Source: Nitrosarchaeum sp. | GTDB lineage: Archaea; Thermoproteota; Nitrososphaeria; Nitrososphaerales; Nitrosopumilaceae | Direction: 5' to 3' | Assembly: GCF_025699065.1 (NCBI RefSeq) | Contig: NZ_JAILWF010000001.1 | Location: 149,626 to 213,625 of the forward strand | Length of the DNA: 64,000 bases | Shown here: positions 1 through 64,000 of the stretch, in pieces | How the letters are laid out: each line of letters begins with the position of its first letter | Numbering within the stretch: position 1 is the first letter of the stretch | Made by a program: the position numbers and the translations under genes | Notes under the pieces: model-generated | Databases searched by the model: none | What the model saw: the letters and a program-made list of their open reading frames with translations, nothing else | Told to the model about the DNA's origin: nothing

Positions 1-1595
1 CTTCAAGTATCACATATTCTGAATTAAATCAAAAAGTAAACAAACTTGCAAATGCCCTTAAACAATTAAAAATCAAAAAAGGAGATGTAATTGCAATATT
101 TCTGCCAATGATCGAAGAAGCGATAATTGCAATCATGGCTTCTGCTAAAATTGGTGCAATTCAAACAGTGATTTTTTCGGGATACAGTTCAGAATCATTA
201 CAAATTAGATTAAAAGATTGTAAAGCAAAAATTCTATTTGTTTGTGATGGGTTTCAGAGAAATGGCAAACTAATCTCTCAAAAACAAATTGTGGACAATG
301 CAATAAAAAACACAGACATAGAAAAAATAATCATAACACAATACAAAGGAATAGATGATTATGAAGAATCTGATCAATGTGTTTTTTACAATAGTTTGGT
401 ATTTGGTCAAAGCACTAACTGCGATACGGAAATCACCAATTCTGAAGACCCTTTGTTTATTTTGTATACGTCTGGAACCACAGGAAAACCAAAAGGAGTT
501 ATTCATACACATGGAGGATTTTCAGTTTTTGCAGGATATCAGGCAGCATTCTTAATTGATATGGATAAAGAGGATGTTATTTTGTGGCCTGCAGACATAG
601 GATGGATTACGGGACTTGTGTGGAATGTTTATGGTCTTTTGATAAGAGGAGCAAGTGCGGTACTTTATGACGGTGCATTAAACTATCCAAATTTTGAAAG
701 AATTTGGGATATGGCATATAATCATAATGCTACAATTTTTGGTATTTCACCAACAGCGGTAAGATTATTTAAAAAAAATAACATTGAACCATTGAAACTT
801 CATTCATATGAAAAAATAAAAAACATACCAACTACTGGTGAACCACTTGATGAAGATTCTTGGCGATGGTTGTTTGAAAATGTGGGAAATAAAAAAATAC
901 CAATTATGAATTTATCTGGAGGAACTGAAATCGGCGGTGCAATGTTATCAGTATTTCCAGGAATTAAATTAAAACCGTCAACTGTTGGAATTCCGTGTCC
1001 TGGAATGAATCTTGATGTGTTTGATGATGATGGAATGTCTATTCGTCAAAAAAATGGGTACCTAGTTATAAAATCTCCTTGGCCTGCAATGACAAAAGGA
1101 TTGTTAAATGATGATTCTCGTTATTTACAAACGTATTGGTCACGATTTGAAAATGTTTGGTTTCATGGAGATTATGTGTATGTAGATAATGATGGCTTGT
1201 GGTATATGAAAGGAAGATCAGATGATGTCATTAATGTATCAGGTCACAGAATGAGTACTGCTGAAATTGAAGAAGTTGCAATATCACATTCTAAAATTTC
1301 AGATGCAGCATCAATTTCAATTCCAGACGATATTACTGGAGAAGCCATTGTAGTTTTTTTTGTAGTTGAAAACAAATCAGAACAGAGATTAGAAAAAGAA
1401 TTATCTGACTACATTTCTGAAAAAATCGGCAAGATTGCACGTCCAAAATACATATTCAACATATCTGAACTTCCTAAGACACGAACTGGAAAAGTCATGA
1501 GACGGTTATTAAAATCAAAATTATTAGGATTAGAGTTGGGTGATTTATCATCTTTAGAAAATCCCATGGTATTAGATGAAATTTCCAAAATATAA
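1..1595 (+). CDS. Acyl-CoA synthetase (AMP-forming, acetyl-CoA synthetase-like), 5' truncated
   Basis: The reading frame is open from the first bases of the window, so the start lies upstream. An internal ATG at 108 is not the true start because family-like sequence (SELNQKVNKLANAL) precedes it. The adenylate-forming signature YTSGTTGKPKG is encoded near 465-497, and the C-terminal TGKVMRRLLKSK carries the conserved lysine that closes on the acyl-adenylate. The internal blocks LSGGTEIGG and WFHGDYV fit the acetyl-/propionyl-CoA synthetase branch. The family activates a short carboxylic acid with ATP and CoA. The exact substrate cannot be read here; acetate or 3-hydroxypropionate are options in thaumarchaea. 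It converges on the histidine kinase at 1627. Confidence 0.88.
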   Translation, partial: SSITYSELNQKVNKLANALKQLKIKKGDVIAIFLPMIEEAIIAIMASAKIGAIQTVIFSGYSSESLQIRLKDCKAKILFVCDGFQRNGKLISQKQIVDNAIKNTDIEKIIITQYKGIDDYEESDQCVFYNSLVFGQSTNCDTEITNSEDPLFILYTSGTTGKPKGVIHTHGGFSVFAGYQAAFLIDMDKEDVILWPADIGWITGLVWNVYGLLIRGASAVLYDGALNYPNFERIWDMAYNHNATIFGISPTAVRLFKKNNIEPLKLHSYEKIKNIPTTGEPLDEDSWRWLFENVGNKKIPIMNLSGGTEIGGAMLSVFPGIKLKPSTVGIPCPGMNLDVFDDDGMSIRQKNGYLVIKSPWPAMTKGLLNDDSRYLQTYWSRFENVWFHGDYVYVDNDGLWYMKGRSDDVINVSGHRMSTAEIEEVAISHSKISDAASISIPDDITGEAIVVFFVVENKSEQRLEKELSDYISEKIGKIARPKYIFNISELPKTRTGKVMRRLLKSKLLGLELGDLSSLENPMVLDEISKI

Positions 1596-1626
1596 TTAAT
1601 TTTATCGTAATAAGATTATCATTTTT

Positions 1627-2688
1627 TCAATTAGGGATTGTAAAATAAAATGTCGTCCCAACATTTTCTTCGCTTTCTACCCATATTTTACCTCCCAACC
1701 CTTCCACAATTCCCTTACAAATTGCCAATCCTAATCCACTTCCATCTCTTTTTCTACTGGTAGAAGTATCGATTTGATAAAATTTCTTAAAAATCTCTTT
1801 TTGGTTATCCTTAGAGATCCCCACACCATTATCTTTGACAAAAAATTGCATGAAGTCATTATCAGGTTTTGCGCCAATTACAATTTCCCCTTTTTCAGGA
1901 ACTACAAAATCAATTGAATTTTTGATTAAATTAGAAAAAACCTGGTTAATTCGATCTCTGTCACTAAAAATTATAGCATCGCCATCATACTCTTTTAATA
2001 ATGAAATTTTTTTTAGATTTGTTATTGGAGTAAAATCTTTAATTATCAAATCTAAAAATTCAGAAATTTGTATATCTTCTTGATTAAATACTAATTTCCC
2101 TAAATCTAATTTTTGAGTTGTTAGAATATCTCCAACCAGTTTTTGTAACTTTAAAGCGGATGAGTAAATTTCATTTATTGCATCTAATTGTTGATTGTTT
2201 AATGGCCCCATCAAATCTTGTTTTTGCAACATTTGCACATATCCCAATATTGGAACAAGTGGGGTTTTCAATTCATGAGAGATCATTGATGAAAATTCTA
2301 CCTTTTTTTTATCAATATTCTTTAGTTTTTCAACATACTCGTTTTGCATAGATATGGTCTCTTCAACTTTTTTACCCATACTCTCAAAATTCATGATTAA
2401 TTCATAAATTTCTTTAATGTTTGTGTTAAATGGTTTTTTATCGATTATCTTATTTGTTTTAGAAAACTCGGTCATGTTTTGTGCAAGCTTTTCAATAGGT
2501 TTTGTAATGCTTTTGGAAATGTATGTAGTACTAAGTAATGTACCTGCAGATACAGCAGTTGCAAATACCAATAAAATAATTCCAGTAGTGCCGTCAACTG
2601 CAGTGATATAATTTACCAGTCCCATGTAAAATATAATAAAACTAGACACACCTGAAACTAGAAATAAAATGTACTTAATTGGAATCAT
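1627..2688 (-). CDS. Membrane-bound sensor histidine kinase
   Basis: This 353-residue kinase has two N-terminal membrane segments (about 5-25 and 35-57) joined by a very short loop. A HAMP-like linker (about 57-110) and a coiled segment follow. The H box SHELKTPLVPILGY has its phosphorylatable His at 138. The ATPase domain shows an N box (NLIKNSIDFV), G1 (DNGVGIS) and G2 (GSGLGLAICKGIVEGLGG). The tiny external loop suggests it senses within the membrane or cytoplasm. It is the last gene of a minus-strand run and starts 15 nt after the response regulator stop, so the two probably form a pair. The signal is unknown; the upstream pilus genes are the natural output candidates. Confidence 0.9.
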   Translation of the reverse strand: MIPIKYILFLVSGVSSFIIFYMGLVNYITAVDGTTGIILLVFATAVSAGTLLSTTYISKSITKPIEKLAQNMTEFSKTNKIIDKKPFNTNIKEIYELIMNFESMGKKVEETISMQNEYVEKLKNIDKKKVEFSSMISHELKTPLVPILGYVQMLQKQDLMGPLNNQQLDAINEIYSSALKLQKLVGDILTTQKLDLGKLVFNQEDIQISEFLDLIIKDFTPITNLKKISLLKEYDGDAIIFSDRDRINQVFSNLIKNSIDFVVPEKGEIVIGAKPDNDFMQFFVKDNGVGISKDNQKEIFKKFYQIDTSTSRKRDGSGLGLAICKGIVEGLGGKIWVESEENVGTTFYFTIPN

Positions 2689-2703
2689 TAGTCATACCTC
2701 CAA

Positions 2704-3117
2704 TTAGGAGGTAGCGGATTGAATGATTTTGGATAACAACAAATCAATGTCAATGGGTTTTAAGATATAAGATGAAACGCCCCGGTCTACTAATGCATCT
2801 AATCCTTCTTGTGTAATAGTAGATGCAGTAAATACAATTATCTTGTTATTTTTTAGCAAATTTTTGCTTTCTAATGATTCAATTACAGCATATCCATCAA
2901 ATTCAGGCATAGCCAAATCCAATAAAACCACATCATAGTGATTTTCTTGAATTAATGCTAATCCTTGTTTTCCATCATTTGCTACTGTACATTTATGATT
3001 CTTTAATCCCAAAAACGTAGTTAGCATTTTTGTAATCTGTTCATTATCATCAATAATTAAAATATTCAATTCTTTGGAGTCCTTATCTTTTTTTTCTACA
3101 TTTGTTCTGAATTTCAT
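2704..3117 (-). CDS. Single-domain response regulator (CheY-like receiver)
   Basis: The protein has 137 residues and consists of a receiver domain only. The acidic pair is D23/D24, the phosphoacceptor is D67 in LLDLAMPEFDG, the switch Thr is T98 in VFTAS and the invariant Lys is K120 in YILKPID. About 15 charged residues precede the domain. There is no DNA-binding output domain, so it must act through a partner. Its ATG overlaps the stop of the upstream TrmB-type regulator by 4 nt (ATGA), implying translational coupling. The histidine kinase follows 15 nt downstream. Inference: the kinase signals through this receiver to the TrmB protein or another partner. Confidence 0.9.
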   Translation of the reverse strand: MKFRTNVEKKDKDSKELNILIIDDNEQITKMLTTFLGLKNHKCTVANDGKQGLALIQENHYDVVLLDLAMPEFDGYAVIESLESKNLLKNNKIIVFTASTITQEGLDALVDRGVSSYILKPIDIDLLLSKIIQSATS

Positions 3118-4073
3118 TTTTTATCTCCTTGAATTTTTTCAGACAACTTAAAATGTTGTTGTAAATGATTTAGAATTATTTTTTCTTGTTCAATCTCTCG
3201 TAATCTGTGTTCATATGTCATATCAGAACCCAATAATGTTTCCATACTAGTCTCATCTAAATTATGAGCTTTTTTCCAAATCAAACTAAATAATGAACGC
3301 AGTGTAGTTACAAATGTTTTAGAATCTGTCCAAATGGCAGTCATGTCTTTTACTTCGGAATTACTAATGAAGAACAATACTTCGTCATCATCCTTAATTA
3401 TAAAGCAAAAATCTTCACGGTTTTTATCGTCTAGTTTTTTAATATTTTTACGTGGTAGATCTTCAAAAACATGCATACTTTTATTTGGATAATCTGTGAG
3501 AATTTTTAATTCAGATTTTGTTTTTTTGAGTAGGTCTATGAAATTAGTATGATAAAATCTTTTAAAATCAGTTTCAGTTCCTAAAACCAATATATTTTCT
3601 TTAGAATCTTTTACAATCTGTTCTAGTTTCACCAAAATTGAATTTCTTCCTTGTAATGTCTGAAATTTATTATCTTCAGATTTTTCTTTATTTCCAACAT
3701 ATTTTGGAATTGTTTTCCACAATTTTACAATGTTTGCTTTTCCTGTCTCTAACTCATTAATTCTATTTTTTTCATTACTGACTAGAATTGCAATTGATTC
3801 ATCAATACCAACTGCGTTAAATTTTGTAGGTTTACCAAAGACTGAAAAAATTATTCCTTTTTGTTGTAACGTACTAAGTAAATGATATGTTTCGGTTCTA
3901 GGAATTTTAAGAGATTTTGAAATCTCTGATGCAGTTTTGATTCCTATTTTACTAAGATATAGATACACTTTAGCCTGATTTGGGGTCAAATCATACTTTA
4001 TCAACAATCGATTTAACTCGTTTATTGGATTATCCAGAGCAAACATATCCTCCTCCAAAAACTCAACTGTCAT
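3114..4073 (-). CDS. TrmB-family transcriptional regulator
   Basis: This 319-residue protein has a winged-helix TrmB domain at about 20-90 (LTPNQAKVYLYLSKIG, then ASEISKSLKIPRTETYHLLSTLQQKG). An effector-like C-terminal region includes ILVLGTETDFKRFYHTNFIDLL and resembles the phospholipase-D-like fold of TrmB C-termini. TrmB proteins are archaeal regulators of transport and central metabolism; many bind sugars. No ligand can be inferred here. The gene lies between the prepilin peptidase and the response regulator on the same strand and overlaps the latter by 4 nt. That makes it a candidate regulator of the adjacent pilus genes. Confidence 0.85.
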   Translation of the reverse strand: MTVEFLEEDMFALDNPINELNRLLIKYDLTPNQAKVYLYLSKIGIKTASEISKSLKIPRTETYHLLSTLQQKGIIFSVFGKPTKFNAVGIDESIAILVSNEKNRINELETGKANIVKLWKTIPKYVGNKEKSEDNKFQTLQGRNSILVKLEQIVKDSKENILVLGTETDFKRFYHTNFIDLLKKTKSELKILTDYPNKSMHVFEDLPRKNIKKLDDKNREDFCFIIKDDDEVLFFISNSEVKDMTAIWTDSKTFVTTLRSLFSLIWKKAHNLDETSMETLLGSDMTYEHRLREIEQEKIILNHLQQHFKLSEKIQGDKK

Positions 4074-4166
4074 TAGAAATTGTTACAATATTTGAAACAT
4101 AACTGAATGTATGTTATTACGTGTTACAGATTCAAAAATAGGCACAGTTTCAACAATTTCAGATAT

Positions 4167-4859
4167 TTACCGAACAATGAGACTGAGTAAAAGATCCCCT
4201 AGGAATAATTGCATTATAAAACCACCAGTAATTAGCAATAGATATGGTATGCCGGGAGTAATCCAAGTATTAGGAGTTGTACAATATTCTTCATTTTCTG
4301 CATGATGAATTGTAAAATTTAGCTTTCTTTTGCCTTTTTCAATTTTTTCAATGGAAAAACAGAATTTTGGGGTTTTTGCCCTATAACCTATTAACATCGC
4401 ACAGATTTTTTTGAGTTTAGTTTCTTCAAAACCCTCAAAGATATTTTCATGTTTTCCAATTGCAATTGAGTTTCGGATGACATTAGCAATAAACGGGATT
4501 ATGAATAATATTGCAGCATTAGATAATGTGGAAAATGGAGTCACAGGATTTTCAGAAAATGTGGCCATTGGAGCAATAACTGCCAATGCAATTAATGCAA
4601 ATGCATCAGCACCGCCAAATAATCCAATCCTCCAAATGAGAAGAACAAAAGGTGCAATAATCAATGAAATTCCAATGTTAAATAAGTTAGGTAGTAAATC
4701 TGAATTTATAAAAACGAGTAAAAATCCAGCACCGCCAAATCCAATCCAATAATAATCATGAATTTCTCTTTTCCAAATATCTATTATTGAACCAATTATC
4801 AACATTACTAGAGCCAGCATAATCCCAATATGATCATAATTTAATAGAGATTCAATCAT
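4167..4859 (-). CDS. Archaeal prepilin peptidase (A24 family, PibD/FlaK type)
   Basis: This 230-residue polytopic protein carries the two catalytic aspartates of A24 peptidases: D27 in SIIDIWKREIHDYYW and D85 in GLFGGADAFALI, the GGAD form usual in archaeal FlaK/PibD. Hydrophobic segments flank a cytoplasmic stretch, with a final membrane segment near 205-228. The family cleaves class III signal peptides of pilins and archaellins before their hydrophobic stretch. The two pilins at 10.6-11.9 kb are the obvious local substrates, and the pilin-like 1040-residue protein at 55.5 kb is another. It follows the large surface protein of the locus by 85 nt. Confidence 0.88.
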   Translation of the reverse strand: MIESLLNYDHIGIMLALVMLIIGSIIDIWKREIHDYYWIGFGGAGFLLVFINSDLLPNLFNIGISLIIAPFVLLIWRIGLFGGADAFALIALAVIAPMATFSENPVTPFSTLSNAAILFIIPFIANVIRNSIAIGKHENIFEGFEETKLKKICAMLIGYRAKTPKFCFSIEKIEKGKRKLNFTIHHAENEEYCTTPNTWITPGIPYLLLITGGFIMQLFLGDLLLSLIVR

Positions 4860-4944
4860 GATTTACTACACTTATATGAATAATTTAGTTCATTCTCTTT
4901 TAATGATAAAATATATCTAGTCATATCAAATGATTTTAAAATTT

Positions 4945-7515
4945 TTATCGATTTCGAATATTTGATATTTTTTCCTTGATTTCTTCAAATTTTTCTCCAA
5001 TTCCTAATTTCTCAGTTATTGCATCCAATCTACCAATACGATTCAAAACAAATAATGCTCCAACAATAGATAACGGGATTGCGATAATGATCATATATGA
5101 TTCATTAAATTCATACCATTGTTTTTGCTCTACCGTAACTGCTAGAGGTTTATTCAATATTTCAGCATGTGTATTTATTGAAGAAGAACTGAAACCATTT
5201 CCTGAAACTGTAGCTGAGATGGATACTGAATCTTGATCATTGGCTAAAACATGTGCAGATGCAACCCCGTTGTTATTAGTTATATTTTCAATTTTTAATA
5301 TTTCTCCACCTAAAATAGTCCACTCTACATTAAATCCATCTAAAGCAGTATCAATCTGAGGTATAGCAACAGATAATTTTGCCTCTATCCTTTCATTCCA
5401 ATTCATACCTCCAATTAACTCTATAGAGACAACAGGACTCACATCTACAATATTTAATTCATATTTAGATAATGGTAGATCTTCAGACAATAACGCAACT
5501 TCTATTAGTCCTTCATTTTTAGATTCCAATTTTATCGTGCTAAAGTATTCACCTTTTTTTATGATGACATTTTCAGGGATTTTTAATACAGATTCATTAT
5601 TGGAGACAATTTTTATCAAAACATCTTTTTTTGCATATACAGGGTTACCAACAGAATCTAATAATTGAATTGTTGCTAAGCTTTCAGTATTTGTTAACAA
5701 GTTTTTGGCAAATGACATATGAATATTTGCAGGATCAGTAGTAGTACTAGTCATACTCATTGTACCCCCAAATTGACCTGCTTGAAAAGATAATGAAGTA
5801 GTCCCAATTTCTTTAGATTTTAAATCGAACAATACATATGGTTGATTTTTTTTAATTATTTGAGGTTCAGCATCTACAAAATTATTTGCAGATAAGGTTA
5901 AAACCGCATCTTCGATAAATGTGGTTACTCCAATTCTTCCATCCTCATCCTCCTCTTCATCAATAGTGGAAGTTGTTGTGCCTTCCTCAACTTCTTCAGA
6001 TTCTAATAGATATGCTAAAACAGGAAATTCATGTTCAGCTAAAATCTTTGGCACTATAGGTTCAACAATCAAGGTGAGATCATCGCTTATTGGACCTATA
6101 GAATTTGCAGTTAATGATTTAACTCCACTAGTGTCGGTAACATAAAATGATATCGGAACTTTCGATGAAACGGTACCAGTATTTCCAAAAACTAGCACCG
6201 CGTTTTGACCCTTTTTCATGATGGGATTTATTGGATTAACTGTATTAGATTTAGAAGATGCAAAGTTAATTTCATAGTCTTTCTTTGCCATTACAGGAAC
6301 AGTTACAGAAACGAGTTCTCTCTCAGATGTACCTAATGTGCTAGACCCAGTCTTTCGTGAAACTTCAATATCTGTTTCAAAATAAGTTACAGCAATAATT
6401 TCTTTTTTTCCTGTGGTTAAAAATGGTAACACGGTAGTAACTGAGGGACCTTCACCCTCCAAAGAACCAACATCGTCATGAGTTATTACGATAGAGCTTC
6501 CTTTGGTAAGATAGTTATTAGTTGAAACATACATGTTCAATGTTTGTTCATTGGTATCAATGAATTTTCCCAAATTAGGCCTAGGTGTAAATGTAGTATA
6601 TGCAGAATATTCTCCTTTTTTGATAACTAATTCTTTGCTGCTAAATTGAATTTCTTCAAAGTCATGACTAGTATTCATCGATACATCTGGATTTTCTACT
6701 CCCAATTTCAGGGCTATATCTTCTTCAGCTATAACAGGAAAACCAGAACCGTCTAAAAGTTGAACTATCGCATATCCTTTACCGCCACTAAAACTATTGT
6801 ATCTTTCTGGTATAACAAATAATTGAACTTGTAAAGGATCAGTTGCTTTTCTTACATGTATAAACTGACTAATTTTTTTCATATTATCAGCACTTGCAAA
6901 AATTATTGCATCACCTGAATTTTCTATATCAAACTCAGAAACTGCAAAATATTCTCCTTTTTTAATTACCATTTCTGAATTTCTGATATTAATAATATCA
7001 TTATTTGGAGTTTCAATTTTTATCATAATATCTTCAGTAGCTACTGTAGGTAATCCACTAGTAGTTGCTAACTCGACAGATACATACCCAAATCTTGGAC
7101 CATCTATAGGAAAATCATTTGGAGTAACTTTCATTAAAATTTGAGTAGGATAATTATTATTATTAAAAACTTCAAGAGTTATTTCTTTGGATGTAAACCC
7201 CGGTGCAGCTAATGCAATATTAGCAATTCCAGGTTTTATTGCCTTAATTTGAACGTTTTTTGTATATCCAATATTATTCTCTTGAACACTAATTATTTGT
7301 ATTACTGAATTATCAGAACTTATTACTTTAAGATTATCCACTGTTCTAGGGATCATCATATCATTTGAGGTTACAAATATCTGTAATGTTCCCTCGGTAT
7401 TTTCCAATAATTTTTCAGGGTGAAGTTGATAGCCAAATTGGGCTGTAGATTGTGCGTAAGCAGGAAAAACAACTACACCACACATTACCAATAATCCTAA
7501 AAAAATTACTTTCAA
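4945..7515 (-). CDS. Large secreted, C-terminally anchored surface protein of the pilus locus
   Basis: The protein has 856 residues. A signal peptide (1-22, cleavage after AYA) opens it. A transmembrane helix near 813-833 followed by a charged tail (GEKFEEIKEKISNIRNR) anchors it, so most of the chain is extracellular. The ectodomain has repeated beta-rich modules. A motif close to VIKKGEYF occurs three times (in the contexts SEMVIKKGEYFA, KELVIKKGEYSA and NVIIKKGEYFST), each after a segment on effects of substrates such as LIKI. This suggests at least three Ig- or invasin-like repeats. It lies directly downstream of the pilus platform gene. It may be a pilus-associated adhesin or S-layer-linked protein. 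No enzyme motif was seen. Confidence 0.75.
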   Translation of the reverse strand: MKVIFLGLLVMCGVVVFPAYAQSTAQFGYQLHPEKLLENTEGTLQIFVTSNDMMIPRTVDNLKVISSDNSVIQIISVQENNIGYTKNVQIKAIKPGIANIALAAPGFTSKEITLEVFNNNNYPTQILMKVTPNDFPIDGPRFGYVSVELATTSGLPTVATEDIMIKIETPNNDIINIRNSEMVIKKGEYFAVSEFDIENSGDAIIFASADNMKKISQFIHVRKATDPLQVQLFVIPERYNSFSGGKGYAIVQLLDGSGFPVIAEEDIALKLGVENPDVSMNTSHDFEEIQFSSKELVIKKGEYSAYTTFTPRPNLGKFIDTNEQTLNMYVSTNNYLTKGSSIVITHDDVGSLEGEGPSVTTVLPFLTTGKKEIIAVTYFETDIEVSRKTGSSTLGTSERELVSVTVPVMAKKDYEINFASSKSNTVNPINPIMKKGQNAVLVFGNTGTVSSKVPISFYVTDTSGVKSLTANSIGPISDDLTLIVEPIVPKILAEHEFPVLAYLLESEEVEEGTTTSTIDEEEDEDGRIGVTTFIEDAVLTLSANNFVDAEPQIIKKNQPYVLFDLKSKEIGTTSLSFQAGQFGGTMSMTSTTTDPANIHMSFAKNLLTNTESLATIQLLDSVGNPVYAKKDVLIKIVSNNESVLKIPENVIIKKGEYFSTIKLESKNEGLIEVALLSEDLPLSKYELNIVDVSPVVSIELIGGMNWNERIEAKLSVAIPQIDTALDGFNVEWTILGGEILKIENITNNNGVASAHVLANDQDSVSISATVSGNGFSSSSINTHAEILNKPLAVTVEQKQWYEFNESYMIIIAIPLSIVGALFVLNRIGRLDAITEKLGIGEKFEEIKEKISNIRNR

Positions 7516-7578
7516 TCTATAGAAAATTATTAAATTTTTGATATATCAAACAGTGTGAAACATAACAATACATACTGC

Positions 7579-9027
7579 CTAACTAAATATCGTAGAAACG
7601 CTGAAGATTTTTGATTGAATTATAATTATTGAGCCTATAGCTATGAGTATTAATATTATAGAGTATCGATAACCTGCAGAATATGAGCCAGTTGTAATTT
7701 TGCCTAAAAAGAGTCCAGACAACCAAGATTGCACCAAAATTGCTATTCCTAATAATTGAAATCGATCATCAGATTCTAATTGTAATTGATTTTGTTTTAC
7801 CTCATCAACTTCTAAATTTGTACTTAAACCAGTAAGAGAATCAATTACCAATAAGGTTGTAAACCCGGTAATTCCTATCAACATAAATCCGACTAAGACA
7901 TATGGTTTTAGCATTTCTCTTTTTTCTTTTTCAATATTTCGAATTTTTTCTGAAACACCAGCTAATGTATCTAATGTTGCAACATTACCACCTCCAGAGG
8001 AAATAATCTCAAATAAAACCCTGAAATTAATTAGAACATGAAAATCGGTTGTTTCTTTTTTAATAAACATAAAAATATCTTCTAATGTCATCCCCCATTC
8101 TAATTTATTGGAAATGCCATTTGCCACTTTGTTAAATAAACCAAAATCATTTCTCTTTGTTGCTCGAATAACACATGTTTCAGGACCAAGTCCTGCTTTT
8201 CTTGCTTCTGCAACATCTCTTAAAATTATTGATGAACCAGATTCTGCATCAAGTGAAAATTTGTATCTGTTTTGAAATTTTAGTGCAGGCCATAATGCAG
8301 ATACTGCCAACGCACCACCTAAAATATACAAACTAAATGCAGGAAAAAGATCTAGATAAATTATTACAATGGATACAAGAATTCCAGGAATTCCAAACAT
8401 GATAACTTTTTTTATTTCAATCTCTTGTATTTTTGAACGATTCACAGATTTTGCTAAGAATATAAATAATCCAGATACAATAGGAGGCATAAAAATTACT
8501 AAATAAAGAGGATCAATATCAGTTTCCAACGGAGCAGGGCCAATTCCCCCAGTAGTAGTTGCGGTAATTATGATATATACTGCCAAAATAACAATTTGCA
8601 TTGTCATGTATGTATCTACAAGTGCTTTTACTTTTTCAACTAGTCCCTTTTGAGCACTTTCATAAATTTCAAAAGCACTAGTCATTTTTGTTTTAAGGTA
8701 ATTAACCACATCTCCACCGCTTTGAATTGCACCGACATAACCACTAAGGAATTCTCCAAAATTAGACGGTCCATTATCTTTTACTTCCGCCATAACCAAG
8801 AGTGGATCCATCCCCAAAATATCGATTTTTTTTAAAATTTTTAGAGATTCGTTTCTAACAACAGGTAAAAGTTCCATCTCTTTTATTTTAAGAAAAATGG
8901 TATAGGGTCCAAATCCACTTGTTGCAAGCAATGTAACTATGGTGATGAAAAAAGGTAACTCAGTATCTATTTTATTATTTAATTTTTTTTGTTTGTCTTT
9001 TTTCTCATATTTTTTTATAAAAGACAT
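7579..9027 (-). CDS. Type IV pilus membrane platform protein (TadC/ArlJ-like, T2SSF domains)
   Basis: This 482-residue membrane protein has two copies of the type II secretion F domain. The first (about 25-130) includes LPFFITIVTLLATSGFGPYTIF and the second (about 270-370) includes GPETCVIRATKRNDFGLFNKVANGIS. Hydrophobic clusters lie at about 140-160, 175-195, 208-250, 378-400 and 430-475. In archaeal type IV pili this protein is the inner-membrane platform on which the ATPase acts. Its start immediately follows the ATPase stop (9027/9028), so the two are co-translated, as usual for ArlI-ArlJ or TadA-TadC pairs. Confidence 0.9.
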   Translation of the reverse strand: MSFIKKYEKKDKQKKLNNKIDTELPFFITIVTLLATSGFGPYTIFLKIKEMELLPVVRNESLKILKKIDILGMDPLLVMAEVKDNGPSNFGEFLSGYVGAIQSGGDVVNYLKTKMTSAFEIYESAQKGLVEKVKALVDTYMTMQIVILAVYIIITATTTGGIGPAPLETDIDPLYLVIFMPPIVSGLFIFLAKSVNRSKIQEIEIKKVIMFGIPGILVSIVIIYLDLFPAFSLYILGGALAVSALWPALKFQNRYKFSLDAESGSSIILRDVAEARKAGLGPETCVIRATKRNDFGLFNKVANGISNKLEWGMTLEDIFMFIKKETTDFHVLINFRVLFEIISSGGGNVATLDTLAGVSEKIRNIEKEKREMLKPYVLVGFMLIGITGFTTLLVIDSLTGLSTNLEVDEVKQNQLQLESDDRFQLLGIAILVQSWLSGLFLGKITTGSYSAGYRYSIILILIAIGSIIIIQSKIFSVSTIFS

Positions 9028-10557
9028 TTATCCACCATACTCAATTTTTTTTAGCATTGTTTCTGGGTCTCTATAATATTTTCCAATATTTTCTGCTACT
9101 TTGGCATAACTTCGAATTCCACGTTCTAATAACCACTTTAAAACAATTTTTCGTTTATCATATTCTTCCAAAATATCTTCCATATTTCTTCCAGTTTGAA
9201 CTGCAATTCTATTTAGCATCACACTGTCATCTAATTGAGCATTAAAAAAATCAGATTTTGGATCCCAATCAAATGCAGAATGATACGAATCAGCACTATT
9301 AATCTCTTGAACAGATATTGCTTTTCTAGTACTTTTTCCATCCTGACCTTTTACTCGTCTAATTATGATTGCACAATTCATCAATGAGAGATAAGAGGGA
9401 GGTATATCCATTGGTTTTTGTTGTAATCTTTTTCCTGCAGATTCAAGACTATCAGCATGCATTGTACAAAGACCACCATGCCCTGTAGCCATAGCTTGGA
9501 ACATGACATATGCCTCAGCACCCCTGATTTCTCCCACTACAATATAATCAGGCCTATGTCGTACACCTGATTTTATCAAATCATACAATCCAATTTCCCC
9601 TTCTCCTGTAGGACCAAATCCAGTTCTAGCAACTAAACTGAACCAATTTTCATGTTTAATGTTAATTTCAGCAACATCTTCAACTGAAAATATTTTATAA
9701 TCAGGATTAACAAGTCCAGTTATTGCATTTAGTATGGTTGTTTTTCCACTACCAGTTGAGCCAATTACCATTATAGACATTTTTGCTTCCATCAACATCC
9801 ACAAATAAGCTGCAATATCTACGCTAATTGTTCCAAAAGAAATTAAGTCAATAATAGAATAGGGATCTTGTTTGAATTTTCTTATTGTAAAACTGGTTCC
9901 TTTTGGAGTAACTTCTTTTTGATACAAAACAGAAATTCTATGGTTTCCTTCTAATGCTAAATCTGAAATCGGATATGCTGAACTAATGTGTTTTCCAGCT
10001 CTAAACACAATTCTAGATACAAATGAATTTAATTTATCACTTTCAAATTTTATGTTACATGGGATACTATCATATTTTCTGTGCCAAACATAGATAGGGG
10101 TATCTATACCACTACAACTAACATCCTCGATATTTGGATCATACATAAGTGAATCTATCAATCCGAAACCTGCAATGTCTCTCTCCAGATAATATTTTAC
10201 TTTCTCCATACTTGCTAGAGGATAATTCTGAAATATTTTTTCATTTTCTTTGAGAATTTTATTTACAAATGATGTAAATCCAAAATCTTTTTCAATATTT
10301 TCAGGAGAATCTAAATTTTCTTCAATTAATCGATATAATTGATTATAAATAACTTGTTCAGATGGATTAAGTTTTGTTTCATCTACTTGAAATGAGATAC
10401 TTCCATTTTCTTCGTTTTGTAATATATTGGCATAGCTAAATGGAGCTTTAAGAGGATAAGTTTCAATCACCGTTGTTCCTTTTTGGTTTTGAAGTTCACT
10501 TAAAAAATCACTTTTTAGAAAACTTTCTAAACCTTGTTCATCTTTTATTTTTCCCAT
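9028..10557 (-). CDS. Type IV pilus assembly ATPase (TadA/VirB11/ArlI family)
   Basis: This 509-residue secretion ATPase has a Walker A GSTGSGKT at 266-273, an Asp box near 290-295 (FSVEDVAEI), a Walker B region with VGEIRGAEAY at 341-350 and a His-box TMHADS at 365-370. The N-terminal 260 residues match the usual N-terminal domain, including the AGFGLIDSLMYDPNIEDV segment of TadA-like ATPases. It powers pilin polymerisation in the cytoplasm. It begins 52 nt after the upstream pilin stop and abuts the platform gene. No ArlH, ArlF or ArlG genes are present, so this is a pilus rather than an archaellum. Confidence 0.93.
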   Translation of the reverse strand: MGKIKDEQGLESFLKSDFLSELQNQKGTTVIETYPLKAPFSYANILQNEENGSISFQVDETKLNPSEQVIYNQLYRLIEENLDSPENIEKDFGFTSFVNKILKENEKIFQNYPLASMEKVKYYLERDIAGFGLIDSLMYDPNIEDVSCSGIDTPIYVWHRKYDSIPCNIKFESDKLNSFVSRIVFRAGKHISSAYPISDLALEGNHRISVLYQKEVTPKGTSFTIRKFKQDPYSIIDLISFGTISVDIAAYLWMLMEAKMSIMVIGSTGSGKTTILNAITGLVNPDYKIFSVEDVAEINIKHENWFSLVARTGFGPTGEGEIGLYDLIKSGVRHRPDYIVVGEIRGAEAYVMFQAMATGHGGLCTMHADSLESAGKRLQQKPMDIPPSYLSLMNCAIIIRRVKGQDGKSTRKAISVQEINSADSYHSAFDWDPKSDFFNAQLDDSVMLNRIAVQTGRNMEDILEEYDKRKIVLKWLLERGIRSYAKVAENIGKYYRDPETMLKKIEYGG

Positions 10558-10609
10558 TTTTTACCTCAAAAATAGATTTTTGGATAAGATAACAAAAATA
10601 CCCCCTATC

Positions 10610-11227
10610 CTAGGATTTGCCTTGTATTGTTACGCTTTGTGGTGCACCTGTTTTTCCAGCAAATATGTTTACACCTGTATTTGCTCCAGAGTCTAATGGT
10701 GATAGAGTGCCATTAGTTAACTTGAAGTAGATAATTGCTGATTGTCCAGGAGTCAAAGATACCGGACCTGTAGCAACATCTGCACAGATGTCATCAGTTG
10801 CAGATCCGCCACTTAGTTCAAGTATGGTAACAGGGTTACATGCAACATTATTAGTTAGACCACCTGCTACTCCTGACCATCCAGTATGATTTAGCGCCTG
10901 TTGGAATAAGGTTGGTGTTACAGTTACATCTGGATACCATTGTCCAAATGGAATATCCGTTCCTCTGATCTGAATTTTGTCAACGGATACCACTTTATCA
11001 CCTGTATTTCTTACACCTGCTGCACCCCAAGCTAATCCGTTTGCATCTGTAGCGTGTACCCATACCTTAACACCAGATACTGAAATTGCTTCTGTTTGAG
11101 TACCACCTTGAAAGAGACTAGCACCATACAAAACAACTCCTGAACCTAGTACAACTGATGCCACCAATATGATGACAGTTGTAAGTACTGTACTTAATGC
11201 ACGACTTTTGGTTAGTTTGGTTGTCAT
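10610..11227 (-). CDS. Type IV pilin, class III signal peptide (paralogue 1)
   Basis: The 205-residue pilin begins with a short basic leader ending KSRA, followed by the hydrophobic stretch LSTVLTTVIILVASVVL. Cleavage is predicted before LSTV by the A24 peptidase at 4.2 kb. The mature part is Gly/Thr/Ser-rich and beta-like, with two cysteines (VACNPV and DDICADV) that could form a disulfide. It differs from its tandem copy at 11324-11941 at about 17 of 205 positions by hand count, five of them in the leader. It is the last pilin before the ATPase gene and is probably co-transcribed with it or processed from it as an abundant pilin mRNA. Confidence 0.88.
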   Translation of the reverse strand: MTTKLTKSRALSTVLTTVIILVASVVLGSGVVLYGASLFQGGTQTEAISVSGVKVWVHATDANGLAWGAAGVRNTGDKVVSVDKIQIRGTDIPFGQWYPDVTVTPTLFQQALNHTGWSGVAGGLTNNVACNPVTILELSGGSATDDICADVATGPVSLTPGQSAIIYFKLTNGTLSPLDSGANTGVNIFAGKTGAPQSVTIQGKS

Positions 11228-11271
11228 TATTACTACGTTTGTATTTTTTTAGTGGGTTATGTAGGCAAGTA

Positions 11272-11291
11272 TGTAATTTTTTTGAATTACA
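11272..11291 (-). promoter_or_regulatory. Inverted repeat upstream of pilin paralogue 1 (candidate operator)
   Basis: TGTAATT (11272-11278) and AATTACA (11285-11291) form a perfect 7-bp inverted repeat with a 6-nt spacer, 45 nt upstream of the pilin start. The same element stands 40 nt upstream of the second pilin. Its position next to the expected promoter suggests a regulator site. The binding protein is unknown; the TrmB-type protein of the locus is a candidate. Confidence 0.45.
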
Positions 11292-11323
11292 GATAAGAAA
11301 AATTTACCCTAGTTTGTGTGTAA

Positions 11324-11941
11324 TTATGATTGGCCTTGTATTGTTACGCTTCTAGGTGAACCGGTTTTTCCAGCAAATATGCTTACACCAGCATTATTTC
11401 CAGAGTCTAATGGCGATAGAGTGCCATTAGTTAACTTGAAGTAGATAATTGCTGATTGTCCAGGAGTCAAAGATACCGGACCTGTAGCAACATCTGCACA
11501 GATGTCATCAGTTGCAGATCCGCCACTTAGTTCAAGTATGGTAACAGGGTTACATGCAACATTATTAGTTAGACTACCTGTTACTCCTGACCATCCAGTA
11601 TGATTTAGCGCCTGTTGGAATAAGGTTGGTGTTACAGTTACATCTGGATACCATTGTCCAAATGGAATATCTATTCCTCTGATCTGAATTTTGTCAACGG
11701 ATACCACTTTATCACCTGTATTTCTTACACCTGCTGCACCCCAAGCTAATCCGTTTGCATCTGTAGCGTGTACCCATATCTTAACATCAGATACTGAAAT
11801 TGCTTCTGTTTGAGTACCACCTTGAAAGAGACTAGCACCATACAAAACAACTCCTGAAGCAAGTACAACTGATGCCACCAATATGATGACAGTTGTAAGT
11901 ACTGTACTTAATGCACGACTTTTACAAGAGATCATCTTCAA
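11324..11941 (-). CDS. Type IV pilin, class III signal peptide (paralogue 2)
   Basis: This is a 205-residue tandem copy of the pilin at 10610-11227. Its leader differs (MKMISCKSRA) but is followed by the same hydrophobic segment. Long central blocks of the two genes are almost identical in DNA as well as protein, pointing to recent duplication or gene conversion. The divergent positions cluster in the leader and the C-terminal 30 residues. The two internal cysteines are conserved. It is the first gene of the pilus cluster. The mobile element at 12.06 kb was inserted about 40 bp beyond its upstream operator-like repeat. Confidence 0.88.
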   Translation of the reverse strand: MKMISCKSRALSTVLTTVIILVASVVLASGVVLYGASLFQGGTQTEAISVSDVKIWVHATDANGLAWGAAGVRNTGDKVVSVDKIQIRGIDIPFGQWYPDVTVTPTLFQQALNHTGWSGVTGSLTNNVACNPVTILELSGGSATDDICADVATGPVSLTPGQSAIIYFKLTNGTLSPLDSGNNAGVSIFAGKTGSPRSVTIQGQS

Positions 11942-11980
11942 TTAACATACTAACAAAATAGCATAATATCTAACAGAGCA

Positions 11981-12000
11981 TGTAATTTTTTTGAATTACA
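11981..12000 (-). promoter_or_regulatory. Inverted repeat upstream of pilin paralogue 2 (candidate operator)
   Basis: TGTAATT (11981-11987) and AATTACA (11994-12000) repeat the arrangement seen before the other pilin, with the same 6-nt spacer, 40 nt upstream of the start. The surrounding bases are also conserved, so the promoter region was duplicated together with the gene. Confidence 0.45.
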
Positions 12001-12042
12001 GATAAGTAATAATTTACTAGAAATTACCTAAATCAATGAATT

Positions 12043-12057
12043 TATTGATAGTCAATA
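12043..12057. repeat. Target-site duplication, left copy
   Basis: TATTGATAGTCAATA occurs here and again at 15177-15191, directly flanking the inverted repeats. The match can be read as 13, 15 or 17 bp because the element ends in A/T runs; 15 bp gives symmetrical element ends. The sequence is itself nearly palindromic (arms TATTGA/TCAATA around TAG). Confidence 0.85.
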
Positions 12058-12113
12058 AAAAGGCAAAGCCCCCCTTTCTCGAATGAAAAGTTGGTTATGA
12101 CCTAAATCATGAT
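12058..12113 (+). repeat. Left terminal inverted repeat of the casposon-like element
   Basis: The outer 20 bp (12058-12077, with core GGCAAAGCCCCCC) match the complement of 15157-15176 exactly. The next 8 bp differ. The inner 28 bp (12086-12113, containing AAAAGTTGG and ATGA) match the right end at 24 of 28 positions. Spacing is identical on both ends, so the repeat is bipartite. Confidence 0.9.
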
Positions 12114-12166
12114 GTTGTGTGAGATGTTGGAAATTAGTTAAATCTTCGATACATCATGTCGATATA

Positions 12167-12712
12167 ATGTCTGAGATTCGTATTCCTTGGTCAAATGATT
12201 TTCAATTAACATGGGATGATTTTGTAGGGCCCATAGAACAGAATAACTCTCAAATGGCATGGACACATACTTGGCTAGATTATTCATACGATATTAAATT
12301 GGTTGAAAGAAAAACACAAACAAAATTTGAAATTACAAACATCAAGGTTACAGCATATTATCGAAAATCTATATCTTGGGTTAAATCTGAAATGAAAATT
12401 AGGTCAGATCAATCAAAAATCTTGAAGCATGAACAAGGGCACCTCGATCTAGCTGAATTACATGCCAGAAAAATTGAGAAGAAAATGAAGGATGATTTTA
12501 ACGGAAAACATTTTTCATGTAAAGGTAAAACACATGATGAAAAACAAACATTTGCACAAACACGAGCAAAAGTACTTCTCGACGAAATCTATACTGAAGG
12601 TCTTAAAAATTGGCATAGATATGAATCCGATTATGATGAAAAAACAAATCACGGATTGAAGGACATAGTGCAAATTAAGTATGATTCAATTTTTGATAAA
12701 TTGCGAATTTAA
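12167..12712 (+). CDS. DUF922-like HEQGH protein, coupled to Cas1
   Basis: The protein has 181 residues from the ATG at 12167. A GTG at 12119 would add 16 residues but begins only 5 nt inside the inner edge of the inverted repeat, and the family-like part starts with RIPWSNDFQLTWDDF. The zinc-peptidase-like motif KHEQGHLDLAEL gives H88, E89 and H92. The C-terminal region aligns with the host protein at 31121-31672, including the shared ending IF(K/D)KLR. No signal peptide is visible, so it appears cytoplasmic. Its TAA overlaps the Cas1 ATG (TAATG), implying co-translation. DUF922 members are predicted metalloproteases; catalytic activity here is unproven. Confidence 0.8.
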   Translation: MSEIRIPWSNDFQLTWDDFVGPIEQNNSQMAWTHTWLDYSYDIKLVERKTQTKFEITNIKVTAYYRKSISWVKSEMKIRSDQSKILKHEQGHLDLAELHARKIEKKMKDDFNGKHFSCKGKTHDEKQTFAQTRAKVLLDEIYTEGLKNWHRYESDYDEKTNHGLKDIVQIKYDSIFDKLRI

Positions 12713-13764
12713 TGACTCTCAAAAATCACAAAAATCATTATAATATAAAATTCCTCAAAGGTTATGGTCATTCTATTTCTATAAAAAATTCTAAAATTAT
12801 TCTTAAAGACTGTCATGATCCTTTCTCAGAATCAACCACAGAATCATGGTACATCAAAAACATGCCTTATGAGAAAATCGTACTTCAGGGTAAAGGATAC
12901 ATTTCAACTGATGCTTTGGCATTATTATCTGAAAATAACAGAAATGTAATTTTACTAGACAATCACGGAAAGCCAGTCACTTATCTGAATCCAGTAATGG
13001 AATCATTAACTGCAACTAGAAATAGAATCGCTCAATATGATACATTTCGAAATAAAGAGAAATGTCAGTATCTACAAAAAATGATTGTAAAGGCAAAACT
13101 AGAATCTCAAATACGATTCCTCAAATTAACAGAACGAGATGAAGTAAAAGAAGCCATTTCAAAACTAGAGATTCATCTATTAAATCTAGATGATCATTCT
13201 CCAATCAGTAACGAATCAAAGACATCTCATATCTACTTTAGAGCATTTGCAAAACTAATTCCCGAACGATACGAATTTTCATCCAGAAATCCGTCTTATG
13301 TGGGACTGGCAAAAAATAACGCCACAGATATCATCAATGCCTTGTTAAACTATGGCTATTCTGTTCTAGCTGGAGAGATTTCCAAATTTGTAAATGGATT
13401 TGGTTTGGACGCTTACTATGGATTTTATCATAAATCTCATACTGGTTTTCAGCCTCTAGTGTATGATATGATGGAGCCATTTCGTTGGTTAGTTGATTAT
13501 ACAGTGTTTAAGATATCTAACATCAAAGACCACAAACAGAGAATCCGACTAGATGAATTTACACATACTAGAGACGGAATTGTGATTATGGAGTATAATT
13601 TGATCAGGAAATTTTTGGAATTACTTGAAAGAACATTCCAGTCTGAAAGACGGTATTCCTTTAGACATGGTGCAAAGACAAAAGATGGATTGAAAAATGT
13701 TCAAGAGATTACAATTGCGAAGGTATCCGTTCAGAATTTAGCAGAGTATTGTTTACGAAAATGA
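12712..13764 (+). CDS. cas1: Cas1 integrase of a casposon-like element
   Basis: This 350-residue Cas1 has the usual beta-rich N-terminal domain (about 10-95) and helical catalytic domain. The expected metal ligands are present: E168 in NESKTSHIYFRAF, H240 in GFYHKSHTG, and D252/E255 in VYDMMEPFR. The conserved segments INALLNYGYSVLAGEI and GLDAYYGFYH are also intact. Cas1 cuts and joins DNA 3' ends; in CRISPR it inserts spacers and in casposons it moves the transposon. No Cas2 or CRISPR repeat is nearby, while TIRs and a target duplication are, which points to transposition. No clear C-terminal HTH of the kind described in some casposases was recognised. Confidence 0.93.
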   Translation: MTLKNHKNHYNIKFLKGYGHSISIKNSKIILKDCHDPFSESTTESWYIKNMPYEKIVLQGKGYISTDALALLSENNRNVILLDNHGKPVTYLNPVMESLTATRNRIAQYDTFRNKEKCQYLQKMIVKAKLESQIRFLKLTERDEVKEAISKLEIHLLNLDDHSPISNESKTSHIYFRAFAKLIPERYEFSSRNPSYVGLAKNNATDIINALLNYGYSVLAGEISKFVNGFGLDAYYGFYHKSHTGFQPLVYDMMEPFRWLVDYTVFKISNIKDHKQRIRLDEFTHTRDGIVIMEYNLIRKFLELLERTFQSERRYSFRHGAKTKDGLKNVQEITIAKVSVQNLAEYCLRK

Positions 13765-13851
13765 ATTAAATTTAATATCTAATTCGGAAGTGAGATCGAT
13801 TTACCATGTAAATCAGGTAAAAATCCAACATAACACCATATTTTGAAAATG

Positions 13852-13859
13852 TTATAACT
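13852..13859 (+). promoter_or_regulatory. TATA-like box before the HELAH cargo gene
   Basis: TTATAACT lies about 30 nt upstream of the TTG start at 13888, with little room for a leader. This suggests the third gene of the element has its own promoter, separate from the DUF922-cas1 pair. Confidence 0.35.
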
Positions 13860-13887
13860 TATTGTTTTTTATCTATTATGATAATAT

Positions 13888-15108
13888 TTGCCTAAATTCA
13901 TATTGTTATTTCTAATTTTATTTGCTTTCTCAGGATTGCTAATTCCTGTAAATACCATCTATGCAAAATCTGCCCAAGATACATTAACAGTTCATACAGT
14001 ATGGGTAACTGGCAACAATTCTTGCTATCACAACGATGTACAAAGAATGAATGAATTTAACAAAGAAATTATTGTAAAATATCTTTTGGCATACGGTTTA
14101 GATTTTTTTTATTACCCTCCAACATGTATGACTGAATCTCAATATAGGTCATATACATCTCCTGATTATACTGATCTTGTAATTGTAGTCTATAATCAAA
14201 ATATTGGACGTGATATATTACACGCAAGAAACATTGGAGGTTTTTTTGAATGGAGTAATACAAGTAACAAAAATGCATTAACAATTGAAACCTGTGAATG
14301 TATGTCATCAAATTTTAATGATTCTGTATGGGTCTTGTCACATGAGCTGGCTCATTTTGCTTTATACTATTTAGGATATGACAGAGATATTTTTGAAGGA
14401 TATGTTCATGCTGTTCAATCTAGATATTACTCATATTGTCCTGATGGGGATACGCGAGATTCTAGATGCGATGGATTGTGGGAAAAAATCAAAGGATATT
14501 CAAGAGATTATACTGTCATGAAAGTTTATCCAGGCGCAACAAGCGTCAAACCTCCGCAAGCCAAGTATGTGAATTATGTTGGTACACAAAATGAACTTGT
14601 TCAATCACTTGAAAAGAAAATCAATTCTCAAAGTTCAAGCCCCCAACAATATCCAGTATTTACATCCCAACAAAAGCAAATTTTAACGAAAAAAATTGAC
14701 TTGGCTTCTGAATCTATTCTTAAGATAAAAGAAGGACTGAATGAATCGTGGAACTATGTGATGGATGCACGAAAAAACTACCACAGTGATATAGCCAAGT
14801 TCCATGTGGATAAAGCATTTGATAATTACAATAATCTATACTATCAAAGAAACAATATTGAAAAAGATCTTAATTCTCTAGTATCAAATTATCTTGGATT
14901 GGAAAAATCTGTTAATTCTTACAAGACCACTCATTATGATGATTATAATAGAAAATTAGACCAATTCCTTTCTCAAACAAATAAGATTGGATATGACATG
15001 AAATACATTTCACAGGAACTAGATTATGCCAAAAAAGCAGAAGATGAAACTAGAAAAACTGTGCCCAATTCAGATAACAAACAGTGTTTTCTTTTCTGGT
15101 GTATTTGA
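13888..15108 (+). CDS. Secreted HELAH metallopeptidase-like protein, element cargo
   Basis: The protein has 406 residues from a TTG start; an ATG at 13878 is closed by a stop after five codons and an in-frame stop precedes the TTG. A signal peptide covers about 1-27 (FILLFLILFAFSGLL, IYA). The motif SHELAHFALYY gives H152, E153 and H156, with E170 in FEGYVH as a possible third ligand, as in gluzincins. Cysteines at 46, 80, 136, 138, 184 and 194 suggest an oxidised extracellular domain. A helical, coiled-coil-like half (about 225-390) follows. It is the only exported protein of the mobile element. Its substrate is unknown. Confidence 0.75.
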   Translation: MPKFILLFLILFAFSGLLIPVNTIYAKSAQDTLTVHTVWVTGNNSCYHNDVQRMNEFNKEIIVKYLLAYGLDFFYYPPTCMTESQYRSYTSPDYTDLVIVVYNQNIGRDILHARNIGGFFEWSNTSNKNALTIETCECMSSNFNDSVWVLSHELAHFALYYLGYDRDIFEGYVHAVQSRYYSYCPDGDTRDSRCDGLWEKIKGYSRDYTVMKVYPGATSVKPPQAKYVNYVGTQNELVQSLEKKINSQSSSPQQYPVFTSQQKQILTKKIDLASESILKIKEGLNESWNYVMDARKNYHSDIAKFHVDKAFDNYNNLYYQRNNIEKDLNSLVSNYLGLEKSVNSYKTTHYDDYNRKLDQFLSQTNKIGYDMKYISQELDYAKKAEDETRKTVPNSDNKQCFLFWCI

Positions 15109-15120
15109 AATTTCTAACTG

Positions 15121-15176
15121 ATCATAATTCAAGTCATTACCAACTTTTTACGTACAAAAGGGGGGCTTTGCCTTTT
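15121..15176 (-). repeat. Right terminal inverted repeat of the casposon-like element
   Basis: This is the complement of the left repeat with the same bipartite layout: outer 20 bp identical (15157-15176), 8 bp unrelated (15149-15156) and inner 28 bp with four mismatches (15121-15148). Its inner edge is 13 nt after the stop of the HELAH gene. Confidence 0.9.
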
Positions 15177-17296
15177 TATTGATAGTCAATAATTATAGCA
15201 GTTTTTTCAGAACCAGTTAGATCATCCTGTATCACATCCAAAATATCAGAAGTATTAATGAGACTAGAATAATCTACCAGTTTAAGATCATTTAAAAGAT
15301 AAACTTTAGGTGCAATTTCAGAATTGCCAGATTCAAAATAATCAGTTAGTTCTTCCAAGACGGTTATTTTGCCACCTTGAATAATTCTCCCATTTTTTAT
15401 TGATAGTTTTGGTTTTCCATATCGATCTAAAACTAAAATATGATGTTGTGTCTTTTTGCCAAATAATTTTCTAATTTCCATATGACCAGTAAACACAAAA
15501 TAATGATCAGTTTCATAGCTCAGGTCAATTAAATCTTCAGAAATTTCAATTATTTTGCTAGTTCGTTTTTTAGCATCTTCTAATGTAAAAATATTTTTTG
15601 AGGTCTCAGCACTATCTAATTCAACATTACCAACAGCAGTTACACGTAAAAGAGATTTCTCAGATACAAATTCACTATTAATCATTATTGATTCAGGAAT
15701 AGCACCTTTGTCTACTAGCACAGTATGTATTTTTTTATAAACTTGATTAATTTTTTCAGGGGTAGGTTCAATCATTGTTTGCTCCATCTCTTCTTGAAGC
15801 ATCGATGACGCCACACCAATTGAAGAAATAACTTCAGCATGTTGTGCTTTTTCATATTTAATTCCTAGTTGTTTTGCAACAAATGGAACAAGAACTGAAG
15901 CTCCACCCCCTCCTCCGATTAATGTTGTATCATATGGATTCATTTTAAATTCTTTTAAGATTTTAGTAATAGTTTTTGTGATCTCAAATGAAGCTGTTTG
16001 AATTATTGACATAGCAATTTCATGATATGACACTCCTACAAATTCAGCAAATATCTTCAAAGCAATTTTTGCAGATTCTTGATTCCCAAATGCATAATCA
16101 TTTTTTTCGATCATGCCCAATGCGTTTGCCGCACATGTGTTAGTAATTGCATAAGTGCCATTATTGCATTTTATTGCAACATATTCGGATTTATCATTTG
16201 ACATGGGCTTTATCAGGATTATTTTCCCTGTTTTAAGATCTTCAGGATCTGCAAAACAAGAATATTTGAGGCCAGTGATATGAGCGCTACGCGGACCTAC
16301 GTTTGAGACCCTTTTTTGTTTTAATCCAACCATGCTACCACCAGCAACGCCCAAAATTCTCACATCCATTGAACGAATACAAGTAGGATGATCTTTTACT
16401 GTAACATAACGGATTTCAGGTTTACCGTTTTTTATAATACAGATATTAGTACTGGTGCCACCAACTTCAACAAATATGCCATTTGTTATTTTTAGATATA
16501 ATAATGCGCCAGCAACACTTGCTGCAGGGCCGGAAAGAATCGTAAGGATTGGTTTTGTTTTAAAAGTATCCATACTAGTAACCCCACCATCGCCTTTCAT
16601 TATCATCAATGGTGCAGTAACACCTGTTTTACGGATTGCATCTTCAACAAAAGTTGCAACTTTAAATGTTTTAGGTAAAACACTGGCGTTAACAGCTGCG
16701 GTCAGAGTTCTAATTTCTAAACCATAAATTCCAGATATCTCATGAGATGCCATAGAAAGTGTTTTTTCTTTTGATGCGATATTCATAACAAATAATTCAT
16801 TTGATGGATCATCAACTCCAAACGCTTCAGTTGCAATTATCACCTCTGCACCTTTTTCTTTTAATCGGTTTATTGCAGCAGTTACTTCTTTTTCGGTAAT
16901 TAAATGAGATGTATCTAAAAATTCATGTGTTGTTTTAATGTCTTGATTTGTATTTATTGTAGAATCCTCTAAATTTGTTCTTTTGACTATGTCCTTTTTT
17001 GAAGGGCCTACGCCCATTGCAATTATTCCAACTTTTGATGTATCTGATTCTAATAATGCGTTAATTGCTTGTGTAGTACTATGAGAGATTAACTCGATCT
17101 CATTAATTCCAATTCCAGTTTCATCAATAATTTTTTTTAATGCAATCACAATACCTTCAGAGACACCTTTTTCTGAACTATGAGTTGTAGGAACAGTAGA
17201 TTTTGCTAAAAGTGAGCCGGTTTTTACATTAATTGCGACAGCTTTTGTAAAGGTTCCACCAACATCAATTCCAACTCTGATTCTTTGCTTATTCAT
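15176..17296 (-). CDS. Hydantoinase A/oxoprolinase-like ATPase
   Basis: The 706-residue protein starts with the acetate/sugar kinase-type phosphate-binding motif GIDVGGTFTKAVAI (about 9-22). HSTTQAINALLE (about 67-78) and VEVGGTSTNICII (about 276-288) are typical of HyuA/oxoprolinase proteins, which use ATP to open hydantoin or 5-oxoproline rings. No HyuB partner is adjacent. Its start overlaps the FTR1 stop by 4 nt (ATGA), so both are probably made from one mRNA. Its last codons and TAA form the target duplicated by the mobile element, and the gene end was preserved by the insertion. The substrate is unknown. Confidence 0.82.
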   Translation of the reverse strand: MNKQRIRVGIDVGGTFTKAVAINVKTGSLLAKSTVPTTHSSEKGVSEGIVIALKKIIDETGIGINEIELISHSTTQAINALLESDTSKVGIIAMGVGPSKKDIVKRTNLEDSTINTNQDIKTTHEFLDTSHLITEKEVTAAINRLKEKGAEVIIATEAFGVDDPSNELFVMNIASKEKTLSMASHEISGIYGLEIRTLTAAVNASVLPKTFKVATFVEDAIRKTGVTAPLMIMKGDGGVTSMDTFKTKPILTILSGPAASVAGALLYLKITNGIFVEVGGTSTNICIIKNGKPEIRYVTVKDHPTCIRSMDVRILGVAGGSMVGLKQKRVSNVGPRSAHITGLKYSCFADPEDLKTGKIILIKPMSNDKSEYVAIKCNNGTYAITNTCAANALGMIEKNDYAFGNQESAKIALKIFAEFVGVSYHEIAMSIIQTASFEITKTITKILKEFKMNPYDTTLIGGGGGASVLVPFVAKQLGIKYEKAQHAEVISSIGVASSMLQEEMEQTMIEPTPEKINQVYKKIHTVLVDKGAIPESIMINSEFVSEKSLLRVTAVGNVELDSAETSKNIFTLEDAKKRTSKIIEISEDLIDLSYETDHYFVFTGHMEIRKLFGKKTQHHILVLDRYGKPKLSIKNGRIIQGGKITVLEELTDYFESGNSEIAPKVYLLNDLKLVDYSSLINTSDILDVIQDDLTGSEKTAIIIDYQ
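15177..15191. repeat. Target-site duplication, right copy
   Basis: This copy of TATTGATAGTCAATA lies within the last codons and stop of the hydantoinase-like gene, immediately outside the right inverted repeat. It matches 12043-12057 exactly. Confidence 0.85.
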
Positions 17297-19497
17297 CCAA
17301 AGCCCTTCCTTGATTTTCGCATTGAAGCTAGTTGTTGTTCTTTTCTTGGACGCATTATCAAAATGTATGTTGATGCAACAAGATAAACACCAAGTAATAT
17401 CACCTGAGCAATAATAGTTTCCAAAGTAGGATAAATTCCAGTCATCATTGCAAGATTGATATCTAATCTAGGTATAGTGCCAATTAATCCAGTGTATGGT
17501 ACAATATCCAATATCTGAAGTTCTCTAATTGCATTTCCTAAAAATGCAATTGATAAATAGGCGCCCACACCCATTGTCAACCCAAATAACACACGTAATG
17601 GTAATCGTTTTCCCAATTTTCTCATTATATAATACAGACCCAAAAGTGAAACCAATCCAATGGCAAAGCCAAGACCTACATAGATTTCCATGTATTTTGC
17701 AAACCCAGACATTGCTTGGTAAAATAAAACAGTTTCAAATCCTTCCCTATACACAGTAAAAAAGGATAGCATTACAAAGACCATAACACTACCAGTAGTG
17801 GTAGCTTGCCAAACTTTTGCTTTAACAAACTCCATCCATTTTTTGTGTTCAATTTTATTTAAAACCCAGAAACTAACATAAAATAAAACGGCAGTTGCAG
17901 ACAATGCCGCAATTGCTTCAATCAATTCACGATTTGCCCCTGAGATTTCAATAATATATGATGCAATAACCCAAGTAACGGCAGTAGCTGCAAAGGCAGC
18001 AACAATTCCATAATAAACATATTTTTTAAATTGATTATTTCGTGATGCTTCAAGATATGTCAGTATAGCACCAAGAATCAAGACAGATTCCAATCCCTCT
18101 CTAAATACAATTGCAAAAGAAGACGAAAATGCAATTGCTGGGGCAAGCTCACCCGTCCCAGTTACAATTCTTTCAGATTCATCAAGATTTCGTTTTATTC
18201 CAATAATGACATCATGAATTTCATTTTGAGGGGCCTCTTGTTTAATCAAGTTTCGCAAAGTAGCAAATTGGTATTCTACCTCAAGTGTAAAATCTGGATC
18301 AATTGCCCTAAGAGGAATCTCTACAAATTCATAACTATCAAGGTATGCTGAGCGAGATGATGCATGAGCCGATTGAATATCACCTTGGTCATAATGTAGT
18401 AATGTTTCTTCTAACTGCTCACGAATTATATCGATTTTATTTTTAACTACTGTTTTTTGATCATCAGATGTATCTCCCATAGATTTTAAATTCTGGGTTG
18501 TTTGTGCCCCGCCATTAACAAGAGGAATAAGTTCACTAGTCATTTTTTCAGCTTTTGCCAAATCAGGTAAAATTGAATTTTCAATAAATTGAACAATTGT
18601 GTTTGGATCCTCTTTTTGAATAATCATTTTTCGAAGATTTTCACGCATATCAATTTCCAATGTATTTAATAACGACTCATCCACTTTTTTAATATCAGAT
18701 TCTAAATATTCAAAATTTTCAAGATACGCCTCAATTGCAAGTTCTTCAGCAGTTGAATAATCATCAGAATTAACTGCAGTAATTAATTTAGAATATAAGT
18801 TTCTAATTACACTGTATAGATTTGTTTTATCGATTGTAATCGTTTCAGTTTCTAACAAATCACGTTGTATGGCAGTAATTAAATTGCCAACAGTCACAAA
18901 ACTACTTTTATTTAAAACAGATTTATCCAAATCAGTAAAAAACGAGTCAATCTCTTGTTTCAACCGATCGTCAGATATTGGATTTTGATTCAAAATAAGC
19001 TTTGAATGTTCGATTAATGATAAGGTAAAAAAGTATGATTCATTGTTTTTATGTTGAAAAAATGTTTGATATTGTTCGTCAGCTTCTGATAAAATAAAAG
19101 CCACAATCACATTAGAATCATCATTTAATGAATTGGAGGACAAAGTTTCTTGTAGTTTATTTATTTGAACAATCAAATTTTGTGAATTTGATTTTGCTAA
19201 AATACTTGAATGAATATCAAGTAATTCTAGGTGAATATTATCTGAAAGATCAGAATCAACTGTTCTTAAAAACTGAATATTTTTCCCATAGAAATTATTA
19301 GTTAGAGCAGAATACTTTTCTGCAGCATCATAATTATCCTCCAAAATGGCTTTTTTTGTTAACTCCAAGCCTAATTCAGCAATAGTAAAAATAGAAGCAT
19401 ATTGTTCTTGATTTTGAGCATATACATTAGCAGGTATAAAATACAACCCAAATGCTAAAACAACAATAATCAAATACCAATAAAATTTGTATTGCAT
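17293..19497 (-). CDS. FTR1-family iron permease with long extracytoplasmic N-terminal domain
   Basis: This 734-residue protein has a signal peptide (about 1-27) and a roughly 420-residue helical extracytoplasmic region. The seven-helix FTR1 domain (about 455-715) carries both iron-binding REGxE motifs: REGLE at 466-470 and REGFE at 584-588. FTR1 proteins take up ferric iron, often with a multicopper oxidase or EfeO-like partner. The N-terminal region contains acidic helical modules such as YSTAEELAIEAYLENFEYLE and may do the EfeO-like job in cis. It overlaps the hydantoinase-like gene by 4 nt. The two winged-helix regulators and cobalt transporter genes stand upstream on the same strand. Confidence 0.9.
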   Translation of the reverse strand: MQYKFYWYLIIVVLAFGLYFIPANVYAQNQEQYASIFTIAELGLELTKKAILEDNYDAAEKYSALTNNFYGKNIQFLRTVDSDLSDNIHLELLDIHSSILAKSNSQNLIVQINKLQETLSSNSLNDDSNVIVAFILSEADEQYQTFFQHKNNESYFFTLSLIEHSKLILNQNPISDDRLKQEIDSFFTDLDKSVLNKSSFVTVGNLITAIQRDLLETETITIDKTNLYSVIRNLYSKLITAVNSDDYSTAEELAIEAYLENFEYLESDIKKVDESLLNTLEIDMRENLRKMIIQKEDPNTIVQFIENSILPDLAKAEKMTSELIPLVNGGAQTTQNLKSMGDTSDDQKTVVKNKIDIIREQLEETLLHYDQGDIQSAHASSRSAYLDSYEFVEIPLRAIDPDFTLEVEYQFATLRNLIKQEAPQNEIHDVIIGIKRNLDESERIVTGTGELAPAIAFSSSFAIVFREGLESVLILGAILTYLEASRNNQFKKYVYYGIVAAFAATAVTWVIASYIIEISGANRELIEAIAALSATAVLFYVSFWVLNKIEHKKWMEFVKAKVWQATTTGSVMVFVMLSFFTVYREGFETVLFYQAMSGFAKYMEIYVGLGFAIGLVSLLGLYYIMRKLGKRLPLRVLFGLTMGVGAYLSIAFLGNAIRELQILDIVPYTGLIGTIPRLDINLAMMTGIYPTLETIIAQVILLGVYLVASTYILIMRPRKEQQLASMRKSRKGFG

Positions 19498-19605
19498 GGA
19501 TTAACGATTAGGTCTAGCTAACTGTATTTAAACAAAAGATTAATTCTACAATCTTAGAATGAACAACTAAGAATGTAAAATTCAATCTTTTTTATTTTTA
19601 TTATT

Positions 19606-19959
19606 TTAACTGGTATTTGTTTTAGGATTAGACGTATTTGGATAAAGATGTAATGTGGGTTCTAAATCAGTCAAAGTGATTTCAACTTTACCAATACGAC
19701 TACGATACTGTTTAATCTTTTTTCCTTCAGGGGAGATTACAAATTTATCTACTTCAGCAAGTGCTAATTCTTCCAAATTCGATAAGGTTTTGTAAACTGT
19801 AGATATTGAAATTTTTAATTCATCTGCAATTTGTGTTGCATCTTTTGATTCATTTTTAATTGAAAATAACACAGCTCTAGTGCAAACATTGCTTAAAGAT
19901 TCAATTATTTTTTGAGTTATGTCAAATTCACTCAGTTGGATTATGTTTGGTTTTGACAT
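19606..19959 (-). CDS. Winged-helix transcriptional regulator (pair member 2)
   Basis: This 117-residue protein has an ArsR/TrmB-like winged helix at about 20-85 (ATQIADELKISISTVYKTLSNLEELALAEV). The tail contains the block KQYRSRIGKVEITL. It is a paralogue of the gene at 19968-20297, which ends 8 nt upstream, and both share the N-terminal pattern FDITQKIIESL/YDVTQKVIEAL. No cysteine or histidine cluster for metal sensing is visible. Its position between CbtAB and FTR1 suggests control of metal uptake. Whether the two proteins pair as a heterodimer is inference. Confidence 0.8.
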   Translation of the reverse strand: MSKPNIIQLSEFDITQKIIESLSNVCTRAVLFSIKNESKDATQIADELKISISTVYKTLSNLEELALAEVDKFVISPEGKKIKQYRSRIGKVEITLTDLEPTLHLYPNTSNPKTNTS

Positions 19960-19967
19960 TTAGATCA

Positions 19968-20297
19968 TCAGTTAGGTACCAAATTTAGGACAGGATCAGG
20001 TTTTTTTATTGAAATATCTGCCTTACTTATTCGACTTTTGTAGATTTTGAACTTTCTACCTTTATCTGAAATCATCCATCGTTCTACTTCAATTAATGTA
20101 AGTTCCTCAAGATCACCTAATTTTTTATAAACGGAGCTGAGCGGGATTTTTAGTTTATCTGATAAGTCAGCTGCAGTCATTCCTTTTTTTATTACTGAAA
20201 ACAGTATTGCCCGAGATTCAGAATCTGCTAATGCTTCAATTACTTTTTGAGTGACATCATATTTTTTTAATTGAGGTAATGTTAAACGTCGTGTCAA
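19968..20297 (-). CDS. Winged-helix transcriptional regulator (pair member 1)
   Basis: This 109-residue winged-helix protein (ADLSDKLKIPLSSVYKKLGDLEELTLIEV) closely resembles its downstream neighbour. The wing region reads RWMISDKGRKFKIYKSRISKADISI. It has no enzymatic or sensor domain. The downstream copy starts 8 nt after this gene stops, which fits a tandem duplication expressed as one unit. CbtA ends 71 nt upstream of its start. Confidence 0.8.
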   Translation of the reverse strand: MTRRLTLPQLKKYDVTQKVIEALADSESRAILFSVIKKGMTAADLSDKLKIPLSSVYKKLGDLEELTLIEVERWMISDKGRKFKIYKSRISKADISIKKPDPVLNLVPN

Positions 20298-20367
20298 TTA
20301 AATTAAAAATCAATAAAGAGTTATTTAAATTACATCATAACATTCTCATTCTAGAGAGTTAGAACAA

Positions 20368-21096
20368 TTAATTAAAAGTAGACTTTAATTCATTATCAGG
20401 CTTGAAATGATTCCAAAGAGAACCTAAAATTATACCCAAAGATAACCAATAAATTGAAACTGCCACTGCAGACATTATTCTAAAATGATCAACTAAATTC
20501 ATAGGGGCAGTGATTTTGTCAGGGTTTTCTGGCATTGCAAAAAATACCATTCCAACAAAAACAGCATATCCTAAAATCGCAATAAATTTTTTATTCTTTA
20601 ATTTTTTAAATATCTTGTAAAATCCTAAAGCCCCAAATCCAGAAATTGCAATAAAAGTTAGAAACAATATCGATCTTAATACAACAGTATCTGGATCGCC
20701 AACTGTTGGTGGATTTGCAGGATATTTTAAAAATGGAATAAAGTAAATTGCAAGCCACATTATTCCTGCTAAAATTAGAGATTTACTCACATAAGATTTT
20801 CCAGGTAAAGAGTTTCTTGAAAGTACAAAAACAATTCCAAACAAAGAACCAATAGATATTCCTAAAATTGCACCAGCTAAAACTTGACCACTTTTTTGCC
20901 AATATCGATAAGAATCAAATTCTGCTCTAAATTCAGGAGTGTCTTTTGCTTCACCTGAAGCAAAAAGATGTTGGTTTTCAATGCCAATTGCATGATCTAA
21001 TGAAGGTTCAACAAATACAAGATTAGCAGTGCTGTGAATTAGTCCTGCCGAGAAACCTGAGATTAAAACAATGATAATAAAAAGAAATATTCTCAT
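20368..21096 (-). CDS. cbtA: Cobalt transporter subunit CbtA
   Basis: This 242-residue membrane protein has about six hydrophobic segments. It shows the CbtA-type N-terminus: a first helix with GFSAGLIHSTANLVFVEP, then a soluble loop with acidic and His residues (ENQHLFASGEAKD). CbtA with CbtB is a predicted cobalt uptake system, often controlled by cobalamin in bacteria. It starts 12 nt after the CbtB stop. Thaumarchaea make cobalamin, so cobalt import fits. No cobalamin riboswitch was recognised upstream. Confidence 0.85.
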   Translation of the reverse strand: MRIFLFIIIVLISGFSAGLIHSTANLVFVEPSLDHAIGIENQHLFASGEAKDTPEFRAEFDSYRYWQKSGQVLAGAILGISIGSLFGIVFVLSRNSLPGKSYVSKSLILAGIMWLAIYFIPFLKYPANPPTVGDPDTVVLRSILFLTFIAISGFGALGFYKIFKKLKNKKFIAILGYAVFVGMVFFAMPENPDKITAPMNLVDHFRIMSAVAVSIYWLSLGIILGSLWNHFKPDNELKSTFN

Positions 21097-21108
21097 CAGG
21101 TTAACTCC

Positions 21109-21339
21109 CTAATGACAAGGAAAACCAGCAGCGTGTCTCATATCATGAGTAAGTTCATGGATGTAAAGATCTTGAAATGCTTCTTCTCCATATACCAAAC
21201 TAAAGATATGTCCCTGATCAAATCCAACAACAAATAATCCTGCTGCAAAAACGATAGATAATACCACAATTGCGATTACAGGAACACTGTTTTTAGATGC
21301 ATTAATTTGTCTTGATTGAGACATGAAAGATTCCGTCAA
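21109..21339 (-). CDS. cbtB: Cobalt transporter subunit CbtB
   Basis: This 76-residue protein has one membrane helix (about 20-41) and the characteristic C-terminal histidine motif ELTHDMRHAAGFPCH, the predicted metal-binding site of CbtB. It is the first gene of the minus-strand metal-uptake run and precedes CbtA by 12 nt. Confidence 0.88.
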   Translation of the reverse strand: MTESFMSQSRQINASKNSVPVIAIVVLSIVFAAGLFVVGFDQGHIFSLVYGEEAFQDLYIHELTHDMRHAAGFPCH

Positions 21340-21473
21340 TCAATCGTATTTAAATTCTTGGACAATTTGTCCAATTAATAAAGAAAAATTATTGCAGGCT
21401 CAAAACATTAATGTTATTTTTAGATCGAACATACTGTTACTTTTGTCGTATTTCACAATAAAAAATTAAGAAA

Positions 21474-21761
21474 ATGAGAAATTTGGAATTAGGACAAAGT
21501 CAAGAAAAATATCAAGACATGATATCACAAACAATAGAGTCCTCGTTAATTGATCTATATGGAATAAACGGATACAAATCGATTATTCAAACAATGATGA
21601 AAGAGTGCAATAAATCTGAAAAAGAAATTACAGGAAATTACGAACTTTTTTCTAGCATAATTCAAAGAATTTTTGGGAAAATAGGAGATTCAAAAATCCT
21701 AGAACCAATTAAAATGGAAATAAATAAAAATCAAAACACAAGCTCAATTTCTCAACCATAA
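21474..21761 (+). CDS. Hypothetical protein, 95 aa
   Basis: This soluble, mostly helical protein has no membrane segment and no recognised motif. It contains a central segment SLIDLYGINGYKSIIQTMMKECNKSEKEI, split across two predicted helices, and an unstructured Asn/Ser-rich tail. It is divergent from cbtB and lies 58 nt before the DUF4443-like regulator, so the two may be co-transcribed. Function unknown. Confidence 0.6.
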   Translation: MRNLELGQSQEKYQDMISQTIESSLIDLYGINGYKSIIQTMMKECNKSEKEITGNYELFSSIIQRIFGKIGDSKILEPIKMEINKNQNTSSISQP

Positions 21762-21819
21762 CAAAAATATTTCAATCATTATTTATTGAATTTATATATC
21801 AACTTAGGCTAGAAGAATC

Positions 21820-22449
21820 TTGCGTAAAAATATTCAAATGTTACAAGATATCGTATCTAGAAAAGGTTCAAGCAAAATACTCACATTTAGCATACCACAT
21901 GTTTTCAAGGCATTACAATTATTAGATAAGGAAGGTTTTGTTAGTAGAGCAACCTTTGTAAAAGAGATTCATCTAGGAGAAGGAGCAGTCAAGACATTAA
22001 TTTCACATTTAAAAAAAGCAGAGATTGCAGAGTCAACAAAATCTGGAACATTTCTTACAGAAAAAGGAAAAAAACTAACAAATCAAATAAAAAATACAAT
22101 AGCAAAAGAATGTAAAGTAAAAAAAACATCAATAATACAAGGAAAACATAATCATGCGATTTTATTAAAAAAATATTCCAAAATGATCAAAACAGGTATT
22201 GAGCAAAGAGACTATGCAATTTTGTATGGGTCTTTAGGTTGCACTACAATGATATACAAAAATGAAAAATTAGTTTTTCCAGGAAATGAAAGAGAATGTT
22301 TTCCCAGAGACGCAAAAACAAGAAAATACATCATTGAGAATTTATGCCCATATGAAGAAGATGTCATAATAATTTCATCAGCAGATGATCCTTTTGTAGC
22401 AGAAATATCTGCAAAAAATGCGGCATTATGGACAATAGCAATTGGATAA
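21820..22449 (+). CDS. DUF4443-like winged-helix regulator
   Basis: The protein has up to 209 residues from a TTG start; the ATG at 21838 would shorten it by six. An N-terminal winged helix (about 20-85, ALQLLDKEGFVSRATFVKE and GAVKTLISHLKKAEI) is followed by an alpha/beta domain (about 110-205) resembling the DUF4443 region: IEQRDYAILYGSLGCTTMIY and EEDVIIISSADDPFVAE. Such proteins are predicted archaeal regulators that may bind a small molecule. The thioredoxin-fold gene follows closely. Family assignment is by pattern only. Confidence 0.65.
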   Translation: MRKNIQMLQDIVSRKGSSKILTFSIPHVFKALQLLDKEGFVSRATFVKEIHLGEGAVKTLISHLKKAEIAESTKSGTFLTEKGKKLTNQIKNTIAKECKVKKTSIIQGKHNHAILLKKYSKMIKTGIEQRDYAILYGSLGCTTMIYKNEKLVFPGNERECFPRDAKTRKYIIENLCPYEEDVIIISSADDPFVAEISAKNAALWTIAIG

Positions 22450-22490
22450 AACAAGGAAACTATTTACTAGAAAATAAAATCAGCAAATCT

Positions 22491-23135
22491 ATGAAGAGAA
22501 ATTTCGTACTTACAATTCCAATCATAATAGGGATTTTGGTAGGGTCGTTCTTAGCATTTTACCCACAAACAGATGATAATTCAAAAATACTAACTGAGAC
22601 AAATTTAATTCATAACGGTTCACCGATTCTAGGAGATCCGTCAGCAAAAATTACAATTTTAGAGTGGGGCGATTATCAATGTACGTTTTGTTATAAATTT
22701 CATCAAACCACACTAAATACGATTAAACAAGATTTCATCAATACTGGAAAAATAAAGATGATATTCAAAGACTTTCCATTAAATGGTGAAGATTCTATTT
22801 TGGCTGCAGAAGCAGCATATTGTGCTCAAGACCAAGGAAAATACTGGCAATACCACAACGAACTATACAAGAACTGGGCAGGCGAAAGAACAGGATGGAT
22901 TAATCGAAACTCATTAGATAAATTCGCAGCGACTGTGGAATTGAATTTAGATAATTTCAATACATGTCTTGATGATCACAAATATTTAGATAAAGTGAAT
23001 CAATTATATCAATTTGGAAAAGAGATAGGTGTTGATGCCACACCATATTTTCTAGTTTTTAATAATGAAAAAATAATCAAAATAAGAGGCAATCAACCAC
23101 TTGAAGTCTTTTTAAAATCCATCGATGAATTATAA
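22491..23135 (+). CDS. DsbA-like extracytoplasmic thioredoxin-fold protein
   Basis: The protein has 214 residues from the ATG at 22491; an ATG at 22428 overlaps the upstream gene and adds 21 non-family residues. A membrane anchor or signal (about 5-25) precedes a DsbA-type thioredoxin fold with the active site CTFC in EWGDYQCTFCYKFHQ. The cis-Pro loop is VDATPYFLVF. The family oxidises or shuffles disulfides, here outside the membrane. Thaumarchaea carry many DsbA-like proteins. Secreted proteins with paired cysteines in this window, such as the pilins, are plausible clients. Confidence 0.85.
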   Translation: MKRNFVLTIPIIIGILVGSFLAFYPQTDDNSKILTETNLIHNGSPILGDPSAKITILEWGDYQCTFCYKFHQTTLNTIKQDFINTGKIKMIFKDFPLNGEDSILAAEAAYCAQDQGKYWQYHNELYKNWAGERTGWINRNSLDKFAATVELNLDNFNTCLDDHKYLDKVNQLYQFGKEIGVDATPYFLVFNNEKIIKIRGNQPLEVFLKSIDEL

Positions 23136-23199
23136 TTTTAGGAATATGATGAATTGAACCAACCAAACTTAATATTCGTATAACAGGGAGCAAAAACAA

Positions 23200-24492
23200 A
23201 TGGAAAAGATCAACATAGAAAAAGTAGATTCTGTTAAACTTTATAAAATTAGAAAAATGTTAGAAGAACTTTCCCAAAAATCAGGGAGAGGGACAGAATT
23301 GATCAGCGTATACATCCCAAAAGGAAAACAACTACACGAAATTATAAGCACCTTACAGCAAGAACAAGGGACAGCTGACAATATCAAATCAGATTTGACA
23401 AGATCACATGTAGTAGATTCACTAGGCAAAGTAGTTCAGAGATTAAAACTGCTCAAAAAAACACCAGATAGAGGACTTGTGATGTTTTGTGGAGCACTGC
23501 CACCTGAAGGAGGAGGTCCTTTAGGAAGTGAAGTGGTAAAAGTATGGGAAATTGATCCTCCAAAAGACTTGAAACAGTATCTTTACAGGTGTGATGATCA
23601 TTTTCATGTAGACATTCTAAAAGACATGTTAAAAGACGATAATCTGATTGGCTTCTTAGCTATTGATGCTAAAGATGCCGGGTGGGGATTATTACATGGC
23701 GATAAAATAGAAGTACTTTCACAAACAGGCTCTGGAGTAGCAGGTAAACACAGACAGGGAGGACAATCTGCAAAAAGATTCCAAAAATTAAGAGAAATGG
23801 AGCTTTCATATTTTTACAACAGGGTTGCCGGAACAACAAGAGAATACTTTATTGACATTTATCCTGTAAAAGGACTAATAATTTCAGGTCCTGGACCTAC
23901 AAAAGAAGATTTTATCAATGGAAATTATTTAGAATACAGATTACAAAACATGATCATCAATACACTAGATTGTGGATATTCTGGAGCAGAGGGAATTAGA
24001 GAGGCATTTGCAAAATCTGCTGAGCTTTTATCAGATTTCAGAATGGTAGAAGAAAAGAAGTTAATTGAAGACTTGTTTAGAGAGGTAAACTCACATTCAG
24101 GGTTAGGGATATATGGATTACAAGACGTGATTGAACTTTTGAAAAATAATGTAGTAAAAACTTTGATCATCACAGATGACACAAACTTAAATCGAGTTGA
24201 AGGAAAATGCCGCAGATGTCATAATATTCAAGAGATAATTGTTGAAAGAAGAGATGTTATTCCAAAAAAAACAGAATACTCAAGCAAACCTTGCCCTGCA
24301 TGCAATGCAATGGAAGTTGAACCAAATGAACAAGACATAGTAGATTATTTAGAACTTCTTGCCGCTAAAACAGGAAGCAAATTAGAAGTAGTTTCAGGAA
24401 GTGCAGAACATGGAACTATGCTATCAAGCTTGGGTAAAGTAGGCGCCATACTTCGATATAATCCAGGTCATACTAAAGAAGCAAAGACTTGA
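23200..24492 (+). CDS. prf1: Peptide chain release factor aRF1
   Basis: This 430-residue factor has the stop-codon recognition motif NIKS at 61-64 (GTADNIKS). The peptidyl-tRNA hydrolysis motif GGQ is at 187-189 (KHRQGGQSAKRF). The C-terminal domain includes zinc-ribbon-like pairs CRRC and CPAC (about 333-366). It ends translation at all three stop codons. A GGGAG Shine-Dalgarno sequence (23186-23190) lies 9 nt before the ATG. Its 3' end overlaps the convergent HIT gene by 20 bp. Confidence 0.97.
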   Translation: MEKINIEKVDSVKLYKIRKMLEELSQKSGRGTELISVYIPKGKQLHEIISTLQQEQGTADNIKSDLTRSHVVDSLGKVVQRLKLLKKTPDRGLVMFCGALPPEGGGPLGSEVVKVWEIDPPKDLKQYLYRCDDHFHVDILKDMLKDDNLIGFLAIDAKDAGWGLLHGDKIEVLSQTGSGVAGKHRQGGQSAKRFQKLREMELSYFYNRVAGTTREYFIDIYPVKGLIISGPGPTKEDFINGNYLEYRLQNMIINTLDCGYSGAEGIREAFAKSAELLSDFRMVEEKKLIEDLFREVNSHSGLGIYGLQDVIELLKNNVVKTLIITDDTNLNRVEGKCRRCHNIQEIIVERRDVIPKKTEYSSKPCPACNAMEVEPNEQDIVDYLELLAAKTGSKLEVVSGSAEHGTMLSSLGKVGAILRYNPGHTKEAKT

Positions 24493-24880
24493 TTTTTTTT
24501 GCAAGAATTGAAAGTTCATCTGCATTTGAGATTGAACGTTTTGTCCAAATCGTTCCTTTGTGATTATACCTTGGAATAATGTGGACATGGACATGAGGAA
24601 TGATCTGTTTTGCAGCCCTTCCGTTGTTTTGTCCAAGACTAAATGCATCAGCATTAGTTGCAGATAAAATGGCGTTAGCTAGTTTTGGCACTATGGAAAA
24701 CAAGTCACCAACGGCTTTTGAATTCATATCGGTGATTCTTTCGTGATGTTTTTTTGGAACCACCAAACTATGACCTACATCTATTGGATACTTGTCTAAA
24801 AATGCAACATGTGATGAGTCTTCATATAGAATATGAGCGTCTTTAACTCCAGATAAAATATCACAAAAAATACAACTCAT
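24473..24880 (-). CDS. HIT-family nucleotide hydrolase/transferase
   Basis: This 135-residue protein begins with MSCIFCDILSG and ends its core with the histidine triad HVHVHIIPR (H96, H98, H100). HIT proteins hydrolyse AMP-linked substrates such as AMP-lysine or dinucleotide polyphosphates. C3 and C6 may hold zinc together with a His, as in many HIT proteins. The length is normal for the family. Confidence 0.93.
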   Translation of the reverse strand: MSCIFCDILSGVKDAHILYEDSSHVAFLDKYPIDVGHSLVVPKKHHERITDMNSKAVGDLFSIVPKLANAILSATNADAFSLGQNNGRAAKQIIPHVHVHIIPRYNHKGTIWTKRSISNADELSILAKKIKSLLL

Positions 24881-24958
24881 AATAAAATTGAATTTTTTGA
24901 TTTTATTATTGTTTCATCGAACAGTTAATTAGGGCAAATTTTTGATTTATGATTAATC

Positions 24959-25558
24959 ATGGGAAGAAAAGAGAGAAGAGAACGTGAGCAAAAGCGTGAA
25001 AATTACGCTACAAAGCGCTCTTCTGAGAAAAGAAAGAACATGATGATAGCCATAGGAGTATTTGCGGTAATAGCTGTAATTGTAGGTTATTCAGTTTGGA
25101 TTTTTATGAATATGACAACAAATGCACCTGGCGCACCAGAAGGAGCAGGTCCACTAGGAAGTGAGCACTCTCACGCTGCAATGTTAGTTAAGATATTCGG
25201 AGACACGTTTGACTTTTCATTACCTGCTTATCAAATTAAGACAAGCTGGATTCATTTTGAAGGAGGAGATGGAACCACAGTTCACAAGCATGCAACTGGT
25301 GTGAATTTAGGATTTTTGTTTAATTCAATGAAATTAAAAGTGGATGATAAATGCTTCATATTCCAAGATGGAAGACAATTTTGTTCAAATGAAGATTATT
25401 CATTGAGATTTTTCATCAATGGTCAAGAAGTGAATGACGTTACAGGGTATGAGCCAATGGATCAAGACAGAATTCTCATTGTATACGGTTCTGAAACTCC
25501 TGAAGAGATTCAAGAATTATTAAAACAAGTGGGCACACAACCAATATTAGAAAGATAA
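24959..25558 (+). CDS. Membrane-anchored protein with His-rich extracytoplasmic domain, unknown
   Basis: The 199-residue protein has a strongly basic cytoplasmic N-terminus (1-27), one transmembrane helix (about 28-50) and an extracytoplasmic domain. That domain opens with a Gly/Pro linker and HSHAAMLVKIFGD, then has WIHFEGGDGTTVHKHATG and two cysteines (KCFIF, QFCSN). The histidine clusters could bind a metal such as copper, which is inference. No named domain is recognised. It is divergently oriented from the HIT gene. Confidence 0.7.
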   Translation: MGRKERREREQKRENYATKRSSEKRKNMMIAIGVFAVIAVIVGYSVWIFMNMTTNAPGAPEGAGPLGSEHSHAAMLVKIFGDTFDFSLPAYQIKTSWIHFEGGDGTTVHKHATGVNLGFLFNSMKLKVDDKCFIFQDGRQFCSNEDYSLRFFINGQEVNDVTGYEPMDQDRILIVYGSETPEEIQELLKQVGTQPILER

Positions 25559-25578
25559 TTTTTCAGTATTTTTAATTA

Positions 25579-25782
25579 TTATTCGTCAGATAGTTCTTGT
25601 GTTGTGAATTGGGCCATTTTATCAAACAGCATATAATATCCACATGTAGTGCAGCGCAAAACAGTCAATTCAGTAGTAAGAAATTCTTTATCTTCAAATC
25701 TACCGCTTAATTTTACATTCTCACCTGCAATTTCTGCTTTATTACTTTTACAAACAGGGCATTCAAGTGTTTTTTGCTCCAT
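25579..25782 (-). CDS. Small zinc-ribbon protein, 67 aa
   Basis: Two CxxC knuckles, C8/C11 (CPVC) and C44/C47 (CTTCGYY), separated by 32 residues form a classic zinc ribbon. The rest is short and acidic. The length and layout resemble rubredoxin-like or Zn-ribbon accessory proteins of archaea. Function unknown. Confidence 0.75.
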   Translation of the reverse strand: MEQKTLECPVCKSNKAEIAGENVKLSGRFEDKEFLTTELTVLRCTTCGYYMLFDKMAQFTTQELSDE

Positions 25783-25879
25783 ATGATTCCCAAATAAGAT
25801 TACAATTTAAATCATTGAAACTTTTTCAAAAGATAATCTCAATAAAGTCTAAATTATAGCAATTTACATTTGTCATGTT

Positions 25880-27553
25880 ATGGAAATTTCCAGTAGAAAT
25901 GTTGTAGAAGGAACAGCTAGAGCTCCTCACAGAGCAATGTACAAAGCCATGGGATTAACAGATATTGATTTATCAAAAGCGTTTGTAGGAGTATGTCATA
26001 CTGGAAACGAAGCTACTCCATGCAACATCCATCTTCCTAGATTAGCTCTTAAAGCAAAAGAAGGAGTCAGTGATGGTGGTGCAACACCTAGAGAATTTTC
26101 AACAATTGCAGTAAGTGATGGAATTGCAATGGGTCATGAAGGAATGAAATCATCATTAATTTCAAGAGAAGTTATTGCAGATTCTATAGAATTAATGGTT
26201 AGAGCTCATCAATATGATGCATTAGTTGGAATTGCTGGATGCGATAAGAGTTTACCAGGAACTATGATGGCAATGGCCAGATTGAACATACCATCAGTAT
26301 TTGTTTATGGTGGAACTATAATGCCAGGAATTCTAAATGGTCAAGAATTAACAGTAGTGGATGTTTACGAGGCAGTTGGAGCATATGATGCAGGTCAATT
26401 ATCTCTTGAAGCATTAAAAAATATAGAAAATACTGCTTGCCCAAACGCAGGATCATGTGGGGGAATGTTTACCGCAAACACCATGGCATCTATTTCAGAA
26501 GCTATAGGTCTTGCTTTACCAGGTAGTGCTAGTCCTCCAGCAGAAGATGACAGAAGAGAGAAAATGGTTTACGATACAGGAGTTGCGTGTGTCAGATTAC
26601 TAGAACAAAATATCAGACCACATGAAATTTTAACATTTGAGGCATTTGAAAATGCAATCACAATGCTAAATGCAGTGGGAGGTTCTACAAATGGAATTTT
26701 ACATTTATTGGCATTATCAAATGAAGTTGGAGTTAAATTAACATATGATGATTTTGAAAGAGTTAGAAAAAAGACACCACATTTAGCAGATATGAAACCT
26801 GGTGGAAACTATGTAATGAATTCACTCGATAAAATCGGAGGGATTCCATTTGTCTTAAAAAAATTAGCAGAAAAAAAATTAATTCATGATAATTGCATTA
26901 CAGTTACTGGAAAAACAATCAGAGAAAATCTTGCTTCAATGAACATATCTGAGCCAGTACAACAAATAGTAAAATCAGTTGAAAATCCAATTCATTCGGT
27001 AGGAACTGCTGTGATATTGAAAGGAAGTTTGGCACCAGAAGGGGCAGTAATTAAAACAGCTGGAGTTGAAATGACACGATTTACAGGAAAAGCACGTGTG
27101 TATGACAGAGAAGAGTATGCATTTGACGCAGTATCTAAAGGAGAAATTGAAGAAGGTCATGTTGTTGTAATCAGATATGAAGGTCCTAAAGGAGGACCAG
27201 GAATGAGAGAAATGCTATCAACTACTGCAGCACTTGTGGGTCAAGGTTTAGGAAAAAAAGTTGCAATGGTAACAGATGGTAGATTTTCTGGAGGCACTCG
27301 CGGATTTATGGTAGGACACGTTGCTCCAGAAGCATATGTTGGAGGTCCTATCGCTCTAGTAAAAAATGACGATGAGATAACAATCGATACTGAAACTAAC
27401 ATTCTTGACATTCATGTATCGGTAGAAGAGTTAGAAAAAAGAAGAAGGCAATGGAGTCCACCAAAACCAAACTACACAACAGGGGCACTAGCTAAATATG
27501 CAACATTAGTTGGTTCTGCTGCACAAGGTGCAATTACTAGTGCAAAATTATAA
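25880..27553 (+). CDS. ilvD: Dihydroxy-acid dehydratase
   Basis: The 557-residue enzyme shows IlvD/Edd family signatures. The cluster-binding cysteines lie in [21 protein letters not shown] and [17 protein letters not shown]-terminal blocks [20 protein letters not shown] and GGPIALV complete the fold. It converts 2,3-dihydroxy-isovalerate or -methylvalerate to the 2-keto acids of valine and isoleucine synthesis. Length is full. The gene stands alone, with no other ilv genes adjacent. Confidence 0.96.
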
Positions 27554-27630
27554 TTTTCAATAATTTAACAAAAAAATCCCAAGAATTTCTTTTTTAATAG
27601 AAACAAAAGAATGAATCGCTCACAAGGTTT

Positions 27631-27647
27631 ATAGATCACCGATCTAT
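27631..27647. promoter_or_regulatory. Palindrome in the gap after ilvD
   Basis: ATAGATC and GATCTAT form a perfect 7-bp inverted repeat around ACC, about 150 nt before the next gene. It could be a regulator site. Nothing else was seen in 27554-27794. Confidence 0.25.
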
Positions 27648-27794
27648 AATTAATTTCAGAGATAACAGGAAAAAAGAATTACGTTACAATTATTGAATTA
27701 CTGTTGTCTACTAAAGATAATTAAAATCAAGATATTTGCCATATGTTTCTAATCCTTTCAAAATATTTAAGACTGATCTGTAATTTATAAAAAT

Positions 27795-28007
27795 ATGGGG
27801 TTGCTTACAAAAAAAATTCTAGAATATCAACAAAAGAAACTAGTACAAGCAGAAAATTCTCTCAAATCACATATTTGCAAAAAGGAGCAACTAAAAGAAA
27901 CAGGCTCAGATAAAGAGATTGCAAATCAGGATAAAATGATCAAAATTTGGAGTAACAATATTGAAAAAATTAAGCGAGAAATTAACAAGCTCCAAATTAA
28001 AGGCTAA
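27795..28007 (+). CDS. Hypothetical coiled-coil protein, 70 aa
   Basis: This short, highly charged protein has heptad-like spacing from residue 10 to the end (for example IKIWSNNIEKIKREINKLQ). It has one cysteine and no membrane segment. It may be a small helical adaptor; function unknown. Confidence 0.5.
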   Translation: MGLLTKKILEYQQKKLVQAENSLKSHICKKEQLKETGSDKEIANQDKMIKIWSNNIEKIKREINKLQIKG

Positions 28008-28051
28008 AATTTCATCAATACGCTTATGTTTGTATTAAACAGAATAGTGAT

Positions 28052-28354
28052 ATGGGTTCATTTGGAGACTATACAATTGCCAAATCATCATCTGTTGACA
28101 TAAACAATATCAAATGGACCCAAAAAAACCAAGATACCACCGAGAAATCAAAAAAGAGTAAAGAAAAAACAAAAAAAATATCACCATTGAACATCACATA
28201 TACAGACGATGTAAAAAATCAAACATCAGATAGAATATTCAAAATTCAAACAGAACAGACAGAACAAAAAAAGAAGAAACATGAGAAAAAAGCCAAGACA
28301 GCCTCCACATCTAGTTCAAAAATACAGTACTCATTTAGTCGACGTGGGCGATAA
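28052..28354 (+). CDS. Hypothetical Lys-rich disordered protein, 100 aa
   Basis: Low-complexity protein rich in Lys, Ser, Thr and Gln, without hydrophobic core or motifs. It ends in a basic patch (SFSRRGR). Composition suggests an unstructured nucleic-acid-associated or ribosome-associated protein, but this is only inference. Confidence 0.5.
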   Translation: MGSFGDYTIAKSSSVDINNIKWTQKNQDTTEKSKKSKEKTKKISPLNITYTDDVKNQTSDRIFKIQTEQTEQKKKKHEKKAKTASTSSSKIQYSFSRRGR

Positions 28355-28389
28355 TATTAGATAAATTAATTTTTGTAAGAATCATTAAT

Positions 28390-30087
28390 TCATTGATTTT
28401 CTATGCCTAAAACATCATAATATGCACGTGGAATCATTCTTTGTGCTTTGAAAAACACATTGTTAACTGCAGTATCTAGTACGTATGTTTTTGCCCAATC
28501 ATTTTCACTTCTAATTGAACGACCAAATCCTTGTAATAATTTAGTCAGAGTTTGCGATGTATACCATAATGGAAATTTGTCCATTTTTGCTTTTGTTCTT
28601 TTTTCTTTATAATTTGGATATGGAACTTTGGCGATGATTTGAAATCGCGACAAATCATCTTTGAGATCAACTCCTTCCCATAATGAAGAAGAAAGTAAGA
28701 CACTAGTAGGATCAGATGCATGTTCTGAAATAATTTCATCTTGAGTTTTTCCATCTTGATTATAACTGTGACATATCCTAATTCGTCTAGTATTTTTTGG
28801 AGAAAGATATCTAAGGATTTTTTGACATCGAGGAACAGAAGAAGTTAGAATTAAGCCTCTTTCACCAGAATGTTCATTCATTATTCTATCAATTACTTTT
28901 ATCACTTCAAGTTCATCGGATTCAGTAGAGCCATAGCTTAATCGTTTAATGTTTAAGAGATCAATTCGTCGATTATCAAGAGGAAATGGGGATTTAGGAG
29001 TATCAATGAATGCAACATCGTCTTGGACTAATCCCATATTTTCACAAAAGCTGAATCGATCAATTGTGGCAGACATGAATATTTGATATTCTGTGGTGAA
29101 AAAAGAATTTGCAAATGAAGACACATCGATAGGTTTCACAGAAATTGATCTAAAGTTTCCATTCAAATCTCTAACAGGATCATTTACAACAAAATTATCT
29201 TTTCCAGTAAGAATATCAATTTTAGCTTGTGCGGCTCTATCATATCGTCGCTCTAATCTTGTTATAGATTCATAATCAGGTTCTCTTTGAAATGAATCAC
29301 TTTCCTTAGTGTCTTTAATTTTTTTGGCATAAGAATACGCAATATCATCAATTAGTTGAATCATAGAATCTAAATCTGAAAAATCATATTTTCCAGAATT
29401 CAAATTACATTCGTCAATTTGACCATTAAAAATATCAAATCCAATAAATTGCATTATTTGGTCTTCAATTTTATGGGCCTCATCAAATATCGAAACTTTC
29501 CTATTAAGATAATCTTCAAATAATTTTTTATTAAATTTCATAATTTGAAAAAAAGCATGGTAGTTCCATAGAGAATGTTTTGAAACAAGAGCATCATATT
29601 TTTGAAGATAATAGTGACATGATTCAGTATTTTGTGTGTGTTCATCAACTTGTTTGATTGTTGGTTTGAATTTACATACTTCAACTACCTCTTTTCCATT
29701 TTTAATTATTTTTTCTTGACATTGTCCTTTGTCACAAGTTAGCCCCCATCGCATAGCTCTTCTAGTATTATCTACTTTTTCAGACTCCATCATTTTCAAA
29801 CAAGCAAAATTTTGTTTACCCTTTACAGGTTTGAGAAATGGAATATCTTTGATGTATTGATCTTGAAGGTGTTTTGAGGCTGTAATTGTAAATGAACTAT
29901 CAAAATATCTAGATACCGTAGCTCCAACTAGAGATTTTCCTACTCCAGTAGGTGCACATAAAATAATTTTTTTATAACCTGATTTTAATTTCTCTTCAAT
30001 TTCAAAAATTATTTTTTTTTGAATATCACGTGGAGAAAATTGATCTGGAAATTTTTCTAAAAGAGACAGGATTAAACCTGATTTTCT
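28390..30087 (-). CDS. XPD/DinG-type DNA helicase, start codon unresolved
   Basis: The frame is open from a stop at 30088-30090 to 28390, about 566 codons. It encodes FPDQFSPRDIQ, Walker A CAPTGVGKS (about 29932-29955), KPVKGKQNFAC, DEAH in SIFDEAHKIEDQ, ATIDRFSFC and the C-terminal QGFGRSIRSENDW. Four to five cysteines between motifs I and II (NFAC, LTCDKGQC, VCKF, SCHY) fit the 4Fe-4S cluster of XPD/DinG helicases. The first standard start in frame is a TTG at 29799, which would delete Walker A. A non-standard start (for example CTG at 30069), a mutation or a sequence error must be involved. The family unwinds DNA 5'-3' in repair. Confidence 0.85.
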   Translation of the reverse strand, partial: RKSGLILSLLEKFPDQFSPRDIQKKIIFEIEEKLKSGYKKIILCAPTGVGKSLVGATVSRYFDSSFTITASKHLQDQYIKDIPFLKPVKGKQNFACLKMMESEKVDNTRRAMRWGLTCDKGQCQEKIIKNGKEVVEVCKFKPTIKQVDEHTQNTESCHYYLQKYDALVSKHSLWNYHAFFQIMKFNKKLFEDYLNRKVSIFDEAHKIEDQIMQFIGFDIFNGQIDECNLNSGKYDFSDLDSMIQLIDDIAYSYAKKIKDTKESDSFQREPDYESITRLERRYDRAAQAKIDILTGKDNFVVNDPVRDLNGNFRSISVKPIDVSSFANSFFTTEYQIFMSATIDRFSFCENMGLVQDDVAFIDTPKSPFPLDNRRIDLLNIKRLSYGSTESDELEVIKVIDRIMNEHSGERGLILTSSVPRCQKILRYLSPKNTRRIRICHSYNQDGKTQDEIISEHASDPTSVLLSSSLWEGVDLKDDLSRFQIIAKVPYPNYKEKRTKAKMDKFPLWYTSQTLTKLLQGFGRSIRSENDWAKTYVLDTAVNNVFFKAQRMIPRAYYDVLGIENQ

Positions 30088-30167
30088 TTAATATTAAAAG
30101 CATGAAGGTTCTACTATTATCAAATGCATGTGATGTAGTTTAATATCTAGTAAGATCACAGTAAATC

Positions 30168-30485
30168 ATGGAATTATTAGAAGACAAAATGAGAGTGTGG
30201 TTAGAAAGTGCTAAATTTGTTAAAGCTATTCCTGGGGTGTATGTATTGTATAACAGAAACAAAGATGTGATCTACATAGGTGAAAGTAGTAATTTAGAAG
30301 AGACGTTCACAAAATACGTAGAAACGGAATTTGAAGGAAATGAATGCAAACAGAAAACACAATCATATCAACGTGAATTCACTAATAATCCAAAAGAAAG
30401 ACAAATTCAATTAATTGAAGAGTTCAAAAAACAGTCAGGAAAATTACCATCCTGCAATACAGAGATTGCATTAGAAACGCATTAA
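30168..30485 (+). CDS. GIY-YIG superfamily protein, 105 aa
   Basis: A GIY-YIG nuclease fold is suggested by PGVYVLYNRNKDVIYIGES (GVY at 23-25, YIG at 36-38) and by the later Glu and Asn positions in LIEEFKKQSGKLPSCN, which align with the UvrC-type Glu and Asn. The Arg normally following the YIG block is replaced (NLEETF), so activity is uncertain. It is divergent from the helicase gene. A stand-alone repair or accessory nuclease is possible. Confidence 0.7.
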   Translation: MELLEDKMRVWLESAKFVKAIPGVYVLYNRNKDVIYIGESSNLEETFTKYVETEFEGNECKQKTQSYQREFTNNPKERQIQLIEEFKKQSGKLPSCNTEIALETH

Positions 30486-30575
30486 TGATTTTTTGTTAAA
30501 TCATCTATAGTCTAATGTATGTTTCAGGCATAAAAATAGAGAAAGTAATTAATTTAAGAACATCGTAAAAGTATA

Positions 30576-30707
30576 ATGCATCAGTGTTATTATTGTGAAC
30601 AAATTTTTGATTCAAAAGAAGCATTGTATGATCATGTTGAAATCCATTCAGATATTGAACGAAATCAAGAAATAATGGATAGAAAAAAGAAGGCAAAAAA
30701 AGACTAG
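30576..30707 (+). CDS. C2H2 zinc-finger microprotein, 43 aa
   Basis: ATG at 30576 opens a 43-codon frame. It encodes one classical C2H2 finger, with C4 and C7, twelve residues, then H20 and H24 (CYYC...DHVEIH). A basic tail (DRKKKAKKD) follows. Spacing CX2CX12HX3H is exact. Such single fingers with a basic tail are common in thaumarchaea and may bind DNA or RNA. Confidence 0.75.
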   Translation: MHQCYYCEQIFDSKEALYDHVEIHSDIERNQEIMDRKKKAKKD

Positions 30708-30809
30708 CCTCATTTTTTAGTTTAAACAATCAATTACTAAATAAAATTAGAGTAATAGTGAGATTTTGTCCATTCAGGAATAGAAATATGGATTTTAAAA
30801 TAAAAGAAC

Positions 30810-31073
30810 ATGGAATGGATTGAATCACTTTTAAAAAGATCATGCGACAAAACACTAACAAAAAGTGAAGTATTACATAGTTTGTTTCACATGATTGAGA
30901 TAAATGAAAACACATTAAATCACATACAAACAGACAAGAGAGATTTTGGACCAGAATTAGAAAAACTAAAACAAACTGAAATTAGAGATTTAGATTTCCA
31001 TCTAAAATATTATCGCAGTCTTGTCAATTATATCAGTTCAATCCCTGAAAACAAAATTATCAAACAAGAATAA
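30810..31073 (+). CDS. Hypothetical helical protein, 87 aa
   Basis: Soluble, mostly helical, with charged residues throughout (LEKLKQTEIRDLDFHLKYYRSL). No motif recognised. It follows the C2H2 microprotein on the same strand. Confidence 0.55.
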   Translation: MEWIESLLKRSCDKTLTKSEVLHSLFHMIEINENTLNHIQTDKRDFGPELEKLKQTEIRDLDFHLKYYRSLVNYISSIPENKIIKQE

Positions 31074-31120
31074 GATTAGCAAGTTACAATATAACAAGAT
31101 TGTAAAGAGTGGTAAAAAAA

Positions 31121-31657
31121 TTACATCCGTAATTTTTTAAATATATCATCAAATTTTTGTTGTTTTTCAAGTGTTTGTCCATAATTTGTTTGTCCATCGT
31201 ATTCTTGACGTTCGTCAAAAAGATATTTTTCCCATTTTTCCATTTCGTTTGCTATCATTAAAGATGAACTTTCACGTGCATATTGTTTTTGTTGTTCTTG
31301 ATTTTGACCACGGGTAGAGAATTTTTTTCCAAAGAAAGCATCTTCTAGGTGCCTAGTTATTTTAGGTTTAAGTAATTCAGCAAGATCAAAATGTCCTTGT
31401 TCATGTTTTAAAAGCGATGTTGCTTCTTGAGATTGTCTTATCCAAGACAACATTGGATAAAATTCAGCAGTTAAAACAATATTTTCTATAAAAAATTTAA
31501 TTTCATCACCAATTCCTTCAGAATTTATGGTCCAAATGTAAGAGTATTTGATAGTACTATGAGAATCTTCAAATGCTGCAGGATTAGAATCCGCTTTAAA
31601 ATCAGATAATTTTAAAAAATAATCTTTAGACCAAGCAATAACGTTATTTTGACTCAT
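31121..31657 (-). CDS. DUF922-like HEQGH protein (chromosomal paralogue)
   Basis: The protein has 178 residues from the ATG at 31657; an in-frame start five codons upstream is also possible. It contains the zinc-peptidase-like motif LLKHEQGHFDLAEL. Similarity to the mobile-element protein at 12167-12712 extends through the FFGKKFSTRGQ/FNGKHFSCKGK region to the ending IFKKLRM/IFDKLRI. No signal peptide is visible. Members of DUF922 are predicted metalloproteases. It stands alone, without a Cas1 neighbour, so it is either the source or a relic of the element gene. Confidence 0.78.
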   Translation of the reverse strand: MSQNNVIAWSKDYFLKLSDFKADSNPAAFEDSHSTIKYSYIWTINSEGIGDEIKFFIENIVLTAEFYPMLSWIRQSQEATSLLKHEQGHFDLAELLKPKITRHLEDAFFGKKFSTRGQNQEQQKQYARESSSLMIANEMEKWEKYLFDERQEYDGQTNYGQTLEKQQKFDDIFKKLRM

Positions 31658-31757
31658 TAAAGTTCTTAGCAATATATGGGAATAAAATTATTGATTTTTG
31701 GACATTTTCTATAAAAGCAAATAAATCAATTAAAAGATAATTTATCAAATTAATGAG

Positions 31758-31822
31758 ATGTTTGACGGCTATGAATTCTAGGGAATGGTCGATTAGGCAA
31801 ACGTAGGAATGCCGTCAAACAT
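31758..31822. other. Candidate structured RNA: 12-bp hairpin stem with 41-nt interior
   Basis: ATGTTTGACGGC (31758-31769) pairs perfectly with GCCGTCAAACAT (31811-31822). Inside, ATTCTA and TAGGAAT can form a second helix with one bulge. The patch is more GC-rich than its surroundings and contains no open frame. The 481-nt gap 31673-32152 holds this, the structure at 32028 and nothing else recognised. Strand is unknown. Confidence 0.4.
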
Positions 31823-32027
31823 GATGACTCAATATCATAATATCAAAATAGATTAAAAGAAATAGTGTGTTTAAATTGAAAAACAATTTCCTATCACTCT
31901 AAAATATGTAATATTTAGTCATAATTAACAAATTTAAGAAAGGATCATTTTTTCTAACCATTTTGATCAATTAAAAAAACATATTTCATTTTAACAGTTT
32001 TTTCATAATTAAAACATCAAAAATATT

Positions 32028-32115
32028 GGAAGCAAGGCTGTTTGCATATTTGATGGCTTTAATATATCCCCCAAAGGGACTGAAGCAATAAAGACATCAA
32101 ATTTGCTTGCTTTCC
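32028..32115. other. Candidate structured RNA, 88 nt, four nested helices
   Basis: Helices read by eye: P1 32028-32036 with 32106-32115 (one bulge), P2 32044-32055 with 32095-32106 (11 of 12 pairs; it shares base 32106 with P1), P3 GCTT 32056-32059 with AAGC 32083-32086, and P4 TCCC 32067-32070 with GGGA 32076-32079 around CCAAA. Continuous nesting over 88 nt in an AT-rich gap is unlikely by chance. It could be a small RNA or a leader of the 28-residue membrane peptide that begins 38 nt downstream. Confidence 0.45.
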
Positions 32116-32152
32116 CTTAAACTATTAATTTCAGACAAATTCAAATTAATTT

Positions 32153-32239
32153 ATGAATTTAAAATTAATTATTTCGATGGGTGTAGCAATCATATCATTA
32201 GCTATAGGATTAATTTTATTATATGATATTACAAAATAA
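32153..32239 (+). CDS. Small single-helix membrane peptide, 28 aa
   Basis: ATG at 32153 encodes a basic start (MNLK) and one hydrophobic helix (IISMGVAIISLAIGLILL), then a short polar tail. A similar tiny membrane peptide is encoded at 45007-45087. Expression is unproven; the structured segment upstream could be its leader. Confidence 0.45.
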   Translation: MNLKLIISMGVAIISLAIGLILLYDITK

Positions 32240-32262
32240 ACAAATTAAAAATTCAAATGAAA

Positions 32263-33162
32263 TTAATTTTTGACATCAAAATTAGGATGACAGTCCAATA
32301 CATCCAAAATAGAATTACTTTGATTAATTAATTTATGTTGTTGTTCTATAAGTAAATTGATTTGTTCTGCTTCAGAATTTAATTTTTTTAAAGCTATTTG
32401 TGCTTTTTCAAATTCTTCTGCAGATAATGTTTTATTTTCATAATATGAATAGTGTTTATAATATTCATCATACTGTAGATGTTTACGAGATATACTATCT
32501 GAAAGAGATTTAATTTGAATTCGGAGTTGTTTATCTTGTTCAAGTAGTAATTTTTGACCAACATAAAGTTCTTCAAATTTTTTGGGGATTGTAAATCCCA
32601 AAGAATCAAAATCAGATGAAGGTGACTCATCTGAATACATTAAACTACTTTTATCGGTGTTATGCCCTAAACCTAAAACATGACCTATTTCATGCATTAT
32701 TATATTTGAAACCATATTTTCATCATTTTGAACATATTTCCCATTGCAATCTTTATCACCAACAGAAATATCCAATACACATCGATTTAAAATTCCAAAT
32801 AACATTGAATTGCAAGTAGCTAAACCTGAATGAGTTTCAGATGCATATACTTGCCATCGAATAATAAAATCGGGTTTATCAGATTCTATAAAATTCAAAT
32901 TTGGGTTTAATGATTCCCAAGTTTCAAGTGCTTTATGTAATGCATTTAATGGGATTTTTTCATCAGGTAAACTCGGAATAGGCTGAACAGAATACGTTAG
33001 TAGTTTTTTCTCATTACTAGGCACAAATTTTGATAATTCTTTAATATTTTCTGATGCATGTTGTAACTCTGTAGATTTTTGATCATCAAAGGGGAGAAAA
33101 TTTGCATACCACAGATAACCAAAAGCAACTACAAGTAATAGCAAAATTAGCAGTACCTTCAT
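32263..33162 (-). CDS. Matrixin-like (M10A) extracytoplasmic metalloprotease
   Basis: This 299-residue protein has an N-terminal signal/anchor (about 2-20). A metzincin zinc site MHEIGHVLGLGHN gives H157, E158, H161 and H167, and the Met-turn M175 lies in SSLMYSD. Upstream, PLNALHKALETWESLNPNLNF is typical of archaeal and bacterial matrixins. The C-terminal third is helical and coiled-coil-like (about 190-285). It probably cuts proteins at the cell surface. Two cysteine pairs may form disulfides. Confidence 0.85.
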   Translation of the reverse strand: MKVLLILLLLVVAFGYLWYANFLPFDDQKSTELQHASENIKELSKFVPSNEKKLLTYSVQPIPSLPDEKIPLNALHKALETWESLNPNLNFIESDKPDFIIRWQVYASETHSGLATCNSMLFGILNRCVLDISVGDKDCNGKYVQNDENMVSNIIMHEIGHVLGLGHNTDKSSLMYSDESPSSDFDSLGFTIPKKFEELYVGQKLLLEQDKQLRIQIKSLSDSISRKHLQYDEYYKHYSYYENKTLSAEEFEKAQIALKKLNSEAEQINLLIEQQHKLINQSNSILDVLDCHPNFDVKN

Positions 33163-33308
33163 TAAAAAAAACAGGTCATTGGAATAAGTAAAACTTTCTA
33201 TAGATTAATTGATTACATCATAACAGTAATTGAAAATTTCACATGCTTACGCATATTATTAATCAGTATTAAATAATAAAGAGATACTCTGAATAGAGGA
33301 GAAAACAT

Positions 33309-33464
33309 ATGCAAAACAAAAAATTTGATGATAAAAGATATCAAGAATTAATAAAACAAAAAGAAGAATTTGAAAAAAATAGACCACATGACATAGAAGC
33401 CATGAGAAGATGGAAACATTCTATGGGTAAAATTTTGGAAGAGTTAGAATTATTTAAAAAATAG
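33309..33464 (+). CDS. Hypothetical charged microprotein, 51 aa
   Basis: ATG at 33309 follows a strong GAGGAG ribosome-binding site (33296-33301, 7-nt spacing), which supports translation. The product is helical and charged (KRYQELIKQKEEFEKN, then MRRWKHSMGKILEELELF). No family recognised. Confidence 0.6.
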   Translation: MQNKKFDDKRYQELIKQKEEFEKNRPHDIEAMRRWKHSMGKILEELELFKK

Positions 33465-33510
33465 TAAAAATGCATCGTGTTTTAAATCACATGGTTATTT
33501 TTAGAGTCAT

Positions 33511-33762
33511 CTAACATGGATGTGATTTTGATAAATAATTGTATTTTTCAATTGAGTTTAATAAATCTGGATTCAATTTAAGAAGTGCAATCATACTAGA
33601 AAACGCTGGACATGGATTATCAATAGAGAATAGTTCTTCACAGTTTGGGCATTGTATTACTGTATGTGAACCCCAATCACATTCAATATCATCTATCAAA
33701 TCAAAAATTACATTAACATTACAAGAACTACATTTCAAGAGAAGATTATCAATTTTCTTCAT
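33511..33762 (-). CDS. Zinc-ribbon-like small protein, 83 aa
   Basis: Starting at the ATG at 33762 (MKKIDNLLLKCSSC), the protein has CSSC and CPNC pairs about 37 residues apart, as in zinc ribbons, plus further cysteines near the C-terminus. An upstream in-frame ATG at 33795 adds 11 hydrophobic residues and is less likely. Function unknown. Confidence 0.6.
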   Translation of the reverse strand: MKKIDNLLLKCSSCNVNVIFDLIDDIECDWGSHTVIQCPNCEELFSIDNPCPAFSSMIALLKLNPDLLNSIEKYNYLSKSHPC

Positions 33763-33941
33763 AACATTAAACTCATAACAAATTATTAAAATCACAATAT
33801 AACTTGTAATAATTGATTCAAATAGTCAAATAATTTCCAAGTTTGAAGAAATGATCAAATTAATCAAACATAAAACTAGATATAATTAAGACAGGAGATT
33901 TTTTTAAATTATGGTTATTATTTTAAACAGAGGTCTACGAA

Positions 33942-34148
33942 ATGACTGAATGCCCCACCTGTAAATTATCCATGGAATCGCATTCTACGGCAGAATTAAT
34001 GGAGTGTTGTATGAAACAAATTGGTGATGATTTTACTGAAGAAGATCATGGAATATGTCCAAATTGCAAACATTCGATCAAAAAACACAATCATAAGGAA
34101 CTTGCAGAATGCACATTAGCATTTTTTAAATCAAATATTCAGGATTAA
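33942..34148 (+). CDS. Duplicated CPxC zinc-motif protein, 68 aa
   Basis: The protein is an internal duplication of about 32 residues. Both halves have CPxCKxS, a His at the same distance and the block AELMEC or ELAEC. Each half could bind one zinc through CPxC, His and the final Cys. Function unknown. Confidence 0.65.
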   Translation: MTECPTCKLSMESHSTAELMECCMKQIGDDFTEEDHGICPNCKHSIKKHNHKELAECTLAFFKSNIQD

Positions 34149-34255
34149 ACAAAGTATCGATTTTTAATTTTCTAAAAATTAAAAAACAATCAAAATAAAA
34201 AAAGTTACAACATTTTGAAGATAAGCATAAACAGTGGTCAATTGAATTCAAAATA

Positions 34256-34849
34256 ATGGATCAGTTAACAGAGATACTTATTGAGAAATATTCGCCCATG
34301 TTAACAAATAAGCAAGTATGGGAATTTGAGCAAATTCATGAAGATATTAAATTCGACATGTTGTATGTAGAGCCTGGAAATAAAGACACAATATCATGGA
34401 AATCAAAATTATCTCATTTAAATAGCGATATCAGAGAAACTGTAGTGAATACTTTTGATTATCTTGCAGATGGATATGAGTTATGGATAACTAGTTCTAA
34501 AAATGATCAAAAAATTGATACTTCACTAATACCGTATATCATGGCAGTGTTAGTAGATACAATGATTGATGAAGAAATTTGTTTAAAATTCAGAGAAGAA
34601 AATAACTGCTTAGTTGTTGCAGTTGATTCACAGACAGATGTTATAGATTGTAAAGAGTTCTTTGAAGAATTTTATCACCTAGCAACTGGATTCAATTATG
34701 ATGTAAACACTGGAATTCCTGATGATGAAACTGAAGCAGAAATGTACCTGACAAGATTGCAAGAAGAATTTGATCTAAAAATGAAGGAAAAGCTAGGTGA
34801 AAAATATCTTCCAGGAAATAATGATCCAGAATCGATGGCTTCCAAATGA
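34256..34849 (+). CDS. Hypothetical protein, 197 aa
   Basis: Acidic soluble protein with alternating helices and strands (ICLKFREENNCLVVAVDSQTDVI in one stretch, split by polar residues). No motif or membrane segment recognised. It starts about 107 nt after the duplicated zinc-motif gene. Confidence 0.6.
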   Translation: MDQLTEILIEKYSPMLTNKQVWEFEQIHEDIKFDMLYVEPGNKDTISWKSKLSHLNSDIRETVVNTFDYLADGYELWITSSKNDQKIDTSLIPYIMAVLVDTMIDEEICLKFREENNCLVVAVDSQTDVIDCKEFFEEFYHLATGFNYDVNTGIPDDETEAEMYLTRLQEEFDLKMKEKLGEKYLPGNNDPESMASK

Positions 34850-34906
34850 TCAAGTCAAACAACCATAGTTCATTAAACTTTAAGTGAGTAAAAATCAAAA
34901 TGGAAT

Positions 34907-34999
34907 ATGGAACACACTAAAGAATGTGAATATAGAAATGCACATGATATGATTCATGCCAATTGTTTTTGTAAATGCCATAAGATAACAATAATGTAA
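34907..34999 (+). CDS. Cys/His-rich microprotein, 30 aa
   Basis: A 30-codon frame contains C7 and then a dense CFCKCH cluster with nearby His residues. It may bind zinc or copper. The small size makes the call tentative; a similar Cys-rich protein lies on the other strand at 35190-35315. Confidence 0.4.
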   Translation: MEHTKECEYRNAHDMIHANCFCKCHKITIM

Positions 35000-35130
35000 T
35001 CAAAAAAATGGATTCCATTTACTCTAAATGTAATACATTCAGAACATAAATGAAAAAATTCTTTAGTGGTAAAAAATGACAATATTGTTGATTGGATAGA
35101 TTGGGAAATGAACAATGCCCATAACCTTTC

Positions 35131-35170
35131 TCAGACTAGAGCAGTGAAGCTCGTCACTCAGGTCTGATAA
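35131..35170. other. Candidate small RNA hairpin followed by ACA
   Basis: TCAGAC (35131-35136) pairs with GTCTGA (35162-35167). Inside, AGTGA (35143-35147) pairs with TCACT (35154-35158). ACA follows the outer stem after three nucleotides. The layout is suggestive of, but shorter than, an H/ACA guide RNA. Confidence 0.3.
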
Positions 35171-35189
35171 ACAAGGTCTTTGATACCAA

Positions 35190-35315
35190 TCATTTACAGT
35201 GACAGCCACATTGACAACTATCAGAGATACAACGATTTTGTTTACAATCTAGACAACGTTTACTTCGACCAGTTTTCATTCTTAATTCTTCAATTCTTCT
35301 TGCCTTATCACTCAT
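35190..35315 (-). CDS. Cysteine-rich microprotein, 41 aa
   Basis: Start ATG at 35315. A basic helix (about 1-20, ARRIEELRMKTGRSKR) precedes seven cysteines: C21, C24, C29, C34, C36, C38 and C40, ending CQCGCHCK. This could be a metallothionein-like or zinc-binding module with a nucleic-acid-binding helix. No family recognised. Confidence 0.6.
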   Translation of the reverse strand: MSDKARRIEELRMKTGRSKRCLDCKQNRCISDSCQCGCHCK

Positions 35316-35398
35316 GAAAAGTAACATATCATGTATTCAAAAAGTCTTTAGATTTGTAGTTACAAGTCCTAAAATAGCAGCAAATTATAAAAAAAGTA

Positions 35399-35764
35399 TT
35401 GCCAGAGAATAAAAGACCATTTAAGAGATTTGGGGATAGAACGTCTAGGCCAAAAACCCAAACAGATGAGGATAAAATTAGAGAGTTTGTTTTACGAAAC
35501 TCAAAAAATGGATATTATACCAAAGTTTCAACACTCTCTTACAAATTTGAAATACCCATTGAAAAAGCATGGGAAATAGTGGGAGGACTTTTGATAGACG
35601 GGTCATTAGAGTCAATACATGATGAATTTACCGGAGAAATGAAACTCTGTGAGGCCGGAAAAACATATCTGATAATGAATTTAGAACAACAAAGGAAAAA
35701 ACAGAAATCCCAAGAATTCAAAAGAATTAAAACTCAAAAATCAAAAAAGAACAGAGATATTTAG
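35399..35764 (+). CDS. Hypothetical basic protein with helix-turn-helix-like core, 121 aa
   Basis: TTG start. Basic N-terminus (PFKRFGDRTSRPK) and basic tail (KKQKSQEFKRIKTQKSKK) flank a winged-helix-like core (about 26-90): VSTLSYKFEIPIEKAWEIVGGLLIDGSLESI. A small DNA- or RNA-binding protein is likely. Confidence 0.55.
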   Translation: MPENKRPFKRFGDRTSRPKTQTDEDKIREFVLRNSKNGYYTKVSTLSYKFEIPIEKAWEIVGGLLIDGSLESIHDEFTGEMKLCEAGKTYLIMNLEQQRKKQKSQEFKRIKTQKSKKNRDI

Positions 35765-35863
35765 ATAGATCAGGCGTGAATTTTAAAAAATTATTCAAGG
35801 TAACTTTTAATTTTTATACAATTTAATGCAGATCATGGAAATTGAGGATAACCTTCCAGCCCA

Positions 35864-36271
35864 GTGCCACCCAATCATCAAACCAAAAAAGAAGATAGAG
35901 ACAGACTCGTTAAAGTCATGATAAAACTAAACAAACTAGATAAAATAGAGATTGATAAAATTTTGTATTCAATTGAAGGAAAATTAGATGAAAAATTGAT
36001 TAGATTAACATCAGATTTAATTTTTAAAACAAACTGGACAAACATTAATGCAACTAATCTGTATAAAAACAACATTAAAGAAATTCCAGACAAATCACTA
36101 GATGCGTTCACATTAGGAAGCCATCTAGGACAAATATATCAAATATCATTAGAATTATCTAAAAAACTAGAATTAACACTATCACATAATCAAAAAAATA
36201 TTTTAAGAGAATTTATTTTTTTCCTAGTTTTACTACGTTACAAAAATCAAAAAACACAGAATATGTCATAA
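35864..36271 (+). CDS. Hypothetical protein, up to 135 aa
   Basis: The frame begins at a GTG; an internal ATG (VMIKLNKLDKIEIDKIL) may be the true start at about 35918. Helical, Lys-rich, with a hydrophobic C-terminal segment (FIFFLVLL). No motif recognised. Start uncertain. Confidence 0.5.
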   Translation: MPPNHQTKKEDRDRLVKVMIKLNKLDKIEIDKILYSIEGKLDEKLIRLTSDLIFKTNWTNINATNLYKNNIKEIPDKSLDAFTLGSHLGQIYQISLELSKKLELTLSHNQKNILREFIFFLVLLRYKNQKTQNMS

Positions 36272-36306
36272 CAAACCTTAATTTTCTATAGATATACAAA
36301 AAAACA

Positions 36307-36456
36307 ATGATACAATGCAAGATCTGCGGAACACCGTTAGGAAAAGAACCTTCAACACAACAATTAGACGAACATTGGAAAAAACAACATGAATGGCATT
36401 GGAAAATCAATCAAGATAAAACTCCAGAAGAAGCACTTTTAAAGAAAAAACAATAG
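36307..36456 (+). CDS. Zinc-finger-like microprotein, 49 aa
   Basis: ATG at 36307. C4 and C7 (CKIC) followed by H23 and H28 could bind one zinc, as in C2H2-like fingers with unusual spacing. Helical Lys-rich tail. Same general design as the 43-residue finger protein at 30576. Confidence 0.6.
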   Translation: MIQCKICGTPLGKEPSTQQLDEHWKKQHEWHWKINQDKTPEEALLKKKQ

Positions 36457-36493
36457 TGCAAGCGTCTTTATCATAGATAAAATAGGATAAATC

Positions 36494-36832
36494 ATGGAAT
36501 TTATGATTACAATTTTCCATTTTCATAAAGGTAATGATATTGATAATATAATTTTTGGTAAAAAACAAAATGAAAATAAAGTTAATGAAGACATTAGAAT
36601 TTTTCCATCAGGAGGATTAACAAAAAAAGGTGGAATACAAGAAAAGTATCTGAAAATAAATCTTAAAAACAATAATGATTTTAATTTAGAATTATTATCA
36701 GATTTTTTATCACATAGATTATCATCAATTGATGATGCAGATAGTCTAAAGATTGGCGATACAAAAGTTGAATTAAAAAAAAATGAGATTAAAAAAGTAT
36801 TAAAAGATTATTTGGATGAAATTTTGAGTTGA
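36494..36832 (+). CDS. Hypothetical protein, 112 aa
   Basis: Soluble protein with strand-rich first half (FMITIFHFHKGNDIDNIIFG) and helical second half. Its stop lies inside the base of the hairpin described at 36830-36887. No family recognised. Confidence 0.55.
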   Translation: MEFMITIFHFHKGNDIDNIIFGKKQNENKVNEDIRIFPSGGLTKKGGIQEKYLKINLKNNNDFNLELLSDFLSHRLSSIDDADSLKIGDTKVELKKNEIKKVLKDYLDEILS

Positions 36833-36887
36833 CGTCTTGGAGTAGCAGTCGTTTATAGCATGCCTAGACCACTAAACGAAGGCGTCA
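36830..36887. other. Candidate structured RNA, nested hairpins
   Basis: TGACGTC (36830-36836) pairs with GGCGTCA (36881-36887) with one G-U. TCGTTTA (36849-36855) pairs with TAAACGA (36873-36879). The outer strand begins at the stop codon of the upstream gene, so it could act as an mRNA 3' end structure. The rest of 36888-37086 shows nothing recognised. Confidence 0.35.
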
Positions 36888-37101
36888 GCATTATACAATG
36901 CAGGGGATATAAAACTAGGCACCATATGATTTCGAACATTTGTTTAGTTAAGACTGAAAATTAAAACTAATGTTTAATAATCAAATTAAAAAACATCATT
37001 AGAAAAATAGGCTCCAATTTTTGTAAAAAAACTATTTTTGAGCTTATTTATGTGAAAAAATTTACTTAGGGATAGTAATACAAATTTTGAATTATTTAGT
37101 G

Positions 37102-37332
37102 ATGACAACAGTCGAGGCATATGATATGAAAATACGAAAAAAAGTGACCATGAAAAATCCAAAACCATATCTTATGAAAAATGGGTCATGGGCATTAAAA
37201 GGAACTAGTTCTGCCACTGGGATTACATTATTCAAAATTGTGGGTAAAAAACCTTCAGTGTCTCATTCAAAACTAGATTATCTGAAAAATATGTTTACTA
37301 GCAGAAAATGTGAATGTGATAAATTCTGCTAA
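37102..37332 (+). CDS. DUF5679-like protein that lost its zinc cysteines
   Basis: From the ATG at 37102 (a TTG at 37087 is in frame) the protein has 76 residues. The backbone matches the small DUF5679 zinc-ribbon pattern: EAYxxKxRKKVxMKNPKP, KNGxxALKGT and LFKIVG. The expected CxxC positions read D-M-K-I and S-S-A-T, so all four ligands are gone. A CxCxxxC cluster has appeared at the extreme C-terminus instead. Assignment from memory of the family consensus. Confidence 0.6.
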   Translation: MTTVEAYDMKIRKKVTMKNPKPYLMKNGSWALKGTSSATGITLFKIVGKKPSVSHSKLDYLKNMFTSRKCECDKFC

Positions 37333-37456
37333 TATTTTTTATATCTACAAATTTGTAGTTTAGATGTTTAAGTAAACTAGATTCAGTATTTTTAAAATAA
37401 TTGTTTAAGGTCTATAGATTCAAAAAACATCAAACATACAATTCGAAAGTGTTAAT

Positions 37457-37969
37457 TTGAGAATTGATCACAAAAGAATAATGTCTTTAGATATAGAGTG
37501 GCATGGAAATTTTTATGGCATATCATGGGCATATGAAAAAGACCGCTTAGTTGTATCAATGGTTTTTGAAGATAAAAAAGAGGCCGTGGAAGTCTCTAAA
37601 GAGATTGAGGATTGGAGTGATAAATTTACTAGATTAACAATCATAGAAAAAGAGAATGGAGAATACTCAATTTGTTGTTATCAAGATCCACAAATTTCAA
37701 AGAGTAAAAAAAATATCGGGCTATACCGTACAGGAATGCCACAAAGTGGAGGATATGAACAAGTAAAGCCAATGATTGAAGAAAAATCACCTCTATTACA
37801 AATTGCACACGCTGCAGATGTTAGAGATATGAACACATATGAACAAATATCAAGACTTGTACCTATGAGAAAATATAGAATTATTTCAGAAAAAGACTTG
37901 AAAAGACAAGAATTTTTCTATGAAAAAATGGCAGACAAATACAATCAAAAGGAATCAAATCAGATTTAA
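37457..37969 (+). CDS. Hypothetical protein, 170 aa
   Basis: Alpha/beta soluble protein; TTG or nearby ATG start. It begins with strands (LDIEWHGNFYGISWAYEKD) and ends in a charged helix. One CC pair (SICCYQD). No family recognised. It is preceded by a 125-nt gap without features. Confidence 0.55.
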   Translation: MRIDHKRIMSLDIEWHGNFYGISWAYEKDRLVVSMVFEDKKEAVEVSKEIEDWSDKFTRLTIIEKENGEYSICCYQDPQISKSKKNIGLYRTGMPQSGGYEQVKPMIEEKSPLLQIAHAADVRDMNTYEQISRLVPMRKYRIISEKDLKRQEFFYEKMADKYNQKESNQI

Positions 37970-38046
37970 AAACAATCAATTAAAAAATTCACATTCAACA
38001 TCACATCTAATTAAAATTTGTATTATAGAATGACTAATCCATTATA

Positions 38047-38089
38047 ATCTAAAGAAGTCACGTGAAGTCCTCACGATAATACTTTGTAG
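38047..38089. other. Candidate small hairpin RNA
   Basis: CGTGA and TCACG form a 5-bp stem with a 5-nt loop at 38060-38074. The flanks CTAAAG and CTTTGTAG can extend it with an internal loop and one bulge. Short and uncertain. Confidence 0.25.
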
Positions 38090-38158
38090 CCATTGCAGAT
38101 GCTTCAAATTTTAATAGCATAACTAGGAATAAATTAAAACAAATTTAGGAAATATCAA

Positions 38159-38365
38159 TTGAAAATCACTGAACTTAGGCATCCAAGTATTTTATCATTA
38201 ATTGCAGGATTAACCTTAACATTATTCGGTGGCACAGTATTCTTGAATCCTCAAGACAATACTACAAACATGATTTTTTTGAGCATGTTTGGAATCGGAT
38301 TATTTATTCTAGGTTTAAGTTGTTCAATATTATATCAAATAAGAAAAGCAAAAATCAAACCATAA
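38159..38365 (+). CDS. Two-helix membrane protein, 68 aa
   Basis: TTG start. Two hydrophobic helices (about 10-29 and 38-59), a basic tail (RKAKIKP) and the linker FLNPQDNTTN between them. Small integral membrane protein of unknown function. Confidence 0.55.
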   Translation: MKITELRHPSILSLIAGLTLTLFGGTVFLNPQDNTTNMIFLSMFGIGLFILGLSCSILYQIRKAKIKP

Positions 38366-38414
38366 ACAATTTTCAAAAACATAGTATTTTAAGACCGAAA
38401 AAAGTAGTTTATTG

Positions 38415-38765
38415 ATGACAGAACATAAGCTACAAGGATCAGGAGGATATGTCATAGCTGAATTGACTGAAGAACAAGCCAAAAAAGCAGATTTAGGTGT
38501 TGGAAAATTATTTTTAGCACCAATAGGCAAACTTGAAGAACAAAAAATGTCAAAACATTATTGTAAAAACTGCGAAAAAGAATTTGATAATCCACCAAAG
38601 ATACATCTAGAAGAAAATACCAATGAGCAAGTTTCAGATAATTTGATTCTAGTAGAAAGAGGTCAATATACATGTCAACAATGCAGTAGTATTATTGGAG
38701 AGTACAGAGTATTTCAGAAGAAAGATGAATCAAGTGATGCTGGCAATGCCAGGTCTAGTCATTAA
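38415..38765 (+). CDS. Zinc-ribbon protein, 116 aa
   Basis: Starts at the ATG at 38415. After about 45 residues (GSGGYVIAELTEEQAKKADLG) it has CKNC and CQQC pairs 39 residues apart, forming a zinc ribbon. Polar C-terminal tail. Function unknown. Confidence 0.6.
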   Translation: MTEHKLQGSGGYVIAELTEEQAKKADLGVGKLFLAPIGKLEEQKMSKHYCKNCEKEFDNPPKIHLEENTNEQVSDNLILVERGQYTCQQCSSIIGEYRVFQKKDESSDAGNARSSH

Positions 38766-38820
38766 TGTGCATCATCCAAAAACAATATCCTTAAGTTTAG
38801 AATTAAATAGAAAATTAATA

Positions 38821-38964
38821 ATGGCTAGTACATTATTTAAGATAAAATGTGAAAAAGGTCACAAAGGAAATGCCTTGTTATGGGGTGAAGAAACGATTCA
38901 AAAGTACATCGAAAGTAAAAAATGCAACAGTTGTGGTTCACCTATACATCAAATATCCAAATAA
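38821..38964 (+). CDS. Small zinc-ribbon protein, 47 aa
   Basis: Starts at the ATG at 38821; a longer frame from 38695 overlaps the upstream gene and adds unrelated sequence. Ligands are C10 with H14 (CEKGH) and a CNSC pair near the C-terminus. Likely binds one zinc. Confidence 0.6.
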   Translation: MASTLFKIKCEKGHKGNALLWGEETIQKYIESKKCNSCGSPIHQISK

Positions 38965-39026
38965 AATTCAGGATAATTAGAAAAATTTTAAGAATTACTT
39001 AATAAGATATTTTTCACATACAATTC

Positions 39027-39674
39027 ATGGATTCAAAAGAAAATCCTGAAAAAATATACCCAATAGGATATGAACCAACCATAAAAAGTCAAAATGATGG
39101 TAATGTTCGAAATCAATTACTCTTTGAAATTCTAAAAACATCACCAACTGAATTTATCAATACCGATTTGTTCACGGTGATGTCAAAAAGACGCTCAACT
39201 AGAAAGTTTAGTGATAAGATTGTAGAAACGGTAAAAATTGATAAGATAATAGCTGCTGCAGACACAGCACCTACCGCAGGAAACTTTCAAGGATTTGAAA
39301 TATTTTATGTTAAAAGTCCAGTAAAAAAACAACAATTAGTTGAAGCCTGCAATAATCAACCATACGTAAATGCACCTCTAGTTCTAGTTTTTTGTAAAAA
39401 CCCTTCACGAGTTAAATTTGATTTTCCTGAAGAGATTCTCAAAAAATTTGCAATACAAGATGCGACGTTAGCTGCTGCGTATTCACAGCTTGCAGCTCAA
39501 GCATTAGGATTGAGTTCAATATGGATCGGAATGTTTGATGAACAAAAAGTGATGAAAGTCATCAATACAAAATTGATTCCATCATCAGTATTATGTATCG
39601 GATATCCTAAACAAGACAAATTCCCAAAACCACGAAGAAATCTCAAAGAATTAGTACACGTGGTATGGGAATAA
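39027..39674 (+). CDS. Nitroreductase-family flavoprotein
   Basis: This 215-residue protein has the FMN-binding start SKRRSTRKFSDK and the segment ADTAPTAGNFQGFEIFYV typical of nitroreductases. A C-terminal block LGLSSIWIGMFDE and IGYPKQDKFPKPRR completes the domain. The N-terminal 45 residues precede the domain and are not recognised. The family uses NAD(P)H to reduce nitro compounds, quinones or flavins; the substrate is unknown. Confidence 0.88.
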   Translation: MDSKENPEKIYPIGYEPTIKSQNDGNVRNQLLFEILKTSPTEFINTDLFTVMSKRRSTRKFSDKIVETVKIDKIIAAADTAPTAGNFQGFEIFYVKSPVKKQQLVEACNNQPYVNAPLVLVFCKNPSRVKFDFPEEILKKFAIQDATLAAAYSQLAAQALGLSSIWIGMFDEQKVMKVINTKLIPSSVLCIGYPKQDKFPKPRRNLKELVHVVWE

Positions 39675-39719
39675 AAATAAAATAACATCAATTATAAAAA
39701 AACTAAAAAATATTTTTTA

Positions 39720-39917
39720 TTATCGCATTTTATCCCTACAAACACCACATAGATAATTTTGCTTAAAATTTGCAATCTCAATTTTAAATTCATCTGTATC
39801 AAAATAATTTTCTCCAGTCTTCATTCCTCCAGGTACTTTTTTATTACATTTTGAGCATTTTAGATCAAGTTCAAATTTGATTTTCTTTTCACCCTTTCCA
39901 ACTTTTCCAATAATCAT
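39720..39917 (-). CDS. Zinc-ribbon protein, 65 aa
   Basis: CSKC and CGVC pairs 36 residues apart; a Lys/Gly-rich N-terminus. Small zinc-ribbon protein of unknown function, convergent with the nitroreductase gene. Confidence 0.65.
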   Translation of the reverse strand: MIIGKVGKGEKKIKFELDLKCSKCNKKVPGGMKTGENYFDTDEFKIEIANFKQNYLCGVCRDKMR

Positions 39918-39994
39918 ACATAATTCACATTACTTGAATTTTTTATATAATATACAAATCTTAAGTTTTAAGTAAGTAAATTCTAGAAAAAACG

Positions 39995-40675
39995 ATGGAG
40001 TTTTCTCAAATTGAAGAGCCACAGATTGAAAAACCCATAGTTATTGCTGCAATGCAAGATATGGGAAATGTTGGAAGCATTGTAGTTAATTTTATCAACA
40101 ATAGTTTAAAAACAAAAAAATTCAGAATTGCAAAAACGCCATATCCAACATATGTGGTAGATGAAGGAGGTCACATAAATTTACCAAATGAAAGTTGGGA
40201 ATATAGATATGCAGATGGATTAATTATTTTTGGAGGAGGAACGGGTCAACCACAAGATACACCTGAACTATATGCTTTGTGCCAAGATGTGATCGATATT
40301 TCAAAAAAATATTCTGCCAAATTTATTTACACGCTTGGAGGATTTCACACGAATAGAGTATTAGATAAAAACCCAAAAACATTTGTAACTTCAACATCGA
40401 TTGAGATAACTAAACAAATGCAAGGATTAGGTGTTTTAACGACACCACAAAAGTCAATAATTACAGGATTCAATGGATTGATCTTAGGATTTGCTAAACA
40501 AAATGGCATTCAAGGAATGGGAATGTATGGAGAATTAAATCAGCCTGAAATTCCACAATACAGAGCAGCAATTAGCATAATCAAAACATTAGAAAAGCTA
40601 ACTTATAGAAAATTAGGGGATACAACAAGACTAGAATTACTTGCTCAAGAAATTGAAAAAAGTTTTGAAAATTAA
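39995..40675 (+). CDS. PAC2-family protein (proteasome assembly chaperone-like)
   Basis: This 226-residue protein fits the archaeal PAC2 family: opening IVIAAMQDMGNVGSIVVNF, the GGxGQPQDTPELYALC block and the FIYTLGGFHTNR segment, followed by TGFNGLILGFAKQNG. PAC2 proteins resemble eukaryotic proteasome assembly chaperones and are usually near full length at 230-260 residues. No proteasome gene is adjacent, so the role is by family only. Confidence 0.82.
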   Translation: MEFSQIEEPQIEKPIVIAAMQDMGNVGSIVVNFINNSLKTKKFRIAKTPYPTYVVDEGGHINLPNESWEYRYADGLIIFGGGTGQPQDTPELYALCQDVIDISKKYSAKFIYTLGGFHTNRVLDKNPKTFVTSTSIEITKQMQGLGVLTTPQKSIITGFNGLILGFAKQNGIQGMGMYGELNQPEIPQYRAAISIIKTLEKLTYRKLGDTTRLELLAQEIEKSFEN

Positions 40676-40754
40676 GTAAACCTCAAACTAACATTAAACC
40701 GCTTAATTTTATTATCACATCATAACAAAAAAGATATTGCAATATACGCACGTT

Positions 40755-41399
40755 ATGACATCGATACTTCAAGCATGTCAAACAGAAATAGAAGGAGTAA
40801 GATATTACAAAACACCACAAGGATTACTATACCCATCGATCACAACCGTACTATCAAAAACATCAGATACATCAGGTCTTGATCAATGGAGAGAAAAGGT
40901 AGGAAAAGATTTGGCAGATCAGATAATGAAAGATGCTCAAATTCATGGCACTATGACTCACAAACTGTGTGAGGATTATCTAAAAAATAAAGAGTCGGTT
41001 GGAGATTTTCTTGATATTCCAAAAAATCATTTTGAAAGATTAAAACCATATTTGCATAAAATGAACAATATTCGTGGAATTGAACTTCCGTTGTATAGCG
41101 ATGAGCTCAAAATTGCAGGTACGTGTGATTGTATTGCAGAGTATAATGGAAATCTATCAATTATTGATTTTAAAACTAGTAGAAGTAAACTAGTTGAACA
41201 TTATGATAAAGTTCAAAAATATTTCATGCAAGCAACTGCATATTCTTTGATGTGGAAAGAAAGGACCGGAATAGAAATAGACCAAATTGTAATCATTGGA
41301 TCTGAGGAGACAGGAGATATTGCAGAATTTATTAAAATCCCATTTGATTTTAAGGACAAACTAATTGACATTATAGAAAAATTTCACAATTCAGCATAA
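40755..41399 (+). CDS. PD-(D/E)XK nuclease-family protein (RecB/MGME1-like)
   Basis: The protein has 214 residues from the ATG at 40755; a TTG six codons upstream is possible. Nuclease-like motifs appear in order: HGTMTHKLCEDYL, ELPLYSDELKIAGTCDCIAEYNG (Asp), IDFKTS (D-x-K) and QATAYSLMW (Q-x-x-x-Y). This matches RecB-type exonucleases such as MGME1 and some phage proteins. A DNA-processing role is likely, target unknown. Confidence 0.75.
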   Translation: MTSILQACQTEIEGVRYYKTPQGLLYPSITTVLSKTSDTSGLDQWREKVGKDLADQIMKDAQIHGTMTHKLCEDYLKNKESVGDFLDIPKNHFERLKPYLHKMNNIRGIELPLYSDELKIAGTCDCIAEYNGNLSIIDFKTSRSKLVEHYDKVQKYFMQATAYSLMWKERTGIEIDQIVIIGSEETGDIAEFIKIPFDFKDKLIDIIEKFHNSA

Positions 41400-41457
41400 A
41401 TCAGGAAAAACATTCTAAACTAGGCTTAAAATAAACCCAGTAAAGACAAGATAGAAA

Positions 41458-41808
41458 ATGACAGATTTCATTTATGAACCATACAAAACCATCTTTGTTA
41501 GAGATTTAATAAAATTGAGTCTAGATGACCTTCTTAGCATGATGGCATCGCTTGAATCAGGTAGCGCATATTGGGTCGATGGAGTACTCTTTGCATGTTT
41601 TGCAATGACGGAATCAGAAGAATTAGCAAAAAAAGAGATTCAAGGACAAACATACCTTGACAAAGTCATATTTGCAAAATATGACAACTATACCAAGACA
41701 GCAAAACTATCAACCAATATGGAGATTAATGTATTAAATGTACAAAAGAGTCGTCTTTACAGAGATTTAATTTCATGGTTAAAAAAACAACCAATTTGGA
41801 ACGAATAA
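41458..41808 (+). CDS. Hypothetical protein, 116 aa
   Basis: Soluble protein with helical start and a segment SAYWVDGVLFACFAMTES. No motif recognised. It follows the nuclease-like gene on the same strand by 58 nt. Confidence 0.55.
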   Translation: MTDFIYEPYKTIFVRDLIKLSLDDLLSMMASLESGSAYWVDGVLFACFAMTESEELAKKEIQGQTYLDKVIFAKYDNYTKTAKLSTNMEINVLNVQKSRLYRDLISWLKKQPIWNE

Positions 41809-41869
41809 AACATTATCACGGATATGAAGACATCAAATAAATATTTCAAGATATTTTGAGTGACATAAA

Positions 41870-42085
41870 ATGAATAACGACGAATCAAAAATTTTTATAA
41901 CAAAATTCCCAAAAGAAGGGTTTAGTTTAATAGATCAGATCCAAGGAAGAGTGCAGTTTGCAATTTTAGATCAAATCAAACTTATGAAAACATCAGGCAT
42001 GGAAAATAATGAAATTAAAAAAATAATTTTAGATAATGTTCAAAAAACTATAGAAAATTATCAATTTGGAAAAAAATTAGATTAA
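41870..42085 (+). CDS. Hypothetical protein, 71 aa
   Basis: Short helical charged protein (IQGRVQFAILDQIKLMKTSG, then NEIKKIILDNVQKTIENY). No motif. Its 3' end precedes the RNA-like structure at 42171. Confidence 0.5.
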   Translation: MNNDESKIFITKFPKEGFSLIDQIQGRVQFAILDQIKLMKTSGMENNEIKKIILDNVQKTIENYQFGKKLD

Positions 42086-42170
42086 GTTTTAATTTCATAC
42101 AAAATCTAGTTAAAAAATAAACAAATGTAAAGAATTTTCATAATAGTATTTTTAATTCATTATGACACTA

Positions 42171-42271
42171 TTGGTATAGGTAGTAATCAAATAATACCAA
42201 ACATCAATGGTATGTCAAAAAGAGTGTTGATGCTCAGTTGTCAATGGATAACTGATTGGTTTTGATTACTA
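42171..42271. other. Candidate structured RNA: three-way junction with possible pseudoknot
   Basis: TAGTAATCAAA (42181-42191) pairs perfectly with TTTGATTACTA (42261-42271) over 11 bp. It encloses two hairpins: CATCAA/TTGATG (42202-42207/42227-42232) and TCAGTT/AACTGA (42234-42239/42250-42255). In addition TTGGTAT (42171-42177) pairs with ATACCAA (42194-42200), with the first outer strand in its loop, so a pseudoknot or a switch is possible. It lies between two convergent genes. Strand unknown. Confidence 0.5.
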
Positions 42272-42288
42272 TCTTATTTTTACCGTTT

Positions 42289-43284
42289 TTAGCGATATTC
42301 ATCCCCACAATCACCTATCAAATCAAAAAGATCATTAGATTTACTAGTCACAGAGCGTATCATAGTCAGATCATCATTCTCAAGAACAATATCAAAAACT
42401 CGTCCATTATCTTGCCGGTGCTCAGAGAGACCAAGTCTTGAGCCAATTATCACTCCGGCAACTCTAGGTTTATCTAAAATAAATTTTGTAGAAATATTTG
42501 CAATGCTTGAATCGTATTTTTTTGCTATTTTCGATAAAATTTGCAATAACTCTTGAAATAAACCCCATCCACCCCACGCATCAATCATGTTGTAATATTT
42601 TTGCAGGCTTGCGGTATTCAAATTGACTCTGCTAGGTTCTGGAGAATTCAGATATTTTTCAGATAAAAACCCACCAAGCAAAGTACCGTATGCAAGAATA
42701 GAAATATTGTGTTTTTGACAAAATGGGGTCATTAATTTTTCTGGTCTTTGATCTAAAATAGAATACTGTACCTGATTTGAAATTAATTTAAAACCACGGT
42801 TAGTCATTAGCTTGATTCGTTCTGTATCGAAATTTGTAAGACCAAGATGTTTGATCTTTCCCTCATGTTGTAATTTTGTTAAATTATCAAGAGCATCAAA
42901 ATAACTAGAATTATTGTAATCCCACCAATGAAATTGGATCAAATCAATTGTCTCAGTGTTCATTTTTTTTAATGATTGATCAATATAATATTCCACAATT
43001 GATTTACTCATAGGTCCAGGATTCGGAACAAATTTAGTCAATGCTTGTGATTGTTGCAAGTCTTTTGGCGGCAATTGTTTTCTAAATTCACCAATAAATG
43101 ATTCAGCGGGTCCGTAGATGTCAGCCAAATCCCAAGTAGTGAATCCATTCTTGTGATATTCAAGCATATCCAAAATTGCATCTTTTGGTTCAATATACCC
43201 ATGGACACCAGATACTTGCCACATTCCATTTAAAATTCGACAAATAGATAGATCATCTGCTAGTTCAATTTTTGGAATTCTCAA
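42289..43284 (-). CDS. Aldo/keto reductase
   Basis: This 331-residue TIM-barrel oxidoreductase has the catalytic set typical of AKRs: Asp and Tyr in DLADIYGPAE, Lys in ALTKFV and His in IQFHWWDY. The C-terminal GVIIGSRLGLSEH is the NADP-binding part. The family reduces aldehydes and ketones; the substrate is unknown. Its 3' end faces the structured segment at 42171-42271. Confidence 0.88.
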   Translation of the reverse strand: MRIPKIELADDLSICRILNGMWQVSGVHGYIEPKDAILDMLEYHKNGFTTWDLADIYGPAESFIGEFRKQLPPKDLQQSQALTKFVPNPGPMSKSIVEYYIDQSLKKMNTETIDLIQFHWWDYNNSSYFDALDNLTKLQHEGKIKHLGLTNFDTERIKLMTNRGFKLISNQVQYSILDQRPEKLMTPFCQKHNISILAYGTLLGGFLSEKYLNSPEPSRVNLNTASLQKYYNMIDAWGGWGLFQELLQILSKIAKKYDSSIANISTKFILDKPRVAGVIIGSRLGLSEHRQDNGRVFDIVLENDDLTMIRSVTSKSNDLFDLIGDCGDEYR

Positions 43285-43393
43285 TAAAACATATAGAATT
43301 TACTTTATTTTATGAGTATGCAAAACGTGGATATCAACAGTATCCATGTAGAAATCAATTAATTTAAGAATTAGAAGAATGTAGATTTACAAT

Positions 43394-43642
43394 ATGACTC
43401 ATTATTATATTAAAAAAATAAAACGTATTTCTCAAAAACCTATTACCTGTATGATTTGTAGTAGCCAAAATATTGTAGAAGATGCAGTGTTAGCTTCTAC
43501 TGGCCCAACTCAAGAAAATACGGATTATACTCCATCTATTTTATGCCTAGAATGTGAAACTCTAATGATCATTACTTCAGAACCAGGTGCTGGACTTGGA
43601 TTACAAGCATCAGTAGGAAATGAAGTATCAATGAGAAACTAA
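43394..43642 (+). CDS. Zinc-ribbon protein, 82 aa
   Basis: CMIC and CLEC pairs 33 residues apart, with a Gly/Ala-rich C-terminus. Likely a zinc ribbon of unknown function, divergent from the aldo/keto reductase. Confidence 0.6.
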   Translation: MTHYYIKKIKRISQKPITCMICSSQNIVEDAVLASTGPTQENTDYTPSILCLECETLMIITSEPGAGLGLQASVGNEVSMRN

Positions 43643-43802
43643 CTCCAGTTTAATTAAAAAAGAGATATTATCCACATACATCCAATATAATTATCAAATA
43701 TCAAAAAATGAGATCCACTTGTAGATTCATGGCCAATAGTCAAATTTTTCAATTTAAAAATTTAATATGAGATGAATTAGCGTATTGATATTGGCAAGTG
43801 TA

Positions 43803-44945
43803 ATGAATACTGAAGTATCTATAGTAATTCCTACCTATAATGAGTCTGAAAATATCAAAGGAATTCTACATTTGATCAAAGAACACTTACCAAAAAATAC
43901 TATGGTAGAGGCAATAGTAGTAGATGACAATTCACCAGACGGAACAGGAAGAATTGCAGAAGATTATTTTAAATCATTAAAAGAAAAAACGCTGTACACA
44001 ATTAATGTAATAAATAGAAAAACAAAGGAGGGGCTTAGTTCGGCAATACTAAATGGCATAGAGCAAGCTAAAGGCAAAATAGTTGTTGTGATGGATAGTG
44101 ATTTTTCTCATCCCCCACAACTCATACCAAAGCTTGTCGAAGTTTTAAAACAATCAAAAACAGACATTGTTGTTGCCTCAAGGTACCTCAATGGAGGTAA
44201 TATTCAAGGGTGGTCATTAAAACGAAAAATCATCAGCAAAATTGGAACTATAATAGCAAAGAAAGGATTGGGGATTAAACAATCAGATCCTATGTCAGGA
44301 TTTTTTGCATTTAACAAAGATGTGATTAAAGGAATTAATTTTGATGCAATAGGATACAAACTTCTTTTAGAAATGATAGTAAAGGCAAAAGGAGTATCGA
44401 TAAAAGAAATTCCATATACATTTTTAGACAGACAAAACGGAAAGAGCAAACTTGGAATCAAAACAATTTTAGAATTTGGACATGCGGTATGGAAGCTTTA
44501 CAGACATGGAAAGAGAGAACAGAAAAACGAGAAAAGAACATCGGTAAAGTTTGTTTCAAAAGCTGCTAGATTCTTTTCAGTTGGAGCCTCAGGATTAGGA
44601 GTAAATTACATCATGTCTATTCTGTTTTCATCGAGTTTGGATATGTGGTATCTTCATGCAACCATACTTGGAATCATGTTTTCAATTACTAGTAATTTCA
44701 TCTTAAACAAATACTGGACTTTTGAGGATAGAGATTTTGCAGTAAAAAGAACCATTATCCAATATGGTAAATTTGCAGGGTTTAGCTCTATTGGTGCTTT
44801 AGTTCAACTTGGAATGGTGTATTATCTAGTTGATAAGTTAACCATGTCTTATCCAATTGCACTAGTGTCAGCTGTTGCAACTGCAGCATTTAGTAACTTT
44901 GTCTTAAATAAAAAATGGACATTTAAAGAAAAAGTCTGGAGTTAA
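43803..44945 (+). CDS. Dolichol-phosphate mannosyltransferase-like GT2 fused to GtrA domain
   Basis: The protein has 380 residues from the ATG at 43803; a TTG six codons upstream is in frame. The first 230 residues are a DPM1-type GT2 transferase: SIVIPTYNESENI, VDDNSPDGTG, VMDSDFSHPPQL and the acceptor-side SRYLNGG. The last 130 residues form four membrane helices of a GtrA domain, with NKYWTF and NKKWTF at the ends of the second and fourth helices. DPM1 moves a sugar from a nucleotide to a polyprenyl phosphate and GtrA helps flip it. Likely feeds N-glycosylation or S-layer glycans. Confidence 0.9.
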   Translation: MNTEVSIVIPTYNESENIKGILHLIKEHLPKNTMVEAIVVDDNSPDGTGRIAEDYFKSLKEKTLYTINVINRKTKEGLSSAILNGIEQAKGKIVVVMDSDFSHPPQLIPKLVEVLKQSKTDIVVASRYLNGGNIQGWSLKRKIISKIGTIIAKKGLGIKQSDPMSGFFAFNKDVIKGINFDAIGYKLLLEMIVKAKGVSIKEIPYTFLDRQNGKSKLGIKTILEFGHAVWKLYRHGKREQKNEKRTSVKFVSKAARFFSVGASGLGVNYIMSILFSSSLDMWYLHATILGIMFSITSNFILNKYWTFEDRDFAVKRTIIQYGKFAGFSSIGALVQLGMVYYLVDKLTMSYPIALVSAVATAAFSNFVLNKKWTFKEKVWS

Positions 44946-45006
44946 CAGATTTTAAAAATAAATTAATTCCACTAACGTTTAGCAAAAAATTTTAAGATAA
45001 TTAAAA

Positions 45007-45087
45007 CTAGAAAAGACCAATTAGTGCCAATCCCATTACAATCAACAGAACACCGCCAAGAATAGTGATAATACCAGTTCTAGACAT
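45007..45087 (-). CDS. Small single-helix membrane peptide, 26 aa
   Basis: ATG at 45087 encodes MSRTG followed by one hydrophobic Gly-rich helix (IITILGGVLLIVMGLALIG). Comparable to the 28-residue peptide at 32153. Expression unproven. Confidence 0.4.
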   Translation of the reverse strand: MSRTGIITILGGVLLIVMGLALIGLF

Positions 45088-45147
45088 AGACTACCCTAAA
45101 ACAAACCAATATATGAAATTCTAGTATGCATTTATTTTTATTCTGAG

Positions 45148-45333
45148 TTATTGTAATGAGTAATGCAATTCACAAAACAAAGCCATTCCATTTGGTAGTG
45201 TTTTGGCAGAAATACTACAACCATCACGTAATCCTCTACCACAGATATAACATTCAACTTCAGTCACACTTGTTTGTGCTAGAGAATTTTTTTTAAAATA
45301 AAGATCCTGCATCATAGATTTTGCACTGGGCAT
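45148..45333 (-). CDS. Small zinc-finger protein, 61 aa
   Basis: Possible zinc ligands are CYIC (C28/C31), C39 and C54 with H57 (CELH). The arrangement looks like an irregular treble-clef or ribbon. It is divergent from trpE and shares the 143-nt gap with its promoter. Confidence 0.6.
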   Translation of the reverse strand: MPSAKSMMQDLYFKKNSLAQTSVTEVECYICGRGLRDGCSISAKTLPNGMALFCELHYSLQ

Positions 45334-45366
45334 ATCAAATTAGAATACATCAGATCATCATATAAA

Positions 45367-45385
45367 GGTACCGTACCATACCGTA
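45367..45385. promoter_or_regulatory. Candidate operator upstream of the trp operon
   Basis: TACCGTA occurs twice, 10 bp apart (45369 and 45379), about one helix turn. The first copy lies within the palindrome GGTAC-C-GTACC (45367-45377). The site sits between the zinc-finger gene at 45333 and the trp TATA box. It could bind a regulator of either gene. Confidence 0.4.
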
Positions 45386-45442
45386 ATTATAGAAAATTTT
45401 GATGCCTATATCGTAAAAATAAACCAAAAAACAACTAATCAA

Positions 45443-45450
45443 TTTAAATA
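45443..45450 (+). promoter_or_regulatory. TATA box of the trp operon
   Basis: TTTAAATA is 27-34 nt upstream of the trpE GTG, the distance expected for an archaeal TATA box on a leaderless or near-leaderless mRNA. Confidence 0.5.
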
Positions 45451-45476
45451 ATAAACGAGTAAAATTTTGTTTATGG

Positions 45477-46826
45477 GTGGACATCTTTGGAAAATCCCAA
45501 CCAAAAGTAATACCTCTAGAGCTAACTGAAAACCAATTTCAAATATATAATAAAATATCAAGAAATTATTCTCATTCATTTCTCTTTGAATCATTAACAG
45601 GTCCAGAAGTATTAGCTGAAACATCAGTCATGGGATTTGATCCTAAAATAATTCTCAAAGGATACTCAGACAAAATTGAAATAATAAAAAATAACAAAAC
45701 TGAAACCATTCAAACAGATAATCCATTTGGAGAGTTAAAAAAACTATTAGGAAAATCAGAGGATCAAAGTTATAGATATTTGGGAGGTGCAGTAGGGGTT
45801 GTAAATTATGATGCAATAAGATTAGTAGAAAATATCCCAGATACACATGATTCACCACAACCATTAATGGAATTTGGAATTTATGATGACGGAATATTAT
45901 ACGACAACATACACAAAAAATTGTTTTATTTTTATAATAATCAAAATAGATTTGAACAATTTAAAATGAGTGAAGATTCATTCGGGGATTTTAAAGCAAC
46001 AGAAATAACACCAAACATGAATCAAGAAAAATTTTCAAATATTGTAAACAAAGCAAAACAGTACATACATGATGGTGATATATTCCAAGTAGTACTATCT
46101 AGGAAATTTGCATTTGATACGCAAGGAGATAATTTAACACTATACAAAACACTACGAAAATTAAATCCATCACCTTACATGTATCATTTAAAACAAGACA
46201 ATAAAACAATCATTGGCGCATCTCCAGAGATGCTTGTAAGAATAACTAATGATAAAGTAGAAACATTTCCAATTGCAGGAACTAGAAAGATTACAGATAA
46301 TGAAGAAAAAAATAATCAATTAGCAGATGAATTACTCCATGACGAAAAAGAGTTGGCAGAACATACAATGCTAGTAGATTTAGGAAGAAATGATATTGGA
46401 AGAGTTTGCAAATATGGAACTGTCCATACTGAAGAATTAATGGAGATTAAGCGATTCAGTCATGTTCAGCACATAGTAACACATGTTGTTGGCAATTTAG
46501 CTCCTAAAAACGACATGTTTGATGCGTTTAAAGCAGTTTTTCCCGCAGGAACGGTCTCAGGCGCACCAAAAGTCAGAGCAATGGAGATAATTGACGAATT
46601 GGAAACTGAGGCAAGAGGCCCTTACGCAGGGGCAGTAGGATATTTTTCTTATAACGGGTGCTGTGATTTTGCAATTGCAATTAGAAGTATATTCATAGAA
46701 GGAAACAGAGGATTTGTTCAATCAGGAGCAGGAATTGTCTCAGATTCTATTGCAGAAAATGAATTCAAAGAAACAGAGCACAAAGCTGGAGCGATGCTTC
46801 AAGCATTAAGAGAGGCAACAAAATGA
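45477..46826 (+). CDS. trpE: Anthranilate synthase component I
   Basis: 449 residues from a GTG start chosen by its distance from the TATA box. Chorismate-enzyme motifs are complete: GDIFQVVLSRKF, IGASPEMLVR, PIAGTRK, LGRNDIGRVC, FPAGTVSGAPKVRAM and GAVGYFS. With TrpG it makes anthranilate from chorismate and glutamine. The N-terminal half has the LLES-like feedback region (LFESLTGPEVLAETSVMGFD), so tryptophan inhibition is possible. Its stop overlaps trpG by 4 nt. Confidence 0.96.
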   Translation: MDIFGKSQPKVIPLELTENQFQIYNKISRNYSHSFLFESLTGPEVLAETSVMGFDPKIILKGYSDKIEIIKNNKTETIQTDNPFGELKKLLGKSEDQSYRYLGGAVGVVNYDAIRLVENIPDTHDSPQPLMEFGIYDDGILYDNIHKKLFYFYNNQNRFEQFKMSEDSFGDFKATEITPNMNQEKFSNIVNKAKQYIHDGDIFQVVLSRKFAFDTQGDNLTLYKTLRKLNPSPYMYHLKQDNKTIIGASPEMLVRITNDKVETFPIAGTRKITDNEEKNNQLADELLHDEKELAEHTMLVDLGRNDIGRVCKYGTVHTEELMEIKRFSHVQHIVTHVVGNLAPKNDMFDAFKAVFPAGTVSGAPKVRAMEIIDELETEARGPYAGAVGYFSYNGCCDFAIAIRSIFIEGNRGFVQSGAGIVSDSIAENEFKETEHKAGAMLQALREATK

Positions 46827-47416
46827 AATTTCTAATAATAGATAATTACGATTCATTTGTTTACAATATTGCACAATATTTGGGGGAACTGGGAGTTGAT
46901 TGCGATGTCATTAGAAACGACAAGATAACATTAGAGAAGATAAAACAAAATAATTACGATGCTGTAATAATATCACCAGGTCCAGGAACACCTACCGATA
47001 GAAAATATTTTGGCATATGTAGTGATGTAATAAAAGACATGGGACCAACTACTCCAATACTTGGAGTATGTTTGGGGCATCAAGGCATTATTCATGCATT
47101 TGGCGGCAAAGTTACAAATGCAGGATGTGTCAGACACGGAAAGACTAGTCCAGTAGATCATACAAACTCAGATCTGTTCAAGGATGTCAAGAATCCATTT
47201 AGGGCAACAAGGTACCATTCACTTGTAGGAGATAAGACAATAATTCCAGATGTGCTAGAAGTTACAGCTATCGCTGCAGATGATGGAGAAGTGATGGCAA
47301 TAAGGCACAAAGAGTATCTTATAGAAGGAGTACAATTTCATCCAGAATCAATTATGACAGAAGATGGGAAAAAAATTCTGGCAAATTTCATAAAACAGGT
47401 AAAGGATAGAAAATGA
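46823..47416 (+). CDS. trpG: Anthranilate synthase component II (glutamine amidotransferase)
   Basis: 197 residues, class I amidotransferase. The nucleophile is C83 in GVCLGHQGI, and the His-Glu pair is H173/E175 in QFHPESI. SPGPGTP supplies the oxyanion region. It hands ammonia to TrpE. ATGA overlaps with trpE and with trpD indicate translational coupling. Confidence 0.96.
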   Translation: MKFLIIDNYDSFVYNIAQYLGELGVDCDVIRNDKITLEKIKQNNYDAVIISPGPGTPTDRKYFGICSDVIKDMGPTTPILGVCLGHQGIIHAFGGKVTNAGCVRHGKTSPVDHTNSDLFKDVKNPFRATRYHSLVGDKTIIPDVLEVTAIAADDGEVMAIRHKEYLIEGVQFHPESIMTEDGKKILANFIKQVKDRK

Positions 47417-48459
47417 TATCAAATTTAATTTCAAAACTACAACAAAAGATTGATCTTACATATGACGAAATTAATTCTGTAATGATTGATGTTCTTTCTG
47501 GAAAAACAAATGATCAAGAAAATTTGGATTTTTTATCCGGTTTAACTGAAAAAGGGGAAACAGATGATGAGTTATTAGGAATGTTAGATAAAATGCAAGA
47601 GTTTTCCCTCAAAGTTGAGCCTAGAAACAACGGGACAACAATAGACATGTGCGGAACGGGGGGAGACAAACTTCAAACATTCAATGTATCAACTACAGCG
47701 TCATTTGTAGTTGCAGCCGCAGGAGGAATTGTAGCTAAACATGGAAATAGATCAAGCTCCGGAATTTCAGGAAGTGCGGATATTTTTGAATATTTTGGAT
47801 ATGATTTGAATCAAGAATCTACTCAAATTGCAAATGTTTTAGAAAAACACAACATTTGTTTTATGTTTGCACAAAAGTTTCATCCTGCAATGAAGCATGT
47901 TGCAGCTGCAAGAAAGAAATTAGGAAAGAGAACAGCTTTTAATCTTTTAGGACCATTGTCAAATCCTGCAAGTGTAAAAAATCAACTTATCGGAGTATCT
48001 TCAACGGAATATCTTGATAGATTACCATTAATTCTAAAGAGAAAAGGAGCTAAAAACATAATGACAGTTCGTTCAGATGATGGAATGGATGAATTTTCAA
48101 CCAGTGCAACTAACAGAGTATGTATTTTAAAAAATGACAAAGTGCTAATGAATGCAATAGATCCAGAAGTTGTAGGATTACACAAATCAAAATTAAAAGA
48201 TATTCAAATTAAAACAAAAAAAGATGCAATAGAATCATTTGTAGGGGTTTTAAACAACACAGCAAATCAAGCAATGACTGAAACTACAGTACTTAATGCA
48301 GCAGGAGGATTAATCGTTGCAAATATCTCAAAGAATTTTGAAGAAGGAGTAGAATTGGCATCAAATATAATTAAAGAAGGCAAAGCGCTAAAATTACTAG
48401 AAAGATTTGTTGCAGATACAGGGGACATTTCAAAATTAAAGGAGATAACAAATGGTTGA
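47413..48459 (+). CDS. trpD: Anthranilate phosphoribosyltransferase
   Basis: 348 residues with the family blocks DMCGTGGDKLQTFNVST, KHGNRSSSGISGSAD and GPLSNPA. Transfers the ribose phosphate of PRPP to anthranilate. Overlaps trpG by 4 nt and trpC by 8 nt. Confidence 0.96.
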   Translation: MISNLISKLQQKIDLTYDEINSVMIDVLSGKTNDQENLDFLSGLTEKGETDDELLGMLDKMQEFSLKVEPRNNGTTIDMCGTGGDKLQTFNVSTTASFVVAAAGGIVAKHGNRSSSGISGSADIFEYFGYDLNQESTQIANVLEKHNICFMFAQKFHPAMKHVAAARKKLGKRTAFNLLGPLSNPASVKNQLIGVSSTEYLDRLPLILKRKGAKNIMTVRSDDGMDEFSTSATNRVCILKNDKVLMNAIDPEVVGLHKSKLKDIQIKTKKDAIESFVGVLNNTANQAMTETTVLNAAGGLIVANISKNFEEGVELASNIIKEGKALKLLERFVADTGDISKLKEITNG

Positions 48460-49228
48460 AAACATACTGAGAAAATTAGTAAATAATTCTCAGGCTGCAA
48501 TTGATGATGGAGTATATGATGTAAACATTAAATTACAAAAATCAAATAAGGACTTTTTACAAATAATAAAAACAAACATTCATGCAACTCTTCTTACAGA
48601 AATAAAATTTTCATCCCCATCATTAGGCAAGATCAGAACGTTATCAGATCCATCAAGCATAGCACAACAAATGATTGCAGGTGGTGCCAAAGCATTATCT
48701 GTGCTAACCCAGCCTCATTTGTTTAATGGTTCACCAGAATATTTCATGCAGGTACGACAATCAGTTGATGTTCCATTACTAATGAAAGATATCATGATTG
48801 ATACAGTCCAAATTGATGCTGCTGAAAAAATAGGAGCAGATTACATGTTAGTCATTCAATCATTATTTGACCAAGGATTTCTCAAAGACATTGATGAATT
48901 CATCAAATATGGTCACAGTAAAGGATTGAAAATATTGCTAGAAGTCCATACAAAACGAGAGTTTGAAAATGCACTCAATACAGAAGCTGATTTGATTGGA
49001 ATTAACAACAGAAACCTCGATACATTAGAAATTGATCTTAAAACTACACAAAAAGTGCTTGAAGGGTATAAAAAAACAAGGCCAATACTTGCTGAAAGCG
49101 GAATTGAGACTGTTGAGGATATTCAATATTTAAAAAAGTGTGGCGCTGATGCATTTCTAGTAGGTTCAAGCATAATGAAAAGCGATAATATCGAAGAACA
49201 TGTCAAAAAATTGGTGAATGCATATTGA
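48452..49228 (+). CDS. trpC: Indole-3-glycerol phosphate synthase
   Basis: 258 residues, TIM barrel. Motifs are [14 protein letters not shown] (normally EIKxASPSxG), [36 protein letters not shown] and [12 protein letters not shown]. Forms the indole ring. It directly overlaps trpB, where many operons place trpF. Confidence 0.95.
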
Positions 49229-50415
49229 AATATCCTAAAGATGGAAAATTTGGAGAGTTTGGCGGCAAGTACATTCCAGAAACACTTGTTCCTGCAATTG
49301 AGGAGTTAGAAGAAAACTATCTTAAATTCAAAGAGAATAAAGAGTTCAAAAAAGAATTAGATTACTATCTAAAACAATACGCTGGAAGACCGACTCCATT
49401 GTACTATGCAAAAAATTTGACAGAAAAATGCGGCGGTGCTAAAATTTATCTAAAAAGAGAAGACCTACTGCATGGAGGAGCTCATAAAATAAACAACACA
49501 TTAGGTCAGGCATTACTTGCAAAAAAGATGAATAAAAAAAGAATCATTGCAGAAACGGGTGCAGGTCAACATGGAGTAGCAACAGCTATGGCATGTGCAG
49601 TTTTGGGAATGAAATCCGAAGTATACATGGGTTACAAAGACACTATACGACAAAAACTAAACGTATACAGAATGAACATGTTAGGGTCTAAAGTTCACCC
49701 GGTAAAATCAGGCTCAAAAACACTCAAAGATGCAATCAATGAGGCAATCAGAGATTGGATTACAAATGTTGAAGATACATATTATTTACTTGGTTCTGCA
49801 GTAGGTCCACATCCATATCCTGTGATGGTAAGAGATTTTCAAAGTGTAATTGGAGAAGAAATCAAGACCCAGATGAAAAAATTATCAAATAAAACACCAG
49901 ATACGGTAATTGCTTGTGTTGGCGGTGGGTCAAATGCAATCGGGACATTTTATCCGTTAGTTGATACAAATACAGAAATCATAGGAGTAGAAGCCGCAGG
50001 CAAAGGATTAAAATCAAAATATCATTCTGCAACATTATCTGCAGGTAGTAAGGGCGTACTTCATGGAATGATGACTTATCTATTACAAGATGATGAAGGA
50101 CAAGTTACAGAGACGCATAGTATTTCAGCAGGACTAGATTATCCCGGAGTTGGTCCAGAACACGCATATCTTAAAGATACTAATCGTGTAAAGTATCATT
50201 CTGCAACAGATGCCGAAGTTATAGATGCGTTTTTGATGTTGACAAGAACAGAAGGAATCATTCCAGCTTTAGAGTCAGCCCATGCAATAGCTGAAGCAAT
50301 GAAAGTTGCAAGAAAAAGCAAAAAATCAGAATCAATAGTAGTTACACTTTCAGGAAGGGGGGACAAAGACGTAGAAGAAGTCCAAAGGTATTTGAGTAAA
50401 AATGACAAGAATTAA
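49225..50415 (+). CDS. trpB: Tryptophan synthase beta chain
   Basis: 396 residues, PLP enzyme of the TrpB1 type. The PLP lysine is K88 in [27 protein letters not shown] and the phosphate loop [10 protein letters not shown] are intact. Joins indole and serine. Overlaps trpC by 4 nt and trpA by 14 nt. Confidence 0.97.
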
Positions 50416-51205
50416 TGAAAAATTCGCAGAACTTTCTGCTAAAAATGAAAAAGCATTGATCACATATGTAATGGTAGGATATCCAAATGAAAGTGCAACA
50501 ATATCAATAGTAAGAGGTCTAATCAAAGGAGGAGCAGACATAATAGAATTAGGATTTCCATTTTCAGATCCTCTTGCAGATGGACCAGTAATTCAAAATG
50601 CAAGCACAATATCTCTAAACAATGGAACAAAGATCAAGAGTTTTTTTAAAATTGTAAAAAAGATTAGAAGTGAAACAGATATCCCACTAGTCTTAATGAC
50701 ATACACCAATATTTTGTATCATAAAGGATATGCAAATTTTATTTCCGAAGCTAAAAAAGCAGGTATTGATGGGTTTATTCTTCCAGACATGTCAATTGAA
50801 GAATCAAAAGAATACATTGAATCGGCTAGAAATATGGCAGATACTATATTTTTGATATCTCCAAATACTACAAAATCAAGAATAGAAAAAATTGTAAAGG
50901 CGTCTTCAGGATTTTTATATTTAGTTGCAGTTTATGGCACCACGGGAATAAAGACAGGAATCCAAAATTATACACTAAAGGCAATCAAGGAAGTAAAAAA
51001 AATCGCCAATGGAAAAATTCCAATAGGAGTAGGATTCGGTGTTTCAACGCCAGAGGATGTAAAAAAATACATCATAGCAGGAGCTGATGCAGTAATTGTA
51101 GGTAGTGTATTTTTGAAAATAATTGAAAAGACGCCAAAGAACAGTCTTGAAAAAAGCATCGCGTCATTTACAAAGAGTCTCAAAAAACAAACAATTCTCA
51201 AATAA
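50402..51205 (+). CDS. trpA: Tryptophan synthase alpha chain
   Basis: 267 residues, TIM barrel. The catalytic pair is E49 ([11 protein letters not shown]) and D60 (LADGPVIQ). Cleaves indole-glycerol phosphate and passes indole to TrpB. Last gene of the operon; the ATG lies inside the end of trpB. Confidence 0.96.
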
Positions 51206-51252
51206 CCCTAAAAGATAACAAAAAACAATTGGAATAATAAATAAAACTGAAA

Positions 51253-51339
51253 TTAGAGACGAACTTTACCGCATTTTCTACAAGAAATTGTTCCATTAGA
51301 AACATACTCATGATTACAAGTGTCAGTCTCTACCATCAT
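51253..51339 (-). CDS. Zinc-binding microprotein, 28 aa
   Basis: Two adjacent ATG codons at 51339 and 51336. C8 with H10 and a CRKC pair (C20/C23) form a mini zinc ribbon ending in a basic tail. It lies in the 543-nt gap between trpA and pyrG. Expression unproven. Confidence 0.45.
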   Translation of the reverse strand: MMVETDTCNHEYVSNGTISCRKCGKVRL

Positions 51340-51503
51340 TATTTTGGCTCTAAAAGATCTCAATATTATTGAATGATGATGAAAACTTTGAGTATGAATA
51401 CAAAATCATTTTACATGATATTGAGGAAATCTAATTTTAAAATTAAAAACAAATACTAGTTTAAATATACTATAAAGAAAAAACTGAATTTTTCGTTAAA
51501 GAA

Positions 51504-51564
51504 TAGTGGTCTGTCATTTTTGAAGGGAAATAGGGGGGAACTTTATTTTAGGTAAAGACCACTA
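51504..51564. other. Candidate structured element before pyrG
   Basis: TAGTGGTCT (51504-51512) pairs perfectly with AGACCACTA (51556-51564) around a purine-rich 43-nt interior containing a run of six G. It ends about 184 nt before the pyrG start. It could be a separate small RNA or part of a leader. Nothing else was recognised in 51340-51748 except a short start-less open frame noted separately. Confidence 0.4.
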
Positions 51565-51748
51565 ACTAGATGTTCTCAGTTAACTAAAGACATCATAAAA
51601 TAAAAAATACACGGTAAAAATGCCAAACACTCGTTAAAAAAATTAAAGAATTTCGTACGAATGTAAGACAGTATGCTGAAATATTAGATCGCATAGATTA
51701 TGATTTGTTTAGCAAAACATACAAAAACAGGAGAATTGTTTTCTTAAT

Positions 51749-53350
51749 GTGCAGACTAAGCTAATTTTTGTAACAGGGGGGGTAATGTCTGGTCTTGGAA
51801 AAGGAGTAACAACATCATCGATTGCAAAATTATTACAATTAGCAGATCAAAAAGTATCATGTATCAAAATAGATCCATATCTAAATTATGATGCAGGCAC
51901 CATGAACCCAGTTGCTCATGGAGAAGTCTTTGTTACAGAAGATGGAGGTGAATGTGATATGGATATTGGAAATTATGAAAGATTCCTAAATCAAAATATC
52001 CCAAAAAGCCACAACATAACAACAGCTCAAGTTTACTCTACAGTTATCGAAGCAGAAAGAAGAGGAGAATATCTAGGGGCATGTGTTCAGATCATCCCTC
52101 ATATTACAGATGAAATAAAAAACAGAATTAGAAAAATTGCAGAAGATGAAAAGCTCGACTTTTTAATTGTCGAATGTGGAGGAACAGTAGGGGACATAGA
52201 GTCGCTTCCATTTTTAGAGGCGCTAAGACAAATTAGAGTAGAAGAAGGACCACAAAACGTAATTTTTGTGCATGTAACACTTGCACCATCACTTGATGTG
52301 GTAGGTGAACAAAAGACAAAACCAACGCAGCACAGTGCACAAGAATTAAGAAGAATAGGAATTCAGCCGGACTTTTTAGCTGTAAGATGCAGTACTCCTT
52401 TAGAAGAAAAGACAAAGAAAAAAATTGCATTATTTACAAACGTTACTGCAAATGATGTTCTATCATGCCATGATGTAAAATCAATTTTTCAAGTACCACA
52501 AATACTATATGATCAAGGAATTATGGATTCATTATTTACAAAATTTGGAAAAGTTGGAATGGTAAATGCATCAGCAAACTGGGATAAATGGAATGCCATA
52601 GCAGAATCAATGATAAATCATGAAGACAAAAAAGTAAAAATTGCCATGGTTGGAAAATATGTTACACTTGCAGATAGTTACGTTAGTGTAAATCATGCAC
52701 TAAAACATGCAGGTGCAAAATTAGGAAATTCAGTTGAGATTGACTGGATTGATTCTGAAACAATTACAGATTACAATATTCTATCAAAATATGACGGTAT
52801 ATTGGTACCAGGAGGATTTGGAACAAGAGGTTCTGAAGGAATAATAAAAACTGCAAACTATGCAAGAGAGAAAAACATACCATACCTTGGCATATGTTTT
52901 GGATTTCAGCTAGCAGCAATTGCATTTGGAAGAAATGTTTTGAAATTAGAAGATGCAAACTCTACAGAGATAAAAGCAGATACAAAAAATCCAATTGTAG
53001 ACTTACTTCCAGAACAAAAAAACATTTCAGATATGGGAGGATCATTGCGGCTAGGTGCAAACGATGTCAAGATAAAACCAAATACAATATCTCATAAAAT
53101 ATACAATGCAGATACAATTAGCAAAAGACATAGACACAGATATGAAATCAACAAAGAATACATCCCAGAACTAGAGAAAAAAGGAATGATATTTTCAGCA
53201 GACAGTGACGGAGGAAAGAGAATGGAGATGCTTGAGATTCCAACACATAAATTCTATCTGGGCGTTCAGTTTCATCCAGAGTTTAACAGCAGGCCAGGAT
53301 ATCCAGAGCCAACATTTGAGGCGTTTGTAAGAGCTGCATCACAGAAATAA
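51749..53350 (+). CDS. pyrG: CTP synthase
   Basis: 533 residues from a GTG start. The synthetase domain opens [38 protein letters not shown] and [14 protein letters not shown] follow. The C-terminal glutaminase has GICFGFQLA (near residue 390) and [10 protein letters not shown]. Makes CTP from UTP, ATP and glutamine. Full family length. Confidence 0.97.
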
Positions 53351-53357
53351 AAGTCGA

Positions 53358-54359
53358 TTATTCTATTTTTGATATTTCATAGATTTTTTGTCGTGCATCT
53401 CGAATTGAGACTTTCTTTTTCACATAGCCTTTTTTTAATAAATGACTAAGTGCCAATCTGACGGTTCTGCTTGGCAGTAATGTCTTATTTGCAAGATCTT
53501 TCTGAGTAAGGGCACCTTCATACTCTAATGTTTTTAGCAATAATTTAGAACTAGGCGGCATACTAAGTAACTCTTCAGCAAGATGAACTTTCTTTGCAAG
53601 TGCAGATATTGCAGCAGAGTCTTTTTTTAGACGAATGATCTTAGCTGGTGGTAAATATTGAGTGCACTCAACCATGCTGTTTACTTTGTACCTATCAAGA
53701 CCATCAAGAACTACCTCACAGTGAAGTCTAGCTGAAATATCACTGATTTGAATAGAACTTTTGTTTGATACTATGATTGGTCTTCGTGTAATATCTAAAG
53801 AGTTGACAGAAATTATTTCAAATACGTCAGAATCATGAAACAGCATAGGACCTCCAGCAGACATCGAATATGCAGATGAACCAATTGGAGTAGAGATAAT
53901 TATTCCATCACTATTATCGTGCCAAACTTCTTCATCGTTTACACGTAGTGTGTGTTCCATCAACATTGCACTTTTTGATGAAAATACTGCGACATCATTT
54001 AAGACTGGATAGACATTTTTTCCATCAATTTTTACACCTAGTCTTGGTACTTCCTCAACTGTGTAATTTTGTTTTTTTAGTATTCTCACATAAGACGAAA
54101 ATTCTCTAAGATCAATTTGAGCTAAAAATCCACTTGATTCACCCTCGCTTATTCCAAGTACGGGTACTGTAGAGTCAAAATGTCTATGAAAATAATTTCT
54201 AACACCCTTGTCTCCTCCAAGCACCAAAACACAATCAGATTGTTTTGCTTTTGATTTTGCAGTAATTACAAATGATTCAATTTCCTCATCATCTAGAATT
54301 TTTTTAATTGTTTTTGCTGCAGAGTCAGTCGTACCAGAAGCATAGATACCTATTTGCAC
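53358..54359 (-). CDS. nadK: NAD kinase with C-terminal winged helix
   Basis: 333 residues. NAD kinase motifs are VLGGDKG (GGD 48-50), NDVAVF and DGIIISTPIGSSAYSMSAGGP. About 65 residues beyond the kinase fold form a winged helix: SSKLLLKTLEYEGALTQKDL, then RTVRLALSHLLKKGYVKKK. The kinase makes NADP. The extra domain could bind DNA and let the enzyme regulate genes, or serve as an interaction module. Convergent with pyrG, 7 nt apart. Confidence 0.9.
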   Translation of the reverse strand: MQIGIYASGTTDSAAKTIKKILDDEEIESFVITAKSKAKQSDCVLVLGGDKGVRNYFHRHFDSTVPVLGISEGESSGFLAQIDLREFSSYVRILKKQNYTVEEVPRLGVKIDGKNVYPVLNDVAVFSSKSAMLMEHTLRVNDEEVWHDNSDGIIISTPIGSSAYSMSAGGPMLFHDSDVFEIISVNSLDITRRPIIVSNKSSIQISDISARLHCEVVLDGLDRYKVNSMVECTQYLPPAKIIRLKKDSAAISALAKKVHLAEELLSMPPSSKLLLKTLEYEGALTQKDLANKTLLPSRTVRLALSHLLKKGYVKKKVSIRDARQKIYEISKIE

Positions 54360-54398
54360 AGTGAAATGAAACTAGGAGTTCAATAAAAGGATAAAGTA

Positions 54399-55268
54399 CT
54401 AAATTGTTCTATATTTTACCAAGTTGTAATAATATGAAGCATTAGTCTCAATTGTATGTTTTTGGGGTATTTTTAGCAGACCTACCTGCTTTGAGTCAAG
54501 TGCTGCCTGGGCCGAACCACCTGCAAAACACAAAGCCCAGAGAAAGTCTTTTTCTTTTAACATAGTACAGCAAAAGGTTGCACAAAAAATATCACCAATA
54601 CCAGTAGTATCGTATACTTCCTTGTTTGGCAAAGTAATGGAATAAATTTTATCTTTGACCAGTAATGATACTTCAGTTTTGTTTGTAAAAAGGACATGTT
54701 CAACACCTTTTTTCTGCAATGCTATCATCATCTCATCATTTGTTCCATTTACAATTTTTTGAGACTCTTCAGGATTTACCTTAATTGCGTTAACGCCAGT
54801 TAGATCAAGTTCAGTATTTTCTAAAATTACATTTTTGTCTGAATCAACTCTGCGCAAAAACCCCTGGGGATCAACTAGAGTAAAACTAGAATCCTTTTTT
54901 ATTTTAGAAAATGTTTCAGATGAAATTTCATGAAAAATTGGAGTAATCAATGAACCATCTGCATCATTAGCAACGTATTCAATTGGTTCGCATTGATTAA
55001 GTAGTTTAAGAGTTCTATCAGATCCTGTAATGTTTATTGCAAATCTAGTAGTAAGTTTCTCAGATAAACCATTTTCAAATTTAATTTTATTTTGAGTAAG
55101 ATATTGTTGTGGAAAATCCTTACCAAATTTGGTATAAAGAGATACATCAAACTTAAGCTCCCTTGCAGTCAAACCAGCATAACAAGCAGCACCCCCAATT
55201 TGTTCATGGGTTTGGTCTTCAAGTGTGATAGAATCAATTGCACAGTGTGAAAACAATGCTAATTTCAT
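54399..55268 (-). CDS. PfkB-family carbohydrate or nucleoside kinase
   Basis: 289 residues. The family start GGAACYAGLTARELKFDVSLYTKFGKDFP and the C-terminal anion-hole motif DTTGIGDIFCATFCC are present. Phosphorylates a sugar or nucleoside; the substrate cannot be read from sequence. Lies 39 nt upstream of nadK on the same strand, so probably co-transcribed. Confidence 0.88.
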   Translation of the reverse strand: MKLALFSHCAIDSITLEDQTHEQIGGAACYAGLTARELKFDVSLYTKFGKDFPQQYLTQNKIKFENGLSEKLTTRFAINITGSDRTLKLLNQCEPIEYVANDADGSLITPIFHEISSETFSKIKKDSSFTLVDPQGFLRRVDSDKNVILENTELDLTGVNAIKVNPEESQKIVNGTNDEMMIALQKKGVEHVLFTNKTEVSLLVKDKIYSITLPNKEVYDTTGIGDIFCATFCCTMLKEKDFLWALCFAGGSAQAALDSKQVGLLKIPQKHTIETNASYYYNLVKYRTI

Positions 55269-55292
55269 AAATGGAGTCCAAAGATTAATGAT

Positions 55293-55400
55293 TTAGTTTT
55301 TTGCATTGGTTTTATCAAAACATTCCTGACAAAGCAAATTTCCTTTCATTATTACCAACTCCATATTTGATCTAAAGCAAACATGACACAGGCCACGCAT
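55293..55400 (-). CDS. Zinc-ribbon microprotein, 35 aa
   Basis: ATG at 55400. CHVC (C5/C8) and CQEC (C24/C27) form a minimal zinc ribbon. It is 24 nt upstream of the PfkB-type kinase start on the same strand and may be the first gene of that unit. Confidence 0.6.
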   Translation of the reverse strand: MRGLCHVCFRSNMELVIMKGNLLCQECFDKTNAKN

Positions 55401-55496
55401 TACATATCAACAATACTTATTCTAACATTAAAACATGATCGGATTTCAAAAACAGCGTAAGAAAATAGAATATTCAGAGTAAAAATGTAAATAAAA

Positions 55497-58400
55497 TTAA
55501 TCCTGAACTTTTACTCTTCCCATCTCAAGATTTCTGAGGAATTTAGCACCTTTTTCATCATACCCATCAATGAAGACATACATATCATATTCTCCTGCAG
55601 GAATCACATTACCTCCAGGAACATCACGATCTGGTCTATCTTGTGGACTCCAAAAATACACTTTAGCTTTTGCCCCAACAGGAATAAAGATACTATCTCT
55701 ATCCTCCATAACTCTCCAAGCAGAGTTACCGCCACCTGTACTACATGGATCAGATTCGGTAGAATTAACTGAGCAGATTACTCCAGCATAAGATATTGCA
55801 CCGTTTGGATTATAAAATACTGCTCGAGTTCCTTGATACACAAACCAACTACCTTGTGGACCTACATTGTATATTGATACTTCAAGTCTGTTACTTTTAT
55901 CATATACCCAATAGGATGGAAACGGAGTATCAGGAGGAGGTATTTGTAAAAGACTTGTCAAGGGAGTAATTGTTTCATCATCTATTTTCAGGTTTAGAGG
56001 CAATGGAACCCATGTACTAGTTGCAGGAGTAGTACTAACAGTATAATTCAGTCGCTCATTTGGATAAACAACAACACTTCCAAGTGCAGCAGTATAATTT
56101 AAAGTCCCATAAGTAGAATCAGTATCAAAACTAGTTCCAACAGGATCATAAAACTGTACTGGAAAATCATTAACTGTAAAAACATTAGATAAATTAGTTC
56201 CTGAAGATGCATCTGCTTTATTAACAGAAATATTCACCATATGAGATTGTGGACCATAGTGTGTTCTAGCTAAATCATACACTTCATTTGGAGAGCTGGT
56301 TTTAACAGCATAAGAATTCCAATGAACAATATCATCAATCCAACCATTAAACCAATTTCCATTTTCATCAGAATTACTTCCAACATACCACTTACCACTT
56401 ACATCAACAGAAGATGTACCATAAGAAGGACTTGAAGTTCTTGTTTCAAGAGTAGTACCAGCAAGATTTGTAATAACCAAAGTACAACTATTGTTTCCTG
56501 GTCTAATAGCAGCTACATGATACCATTGTCCATCATCATATCTGCTAGTACTTGTACAAGTTGTCACATCGGTTGAACCACTTGTACTATACTTGAAAAC
56601 TACTTTTCCAGTGTTTGCTTCCAAGTATATTCGAGCATAATCACCAGACACCGCATTATCATCCCAAGAAACAAAATACTGATCAATAGAACCTACTACA
56701 GCGTTAGTCTTGAACCATAAAGCAGTAGAATGAGGTGCACTTCCAAGATGATTACCGTTTCCAGAACTTACATCAGTTATGCTTCTAAAACATGCATTTC
56801 CTACACCATAATTATATGCACCAGAATTATGAGGGCCACCAATTGAAGAGTATACTGGTGGTCCACCGTTAGCTATGGAATATTCGATTGTTAGTCTAGG
56901 AGCCCCAGAACCATTATCCCATGAATCTGCTCTTCTTTTTTCACTTGATGATGCAGAAACTCTTTCAACAAAGATGTTTATGTCATTTCCAGAAATCCAT
57001 CCAGGTCTATTTACAATTTCTTGTATAACAGGATTAAGAAGATTAGTAGGAGTAGAATAATCATTATTATTATTCCATGATCCTGGCGACCAAGTTGCAC
57101 TTGCAGTTGTACGAGTTCTAGAACCACTAGGTGGTGGAGATAGATTGTTTGAAGTTGCAGTAAAAGTAGTAGCATCATCTGTTGCTTGAGCGTTAAATCT
57201 TAGAGTAATTGCTGACGAATCAGTAAAATCCGCTGTAAATGTAATATATGCTTGTGTTATGATGGCATCTCTTGGAATTGGAATATTGGTAAATCGCATT
57301 CCAACATATTGATTTGTAGAACCATCATAAGGCATCTCCAAATCATCATTGTTTATGTTAGTAGTACCAGATGGATTAGTTTGTTCTGCATCATCACTAC
57401 TTGCTGAAATAGCTATAGGTCCAACTAAGATTGGATTACATCCTTCAAGATCAGCATTTGCTGTACCTTCAGAGTTATCTTGAATTGCAGAGTTTGTGTT
57501 AAAATGAAATAGCATATCCTCACCGTCTCCAACCAAACTAGCAGGCACTGCCCCACTTTGCAAACGAAGTGAAGACACCCAATCACCAGCAGGAATAGTT
57601 ACCGTGTTAGATGTGTTTTGAGCAAAAAATATGGCAGGAGTGGTATCAAGGGTTATTCTTTGACCATTACTACCACCATCAGCACTAGCAGAGAACATTT
57701 GATATCTTGCGGAAGGGGTTCGATCTGTTTCCCGATGAAATAAGAGAATACTGCTATCAATACCATTTGATTGTAATCCGAGTGAAGATATTGCAGTACC
57801 AGATTCTAGCGCAGATAAAATATCTCTAACTTCAACTACAGCTGTTGAAGTATTTGTAGAGATTCCATTTTGAAGAGATGTAGTAAATGTGATCTGATCA
57901 GCATCAACACCGTCAATTGTATAGACCCATGCAAATGTTGCAGTATCCCCAGGAGCAAGACGTGGGTATGATGCAGGGGTAGGACCAGATACATAAGTTG
58001 CAACACATCCAGGAGCACAAACAGAATCATCTACAACAGGATATGGGGTGGGAGTTAAATTCAAAATAGGAGCAGTACTTGTAGCATTGTTTGTTACTGT
58101 CATCAATATAGTTGCATCAAACGAGTTTGAGATAGTTGGTGGAATAGTTCTAGTATTCATGTATAGACTACTTGTGCCAACAGAATTTACATAAAATGTC
58201 TGAGTCGTACCCCTATCTGAAATTATTTTCATTGTATATGCTTTAGTAGAATCAATATCAAAATCAATGCTATTTAGTAAATCCAATTTATTTCCAGGAC
58301 TAATGATTTCACCAATATCAAATTTTTTAACAGTATCCGGGCTTCCGGCTTCCTCAATCCAAAGTGTTTTTATCTTTACAGGGATTTGACCAGTATTACT

Positions 58401-58619
58401 AATTACACCATCAAGTTTGTTTGCAGGAGTTATTTCTACTGAAGTGATATCAAATTTCTCACTTTGTTTATCGCTTTGTCTTTTTTCTTCAGTAATTAGA
58501 GATTCAGAAAAATCACTTAAAATATTCATGCTATAAGTAACATAAGATAGAGCTCCAATTACAATAGCTACAAGAAAAACCGTTCCAATAATTGCACTAA
58601 GGCCTTTATGAGTTTTCAC
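55497..58619 (-). CDS. Giant pilin-signal surface protein with LamG-like domain
   Basis: 1040 residues. The N-terminus MKTHKGLSAIIGTVFLVAI is a class III signal: basic leader, KG cleavage site and a hydrophobic helix as in pilins. Residues about 60-160 resemble the archaeal pilin/FlaG fold. Two later beta-rich regions follow, including a LamG/concanavalin-like domain (about 610-780: ALWFKTNAV, WYHVAAIRPGN, FNGWIDDIVHWN). A region near 440-560 has repeated strand patterns ending RLTIEYSIA. Likely a pilus tip or surface adhesin processed by the A24 peptidase at 4.2 kb. It is far larger than a normal pilin. Confidence 0.78.
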   Translation of the reverse strand: MKTHKGLSAIIGTVFLVAIVIGALSYVTYSMNILSDFSESLITEEKRQSDKQSEKFDITSVEITPANKLDGVISNTGQIPVKIKTLWIEEAGSPDTVKKFDIGEIISPGNKLDLLNSIDFDIDSTKAYTMKIISDRGTTQTFYVNSVGTSSLYMNTRTIPPTISNSFDATILMTVTNNATSTAPILNLTPTPYPVVDDSVCAPGCVATYVSGPTPASYPRLAPGDTATFAWVYTIDGVDADQITFTTSLQNGISTNTSTAVVEVRDILSALESGTAISSLGLQSNGIDSSILLFHRETDRTPSARYQMFSASADGGSNGQRITLDTTPAIFFAQNTSNTVTIPAGDWVSSLRLQSGAVPASLVGDGEDMLFHFNTNSAIQDNSEGTANADLEGCNPILVGPIAISASSDDAEQTNPSGTTNINNDDLEMPYDGSTNQYVGMRFTNIPIPRDAIITQAYITFTADFTDSSAITLRFNAQATDDATTFTATSNNLSPPPSGSRTRTTASATWSPGSWNNNNDYSTPTNLLNPVIQEIVNRPGWISGNDINIFVERVSASSSEKRRADSWDNGSGAPRLTIEYSIANGGPPVYSSIGGPHNSGAYNYGVGNACFRSITDVSSGNGNHLGSAPHSTALWFKTNAVVGSIDQYFVSWDDNAVSGDYARIYLEANTGKVVFKYSTSGSTDVTTCTSTSRYDDGQWYHVAAIRPGNNSCTLVITNLAGTTLETRTSSPSYGTSSVDVSGKWYVGSNSDENGNWFNGWIDDIVHWNSYAVKTSSPNEVYDLARTHYGPQSHMVNISVNKADASSGTNLSNVFTVNDFPVQFYDPVGTSFDTDSTYGTLNYTAALGSVVVYPNERLNYTVSTTPATSTWVPLPLNLKIDDETITPLTSLLQIPPPDTPFPSYWVYDKSNRLEVSIYNVGPQGSWFVYQGTRAVFYNPNGAISYAGVICSVNSTESDPCSTGGGNSAWRVMEDRDSIFIPVGAKAKVYFWSPQDRPDRDVPGGNVIPAGEYDMYVFIDGYDEKGAKFLRNLEMGRVKVQD

Positions 58620-58840
58620 GGTTATTTACACCAACCAAATTTACCATATGCAAAAAGGTCAAGGAATCTAGAAACATGCATTTATCGATCAAATAATTTT
58701 GAATAACATTTTCTAGGAATGTTTTGTGCAATACTAGATAATTTCATCATCGTGATATATTATGTAGAGTATGTCAGAATTCATTTACACCTTAGGTAGA
58801 ATACAATAAAGGCACACAAGAATATAAGGAGGGGGAATCG

Positions 58841-59137
58841 ATGATTTTCATGCCACTTAAACGTGCAAGTCGAGGTCGTACTAAAGGAGGTAAAGGATCC
58901 TCTGGAACAGTGCAATGTACAAACTGCGGATGTACGGTTCCAAAAGATAAAGCAAAGAAAGTCACTGGCAGAATCAATCTAGTTGAACATACTTTGGCAA
59001 AAGAACTACGAGCTCAGGGGGCATATATCGCATCACCAACAGTTTTGAAATGGTATTGTATCTCTTGTGCAATTCACTTTAAAATTTTAAAAATTAGATC
59101 TGAAGACAGTAGAAGACAACGTGGAAAACTGCGTTAG
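58841..59137 (+). CDS. rps26e: Ribosomal protein eS26
   Basis: 98 residues. A strong GGAGGGGG ribosome-binding site (58828-58835) supports the ATG at 58841 over the one at 58850. Zinc ligands C26/C29 (CTNC) and C73/C76 (CISC) and the VPKDKA and YCISCAIHFK blocks match eS26, a small-subunit protein near the mRNA exit found in eukaryotes and some archaea. Basic ends bind rRNA. Confidence 0.92.
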   Translation: MIFMPLKRASRGRTKGGKGSSGTVQCTNCGCTVPKDKAKKVTGRINLVEHTLAKELRAQGAYIASPTVLKWYCISCAIHFKILKIRSEDSRRQRGKLR

Positions 59138-59194
59138 AATTTTTCTTGAACGTAATTGAATTATCAATTTAAAAATTAGACACATGTTAAAATT

Positions 59195-59271
59195 TTGCCC
59201 TTCTCAGATCGTGAAACAGTGAATCATTTTGTACTACAATCAATGCTCTAGTATTCTTCATTGTTGGGCAA
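59195..59271. other. Weak nested inverted repeats after rps26e
   Basis: TTGCCC (59195-59200) pairs with GGGCAA (59266-59271), and CAATG (59241-59245) with CATTG (59259-59263). Short helices; could be a transcript-end structure or chance. Nothing else seen in 59138-59334. Confidence 0.2.
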
Positions 59272-59334
59272 TATACTAAATTTATTCAATATAAAAAAAC
59301 GTTAGTGACCAAATAATATTGAAATATCAGAAAT

Positions 59335-59916
59335 TTATTCAGATTTTTCTTTAATATTTTTAGCAGTAGTTATCATTCTTTGAATTAACGTAATTCCTGC
59401 AATTACAACAACAATCATCACAGCAGGTTCCATATACCCTATAATTCCAATTATTGCAATTACCAACAAACGTTCTGCTCTCTCACCAATGCCAATTCCT
59501 TGTAGATTGATGTTAAGTGCATCAGATTTTGCTCTAGCATAACTTACCAATAACGATAATGTGATTGCAAGCATTACAAGATATGGTTCAGCATACCCGC
59601 CAATTAACAATCCAAGAAATATTGCAACTTCGGCAATCTTGTCAAACATTGAATCAAGATAAGATCCTTTCTTTGAAGTTTTTCCAGTAATTCTTGCAAC
59701 TTGTCCATCTACCATATCAAAAAATCCAGATACTAACAATAAAACACCACCAATAACTAATCCAAATTCAATCCCCATACCATATACTGTGGCAGATGCA
59801 AGCGCAAACAATAAACCAATAACTGTCCAAAAGTTTGGTGAAAGTCCAGCAGATGCAAATGTCTTTCCAATCTTTTCAAGTATTGGTTGCAGTGTTTCCC
59901 TTAGATTATTTAGCAT
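59335..59916 (-). CDS. CDP-alcohol phosphatidyltransferase (archaeal phospholipid synthesis)
   Basis: 193 residues, about six membrane helices. The CDP-alcohol signature DGxxAR-x8-GxxxDxxxD is complete, with D67, D70, D88 and D92 (FDMVDGQVARITG, then GSYLDSMFDKIAE). The archaeal branch makes archaetidylinositol phosphate or a related lipid from CDP-archaeol. Length is typical. Confidence 0.9.
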   Translation of the reverse strand: MLNNLRETLQPILEKIGKTFASAGLSPNFWTVIGLLFALASATVYGMGIEFGLVIGGVLLLVSGFFDMVDGQVARITGKTSKKGSYLDSMFDKIAEVAIFLGLLIGGYAEPYLVMLAITLSLLVSYARAKSDALNINLQGIGIGERAERLLVIAIIGIIGYMEPAVMIVVVIAGITLIQRMITTAKNIKEKSE

Positions 59917-59997
59917 TGTAAATTTCCCAATTGTATTTTCAAGAGGATTTTATTTTTGATGATTTTAAATTTCAAAACTATCACATCAAAAAATAAT

Positions 59998-60879
59998 TTA
60001 TTTGTAATTTAATCGAGATAGATTCATAGCAATTAAGGTAGACATTATCTTTGCAGCAATAGAGGCAGTAGCACCGTTATCATATTGAGGGTTTAATTCT
60101 ACGATATCAACACCTGTTATATTCTTGTTTTCAAGTGAGTAAATCAAATCAAATAATTCTCGAGAAGTCATACCTGCAGCTTCGGGGTTTCCTACGCCAG
60201 GGGCATATGCAGGATCTAACACATCAAGATCAAAACTAGCATACATAGAATCAAAAGAAGATGTAAAATCTTTTAGCATTTTTGGGCCATTCCCTTCTCT
60301 TACTTGTTTGTCAGAAATTGTTTTGATGTTATTTTTTTTTAGAAATTCAAGTTCCTCTTTTACAAAAGCACGAGCACCAACATGCAATATGTTATCTGCA
60401 CCTCTCTGTTCTACAATTCTTCTAAGATATGCAGCATGACTTAATTTTGTATTTGCAAATTCATCACGTAGATCATAATGAGCATCAAACACGACATAGC
60501 CAGTTTCTTTTGGAAAACTCATGTATGTACCAAATGTAAGTGAGTGCTCCCCACCTAAAATGAACAATTGTCTTTTCTTTTCAATTAGTTCTTTTGTGAT
60601 CTTACCAACCATGTCAATCATCTCACTTGCAACAACAGTATGAGTAGTATTTCCCAGATCTTCAATGTTTACAGATTCTAAATCAATACCAAATTGTGGA
60701 TGAAATATCTCAATATTGTTAAAAGCATCACGAATCACATCTGGTCCAAATCGGCATCCAGGCTTGTATGAATGAGTTGAATCAAATGGAATTCCAAATA
60801 CAATAGCCACAGGCTCTGAATCATCAGATGAAGCAGTGATCATCGGATTTCTATTCATGTATAAATCAAGAAAACTCAT
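59998..60879 (-). CDS. speB: Agmatinase/ureohydrolase family enzyme
   Basis: 293 residues. The binuclear manganese site is complete: GGEHSLTFGTY, FDAHYDLRDEF and SFDLDVLDPAYAPGVG. Agmatinase yields putrescine and urea; arginase or another guanidino-substrate ureohydrolase is possible. It starts 2 nt after thrS stops, so they share an mRNA. Confidence 0.85.
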   Translation of the reverse strand: MSFLDLYMNRNPMITASSDDSEPVAIVFGIPFDSTHSYKPGCRFGPDVIRDAFNNIEIFHPQFGIDLESVNIEDLGNTTHTVVASEMIDMVGKITKELIEKKRQLFILGGEHSLTFGTYMSFPKETGYVVFDAHYDLRDEFANTKLSHAAYLRRIVEQRGADNILHVGARAFVKEELEFLKKNNIKTISDKQVREGNGPKMLKDFTSSFDSMYASFDLDVLDPAYAPGVGNPEAAGMTSRELFDLIYSLENKNITGVDIVELNPQYDNGATASIAAKIMSTLIAMNLSRLNYK

Positions 60880-60881
60880 GT

Positions 60882-62756
60882 TTACACCATCAGCTGGGGT
60901 CTGTGTGAAAGGTATTTTGGAAGGTTTAGTCCGGCAAAGGGTTTACCTTTTGTTTGTTCACTAATTTCATTAATAAAATCATCAAATGTCAATTCTCTAA
61001 CATTTCCTGTTTGCCTATCCCTAATACTTAGATTTTCCGAATTTGCTTCTTTTTCTCCAATTACCAAAGTATAGCGAATCCAATCTCTTTCAGCATCTCT
61101 GATCCTCTTTCCTATAGTTTCGTTTCTATCATCAATGTCTACACGGATATTTTGAGATGATAATCTATCAGCTAAGTTATCACAAATTGTAGCAAATTCT
61201 TCTTTAAGTGGAATTACTCTAACTTGTGTTGGTGCAAGCCATAATGGAAACTGGGGTTTTTTTCCTTCTTTAATTTCCTGAGCTGCTTTTTCTAAAATTA
61301 CATAGATTACTCGCTCAATTGCCCCACTTGGAGAATTATGCAATATGATAGGATTTTTGCGAGTATTATGCTCATCTACAAATTCAATACCATAACGATT
61401 CCCATTTTCAACATCAATTTGATCAGTAGAAAGAGCAGATGCTTTTCCCATAGAATCTACAAAGTTAAATTCCCATTTTAAAACAAAATAAAAGAATTTT
61501 TCTTTCCACATTTCGACAAGCACTGGTCTACCATGTTTCTTTACTAATTCATTAATTGATGATTTGTTTTCATTATAGAAATCCTCAGTAAATCTAATTG
61601 CCATCTCATAATCAGACTCTACAATTCCAAGTTCTTTTAGGACATTGCAAGATAAATCAAATCTAACTTTGATTTCTTCTATTGATTGTGTCATATCTTT
61701 GCAAAATGCATGACAATCAGGCATAGTAAATGCTCGTAGTCGTCTTAATCCTACCAACTCTCCGGATTGCTCGCGCCTAAAACTATAACGAGTTAACTCG
61801 TATAATCGATAAGGCAGATTCTTGTAGGACATTTGAAATTCATTTGCCATCAAAAATTGCCCAAAACAGGCTGCAAATCTTAAAAATAGTTTTTTTCCTT
61901 CAGAGTCAATGTTGTATTGTCTTGCAGGAAATCTATTGAAATAGCTAACCATACTTGGATGATGCGAATCATACATAATTGGAGTCTCAACTTCGTAACC
62001 ACCGTACTCTTTGACTTTATCGGTAACAAATCTTTCAATGAGGGATTTTATCAAACGACCGTTTGGAAAAAAACGCATGTTTCCAGAATCAGATGCTGGT
62101 TCGTAGTCTGCAATTCCCATTTTTTTCATCAATGCAACATGGGGTGGCGGTTCATCTACTGCTCGTTTTTTTGCTGATTCATATTTTGCAAGTACTTCAA
62201 GTTTAGGGTATTTTGAGAAATTAAAATCTCCAATATTTTCAAGAGTTCCGTCAGGAGAAAGTATCTTCCAATACGAAGTAATTTTTGATTCTCCTTTTAG
62301 CGCTTCAGAAGTCATCTCTTTTTCTTCAGTTGGTGTTTTTTCACCAAGATTTTCTTTTGTTACAACTTTGGAACTTTCAGCTAATGGGTGTCCTTTAACT
62401 TGAATGTGATATGATTTTGTCCAACCAAACGGCGAATGAGATACTTCAAGTTCAGTTGCAGAAGACTCCATCTCTTTAAGTAATGATAATGCAGTAGATG
62501 GCGCTGCTAAATTTGAGCTAAGATGAGCATATGGATATAATAGTAATTTTTTACATCCAATTTTTGTCATAGAATTTTTTATTTGTGAAATTGCACTTTG
62601 AGCAACAGATGAATCGTCGCCATTTTCAATGGCTACAAAAACAACAACAACTTCTTCCAATCTTTTTGTTTCAGGAACAATCTCTTCAGCACTTTTGATC
62701 TCCTTTTTTGTTGGAGTGTACTCTATGCTATCACAGTGCAGTTGCAGTATACGCAT
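60882..62756 (-). CDS. thrS: Threonyl-tRNA synthetase, archaeal type
   Basis: 624 residues. The first 140 residues are the archaeal D-aminoacyl-deacylase-like editing domain (MRILQLHCDSIEYTPTKKE, LLLYPYAHLSSNLA). The class II core follows: motif 1 region with NGRLIKSLIERFV, motif 2 YSFRREQSGELVGLRRLRAF, and motif 3 near NSPSGAIERVIYVILE. The anticodon-binding domain ends the protein. Charges tRNA-Thr. Full length. Confidence 0.97.
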   Translation of the reverse strand: MRILQLHCDSIEYTPTKKEIKSAEEIVPETKRLEEVVVVFVAIENGDDSSVAQSAISQIKNSMTKIGCKKLLLYPYAHLSSNLAAPSTALSLLKEMESSATELEVSHSPFGWTKSYHIQVKGHPLAESSKVVTKENLGEKTPTEEKEMTSEALKGESKITSYWKILSPDGTLENIGDFNFSKYPKLEVLAKYESAKKRAVDEPPPHVALMKKMGIADYEPASDSGNMRFFPNGRLIKSLIERFVTDKVKEYGGYEVETPIMYDSHHPSMVSYFNRFPARQYNIDSEGKKLFLRFAACFGQFLMANEFQMSYKNLPYRLYELTRYSFRREQSGELVGLRRLRAFTMPDCHAFCKDMTQSIEEIKVRFDLSCNVLKELGIVESDYEMAIRFTEDFYNENKSSINELVKKHGRPVLVEMWKEKFFYFVLKWEFNFVDSMGKASALSTDQIDVENGNRYGIEFVDEHNTRKNPIILHNSPSGAIERVIYVILEKAAQEIKEGKKPQFPLWLAPTQVRVIPLKEEFATICDNLADRLSSQNIRVDIDDRNETIGKRIRDAERDWIRYTLVIGEKEANSENLSIRDRQTGNVRELTFDDFINEISEQTKGKPFAGLNLPKYLSHRPQLMV

Positions 62757-62896
62757 AATCTCAAACCAAATAATAATTGAATTAAATCTTTGGCTAGTTC
62801 AGTCACATATAGAAATGAGAAACGGTTAGATCGTGCCTAAATTTACCTAAAAAGATTCAATTGAAAAACAGGTTTTAGAAGAATACAATATTTACA

Positions 62897-63298
62897 CTAA
62901 CCCCATTCATATATAGAAAATGAAAATTCTTCTTTTACGTCTTTTTTAATTAGATTTTTTTCTAGGATAACCCTACAAATCAAACTTGGGTCAGTTATGA
63001 TTTCCAGCCCTTTTAGCGCATCTTTCTTGGTAGACATTTCCTCTCCAAGAATTTTAACAACAACATCAGAAAGACCAGAAAGATCTTTTTTTGAATATTT
63101 TGCCGTGTGTAGATAAAATGTAATACTAAGAGACAGGGGTTTTCCTGCACATCTCTTCTTTACATTACTAATGTTTTTGCCCAACTTTGTTAGTATTGCT
63201 TCACGAATTAGTAATTTTGTCTCCTTTGCCTTTTTCCCTGTAGATAATGGAACAAGTTCGCTAACTTTGATATTTTGTAATAATACATCGCCTTTCAT
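62897..63298 (-). CDS. Hypothetical protein, 133 aa
   Basis: Soluble, basic alpha/beta protein. The segment KPLSLSITFYLHTAKYSKKDLSGLSDVVVKIL, in two halves, is loosely like RusA-type resolvase cores, but the catalytic aspartates cannot be matched. Upstream of thrS on the same strand. Function unknown. Confidence 0.55.
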   Translation of the reverse strand: MKGDVLLQNIKVSELVPLSTGKKAKETKLLIREAILTKLGKNISNVKKRCAGKPLSLSITFYLHTAKYSKKDLSGLSDVVVKILGEEMSTKKDALKGLEIITDPSLICRVILEKNLIKKDVKEEFSFSIYEWG

Positions 63299-63448
63299 AA
63301 CATTATTAAAAACAAGGGGAATTTAATCCGGGATCATAATAAAATATGATTGAAAAGTTTACTTTTTGAATTATTTGACACGGTATTGTTTTACATTAAA
63401 AATAAAGTTGGTACAGGCGTGAATTTATGTGGATTTTTTCAAAAACAA

Positions 63449-63793
63449 TTATTTTTGATTTTCAATCTTATCTCTTAAGGTAATTATTGAACGTAAAATC
63501 AATCCAGAAATACCCAGATTAGATTTTAGAAACAATGCTGCACGTTTAAGAGAATCATCACCACGAAATCCTTCGTCATAAATCATCTCTACTGAACCCT
63601 TATCAGTACCAACAAAAGAAGTAATTAACGAATAAGGTCCTAATTTCTCATCATTTTTTTCAACATAAAGTCGAAGTTCCACTGTGTTTATCAGAAACCC
63701 TTGTTCAGCAAAACTACCAGCTGAAATCAATACAACAACTTCATCAGGTTTTCGGTTTATTCTCTGAGGGTCATGTAAATCAATGATATTCAT
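63449..63793 (-). CDS. Hypothetical protein, 114 aa
   Basis: Alpha/beta protein with strands VVVLISAGSFAEQGFLI and TVELRLYVEKNDEKLGPYSLI. No family recognised. It starts 6 nt after the rhodanese-like gene stops, so the two are likely co-expressed. Confidence 0.6.
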   Translation of the reverse strand: MNIIDLHDPQRINRKPDEVVVLISAGSFAEQGFLINTVELRLYVEKNDEKLGPYSLITSFVGTDKGSVEMIYDEGFRGDDSLKRAALFLKSNLGISGLILRSIITLRDKIENQK

Positions 63794-63799
63794 AATATG

Positions 63800-64000
63800 T
63801 TATGAGTATTTTGTTCCCACATAAGAAATATTTGTAAAATAAAGTCGATATGGCCAATTGTTTATCCCACCAATCAAATAATAGGCATCAATATCATGAG
63901 AACGCAAAGATATCACCATCTGTTTTGATTGTTCATCATCTTTACTTATCAAAATTATCTTTGAATGTTTTGAAATATCAATTAAACTCCCTTCAGTGTA
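63800..64000 (-). CDS. Rhodanese-like domain protein, 5' part outside the window
   Basis: 66 C-terminal codons are visible. SKIILISKDDEQSKQMVISL and the following LRSHDIDAYYLIGGINNW fit the end of a rhodanese domain (L..GG...W). The active-site loop lies beyond the window or was read as SKDDEQS in place of the usual C-x5-R loop, so this copy may lack the catalytic cysteine. Confidence 0.55.
   Translation of the reverse strand, partial: YTEGSLIDISKHSKIILISKDDEQSKQMVISLRSHDIDAYYLIGGINNWPYRLYFTNISYVGTKYS

Follow-up and report, generated by a model that had tools for sequence, protein, structure and literature searches.

Several kinds of small structured RNA are known with which the locus reported here can be compared. 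Y RNAs and YrlA, which go with Ro60, are about 100 nt long and have paired ends, a variable interior and a U-tract. Autogenous leader RNAs, for example those of ribosomal-protein genes, are structured RNAs standing directly ahead of the start codon of an information-processing gene, and 6S RNA is a structured RNA of bacteria. Among guide RNAs, the H/ACA type carries an ACA box just behind its 3' stem and the C/D box type carries C and D boxes beside the RNA ends. Ammonia-oxidising archaea are among the most numerous marine organisms, and no regulatory RNA described for them was found in a literature search of partial coverage. From other marine archaea, the Thalassoarchaea of marine group II Euryarchaeota, an abundant structured ncRNA of 229 nt, Tan1, is described (PMC5069720).

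The present locus lies in a window of 64,000 nucleotides, the whole stretch of Nitrosarchaeum DNA that was analysed, and is almost certainly, judging from its sequence and from that of its relatives, a free-standing structured RNA gene on the forward strand (Table 1). It looks like a member of an RNA family of ammonia-oxidising archaea that is missing from Rfam 15. With the families in that collection it shares the character of a small structured RNA gene, but it matches none of them at cut-off: the whole 64-kb window gave no match at the gathering cut-off, with a relaxed E-value the locus was matched best by RAGATH-30, on the opposite strand and with 17.6 bits where the cut-off is 59.5, and no Rfam 15 match to the RNA was found in the loci of 14 relatives. 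Y RNAs and YrlA are similar to it in size, paired ends, variable interior and U-tract, but its own genome has no match to the TROVE domain (PF05731), in a search whose control matched 1 of 14 known genomes. Tan1 is likewise a structured ncRNA of marine archaea but differs in size and in its euryarchaeal host (PMC5069720).

Copies of the family that precede tfb genes in other genomes (see below) are placed as autogenous leaders are, with binding putative, but other members of the family are free-standing genes whose promoter is of the same type. With 6S RNA it would have in common a structured RNA possibly acting on the transcription machinery, a likeness drawn from the tfb neighbourhood of other copies only and carrying no claim of homology. 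Both classes of guide RNA were rejected by eye: the sequence behind the closing stem, TTATTTTTACCG, is without an ACA box, and the ends of the RNA form that stem and carry no C or D boxes. No description of the RNA was found in the literature, of which subscription papers were covered in part, so that its absence from print is unproven; the accessible parts of PMC5069720, PMC2864571 and PMC3840354 do not describe it.

Fold and compensatory changes

The locus had been singled out in an earlier note, made from the letters of the window, for a perfect 11-bp stem enclosing two hairpins. That stem is present (42181-42191 with 42261-42271) and can be extended to a closing stem, P1, of 13 bp by G42180-U42272, its single G-U pair, and G42179-C42273. 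It does enclose two hairpins, P2 and P3, and together with a short inner stem, P1b, these form a three-way junction (Table 1).

Table 1. Features of the RNA gene and its flanking signals, in window coordinates.
Feature	Position	Strand	Remarks
ncRNA body	42179..42273	(+)	about 95 nt; sole match in its genome of covariance models R1, R2 and R3 at E <= 0.01
P1 closing stem, 5' strand	42179..42191	(+)	partner 42261-42273
P1 closing stem, 3' strand	42261..42273	(+)	partner 42179-42191
P1b inner stem, ACCAA/UUGGU	42196-42200 with 42256-42260	(+)	overlooked in the earlier note
P2 hairpin, CAUCAA/UUGAUG	42202..42232 (42202-42207/42227-42232)	(+)	loop variable
P3 hairpin, UCAGUUGUC-AAUG-GAUAACUGA	42234..42255 (42234-42242/42247-42255)	(+)	
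Upstream promoter box, TAAACAAATG	42118..42127	(+)	97% mean identity with 14 relatives
TATA-like element, TTTTTAATTCAT	42149..42160	(+)	21 nt behind the box; 90% mean identity with 14 relatives
T-rich tract	42274..42285	(+)	behind P1; probable terminator

The RNA folding energy of 42160-42285 was -35.6 kcal/mol, against -21.7 (sd 3.5) in 200 shuffles (z -4.0), one of which folded equally well; the reverse strand of the same stretch gave a z of -2.8.

Comparison with relatives upheld the three-way junction of P1, P2 and P3 through compensatory changes. In a plain sequence alignment of 17 sequences (A4), 95.2% of cells were paired and double changes occurred at 5 pairs; neither value was reached in any of 500 shuffles, and slid partners paired in 19-50%. 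A second alignment (A9), of 63 distinct rows from several subclasses, was taken from 65 chosen loci, includes the training rows of model R3 and was fitted to a model, which biases it toward the structure; it had 94.7% of cells paired, double changes at 19 of the 21 modelled pairs, and 116 double-change cells against a shuffle mean of 32 (slid controls, 22-53%). For 92 distinct sequences (A5), likewise aligned to a model and so with the structure favoured, the value was 88.6%, with two antisense matches (L008 minus and L014 plus) and some doubtful rows included in the count. By helix, changes on both sides were seen in A9 at 9 of the 10 modelled pairs of P1 (97.8% of cells paired), 6 of the 6 of P2 (88.6%) and 4 of the 5 of P3 (94.6%). 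The weakest helix is P1b, with 83.5% of cells paired in A4 and 71% in A5, and its partner is displaced in other subclasses, as read by eye. Uncompensated changes at paired positions, named in the earlier note as what would tell against the fold, were checked in all three alignments, and the structure passed.

The same note had drawn a 7-bp hairpin upstream (42171-42177/42194-42200) with one strand of the stem in its loop, and had seen in such mutually exclusive or pseudoknotted pairing a mark of riboswitches. The hairpin exists in the window, but only 1-5 of its 7 pairs are possible in 14 same-genus relatives (gaps scored as unpaired), whereas 12-13 of the 13 pairs of P1 form in all 14; one of its arms lies upstream of the putative transcription start. 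As the competing hairpin is not conserved in these orthologues, a switch or pseudoknot is unsupported, and a non-systematic look noticed no other alternative fold.

Promoter, terminator and genomic setting

Copies of the family have in common a bipartite promoter, TAAACAAATG followed after 20-21 nt by TTTTTATT, at a fixed distance from P1. When up to 3 mismatches are allowed, the box-plus-TATA pattern has a single occurrence in the genome under study (a backwards control gave none), and this is the promoter of the window RNA, with 1 mismatch. Allowing up to 3 mismatches to 18 fixed positions, it stands ahead of 106 of 113 copies, compared with 2 of 1295 control stretches, and 94 of the 96 copies found without the promoter search have at most 4 mismatches. 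The TATA start lies about 28-31 nt ahead of the first stem base (taken as model start plus 2) in 109 of the 111 copies with up to 4 mismatches. Since archaeal TATA boxes stand at a usual distance from the transcription start, the first base of P1, or one close to it, is inferred to be where transcription begins. A search for the promoter across 250 genomes of the taxonomic family counted 92 listed matches in 67 genomes, where the control gave 12; several of those in the genomes resemble chance or a recurring other site (e.g. L163-L166, L180, L181, L183, L184 and L186).

At the other end, TTTT occurs within 14 nt behind P1 in 89 of 115 copies, compared with 207 of 1583 control stretches. The sole terminator-like match of a sigma-70 scan was P3; the scan is unsuited to archaea, and its promoter matches were disregarded. 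L066, L067, L069 and L115 are excluded from the promoter and T-tract counts and from those of tfb placement below, and L064, which is cut off, is also excluded from the promoter count.

The upstream neighbour of the RNA is a 71-aa ORF on the forward strand that ends at 42085, and the downstream neighbour is an aldo/keto reductase ORF on the reverse strand that ends at 42289, confirming that the gap lies between convergent genes. The RNA has a single copy in its genome. A DNA search gave matches in 17 of 18 genomes of the genus, its own included, and in 21 of 61 genomes overall; the only same-genus genome without a match is 61% complete, and 2 of the 17 have other subclasses only. In all 15 same-genus orthologues (own included) the convergent aldo/keto reductase follows the RNA, and the upstream gene families are unchanged in 13 of the 14 with upstream sequence, while neighbour genes differ at copies of other subclasses. 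Mean identity between the window and 14 relatives is 92-98% in the stem regions and 74% in the P2 loop. Outside the RNA it is highest in the two promoter elements (Table 1); the sequence preceding the box and the spacer from box to TATA have 75-76%, the spacer from TATA to stem 54%, the sequence downstream of the RNA 42% and the neighbouring ORF 69%.

Extent of the family

Matches of three covariance models indicate that the window RNA is one copy of a multi-copy structured RNA family in Nitrosopumilus-type archaea. Model R1 was built from 17 sequences, the window's included, and R2 and R3 from 5 and 11 sequences of diverged copies, respectively, with the window's excluded; the window RNA is nevertheless the sole match of R2 (E 5e-7) and of R3 (E 5e-6) in its own genome. 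Among 250 genomes of the taxonomic family, R1 matched 64 at E <= 0.01, a set that includes the doubtful G266, and 20 of the 64 have 2-4 copies. The promoter pattern uncovered copies missed by R1, with different P1 sequences and the same architecture, and R2 and R3 matched 35 and 52 of the 250 genomes, respectively. Across many copies the sequence of P1 is largely conserved, while the interiors and the P2 loop vary.

The convincing matches are confined to one archaeal family. When R3 was run on 250 genomes sampled across the class, it matched 40, every one of which belongs to this family, and in an order-wide sample R1 matched 18 of 201 genomes at E <= 0.1. R1 matches outside the family or at its edge, namely G364 (L067, another family), G241 (L066), G070 (L069) and G266 (L115), were discounted as lacking the promoter by eye, so that 15 of the 18 in the order-wide sample were deemed convincing. 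In contigs of named genomes, 15 stretches matched a strict DNA pattern; their labels are Nitrosarchaeum, Nitrosopumilus, Nitrosopumilaceae or Nitrosopumilales, apart from one labelled only 'archaeon' and two, from one bin, labelled Nitrososphaeraceae. Under strict filters, and with many of the genomes incomplete, 186 of the 250 family genomes had no match to R1 and 198 none to R3; the family of RNAs is therefore either patchy or too diverged for the models. The covariance models can be used to annotate it in other genomes of ammonia-oxidising archaea.

Copies ahead of tfb genes

A TFB-like ORF lies near 20 of 117 distinct copies, in a stretch of up to 2.5 kb on each side. By alignment to one query TFB, 13 of the 117, from several subclasses, are followed by a same-strand tfb that starts 7-13 nt behind P1; the ATG behind P1 lies at 10-12 nt in ten of these, most of which have a T-tract in between, and at 22-28 nt in three. 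A fourteenth copy preceding tfb is L246. Among the TFB proteins of the 250 genomes, the ten closest to the query (whose own locus is included) all have the RNA directly ahead, as do 13 of the 30 TFB loci compared, three of which begin inside the gene. No RNA was found directly ahead of five same-genus relatives of this tfb (L250, L252, L253, L254 and L256), and in three same-genus genomes (G004, G010 and G015) the distance between this tfb and a copy is about 3.3 kb. The tfb-linked copies mostly look like one orthologous locus, in which case the independent events number fewer than 14. Most of the copies look free-standing, as 74 of the 117 have no same-strand ORF of at least 60 aa starting within 200 nt, in some cases owing to a contig end.

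Ammonia-oxidising archaea have many TFB copies per genome, as seen in a search for TFIIB repeats. The genome under study has 14 such matches, which points to about 7 tfb genes; none of the 7 of these 14 that were listed lies within 100 kb of the window RNA on its contig, and no TFB-like ORF was found within 1.5 kb on either side of it. In the window P1 is followed by a convergent gene and not, after about 12 nt, by a same-strand tfb start codon. The earlier preference for a stand-alone RNA over a leader thus holds for the window copy, and is strongly supported by compensatory structure, an own promoter, a T-tract and a conserved convergent locus, but 14 paralogous copies do sit at the position of a tfb leader. 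On the whole, the observation in that note was largely right and understated what is there.

At L173, an apparent broken tfb (a 63-aa ORF, with another TFB-like stretch later) begins 12 nt behind the RNA, which is perhaps how a leader copy turns free-standing. In G185, a copy (L101:5431) stands about 60 nt ahead of a same-strand 129-aa ORF, which we take to resemble a Fur-type regulator. TFIIB-repeat matches number 40 in G185 and 35 in G161, compared with 10-25 in the other 15 genomes searched.

Proposed mechanism and alternatives

Comparison between sequences shows the fold, the promoter, the T-tract and the position of other copies ahead of tfb, and a protein-binding RNA would be the most economical mechanism covering both the leader and the free-standing placement. 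We therefore propose, tentatively and as something quite possible rather than probable, that the RNA binds a protein regulator, in cis where copies precede tfb and in trans in the case of the free-standing window copy. The window RNA would be transcribed from its own promoter and ended at the T-tract, and its folded three-way junction would bind the regulator. Directly ahead of tfb, the regulator would act in cis on tfb expression, and free copies with the same kind of promoter would, by analogy, act in trans, most simply as decoys for the same protein. The link of the window copy itself to TFB is one that we infer. In a narrower form, which we regard as distinctly unlikely, the three-way junction would bind TFB itself, or TFB with RNA polymerase, so that leader copies autoregulate tfb and free copies titrate one class of TFB. 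If true, such a TFB-binding RNA would be an RNA-based control of archaeal transcription initiation and a functional counterpart of 6S RNA, of which we know of no example in archaea. Short RNA genes with a recognisable promoter and a covarying fold, standing partly ahead of tfb, offer a concrete and testable starting point.

The alternative that survives best, though on balance unlikely, is that of a trans-acting antisense sRNA, in which loops or opened P2 and P3 would pair with mRNAs and copies would have diverged toward different targets. A free-standing unit with its own promoter and T-tract, the presence of 2-4 copies in 20 of the 64 genomes with R1 matches, and a variable P2 loop and interior beside a constant P1 are all consistent with it, but the best-conserved parts are mainly helices and not an unpaired seed, and a leader placement ahead of tfb would be unexpected of such an RNA.

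It is less likely still that the RNA is part of a housekeeping RNP, whether similar to Y RNAs or of a novel kind, in which the end stem would bind protein, the interior would be variable and there would be no relation to tfb. The paired ends with a T-tract behind them, and a P1 largely kept in sequence around variable interiors, agree with this, but the Y RNA partner Ro60 has no TROVE counterpart in the genome and the occurrence within the taxonomic family is patchy.

A metabolite-sensing riboswitch preceding tfb, of which the window copy would be an orphan, is very unlikely. It would fit the three-way junction and the ten leader copies in which P1 is followed by ATG after 10-12 nt, in most cases with a T-tract between, but not the convergent gene that follows the window copy, the 74 copies without a downstream same-strand ORF, or the lack of conservation of the alternative hairpin.

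The weakest candidate is a DNA element, which could be a two-way terminator for the convergent genes, a palindrome bound by a protein, or a short transposon ending in inverted repeats: the P1 arms are an inverted repeat in a gap between convergent genes, but this is scarcely credible given a single copy in the genome, a conserved promoter outside the would-be repeats, covarying inner hairpins, a same-strand gene downstream at other copies, a blastn search of phage and plasmid collections without match and a strict P1 pattern without match in viral contigs. A mobile DNA element does not fit and is disfavoured; a MITE in particular was rejected on the one genome copy and on conserved sequence that reaches past the terminal inverted repeats. 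Peptide coding was judged by eye and set aside on account of the indels and stops that distinguish the subclasses.

Clustered and diverged copies

Three copies of different subclasses stand in tandem on one strand within about 2 kb in G122 (L111:3082, 3798 and 4948), and pairs or triples of copies a few kb apart also occur in L234, L235, L236, L237 and L238. At L234-L238 the copies are clustered in regions rich in small paralogous families, including TFB-like proteins, Lrp/AsnC ligand-binding proteins (Pfam), DUF6659 (Pfam, barely above cut-off), a UbiA-like protein (under the Pfam cut-off) and, by eye, a methyltransferase-like protein. Two contigs of G178 (L171 and L172) have near-identical copies whose promoter stretches are identical, possibly through a recent duplication or an effect of assembly. 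L167 and L168 (G028 and G155), which are among the matches listed for neither R1, R2 nor R3, are highly diverged copies that stand behind a promoter of the family's kind, with a P1 of AATAGCAGTT or GTAGCAGTT with ..GCTGCTATT and a P3 that is short or different.
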